A stretch of 10,350 nucleotides of DNA from Bacteroides sp. (GTDB lineage: Bacteria > Bacteroidota > Bacteroidia > Bacteroidales > Muribaculaceae), in assembly GCA_014801655.1 (NCBI GenBank), contig JAAVDT010000007.1:60090-70439 (forward strand). The letters run 5' to 3'. A program made the position numbers and the translations under genes. Below are positions 1 to 10,350 of this stretch, one piece after another. Within the stretch, counting starts at the first letter, position 1; every line of letters begins with the position of its first letter. A model generated the notes under the pieces. That model had not been told where the DNA came from. It searched no databases and worked only from the letters and a program-made list of their open reading frames with translations.

Positions 1-18
1 AACTAACTCATAACCGAA

Positions 19-657
19 ATGAAAAACAACGTCTCAACTTGGATCACCGTCATCATCATGGCGGCAGTAGGGGTGATATTCATTGTCTACAATTCCCACG
101 TCGACCTCCTCGCATGGCTCGTGCGTGCAATCGGACTCGTGCTGCTCGTGCCCGGCATCATCACACTGATCACCTCGCTCAACGAACTCAACAACAAACC
201 CTCCGACGAGAAAAAAGACACCCCTCAACGCTCACGCTCAACCTCGCAGGCCGTGGTCGTGGTTTCCGTGGCTGAAGTGCTCGTGGCCCTCTGGATGCTG
301 ATAGCCCCCGGATTCTTCGTGCATCTGATTGTCTATCTCTTTGCCGCCGCACTGATTCTCTACGGCGTCTACACTTTCACAACGCTCATCTACTTCTCGA
401 AACCCGTCAAGATGCCCTGGCCATTCTACATCATGCCCAGCCTCTCGATCATAGCCGGCCTCGTGATACTGCTCACCCCCGTGCGCGACACCTCCGCCAC
501 CGTCACCCTCATCACAGGCATCTTCCTGCTGGTAATAGCCATCAACACAGCCATCCAGGCCATCACCTACTCCCGCGAACTCAAACTCCTCGCCATCCCC
601 GAAGACCATCGCCTCGAAGCCCACGAATCCGAAACCGAAACCACCCCGGCTTCCTGA
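19..657 (+). CDS. HdeD/DUF308-like multi-pass membrane protein
   Basis: The 212-residue product is an integral inner-membrane protein with about six hydrophobic segments (residues about 7-24, 30-53, 76-97, 100-125, 133-152 and 158-180). A charged linker (about 55-75, rich in Lys, Asp, Arg and Ser) separates the first pair from the rest, and the tail is short, acidic and Thr-rich. The six-helix, two-halves layout and paired Gly-rich helices fit the HdeD/DUF308 family. Members are linked to acid resistance in enterobacteria, but their biochemical role is unknown and nothing here shows it for this protein. The ATG at 19 is followed at once by the first helix. Only 18 bases upstream are visible, so the promoter is outside the window. 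The gene converges on the kinase gene downstream. The family call rests on topology, not a specific motif. Confidence 0.75.
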   Translation: MKNNVSTWITVIIMAAVGVIFIVYNSHVDLLAWLVRAIGLVLLVPGIITLITSLNELNNKPSDEKKDTPQRSRSTSQAVVVVSVAEVLVALWMLIAPGFFVHLIVYLFAAALILYGVYTFTTLIYFSKPVKMPWPFYIMPSLSIIAGLVILLTPVRDTSATVTLITGIFLLVIAINTAIQAITYSRELKLLAIPEDHRLEAHESETETTPAS

Positions 658-696
658 CATCGCAAAGACAAACGACACCAACCCTATCCCCCTCAT

Positions 697-773
697 CGTA
701 GGGACGCACGGCCCGTGCGTCCGGCCATAGCACATTGATTGTCAGCCGGACGCACGGGCCGTGCGTCCCTACG
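697..773. repeat. 29-bp perfect inverted repeat (REP/BIME-like), copy 1
   Basis: Positions 697-725 and 745-773 are exact reverse complements (29 bp) around a 19-base centre (726-744). Each arm holds a smaller palindrome, GGACGCACG-3 nt-CGTGCGTCC, so the element can form one long hairpin or two 9-bp hairpins. It lies between two convergent genes, 39 bases after the stop of the upstream gene and 14 before the end of the kinase gene. This is the usual location for REP/BIME elements, and it may end transcription from both sides. A diverged second copy is at 2459-2533. Confidence 0.9.
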
Positions 774-787
774 GTTCAAATAAGGTA

Positions 788-1435
788 TTACCCCTTAAAT
801 CGCCGATTGATATAATCCACGATTACCTCCACAATCTCCTCGATGGGCATGCGGGAAGTATCGAAAGTCAGATCGTAGCTGGCAGCGTCGCCCCACTGCT
901 TGTCGGTGTAGAAATTATAGTAGTTGGAGCGGAGCTTGTTGATGCGGCGAGCTTTGGCGCGGGCCTTCTCACGAGAGGTCACATCGGGGTCAAATTTGCG
1001 CGCCATGATGCGGTCAATGCAAGCCTCCTCGGGAGCGTGGACAAACACATTGACCGTGCGCGGATGGTCGCGCAACACATAGTCGGAAGTGCGACCGACA
1101 ATCACACACGATTCCTCCTCGGCAAGCTGATGAATGAAATCACTCTGCGCGCGATAGAGCGAATCATCGCTGATAGATGTCGAACCGGAGAATATATTAC
1201 CCGAAGTGTAGCCGAAGGCAAACGAAAACAATCCGTTGATAAACGAAGGGAAACGCTCATCATTGCGTTCAAAAAACTCCTCGCTCATGCCCGAGCGGCG
1301 GGCAGCCTCGCTGAGCAGCTCCTTATCATAATATTTCGCCCCCAAACGTTCGGCCAACTTCTTGCCAAGTTCACGACCACCGCTGCCAAACTGGCGCCCG
1401 ATCGTCACTACTATATTCTCTTTTTTAGCATCCAT
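788..1435 (-). CDS. cytidylate kinase-like family protein
   Basis: The 215-residue protein is a P-loop nucleoside monophosphate kinase of the cytidylate-kinase-like type (Cytidylate_kin2). The Walker A loop is GRQFGSGGRELG at residues 13-24, followed by a YYD(K/R)-like segment at 35-37. A CVIVGR segment lies near 110-115, an Arg-rich lid-like stretch (ARAKARRINKLR) near 148-159, and NYYNFYT...WGD...YDL near 161-179. The usual reaction would be ATP-dependent phosphorylation of CMP/dCMP in the cytosol, but this subfamily is poorly characterised and its substrate is unproven. I chose the ATG at 1435. An in-frame TTG 13 codons upstream overlaps the promoter -7 box, and the family normally begins only a few residues before the P-loop. 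Confidence 0.85.
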   Translation of the reverse strand: MDAKKENIVVTIGRQFGSGGRELGKKLAERLGAKYYDKELLSEAARRSGMSEEFFERNDERFPSFINGLFSFAFGYTSGNIFSGSTSISDDSLYRAQSDFIHQLAEEESCVIVGRTSDYVLRDHPRTVNVFVHAPEEACIDRIMARKFDPDVTSREKARAKARRINKLRSNYYNFYTDKQWGDAASYDLTFDTSRMPIEEIVEVIVDYINRRFKG

Positions 1436-1463
1436 GGTTATTGTCAGTAAAAATTTTTCCTCA

Positions 1464-1496
1464 CAAATATACAACTTTGCACGCTATAAGCGCAAT
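1464..1496 (-). promoter_or_regulatory. Bacteroidota-type promoter of the kinase gene
   Basis: Read on the minus strand, TATATTTG (1464-1471) matches the TAnnTTTG -7 consensus. ATTG (1493-1496) lies 21 bp upstream at the place of the -33 box (consensus TTTG). Transcription would start near 1457, giving a leader of about 20 nt before the ATG at 1435. Confidence 0.65.
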
Positions 1497-1510
1497 ATTT
1501 CCGCCAAAAA

Positions 1511-1542
1511 TTTTTATTATCGCGAATTAACTATTAATTTTG
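1511..1542 (+). promoter_or_regulatory. candidate promoter of the TPR gene
   Basis: TAATTTTG (1535-1542) fits the TAnnTTTG -7 consensus. TTTT at 1511-1514, 20 bp upstream, is only a weak -33 match. The site lies about 70 bases before the ATG at 1611 and about 40 bp from the divergent kinase promoter. Confidence 0.5.
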
Positions 1543-1610
1543 CATTTCGTAAACCAGTGCGCCCGCGCACAATCCAAAATTTGAAATAATAAGAAAATCA
1601 TAAATTTATC

Positions 1611-2336
1611 ATGGCAAAAAAAGAAACTCAGGAAACCCGCACAACAATCGACGACCTGAACGACACCCTCACCAAAGCCGAACTCAAAGTTCAGGACAAT
1701 AAAAAAATCATCCTCTGGGCCTGCATCGGCATCGCAGCATTCGTCTGCATCATCCTCCTCTTCATCTACGCCTACCTGCGCCCCGCTCAGAACAAAGCCA
1801 ACACCGCCTACGGTCAGGCCTCTCAGAAAGACCTCATCTACACAATGAACGAAGGCTCTCTCGACTCCGCTGCCTCCGCAACAGGCCTCAACGAAGTTAT
1901 CTCAGCCTACGAAGCCGCTGCCGCTAAAGGCAAAGACGGTGGGAACAACGCCCGCATCATGGCCGCCGCCAAGGCCTACAAAGCCGGCGACTATCAGAAA
2001 GCCCTCTCGCTGCTCAAAGACTACGACCGCAACGACGAAATCATTGCCTGCACAAGCAAAGCCCTCGAAGGCGACTGCTACGTTAACCTCGACAAATTCG
2101 ACGAAGCCATCAAAGCCTTCAAAGACGCAGCCAAAATCGCCGACGGCAACCCCACCCTCACCCCCTACTGCCTGCTGAAAGAAGCCACTGTGCTCCACCA
2201 CCTCGGTAAATATGCCGAAGAAGCCGAGCTCTACAAAGAAATCCTCGACCGCTTCCCCGAATACGGCGCACAGACCAACGAAAACTACGAAGCCTTCTAC
2301 CAGCGCGCCCTCAAGCTCGCCGCAGCAAAAAAATAA
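1611..2336 (+). CDS. membrane-anchored tetratricopeptide repeat protein
   Basis: The product has 241 residues. A charged N-terminal cytoplasmic segment (1-31) is followed by one transmembrane helix (about 32-55) and then a helical domain to the C-terminus. Signs of TPR-type helical pairs are AAAKAYKAGDYQKALSLL (about 118-135), ALEGDCYVNLDKFDEAIKAF (about 151-170) and KEATVLHHLGKYAEEAELY (about 190-208). The layout resembles YfgM-like/TPR_21 ancillary proteins: a small N-terminal anchor with a soluble TPR domain for protein contacts at the membrane. No catalytic residues are expected, and its partner cannot be read from the sequence. It stands alone, with a candidate promoter before it and a terminator 27 bases after the stop. 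The ATG at 1611 begins a typical Lys-rich N-terminus. Confidence 0.8.
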   Translation: MAKKETQETRTTIDDLNDTLTKAELKVQDNKKIILWACIGIAAFVCIILLFIYAYLRPAQNKANTAYGQASQKDLIYTMNEGSLDSAASATGLNEVISAYEAAAAKGKDGGNNARIMAAAKAYKAGDYQKALSLLKDYDRNDEIIACTSKALEGDCYVNLDKFDEAIKAFKDAAKIADGNPTLTPYCLLKEATVLHHLGKYAEEAELYKEILDRFPEYGAQTNENYEAFYQRALKLAAAKK

Positions 2337-2363
2337 TCAAGTCCACCCAATCCCCAAATCATA

Positions 2364-2398
2364 AAAGCCGGGACGCAGCCACGCTGCCTCCCGGCTTT
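2364..2398 (+). terminator. intrinsic terminator after the TPR gene
   Basis: AAAGCCGGG (2364-2372) pairs with CCCGGCTTT (2390-2398). An inner stem, GCAGC/GCTGC (2375-2379 with 2383-2387), closes a 3-base loop. The stem runs into ATTATTT, a weak T-rich tail. It begins 28 bases after the stop codon. Confidence 0.8.
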
Positions 2399-2458
2399 AT
2401 TATTTCCCACCGCTCTCCACCCAATCCAAATCATACCATATAAGTCTCCCCTCTCGCT

Positions 2459-2533
2459 GTAGGGACGCACGGCTCGTGCGTCCGGCTAATAATCAGCGCT
2501 TTATCGTCGGACGCACGACCCGTGCGTCCACAA
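2459..2533. repeat. diverged copy 2 of the GGACGCACG inverted repeat
   Basis: This has the same architecture as 697-773. Arm 1 (2459-2486) holds GGACGCACG-gct-CGTGCGTCC (2463-2483). Arm 2 (2506-2533) holds GGACGCACG-acc-CGTGCGTCC (2509-2529). Here the long-range pairing between arms is imperfect while both inner 9-bp palindromes are intact, and the centre sequence differs from copy 1. It again lies in a gap between convergent genes. Confidence 0.85.
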
Positions 2534-2573
2534 TTTGGGTAATTAAACAGTTTCACAAGATTAAGTAGCATGA

Positions 2574-2686
2574 GGCGCACCGGAGGTGCGCCGGTCATTC
2601 CCAACCCCAGCGCGCAGAGACCCAAAGGGTCTCGGAGCCTGGGGATAACCGAGATAAGTACCCACAAAGGGAGCCTCGGCAGAGGC
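2574..2686. repeat. multi-hairpin structured element, no gene
   Basis: Three structures follow each other. The first is an 8-bp perfect hairpin, GGCGCACC-gga-GGTGCGCC (2574-2592). The second is a nested hairpin with outer stem CCCCAG/CTGGGG (2605-2610 with 2639-2644) and inner stem GAGACCC-aaa-GGGTCTC (2617-2633). The third is a region that can pair two ways: CCGAG (2649-2653) with CTCGG (2675-2679) around CCC/GGG (2661-2663 with 2669-2671), or GCCTC (2673-2677) with GAGGC (2682-2686). Such dense pairing suggests a dispersed repeat or structured RNA rather than a protein gene. An open plus-strand frame crosses it (2570-2806) but looks incidental. Confidence 0.65.
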
Positions 2687-2731
2687 GATGTTCTGTTAAA
2701 AATCAACATCGAAAAAACGATAACAACAAAA

Positions 2732-2768
2732 TCAGTGGACAAGACTGCTAATTTGTCTTGCCCACTGA
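2732..2768 (-). terminator. candidate terminator of the small exported-protein genes
   Basis: TCAGTGG (2732-2738) pairs with CCACTGA (2762-2768) and CAAGAC (2740-2745) with GTCTTG (2755-2760). One mismatch lies between them and the loop is 9 bases. Read on the minus strand, the stem is followed by TTTTGTTGTT. It lies about 90 bases after the stop of the lipoprotein gene and is the first good hairpin there. Confidence 0.5.
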
Positions 2769-2858
2769 AATATCAGATGTTCACAAGGTCTGTTAGTTTA
2801 CCTTGATTAGTGCATAATCACCTTTTTTAGGTTCTCGAATGAAAAGCATGTGCGAAAG

Positions 2859-3026
2859 TCAATTCCACATGTCACCGATACTTTTGATATGATCTGCGGA
2901 TCTACCGACTTTATCGTATGTGGAACGAGTGCTATCGTAATCTCCACACGAGGAGATCAAGAACATGCCGATAACGGCAATAGCTAATGCTACAGCAAAG
3001 CTAAAAACTTTTCCTTTGTTTTTCAT
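2859..3026 (-). CDS. small lipoprotein of unknown function
   Basis: The product has 55 residues. A Lys-rich start (MKNKGK) and a hydrophobic helix lead to the lipobox LISSC, with the lipidated Cys at about residue 27. That leaves a mature peptide of 29 residues beginning CGDYDS. It should be cleaved by signal peptidase II and anchored in a membrane. The acidic residues just after the Cys may bear on surface export in Bacteroidota, but that is inference. The ATG at 3026 is preferred over an in-frame TTG six codons upstream, because AAAGAAGAA directly precedes it. It starts 14 bases after the stop of the preceding secreted-protein gene, so the two are probably co-transcribed. I recognise no family. 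It may be an accessory or partner of the two secreted products upstream. Confidence 0.65.
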   Translation of the reverse strand: MKNKGKVFSFAVALAIAVIGMFLISSCGDYDSTRSTYDKVGRSADHIKSIGDMWN

Positions 3027-3040
3027 TTCTTCTTTTTTTA

Positions 3041-3460
3041 TCAATTATTGCAAACTGCATTCTTTACGGTTACAGCAAGATTTGACAGAGTGGTGTTAAG
3101 TTCAACCGGGTAATCTTTGATGATATTGCCGGAACCGGGGCCCGGAATTGGTTGTGGAGGAAACACCATTCCATCATAGAGTTTAACGGTTGCTCCATTA
3201 GCATTCGTTGCTGTTACAGTCACATGAATGTTGACAAGCGCAGTGGAGGCAGAATTTGCAGCCACCACATTCAGGGTATATTTCTTAGGCGCTGATTGTT
3301 TCAGATAGGCCGTAGCTTCCACATAGTCATTTCCTCCACTGATCAGGCAATGGCCGGAAGCCTCTTCAGCCCATGCGGTATGACCGGAAATGAGTAGCGT
3401 AATAGCGACCAAAAGCGATTTCAATAAATCCATCCTTCTCTCTATTACAAAGCGTGTCAT
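3041..3460 (-). CDS. secreted protein of unknown function
   Basis: The product has 139 residues. It has a Sec signal peptide (hydrophobic core about 11-26, probable cleavage after HTAWA at residue 31) and a mature part of about 108 residues that is rich in Thr, Val, Asn and Ala with alternating beta-like runs. A Pro/Gly-rich segment (FPPQPIPGPGSG) lies near 100-111. The mature protein has only two Cys (38 and 137), near its two ends, so a disulphide clasping a small beta-sandwich is plausible. The ATG overlaps the stop of the preceding gene (TAATG), which suggests translational coupling. An alternative ATG at 3433 (130 residues) follows an AG-rich stretch and gives a more standard signal peptide, so the start is uncertain. 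No family is recognised. Confidence 0.65.
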   Translation of the reverse strand: MTRFVIERRMDLLKSLLVAITLLISGHTAWAEEASGHCLISGGNDYVEATAYLKQSAPKKYTLNVVAANSASTALVNIHVTVTATNANGATVKLYDGMVFPPQPIPGPGSGNIIKDYPVELNTTLSNLAVTVKNAVCNN

Positions 3461-3756
3461 TAAGAATTAAATCCCCACCATTCGCCACCTATATTGGCAG
3501 CATAGTCATAGCCGAAACGGCTTCCGTTAACGACCAGCCCTTTTCGGCCACCACCTAAGACTACATAGGTTTCATCACCTTCCTGCACCAATTTGGCATA
3601 CTGATGGATTTTTGGATTGGAAATTTTGGTAAGTTTTACGCTACTACCATTTGCCTGCATATTGACAGTCACCAGATTCTGGTCTAAATTCAGTTCAACA
3701 GCGCAAACTGAAAAAAGAGATGCCATCAATGCAATTGAAACAAAAATCTTTTTCAT
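3460..3756 (-). CDS. small secreted glycine-rich protein of unknown function
   Basis: The product has 98 residues. The signal peptide starts MKKIF, has a hydrophobic core, and is probably cleaved after VCA at residue 19. The mature part is about 79 residues with no Cys. It begins VELNLDQN, has short beta-like runs, and ends in a Gly- and aromatic-rich stretch (GGGRKG, then FGYDY, then GGEWWGFN) over the last 30 or so residues. The frame stays open for 23 more codons upstream, but those cross the promoter -7 box and give no sensible signal peptide, so I use the ATG at 3756. It is first of three close-packed genes for exported proteins. No family is recognised; an antimicrobial or adhesive role is conceivable but unsupported. 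Confidence 0.65.
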   Translation of the reverse strand: MKKIFVSIALMASLFSVCAVELNLDQNLVTVNMQANGSSVKLTKISNPKIHQYAKLVQEGDETYVVLGGGRKGLVVNGSRFGYDYAANIGGEWWGFNS

Positions 3757-3790
3757 TTTGAATGTTTTTAATGATTTGTAAATGCAATGG

Positions 3791-3798
3791 CAAAGGTA
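3791..3798 (-). promoter_or_regulatory. -7 box of the exported-protein gene set
   Basis: TACCTTTG on the minus strand matches TAnnTTTG. Transcription would start near 3784, about 28 nt before the ATG at 3756. I see no good -33 TTTG at the usual distance, which would fit a promoter that needs an activator. A palindromic site lies just upstream (3825-3847). Confidence 0.5.
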
Positions 3799-3824
3799 TG
3801 AGTAGATGACCGAACAATAGCCCA

Positions 3825-3847
3825 TTTACCCGTAAACAGATTTTACG
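3825..3847. promoter_or_regulatory. candidate operator of overlapping TTTAC/GTAAA half-sites
   Basis: TTTAC (3825-3829) and GTAAA (3832-3836) form one palindrome with a 2-base centre. CGTAAA (3831-3836) and TTTACG (3842-3847) form a second with a 5-base centre, so the middle half-site is shared. The site lies between the stop of the XRE gene and the -7 box at 3791-3798, about 40-65 bases before the expected start of transcription. It is a reasonable binding place for the neighbouring regulator, but that link is inference. Confidence 0.4.
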
Positions 3848-3858
3848 CTACAGTCAAA

Positions 3859-4071
3859 TCATTTTACACCACATTCATCATCTGTGAAACAATTGAAAAA
3901 GTTTTTATTGAGGGCGCGCGATATTGCCTTCAATTGGTCGGTGTTGATGCTCGGCTGTGAAAATATATAGTAGATGTTTGGCCGCTGGCAGTTGATATGA
4001 CGAGCCAACCACGCCGGAGTGCGCTCCTGACGCAGCATTTCTTCTCTAATCAACTGTCCGATGTGAACCAT
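3859..4071 (-). CDS. small XRE-type helix-turn-helix regulator
   Basis: The 70-residue protein starts MVHIGQLIREEM and consists almost wholly of one five-helix DNA-binding domain. RTPAWLARHINCQRPNIYYIF (about 17-37) is the helix-turn-helix, and SINTDQLKAISRALN (about 40-54) forms the following helices. From memory, many Bacteroidales carry short regulators of this pattern, starting M(V/I)HIG and ending in a FF-containing tail. It would act in the cytosol as a dimer at palindromic operators. The frame is open upstream to an ATG at 4158, giving 99 residues, but the extra 29 residues do not look like a domain and fall in the structured leader, so I choose 4071. Its neighbour is the exported-protein gene set, which it may control. 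Confidence 0.7.
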   Translation of the reverse strand: MVHIGQLIREEMLRQERTPAWLARHINCQRPNIYYIFSQPSINTDQLKAISRALNKNFFNCFTDDECGVK

Positions 4072-4311
4072 AATGGGCTGAATCTGTTTATGCAACTTAC
4101 CACTGTGGCACCGCCAAGCGCCGTCGAAACAAGTAAGCACAAACGATTCAGCCCACATTGCAGGCTGAACTACAACCGGTGCTTATCCTCGTTTCGTTTG
4201 AAAAATTGGCGGTTTTCAGTGGTGAGGATAAGAGCCTTGAAGCTCAATATCTATTATTTGCGATTATTTATCTTTAATTCTTTCTGTGTCGTTTCTTTTT
4301 TGTTTGCAATT
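4072..4311 (-). promoter_or_regulatory. long structured leader of the XRE gene, possible RNA switch
   Basis: About 240 nt separate the predicted transcription start (near 4311) from the ATG at 4071. On the minus strand, CTTATCCTC (4232-4224) can pair with GAGGATAAG (4190-4182). ACCACTG and ACCGCCAA (4223-4217, 4213-4206) can pair with CAGTGGT and TTGGCGGT (4105-4099, 4117-4110). TTCAGCC (4169-4163) can pair with GGCTGAA (4153-4147), and TGGGCTGAATC (4155-4145) with GATTCAGCCCA (4084-4074). The first and last pairings are compatible with each other, as are the second and third, but the two sets compete. The last stem ends two bases before the start codon. No known riboswitch class is recognised. 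Confidence 0.55.
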
Positions 4312-4317
4312 TCACCG

Positions 4318-4350
4318 CAAAGATAATGACTTTTTTTGAATAAATGCAAA
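4318..4350 (-). promoter_or_regulatory. strong Bacteroidota promoter of the XRE gene
   Basis: On the minus strand, TTTG (4350-4347) is followed after 21 bp by TATCTTTG (4325-4318), a full match to the TTTG/TAnnTTTG consensus. The -33 box is in the T-tract of the yebC terminator just upstream, so termination and initiation sit back to back. Confidence 0.75.
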
Positions 4351-4381
4351 ACTCCCGGCGTGCGGTGGGCAGGCCGGGAGT
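4351..4381 (-). terminator. intrinsic terminator after yebC
   Basis: On the minus strand, ACTCCCGGC (4381-4373) pairs with GCCGGGAGT (4359-4351) around a 13-base loop and is followed by TTTGC. It lies 28 bases after the yebC stop and its T-tract is the -33 box of the next promoter. Confidence 0.85.
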
Positions 4382-4408
4382 CGGTATGGGAGATGGGAAT
4401 GGGGGGGA

Positions 4409-5131
4409 TTATTCTTCGGCTTCTTTCATGTTGTGGAACACGTTCTGAACGTCTTCATCTTCTTCGAGCTTGTCGAGAAGCTTTTCGATGGCTGCGCGCT
4501 GCTCTTCGGTCACTTCCTTGAGGTCGTTGGGGATGCGTTCAAACTCTGAGGAGATGATTTCGTAGCCGTTGTCTTCGAGATACTTCTGGATGTTGGAGTA
4601 GTCTTCGAAGGCACCGTAGAGCACGATTTCTTCTTCATCAGGTTCCACTTCGTCAACACCGCAGTCAATGAGTTCGAGTTCGAGTTCTTCAACGTCCATG
4701 CCTTCGGTGGGTTTGATTTTAAACACACACTTGTGATCGAAGAGGAACGAGAGCGAGCCCTGAGTGCCGAGCGAGCCGTTGTGTTTGTTGAAGTATGAGC
4801 GCACGTTGGCCACGGTGCGGGTGTTGTTGTCGGTAGCGGCTTCAACGAAGATGGCGATACCGAAGGGGCCGTAGCCTTCGTAGGAGATTTCTTTGTAGTC
4901 GCCGGCATCCTTGTCGGTGGCTTTCTTGATGGCGCGTTCAACGGTGTCTTTGGGCATGTTGGCGGCCTTGGCGTTCTGCATCAGCGCGCGCAGACGGGGG
5001 TTGGTGTCGGGGTCGGGACCACCGGCCTTGGCGGCGATGGTGATTTCCTTACCGATGCGCGTGAAGGTGCGCGACATGTTGCCCCAGCGTTTGAGCTTGC
5101 GGGCTTTGCGATATTCAAATGCTCTTCCCAT
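4409..5131 (-). CDS. yebC: YebC/PmpR (TACO1-like) family protein
   Basis: The 240-residue protein is at the normal family length. The N-terminus starts MGRAFEYRKARKLKRWGNM, with the family's basic first domain, then PDPDTNPRLRALMQNAK (about 39-55) and NMPKDTVERAIKKA (about 58-71). The middle has YEGYGPFGIAIFVE (about 84-97), TDNNTRTVANVRSYF (about 99-113) and GSLGTQGSLSFLFD (about 119-132). The C-terminal part is strongly acidic. Family members have been described as transcription regulators and, for the TACO1-like branch, as factors easing ribosome stalling in translation. Which applies here is not visible. The gene is 53 bases behind pheT on the same strand with no terminator between, so the two are probably co-transcribed, which fits a translation role. 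Confidence 0.95.
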   Translation of the reverse strand: MGRAFEYRKARKLKRWGNMSRTFTRIGKEITIAAKAGGPDPDTNPRLRALMQNAKAANMPKDTVERAIKKATDKDAGDYKEISYEGYGPFGIAIFVEAATDNNTRTVANVRSYFNKHNGSLGTQGSLSFLFDHKCVFKIKPTEGMDVEELELELIDCGVDEVEPDEEEIVLYGAFEDYSNIQKYLEDNGYEIISSEFERIPNDLKEVTEEQRAAIEKLLDKLEEDEDVQNVFHNMKEAEE

Positions 5132-5184
5132 GAGTAGGTTTTAAGTATTTTTTAGTGTGATTGTTAGATTTGTCAATTAGGAGA

Positions 5185-7650
5185 TTAGCGGAGCTGTGCG
5201 CCGAGTTTCTTTTCGAGATTGGCGACGATTTTCTTCATGACGGCGTCGATCTGCTTGTCGTTGAGCGTGCGTTCGCTATCCTGAAGGGTGAGGGCAATGG
5301 CGTAGGACTTTTTGCCTTCGGGGAGTTTGTCGCCTTCGTAGACGTCAAACAGGGTCACGTCGCGAAGCAGCTTGCGTTCGCTTTCGCGCACGGTGGCTTC
5401 GATCTGTGCCATGGTCACATGCTTGTCGATGAGCAGGGCGAGGTCGCGCTTCACTTCCATGCTGCGTGGAATGTCGGCATAGCTGACGCTGCCACGGAGC
5501 GACATCTGAACGAGAGCAGCCCAGTCGAGTTCGGCATAGAACACATCTTGTTTGATGTCGAAACGCTTGAGTTCGGCGCGGGAGAGGATGCCGAGCGAGC
5601 CGATATGCTTGCCTGAGCGGGTGTCGATCGAGAGTGATGCGCTGAACAGGGGCTCGTTGCCGGCAGTCTGCTTGAGCTCGCGGGGATTGATGCCGAGGCG
5701 GGCGAAAATGTTTTCAACCACTGCACGGAGATCATAGACCGTAGCAGCTTCTTCTGCGCGTAGCCATCCGCCGGGGCGAACGGCGCCGGTGAGCCACAGC
5801 GCGAGATGCGACGATTCGCTGTAGGGAGCCAGAGGCTTTTCGGCAGTCGATTCAGCCTGGGGATTGAAGAAGTAGACATTGCCGAACTCATACATCATCA
5901 GGTCGGGCTGACGGCGATTGATATTGTGGGCAATCGATTCGAGGCCGCCGTAGAGAAGGGTCTGGCGCATCACGCTGAGGTCGGCGCTGAGCGGATTGAG
6001 CAGGCGCACACTGTTGGCCAGCGGATAAAGCTCGTTTTCAGCATAGTAGCGTTCGGCGGTCAGCGAGTTGTTGAGAATTTCATTGAAGCCGCAGGCGGTC
6101 AGCTGCTCGCTGACGAGGCAGCGAAGCGAGTTGTCGGCATCAGCGGCCGATTTGAATGAGAGCGACGAATGTACGGTGGTGCCCATCTCAACGTTGTTGT
6201 AGCCATAGATGCGGAGAATATCCTCAACAACGTCGCACGGACGCTGCACGTCAACACGATAGGTCGGCACGCGGAGTTGTGCTTCCTTGCCGTCGGTCGA
6301 TGCGATTTCGATTTCGAGTGCGCCGAGAATGTCGTCGATAGTTTCGTTGGGTATATCCTTGCCGATGAGCGAGCGGGTGTAGTCATAGCCCAGGGTCACG
6401 TCAAAGGGTTTGACAGGAGCGGGATAGAGGTCAACGGGTTCGCCGCAGACTTCGCCGCCCGCCATCTGCTGAATCATCAGCGTGGCCAGTTTGAGGGCAT
6501 ACATCGGCATATTGGGGTCGGTGCCGCGTTCGTAGCGGAACGAGGCGTCGGTCTGCAGACCCTGGCGGCGTGCGGTCTTGCGCACCCATGTGGGGTTGAA
6601 GTAGGCCGATTCGATAAACACGTCGGTGGTCGCTTCGGTCACACCCGAGTCGAGACCGCCGAACACACCGGCGATGCACATCGGCTGCTCCGCGTTGCAG
6701 ATCATCAGGTCGGCCGAAGAGAGTTTGTATTCCACACCGTCGAGCGTAACGAAGGGGGTGCCTTCCTGACAGGTGCGCACGACGATTTTGTTGCCCTTCA
6801 CCTTGGCGAGGTCGAAGCAGTGGAGCGGCTGACCGATGCCGTGGAGAATATAGTTTGTGATGTCGACAATGTTGTTGATGGGACGAACGCCGATTGCATT
6901 CAGGCGATCCTGAAGCCATTTGGGCGACTCGGCCACCTTGACGCCACGGATGGTCACACCACAATAGCGGGGGCAGGCCTCGAAGTTTTCAACCTCCACG
7001 GCTGTTGCGCCATCGGCTTTGTCGACTTTAAACGAATCGACTTCCGGCTTGCAGGCCTTGCGATAGTCGGCATGCTGCTGCGACCATGCGGAGAGGTCGC
7101 GGGCCACGCCATAGTGTGAAGCGGCATCGATGCGGTTGGGAGTGAGGTCGACTTCAAGCACATAGTCGGAGCTGAGGCCGAAAAATTCGGCTGCGGGAGT
7201 GCCGGGCTTAACCTCGCGGTCAATCACGATGATGCCGTCGTGGCTCTGACCGACGCCGATTTCATCTTCGGCACAAATCATGCCGAACGATTCAACGCCG
7301 CGTATTTTTGATTTCTTGATTTTGAATTCCTTGTCGCCGTCGTAGAGCGTTGCGCCGACGGTGGCCACAACCACTGTCTGGCCGGCAGCCACATTGGGTG
7401 CGCCGCACACAATCTGGGTTGCCTCGCCGTCGCCGAGATCAACGGTGGTGATGTGAAGGTGGTCGCTGTCGGGGTGTTCAACGCAGGTGAGCACCTTGCC
7501 GATCACCAGGCCGCGAAGTCCGCCACGGATGCTTTCAACTTCCTCAACGGAGCCTGTTTCGAGGCCGATTGAAGTGAGGGCCGCAGCGAGCTGCTCGGGA
7601 GTCAGCGCGGTGTCAATATAGTCTTTAAGCCAATTATAAGATATATTCAT
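5185..7650 (-). CDS. pheT: phenylalanine-tRNA ligase beta subunit
   Basis: The 821-residue protein is the beta chain of the cytosolic alpha2-beta2 enzyme that charges tRNA-Phe with phenylalanine using ATP. The domains are all present. They are an N-terminal MNISYNWLKDYID opening, a tRNA-binding OB fold (about 45-150, with HPDSDHLHITTVD and CGAPN), the family stretch LTPNRIDAASHYGVARDL (about 169-186), a B3/B4 editing domain (about 210-390), a B5 domain ending VPTYRVDVQRPCDVVEDI, the catalytic-like core, and a C-terminal ferredoxin-fold anticodon-binding domain (about 727-820). The alpha subunit gene pheS is not beside it; only the endonuclease gene precedes it, so the subunits are encoded apart. 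The start is supported by the conserved N-terminus and a promoter 26 bases upstream. Confidence 0.97.
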   Translation of the reverse strand: MNISYNWLKDYIDTALTPEQLAAALTSIGLETGSVEEVESIRGGLRGLVIGKVLTCVEHPDSDHLHITTVDLGDGEATQIVCGAPNVAAGQTVVVATVGATLYDGDKEFKIKKSKIRGVESFGMICAEDEIGVGQSHDGIIVIDREVKPGTPAAEFFGLSSDYVLEVDLTPNRIDAASHYGVARDLSAWSQQHADYRKACKPEVDSFKVDKADGATAVEVENFEACPRYCGVTIRGVKVAESPKWLQDRLNAIGVRPINNIVDITNYILHGIGQPLHCFDLAKVKGNKIVVRTCQEGTPFVTLDGVEYKLSSADLMICNAEQPMCIAGVFGGLDSGVTEATTDVFIESAYFNPTWVRKTARRQGLQTDASFRYERGTDPNMPMYALKLATLMIQQMAGGEVCGEPVDLYPAPVKPFDVTLGYDYTRSLIGKDIPNETIDDILGALEIEIASTDGKEAQLRVPTYRVDVQRPCDVVEDILRIYGYNNVEMGTTVHSSLSFKSAADADNSLRCLVSEQLTACGFNEILNNSLTAERYYAENELYPLANSVRLLNPLSADLSVMRQTLLYGGLESIAHNINRRQPDLMMYEFGNVYFFNPQAESTAEKPLAPYSESSHLALWLTGAVRPGGWLRAEEAATVYDLRAVVENIFARLGINPRELKQTAGNEPLFSASLSIDTRSGKHIGSLGILSRAELKRFDIKQDVFYAELDWAALVQMSLRGSVSYADIPRSMEVKRDLALLIDKHVTMAQIEATVRESERKLLRDVTLFDVYEGDKLPEGKKSYAIALTLQDSERTLNDKQIDAVMKKIVANLEKKLGAQLR

Positions 7651-7675
7651 TTTTTAAATATGTGTATATTTTTGG

Positions 7676-7707
7676 CAAAGTTACTAAACTATTGTGTCAT
7701 TGCCAAA
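7676..7707 (-). promoter_or_regulatory. Bacteroidota promoter of pheT-yebC
   Basis: On the minus strand, TTTG (7707-7704) is followed after 20 bp by TAACTTTG (7683-7676). Transcription would start near 7669, leaving a leader of about 19 nt, so there is no room for a T-box or attenuator. The -33 box lies inside the T-tract of the preceding terminator. Confidence 0.75.
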
Positions 7708-7754
7708 AAAAACGGACGCGCCGGCTCCGAAAATTTCAGCGGAGCAGGCGCGTC
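7705..7754 (-). terminator. intrinsic terminator after the endonuclease gene
   Basis: On the minus strand, GACGCGCC (7754-7747) pairs with GGCGCGTC (7722-7715) and GCTCCG (7745-7740) with CGGAGC (7729-7724). The loop is 10 bases, with one unpaired base on each side between the stems. It is followed by CCG and eight T (7712-7705). This is the strongest terminator in the window, 28 bases after the stop. Confidence 0.92.
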
Positions 7755-7782
7755 TGCTATATTAGGTCTGTTGCGGCAGAAG

Positions 7783-10215
7783 TTATTTCACGAGCACACG
7801 GCGTGAGAAGTCGTCGGCAACAACGATGTAGAGGCCGGCGGGGAGGTCGAGCTGATGGCGACCGGCGGCAAACTGTCGGGCGTTGACCCAAGTGATGCCG
7901 TCGACACCATAGACGCTCACTGTCGAAGCGCCGTCGCGGCTTTCAATCACGAGCTGACCCTCGCAGCTGTAGGCATCCCATGAGTGATAGTCGAGTTCGT
8001 TGACTGCACTGAGTTCAGTGTAGTTTGTAATCGAGATGTCGTCGATGAGCCAGCGGGAGCCTGACAACTGGCGGAAGCGAACACGTCCGCTGCCTGCGCG
8101 GTCGATGCTGACACTGTAGCCGGTGGCTGTGGAGGTTGACAGGGTCACATTTTCAGCCGTTTCCCAAGTCTGACCGCCATCCATCGAGTATTCAACGGCA
8201 ATGACGGCGCTGCCATCGTTGGGCCAGAGGGCAGCCTGGAAGGCCACGGTGCCGAGGCCGCCGGCCTTGTCTTCATTCATCGAGAGGGAGCTATTGGTGT
8301 CTTTACCCATTCGCATGGTGACGGAGCCGTTGAACGACTTATCCTGCGAAGCCGTGCCGAAGCCGCCGTTGTTTACGGCCCACTCACAGGCTGTGCCGCG
8401 GAATGTCGTGTTTGAATAGCAATTCACTGTTGTTGTCGGGGCATTTACCTCCTCCCAATCTTCGAAGAAGAATGTGGAGTTGGGGTCTACGACGCTGGCG
8501 GTCGCCTCGGCATCGTCGGCAGTGTAATTGCCGGCGGTCAGTATGATGGAAGTTTCATACTCGCCCTCTGACGTGGCGCCGAGTCGGAGATAGACGCGGT
8601 CTTCGTCGGGAGAGAGCACCACGCTTGTCGACCAGCTCGACTTGTCGGTCGAAACCTGGAAGGGAGCTTTGACGGTCACTGTGATATCTTCCGACACATT
8701 TTCAATGTCGAGCAGCAGCTCGGCCACATCGGAGTTGACACCGGGAGCGGCATCGAAATGGAGATTGCCGTCGAAAAGCACATCGATGCTCGGCACGAGG
8801 TCGGCGGTGGTCACGCTCTTCACTTCCGATGAGATGGTGGTCGATGAGAGCTGGAATGTATAGGCGGTGAGAGGTTCGAGACCGGTCACTGTGTAGGATT
8901 CGTCGGCAGCCTTCACGCTCTTGGGATAACCGGCAAGCGACTGCGAACCCTGACACACATTGAGCGTATAGTTGGCAGCATCGCCGAGGTTGACCCAGCG
9001 AACGGTGAATTCGTCGCTGCTGACATTCTGCGCGTCATAGACCGGCAGACCATCAACCACGGTGCAGGTCACATCGACTTCGCGCTCCATGTCGTCGGCC
9101 GAAATGCTGAGTGTGCCCATTACGGTTCCGGCTTTTGAAGCCTTGCACTTGATTGTCAGCGAGTAACCGGCATTGGCCTGAGCGGCGGAGATTGAGGTGG
9201 TGTTGAGACTGAGAGCGCGGTCGGAGTCATAGACCGACAGATAGACATTTCCTTCAACGCCTTTGGTCTTGACAGTCAGCTGATAGGTCTTTTCGAGGTT
9301 GACAGCGGCGATACCCATATCGAGAGTGACATTCTGCACCGGCTGAAGGATATCGCTCTGCTCGGCGGAAGCGCCGGCATACCATGCCTGACCAACCTTG
9401 TCGCCCCAGATATATTCCACGAGTTCGGGATGGTCAATGAACGGGTTGCGGTTTTTCTGGAAGGAGTAGACGGCCTCGTTGCGATCGATTTCCTTCTGGC
9501 TCACCTGGTCCTGACGGGCCCATTTGAGAAGCAAATTGACGGCCCAGGTCTTGAACACAGGGTAGTTGTTACCACCCATCATGTTGCCCATTTCGCCCTG
9601 AGTCCAGGAGCCGATGAGATTGTTGTAGCAGGCAGCCATATAGAAATAGGAGCGGGCAAGGTCGCCTTTATATTGGTCATCGGGTTCAAACACGGTGCCG
9701 GAGTAGCCGCTGAAAGTGCAGCTGCCGAGTCGGCCGAGAGCCTGAACCGATCCATTGTTGGCCAGACGAGTACCATTGGCACATTCGCCATAGGGATAGT
9801 TCGATCGCTGACCGTTGACCTTGCCGTCGGTGGGATAGAGATGGAACGCGTCGGAATACTGTGCCGACTTTCCTCCACCCCAGACGCTCTTCGGCATCGA
9901 GTGCTCGCGGTTGACGCAATCGCCAATCACCTTGTAGTTGCCACACTTCGTGAAATTTGTGCTCCAGGCCTTGGTCGTGTAGATGTCCCAGAGAGTGCCG
10001 TCGGCACGCACGTCGGAAACTTTATAGACATCCCAAAGTCCGTCGTAACCAACATTGGTGTGATTCGTAATTTTCTGATAAAGAGCCGTCAGCAGAGCCT
10101 GACCGGTCTTACCTTCACATGAATCGTAATAACCCGATGGGATTTCAGCCGAAGCCGACCCGAAAGCCGCAATGGCCATTGAAACCCAAAGAGAAGATTT
10201 GGTAAAAATTTTCAT
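7783..10215 (-). CDS. secreted multidomain endonuclease I family nuclease
   Basis: The 810-residue protein has a Sec signal peptide (cleavage after ASA, about 23). The endonuclease I domain (about 28-272) shows NREHSMP with the Glu104-His105 pair expected in the beta-beta-alpha-metal active site, DAFHLYPTDGKVNGQRSN (122-139), GDLARSYFYMA (184-194) and FQKNRNPFIDHPELVEYIWG (252-271). Six Cys (33, 91, 100, 144, 166, 196) could form disulphides. Two beta-rich segments follow: about 288-388, ending in a Cys-containing strand like Ig/BACON-type domains, and a fibronectin III-like domain at 392-470. A further Ig-like segment (475-577), a jelly-roll-like segment (583-731, with YSMDGGQTW and WLIDDISI) and a T9SS-like tail (about 750-810, LPAGLYIVVADD, ending RRVLVK) complete it. 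It probably degrades DNA or RNA outside the cell for nutrients. The classic enzymes are much shorter, so the tail is an elaboration. It forms its own transcription unit. Confidence 0.9.
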   Translation of the reverse strand: MKIFTKSSLWVSMAIAAFGSASAEIPSGYYDSCEGKTGQALLTALYQKITNHTNVGYDGLWDVYKVSDVRADGTLWDIYTTKAWSTNFTKCGNYKVIGDCVNREHSMPKSVWGGGKSAQYSDAFHLYPTDGKVNGQRSNYPYGECANGTRLANNGSVQALGRLGSCTFSGYSGTVFEPDDQYKGDLARSYFYMAACYNNLIGSWTQGEMGNMMGGNNYPVFKTWAVNLLLKWARQDQVSQKEIDRNEAVYSFQKNRNPFIDHPELVEYIWGDKVGQAWYAGASAEQSDILQPVQNVTLDMGIAAVNLEKTYQLTVKTKGVEGNVYLSVYDSDRALSLNTTSISAAQANAGYSLTIKCKASKAGTVMGTLSISADDMEREVDVTCTVVDGLPVYDAQNVSSDEFTVRWVNLGDAANYTLNVCQGSQSLAGYPKSVKAADESYTVTGLEPLTAYTFQLSSTTISSEVKSVTTADLVPSIDVLFDGNLHFDAAPGVNSDVAELLLDIENVSEDITVTVKAPFQVSTDKSSWSTSVVLSPDEDRVYLRLGATSEGEYETSIILTAGNYTADDAEATASVVDPNSTFFFEDWEEVNAPTTTVNCYSNTTFRGTACEWAVNNGGFGTASQDKSFNGSVTMRMGKDTNSSLSMNEDKAGGLGTVAFQAALWPNDGSAVIAVEYSMDGGQTWETAENVTLSTSTATGYSVSIDRAGSGRVRFRQLSGSRWLIDDISITNYTELSAVNELDYHSWDAYSCEGQLVIESRDGASTVSVYGVDGITWVNARQFAAGRHQLDLPAGLYIVVADDFSRRVLVK

Positions 10216-10298
10216 AGCATTTGTGTGATATCTGAATGATTATATTTCCTGAGTCGAAACGGCCGACACCTATTTATATATATGTCTGAACCGCGCCA

Positions 10299-10306
10299 CA
10301 AAGTTA
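10299..10306 (-). promoter_or_regulatory. -7 box of the endonuclease gene
   Basis: TAACTTTG on the minus strand fits TAnnTTTG and is identical to the pheT -7 box. No good TTTG lies 19-21 bp upstream (TGGC is the nearest), so this promoter may be weaker or need an activator. The leader would be about 77 nt and contains an A/T-alternating run (10271-10282). Confidence 0.6.
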
Positions 10307-10350
10307 ATACATATTTTCACATCATTGCCATTTTTTAACACTTAATTTCA

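Follow-up and report, generated by a model that had tools for sequence, protein, structure and literature searches.

The RNA leader in front of a small XRE-type regulator gene in the window (the whole 10,350-nucleotide stretch of DNA that was analysed) is, with a probability of roughly 80%, a member of a Bacteroidota-wide family of cis-acting terminator/antiterminator RNA switches. Members of the family are about 200 nt long. Compensatory change maintains each of their two competing folds, and most members are followed by a T-run and a co-directional open reading frame (ORF). The original prediction had called the folds mutually exclusive; covariation and the preference of strands for their own partners in relatives support this.

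Helices of the leader in the window

The leader was first described through the segments A, B and C with their partners, and direct reading of the minus strand places each of them at the coordinates given here. Strand A (4224-4232) forms 9 bp with A′ (4182-4190) in fold 1. Strand B (4206-4223, comprising B2a at 4223-4217 and B1a at 4213-4206) pairs with B′ (4099-4117) in fold 2 through 7 and 8 bp around an AAA/GCCA internal loop. Strand C (4163-4170) has two possible partners, C′ (4145-4155) in fold 2 and the P1 region in fold 1. Its pairing with C′ (4169-4163 with 4153-4147) is 7 bp long; including flanking and G-U pairs extends the helix to 11 bp (4170/4146). In fold 1, C′ (4155-4145) instead forms 11 bp with C″ (4084-4074). 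The segments listed in the original prediction stand, but helix D, hairpin E and the P1 arm had been missed. Helix D, which belongs to fold 2 and competes with A-A′, consists of 16 bp with a two-base bulge; its 5′ strand (4179-4196, paired at 4196-4188 and 4185-4179) overlaps A′, and the first part of its 3′ strand (4125-4140) can alternatively lengthen the C′-C″ stem. Hairpin E (4107-4122) has the stem strands GGCGC (4122-4118) and GUGCC (4111-4107) and the loop UUGGCG, which is B1b. P1 (4232-4245) is a small 5′ hairpin. These assignments draw on covariation and own-versus-cross pairing tests for A, B, B′, C″ and the 5′ strand of D; on pairing tests for A′, C, C′ and the 3′ strand of D; on covariation for E; and on a permutation test for P1. 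C″ and its upstream extension (together 4074-4098) form the 3′ arm of a terminator-like stem whose T-run is eroded in the window. The start codon of the XRE gene, ATG, lies at 4071-4069, and the fold 1 stem closes two bases upstream of this AUG.

The minimum free energy of the leader (window 4072-4251) is -68.2 kcal/mol (z -5.2), and none of 200 shuffled sequences was as low. The number of long helices in the window sequence is not unusual: it contains four of at least 9 bp, a number reached by 42 of 300 shuffles, and one pair of conflicting helices, which 100 of 300 shuffles also reach. As we read these results, the decisive evidence for the two folds of the window is comparative.

Upstream of the leader, also on the minus strand, is a promoter-like element, TTTG-N21-TAtcTTTG (4318-4350; TTTG at 4350-4347, then 21 nt, then TAtcTTTG at 4325-4318), which we take to fit the Bacteroidota-type consensus. 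Of 134 family members, 90 carry a TANNTTTG box in the 160 nt preceding A; the stretch 140-300 nt upstream gives 25, and the reverse strand of that stretch 21. A GC-rich hairpin (CTCCCGGC/GCCGGGAG) followed by TTTTGC is found on the minus strand at 4346-4380, 3′ of a YebC-type gene (4409-5131), and overlaps the upstream box of the promoter-like element. The regulator itself (3859-4071, minus strand) is 70 residues long by ORF translation, has 35 relatives in genome contigs and gives a sub-threshold match to HTH_26 (E 0.036) in a Pfam scan. It is followed on the same strand by an ORF whose N-terminus looks by eye like a signal peptide (3460-3756; scanned as 3460-3759, one codon longer) and by an ORF with, again by eye, a hydrophobic N-terminus (3041-3460). 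Neither has a Pfam family.

Compensatory changes and partner exchange in relatives

Searching genome contigs with the XRE protein yielded 35 loci. The leader is recognisable immediately 5′ of the XRE start in 26; among the other nine, a covariance model recovered L030, scored L014 and L015 weakly and did not match six. Similar DNA is present in close relatives and on a Phocaeicola massiliensis plasmid record. The 28 sequences that we aligned comprise the window, L002, L005, L045 and 24 of these 26 leaders (L022 and L042 were left out as near-duplicates). In this alignment, fold 2 (B-B′, D and C-C′) is paired in 91.1% of cells, with both sides changed in 22 of 39 pairs, and fold 1 (A-A′, C′-C″ and E) in 88.1% of cells, with both sides changed in 16 of 28 pairs. 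None of 500 shuffles and no slid version reaches the covariation score of either fold; for fold 1, 8 of the 500 shuffles reach the count of 16 pairs.

Further members were collected with a covariance model trained on XRE-linked leaders. Because this search model contained fold 2 alone, fold 1 is the less biased test on new members. Two sets of matches (89 and 62) gave 135 members once 14 opposite-strand matches, a duplicated locus (L051) and the second occurrence of the window had been removed; other near-identical copies remain in the set. The opposite-strand matches were weak and numbered 12 of the 89 in one member search and 2 of the 62 in the other. Across 100 members, fold 2 is paired in 93.4% of cells, with both sides changed in 38 of 39 pairs. 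For fold 1 the values are 79.2% and 25 of 28; 25 of 500 shuffles reached this count and none reached the covariation score. The support for B2 is the covariation of fold 2 in the 28 leaders and the 100 members.

We also compared own with cross pairing in 95 of the 100 members, all less than 85% identical to one another, by cutting the strands at alignment columns and pairing each with its own partner or that of another member. For A-A′, B-B′, C-C′, C′-C″, D, E and the extended terminator stem, mean own pairing exceeded that of every one of 2000 permutations. Three control pairings in the same members, A with D, C with C″ and B with A′, showed no preference for the own partner, indicating that shared ancestry alone does not produce the signal. 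The 24-nt P1 region co-varies with C (z -11.6, 0 of 2000 permutations), and its halves co-vary with each other (z -5.2). The start of D co-varies with the stretch before C″ (z -9.3). In the permutation test, none of P1, A and C co-varies with that stretch. It follows that the two states swap partners along the entire molecule. An A/U-rich hairpin around B1a was considered and is not adopted here: by stem length, own partners do better than chance (equalled in 1 of 5000 permutations), but by folding energy they do not (531 of 5000).

The original prediction had left open that the repeats are operators at the DNA level. At paired columns, G-U occurs 385 times and A-C mismatches 42 times, in an alignment that was fitted to the fold 2 model, so that these counts and the fold 2 pairs lean towards it. 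The pairing signal fits an RNA of the coding-direction strand, and the operator alternative is disfavoured. A protein-coding leader is also unlikely, given frequent indels in the alignments and the finding that, in 9 of 23 XRE loci, a stop codon interrupts the frame no more than 10 codons before the XRE start. This is a simple rather than a strict test, however: in the remaining 14 the frame is open over 18 to 70 codons, with an in-frame Met in six.

Distribution and downstream genes

The distribution was surveyed within Bacteroidota genomes. Under strict filters, 133 of the order's 393 genomes contain the family; it is also found in 25 of 345 genomes drawn from the phylum, two of the 25 being from the order and one of them the source genome. 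A laxer search of relatives, source genome included, found it in 23 of 39 genomes, with six matches in the source genome. Among cultured strains there are nine matches in Paraprevotella clara and four in P. xylaniphila, each count including one opposite-strand duplicate, and seven in Bacteroides acidifaciens.

In the source genome, a divergent copy with a much longer C arm and a weak model score (E 6.6e-4) precedes a second small XRE gene (L048, 1207-1441). L013 carries two leader copies on opposite strands, roughly 1.7 kb apart, the second at 916-1112 on the minus strand. Six XRE relatives (L014, L015, L027, L028, L036 and L044) have no clear leader match; upstream of their XRE starts, possible hairpins followed by T-rich stretches can be seen by eye and are possibly further leader classes. 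Viral contigs were searched with two exact patterns, which matched 0 and 8 contigs; the eight (L160-L167) match a variant of the core pattern. A phage or plasmid origin was considered and set aside: a blastn search with the Phocaeicola copy returned no phage record and, among plasmids, only its own plasmid record.

The genes that follow the leader are usually read in the same direction. Using a simple, purpose-written ORF caller, we found that the first downstream ORF of at least 90 residues is co-directional in 117 of the 135 members, opposite in 11 and absent from the stretch examined in 7 (117 of 128 where present); the nearest upstream ORF is co-directional in 89, opposite in 34 and absent in 12 (89 of 123), and this frequent co-direction on the upstream side counts against the cis-acting reading. 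By a crude, purpose-made signal-peptide rule, 67 of 110 first co-directional downstream ORFs within 450 nt look exported, compared with 15 of 99 nearest upstream ORFs. The enrichment extends beyond the first gene, as 47 of 78 second downstream ORFs also look exported. These orientations bear on the idea that the element acts in trans, as an independent small RNA that has a promoter and a terminator of its own. The promoter-like box and the T-run would suit such an RNA, as would the members with an absent or opposite downstream ORF, but the co-directional, exported-looking genes would not, and a small RNA has no need for a conserved fold that destroys its terminator. We regard this explanation as improbable.

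The leader had been presented as belonging to the XRE gene. Of the 135 members, 46 have an XRE gene no more than 600 nt away. Among the 110 members that were not found with the XRE protein, three of which (L002, L005 and L045) were retrieved by a DNA query with the xre gene in it, 22 have an XRE gene within 600 nt and 88 do not, which argues against such specificity. XRE-type domains are normally DNA-binding. That the leader is autoregulatory and bound by the XRE protein, as RNA or as DNA, would account for the members that an XRE gene follows, including the 22 found independently of the protein; most members have no XRE gene nearby, and the G-U pairing indicates RNA. We consider autoregulation by the XRE protein very improbable.

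To describe the other targets, 30 of 74 XRE-free downstream proteins were scanned against Pfam (20 of 35 that are not signal-like and 10 of 39 that are), and 11 of the 30 have no family. DNA methyltransferases are the first product after the leader for five of the 20 non-signal-like proteins (L061, L064, L066, L123 and L130), and PADLOC models assign these to type I, II, IIG or III modification enzymes. Other non-signal-like products include CheB/CheR, an acyltransferase, UbiA, a histidine kinase, a response regulator, LytTR and a radical SAM protein. The signal-like products include BspA-type repeats, BACON domains and CsgG. The scanned genes share no common pathway.

The terminator-like end and possible modes of control

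The longest T-run within 18 nt at the end of C″ is at least 5 in 98 of 135 members, compared with 12 of 134 upstream and 7 of 135 downstream control stretches; the search model ends in T positions, which bears on these counts. Five T in eight bases discriminates poorly, being found in 134 of 135 members but also in 83 of 134 upstream stretches, and at least seven T in eight is found in 87 of 135 members versus 12 of 134. The longest run is 3 or shorter in 19 of the 135; it is 2 in the window and 2 or 3 in several of its close relatives. Conserved, mutually exclusive helices and a hairpin with a U-run before a gene, two marks of a transcription attenuator, are present in the family, but the window itself lacks the U-run. 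The original prediction of a translational switch is plausible for the window copy and for those close relatives with runs of 2 or 3. Since C″ precedes a T-run in most relatives, the ancestral switch looks transcriptional. In the window, where the T-run is eroded and the stem ends two bases from the AUG, translational control is likelier.

In RNAs ending at B′, B-B′ is part of the minimum-energy fold in 100 of 100 members. For the full-length RNA, fold 2 has the lower energy in 93 of the 100, by a median difference of 10.2 kcal/mol, in an energy model that takes no account of pseudoknots (contact of the E loop with B1a, for example). Because the thermodynamics favour fold 2 in these 93, fold 1 may rarely be populated without help. 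In the window, fold 1 is computed to be lower than fold 2 (-68.2 versus -66.1).

We propose that the RNA would start at the leader's own promoter. Fold 2, made up of the P1 hairpin and B-B′ enclosing D, which in turn encloses C-C′, would be able to form before C″ is transcribed, leaving C″ free and permitting read-through. Fold 1 would combine P1-C, A-A′, hairpin E and a stem in which C′ and the beginning of D bind C″ and the extension upstream of it, placing a terminator hairpin before the downstream gene. Fold 2 would be the default, read-through state, with termination occurring when fold 1 wins, and the ratio between them would be set by some factor or by the folding race itself. In the window copy, which has lost its T-run, fold 1 would more likely hinder initiation at the AUG two bases downstream.

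What sets this ratio could differ within the terminator/antiterminator reading. A small molecule might select the fold, as in a metabolite riboswitch. The geometry 5′ of genes is of the right kind, and a pocket could form from two near-invariant A residues beside B1a and the GG/CC of hairpin E; however, conserved unpaired bases are few, the scanned downstream genes share no pathway and there is no Rfam riboswitch match. We consider this special case unlikely. It is somewhat more plausible, if still tentative, that the leader is a ligand-free attenuator, in which partial and possibly cell-to-cell variable read-through would be set by a NusG-type factor, by pausing of RNA polymerase or by a co-transcriptional folding race. 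Pairing is more conserved than sequence, B1 often differs among copies within one genome and the targets are unrelated, all of which favours it, but the computed energies favour fold 2 in most members. The scarcity of conserved unpaired bases and the unrelated scanned targets mildly favour a folding-race or protein-dependent attenuator over a metabolite aptamer.

Among known systems, ColE1 RNAI/RNAII and IncI repZ are kissing-loop antisense systems of plasmids. The leader resembles them in having the loop UUGGCG opposite a complementary CGCCAA stretch; unlike in those systems, both partners are in cis within one RNA, and the B1a hairpin is weakly supported. In kind, the leader is like terminator/antiterminator leaders, that is, attenuators and the expression platforms of riboswitches, with which the family shares alternative helices, a terminator hairpin with a T-run and a co-directional gene. 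It differs from these in exchanging strands over the whole RNA, in having no evident aptamer core and in the diversity of its targets (exported proteins, DNA modification and regulators). At gathering score, no Rfam 15 family, including Bacteroidales-1, Flavo-1, T-box and 6S, matches the window or 52 scanned loci (47 clear members; L014 and L048, which score weakly; L027, L036 and L044, which lack the motif); the only hits were two tRNAs elsewhere in the scanned stretches. The published Bacteroidota motifs described in the sections consulted of PMC2864571 (Bacteroidales-1, Bacteroides-1, Flavo-1 and 6S-flavo) are likewise structured intergenic RNAs of this phylum, from which the leader is set apart by the Rfam result. 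A literature search, with preprints and most subscription papers outside its scope, found no description of the family, nor was one noted from the portions consulted of PMC9723704, PMC7366714 and PMC10994844. These results agree with the original proposal of an undescribed regulatory leader. In a human-microbiome survey of 3161 candidates, HTH-XRE ranks in the top two by frequency among domains in the surrounding 5 kb (100 candidates), according to the portion consulted (PMC8040213). That portion names no family like the window leader; the candidates in the supplement stand outside this comparison and overlap is possible, so that fragments of the family may be among the survey's unnamed predictions. 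An attenuator leader is a known kind of element; what appears to be new is this family, together with how widely it occurs and the reciprocal exchange of its strands.

More speculatively, and in our view doubtfully, the family could be a phylum-wide bistable switch without a sequence-defined aptamer, in which a terminator and a long antiterminator would race to fold as the RNA is transcribed, giving partial or cell-to-cell variable expression of exported-protein and restriction-modification genes. The leader family is a clear natural case of two competing folds conserved together by evolution. Bacteroidota are a dominant gut phylum, and few of their regulatory RNAs are understood. A multi-copy leader before genes for surface proteins, DNA modification and regulators would give a common, testable handle on how accessory genes are switched.
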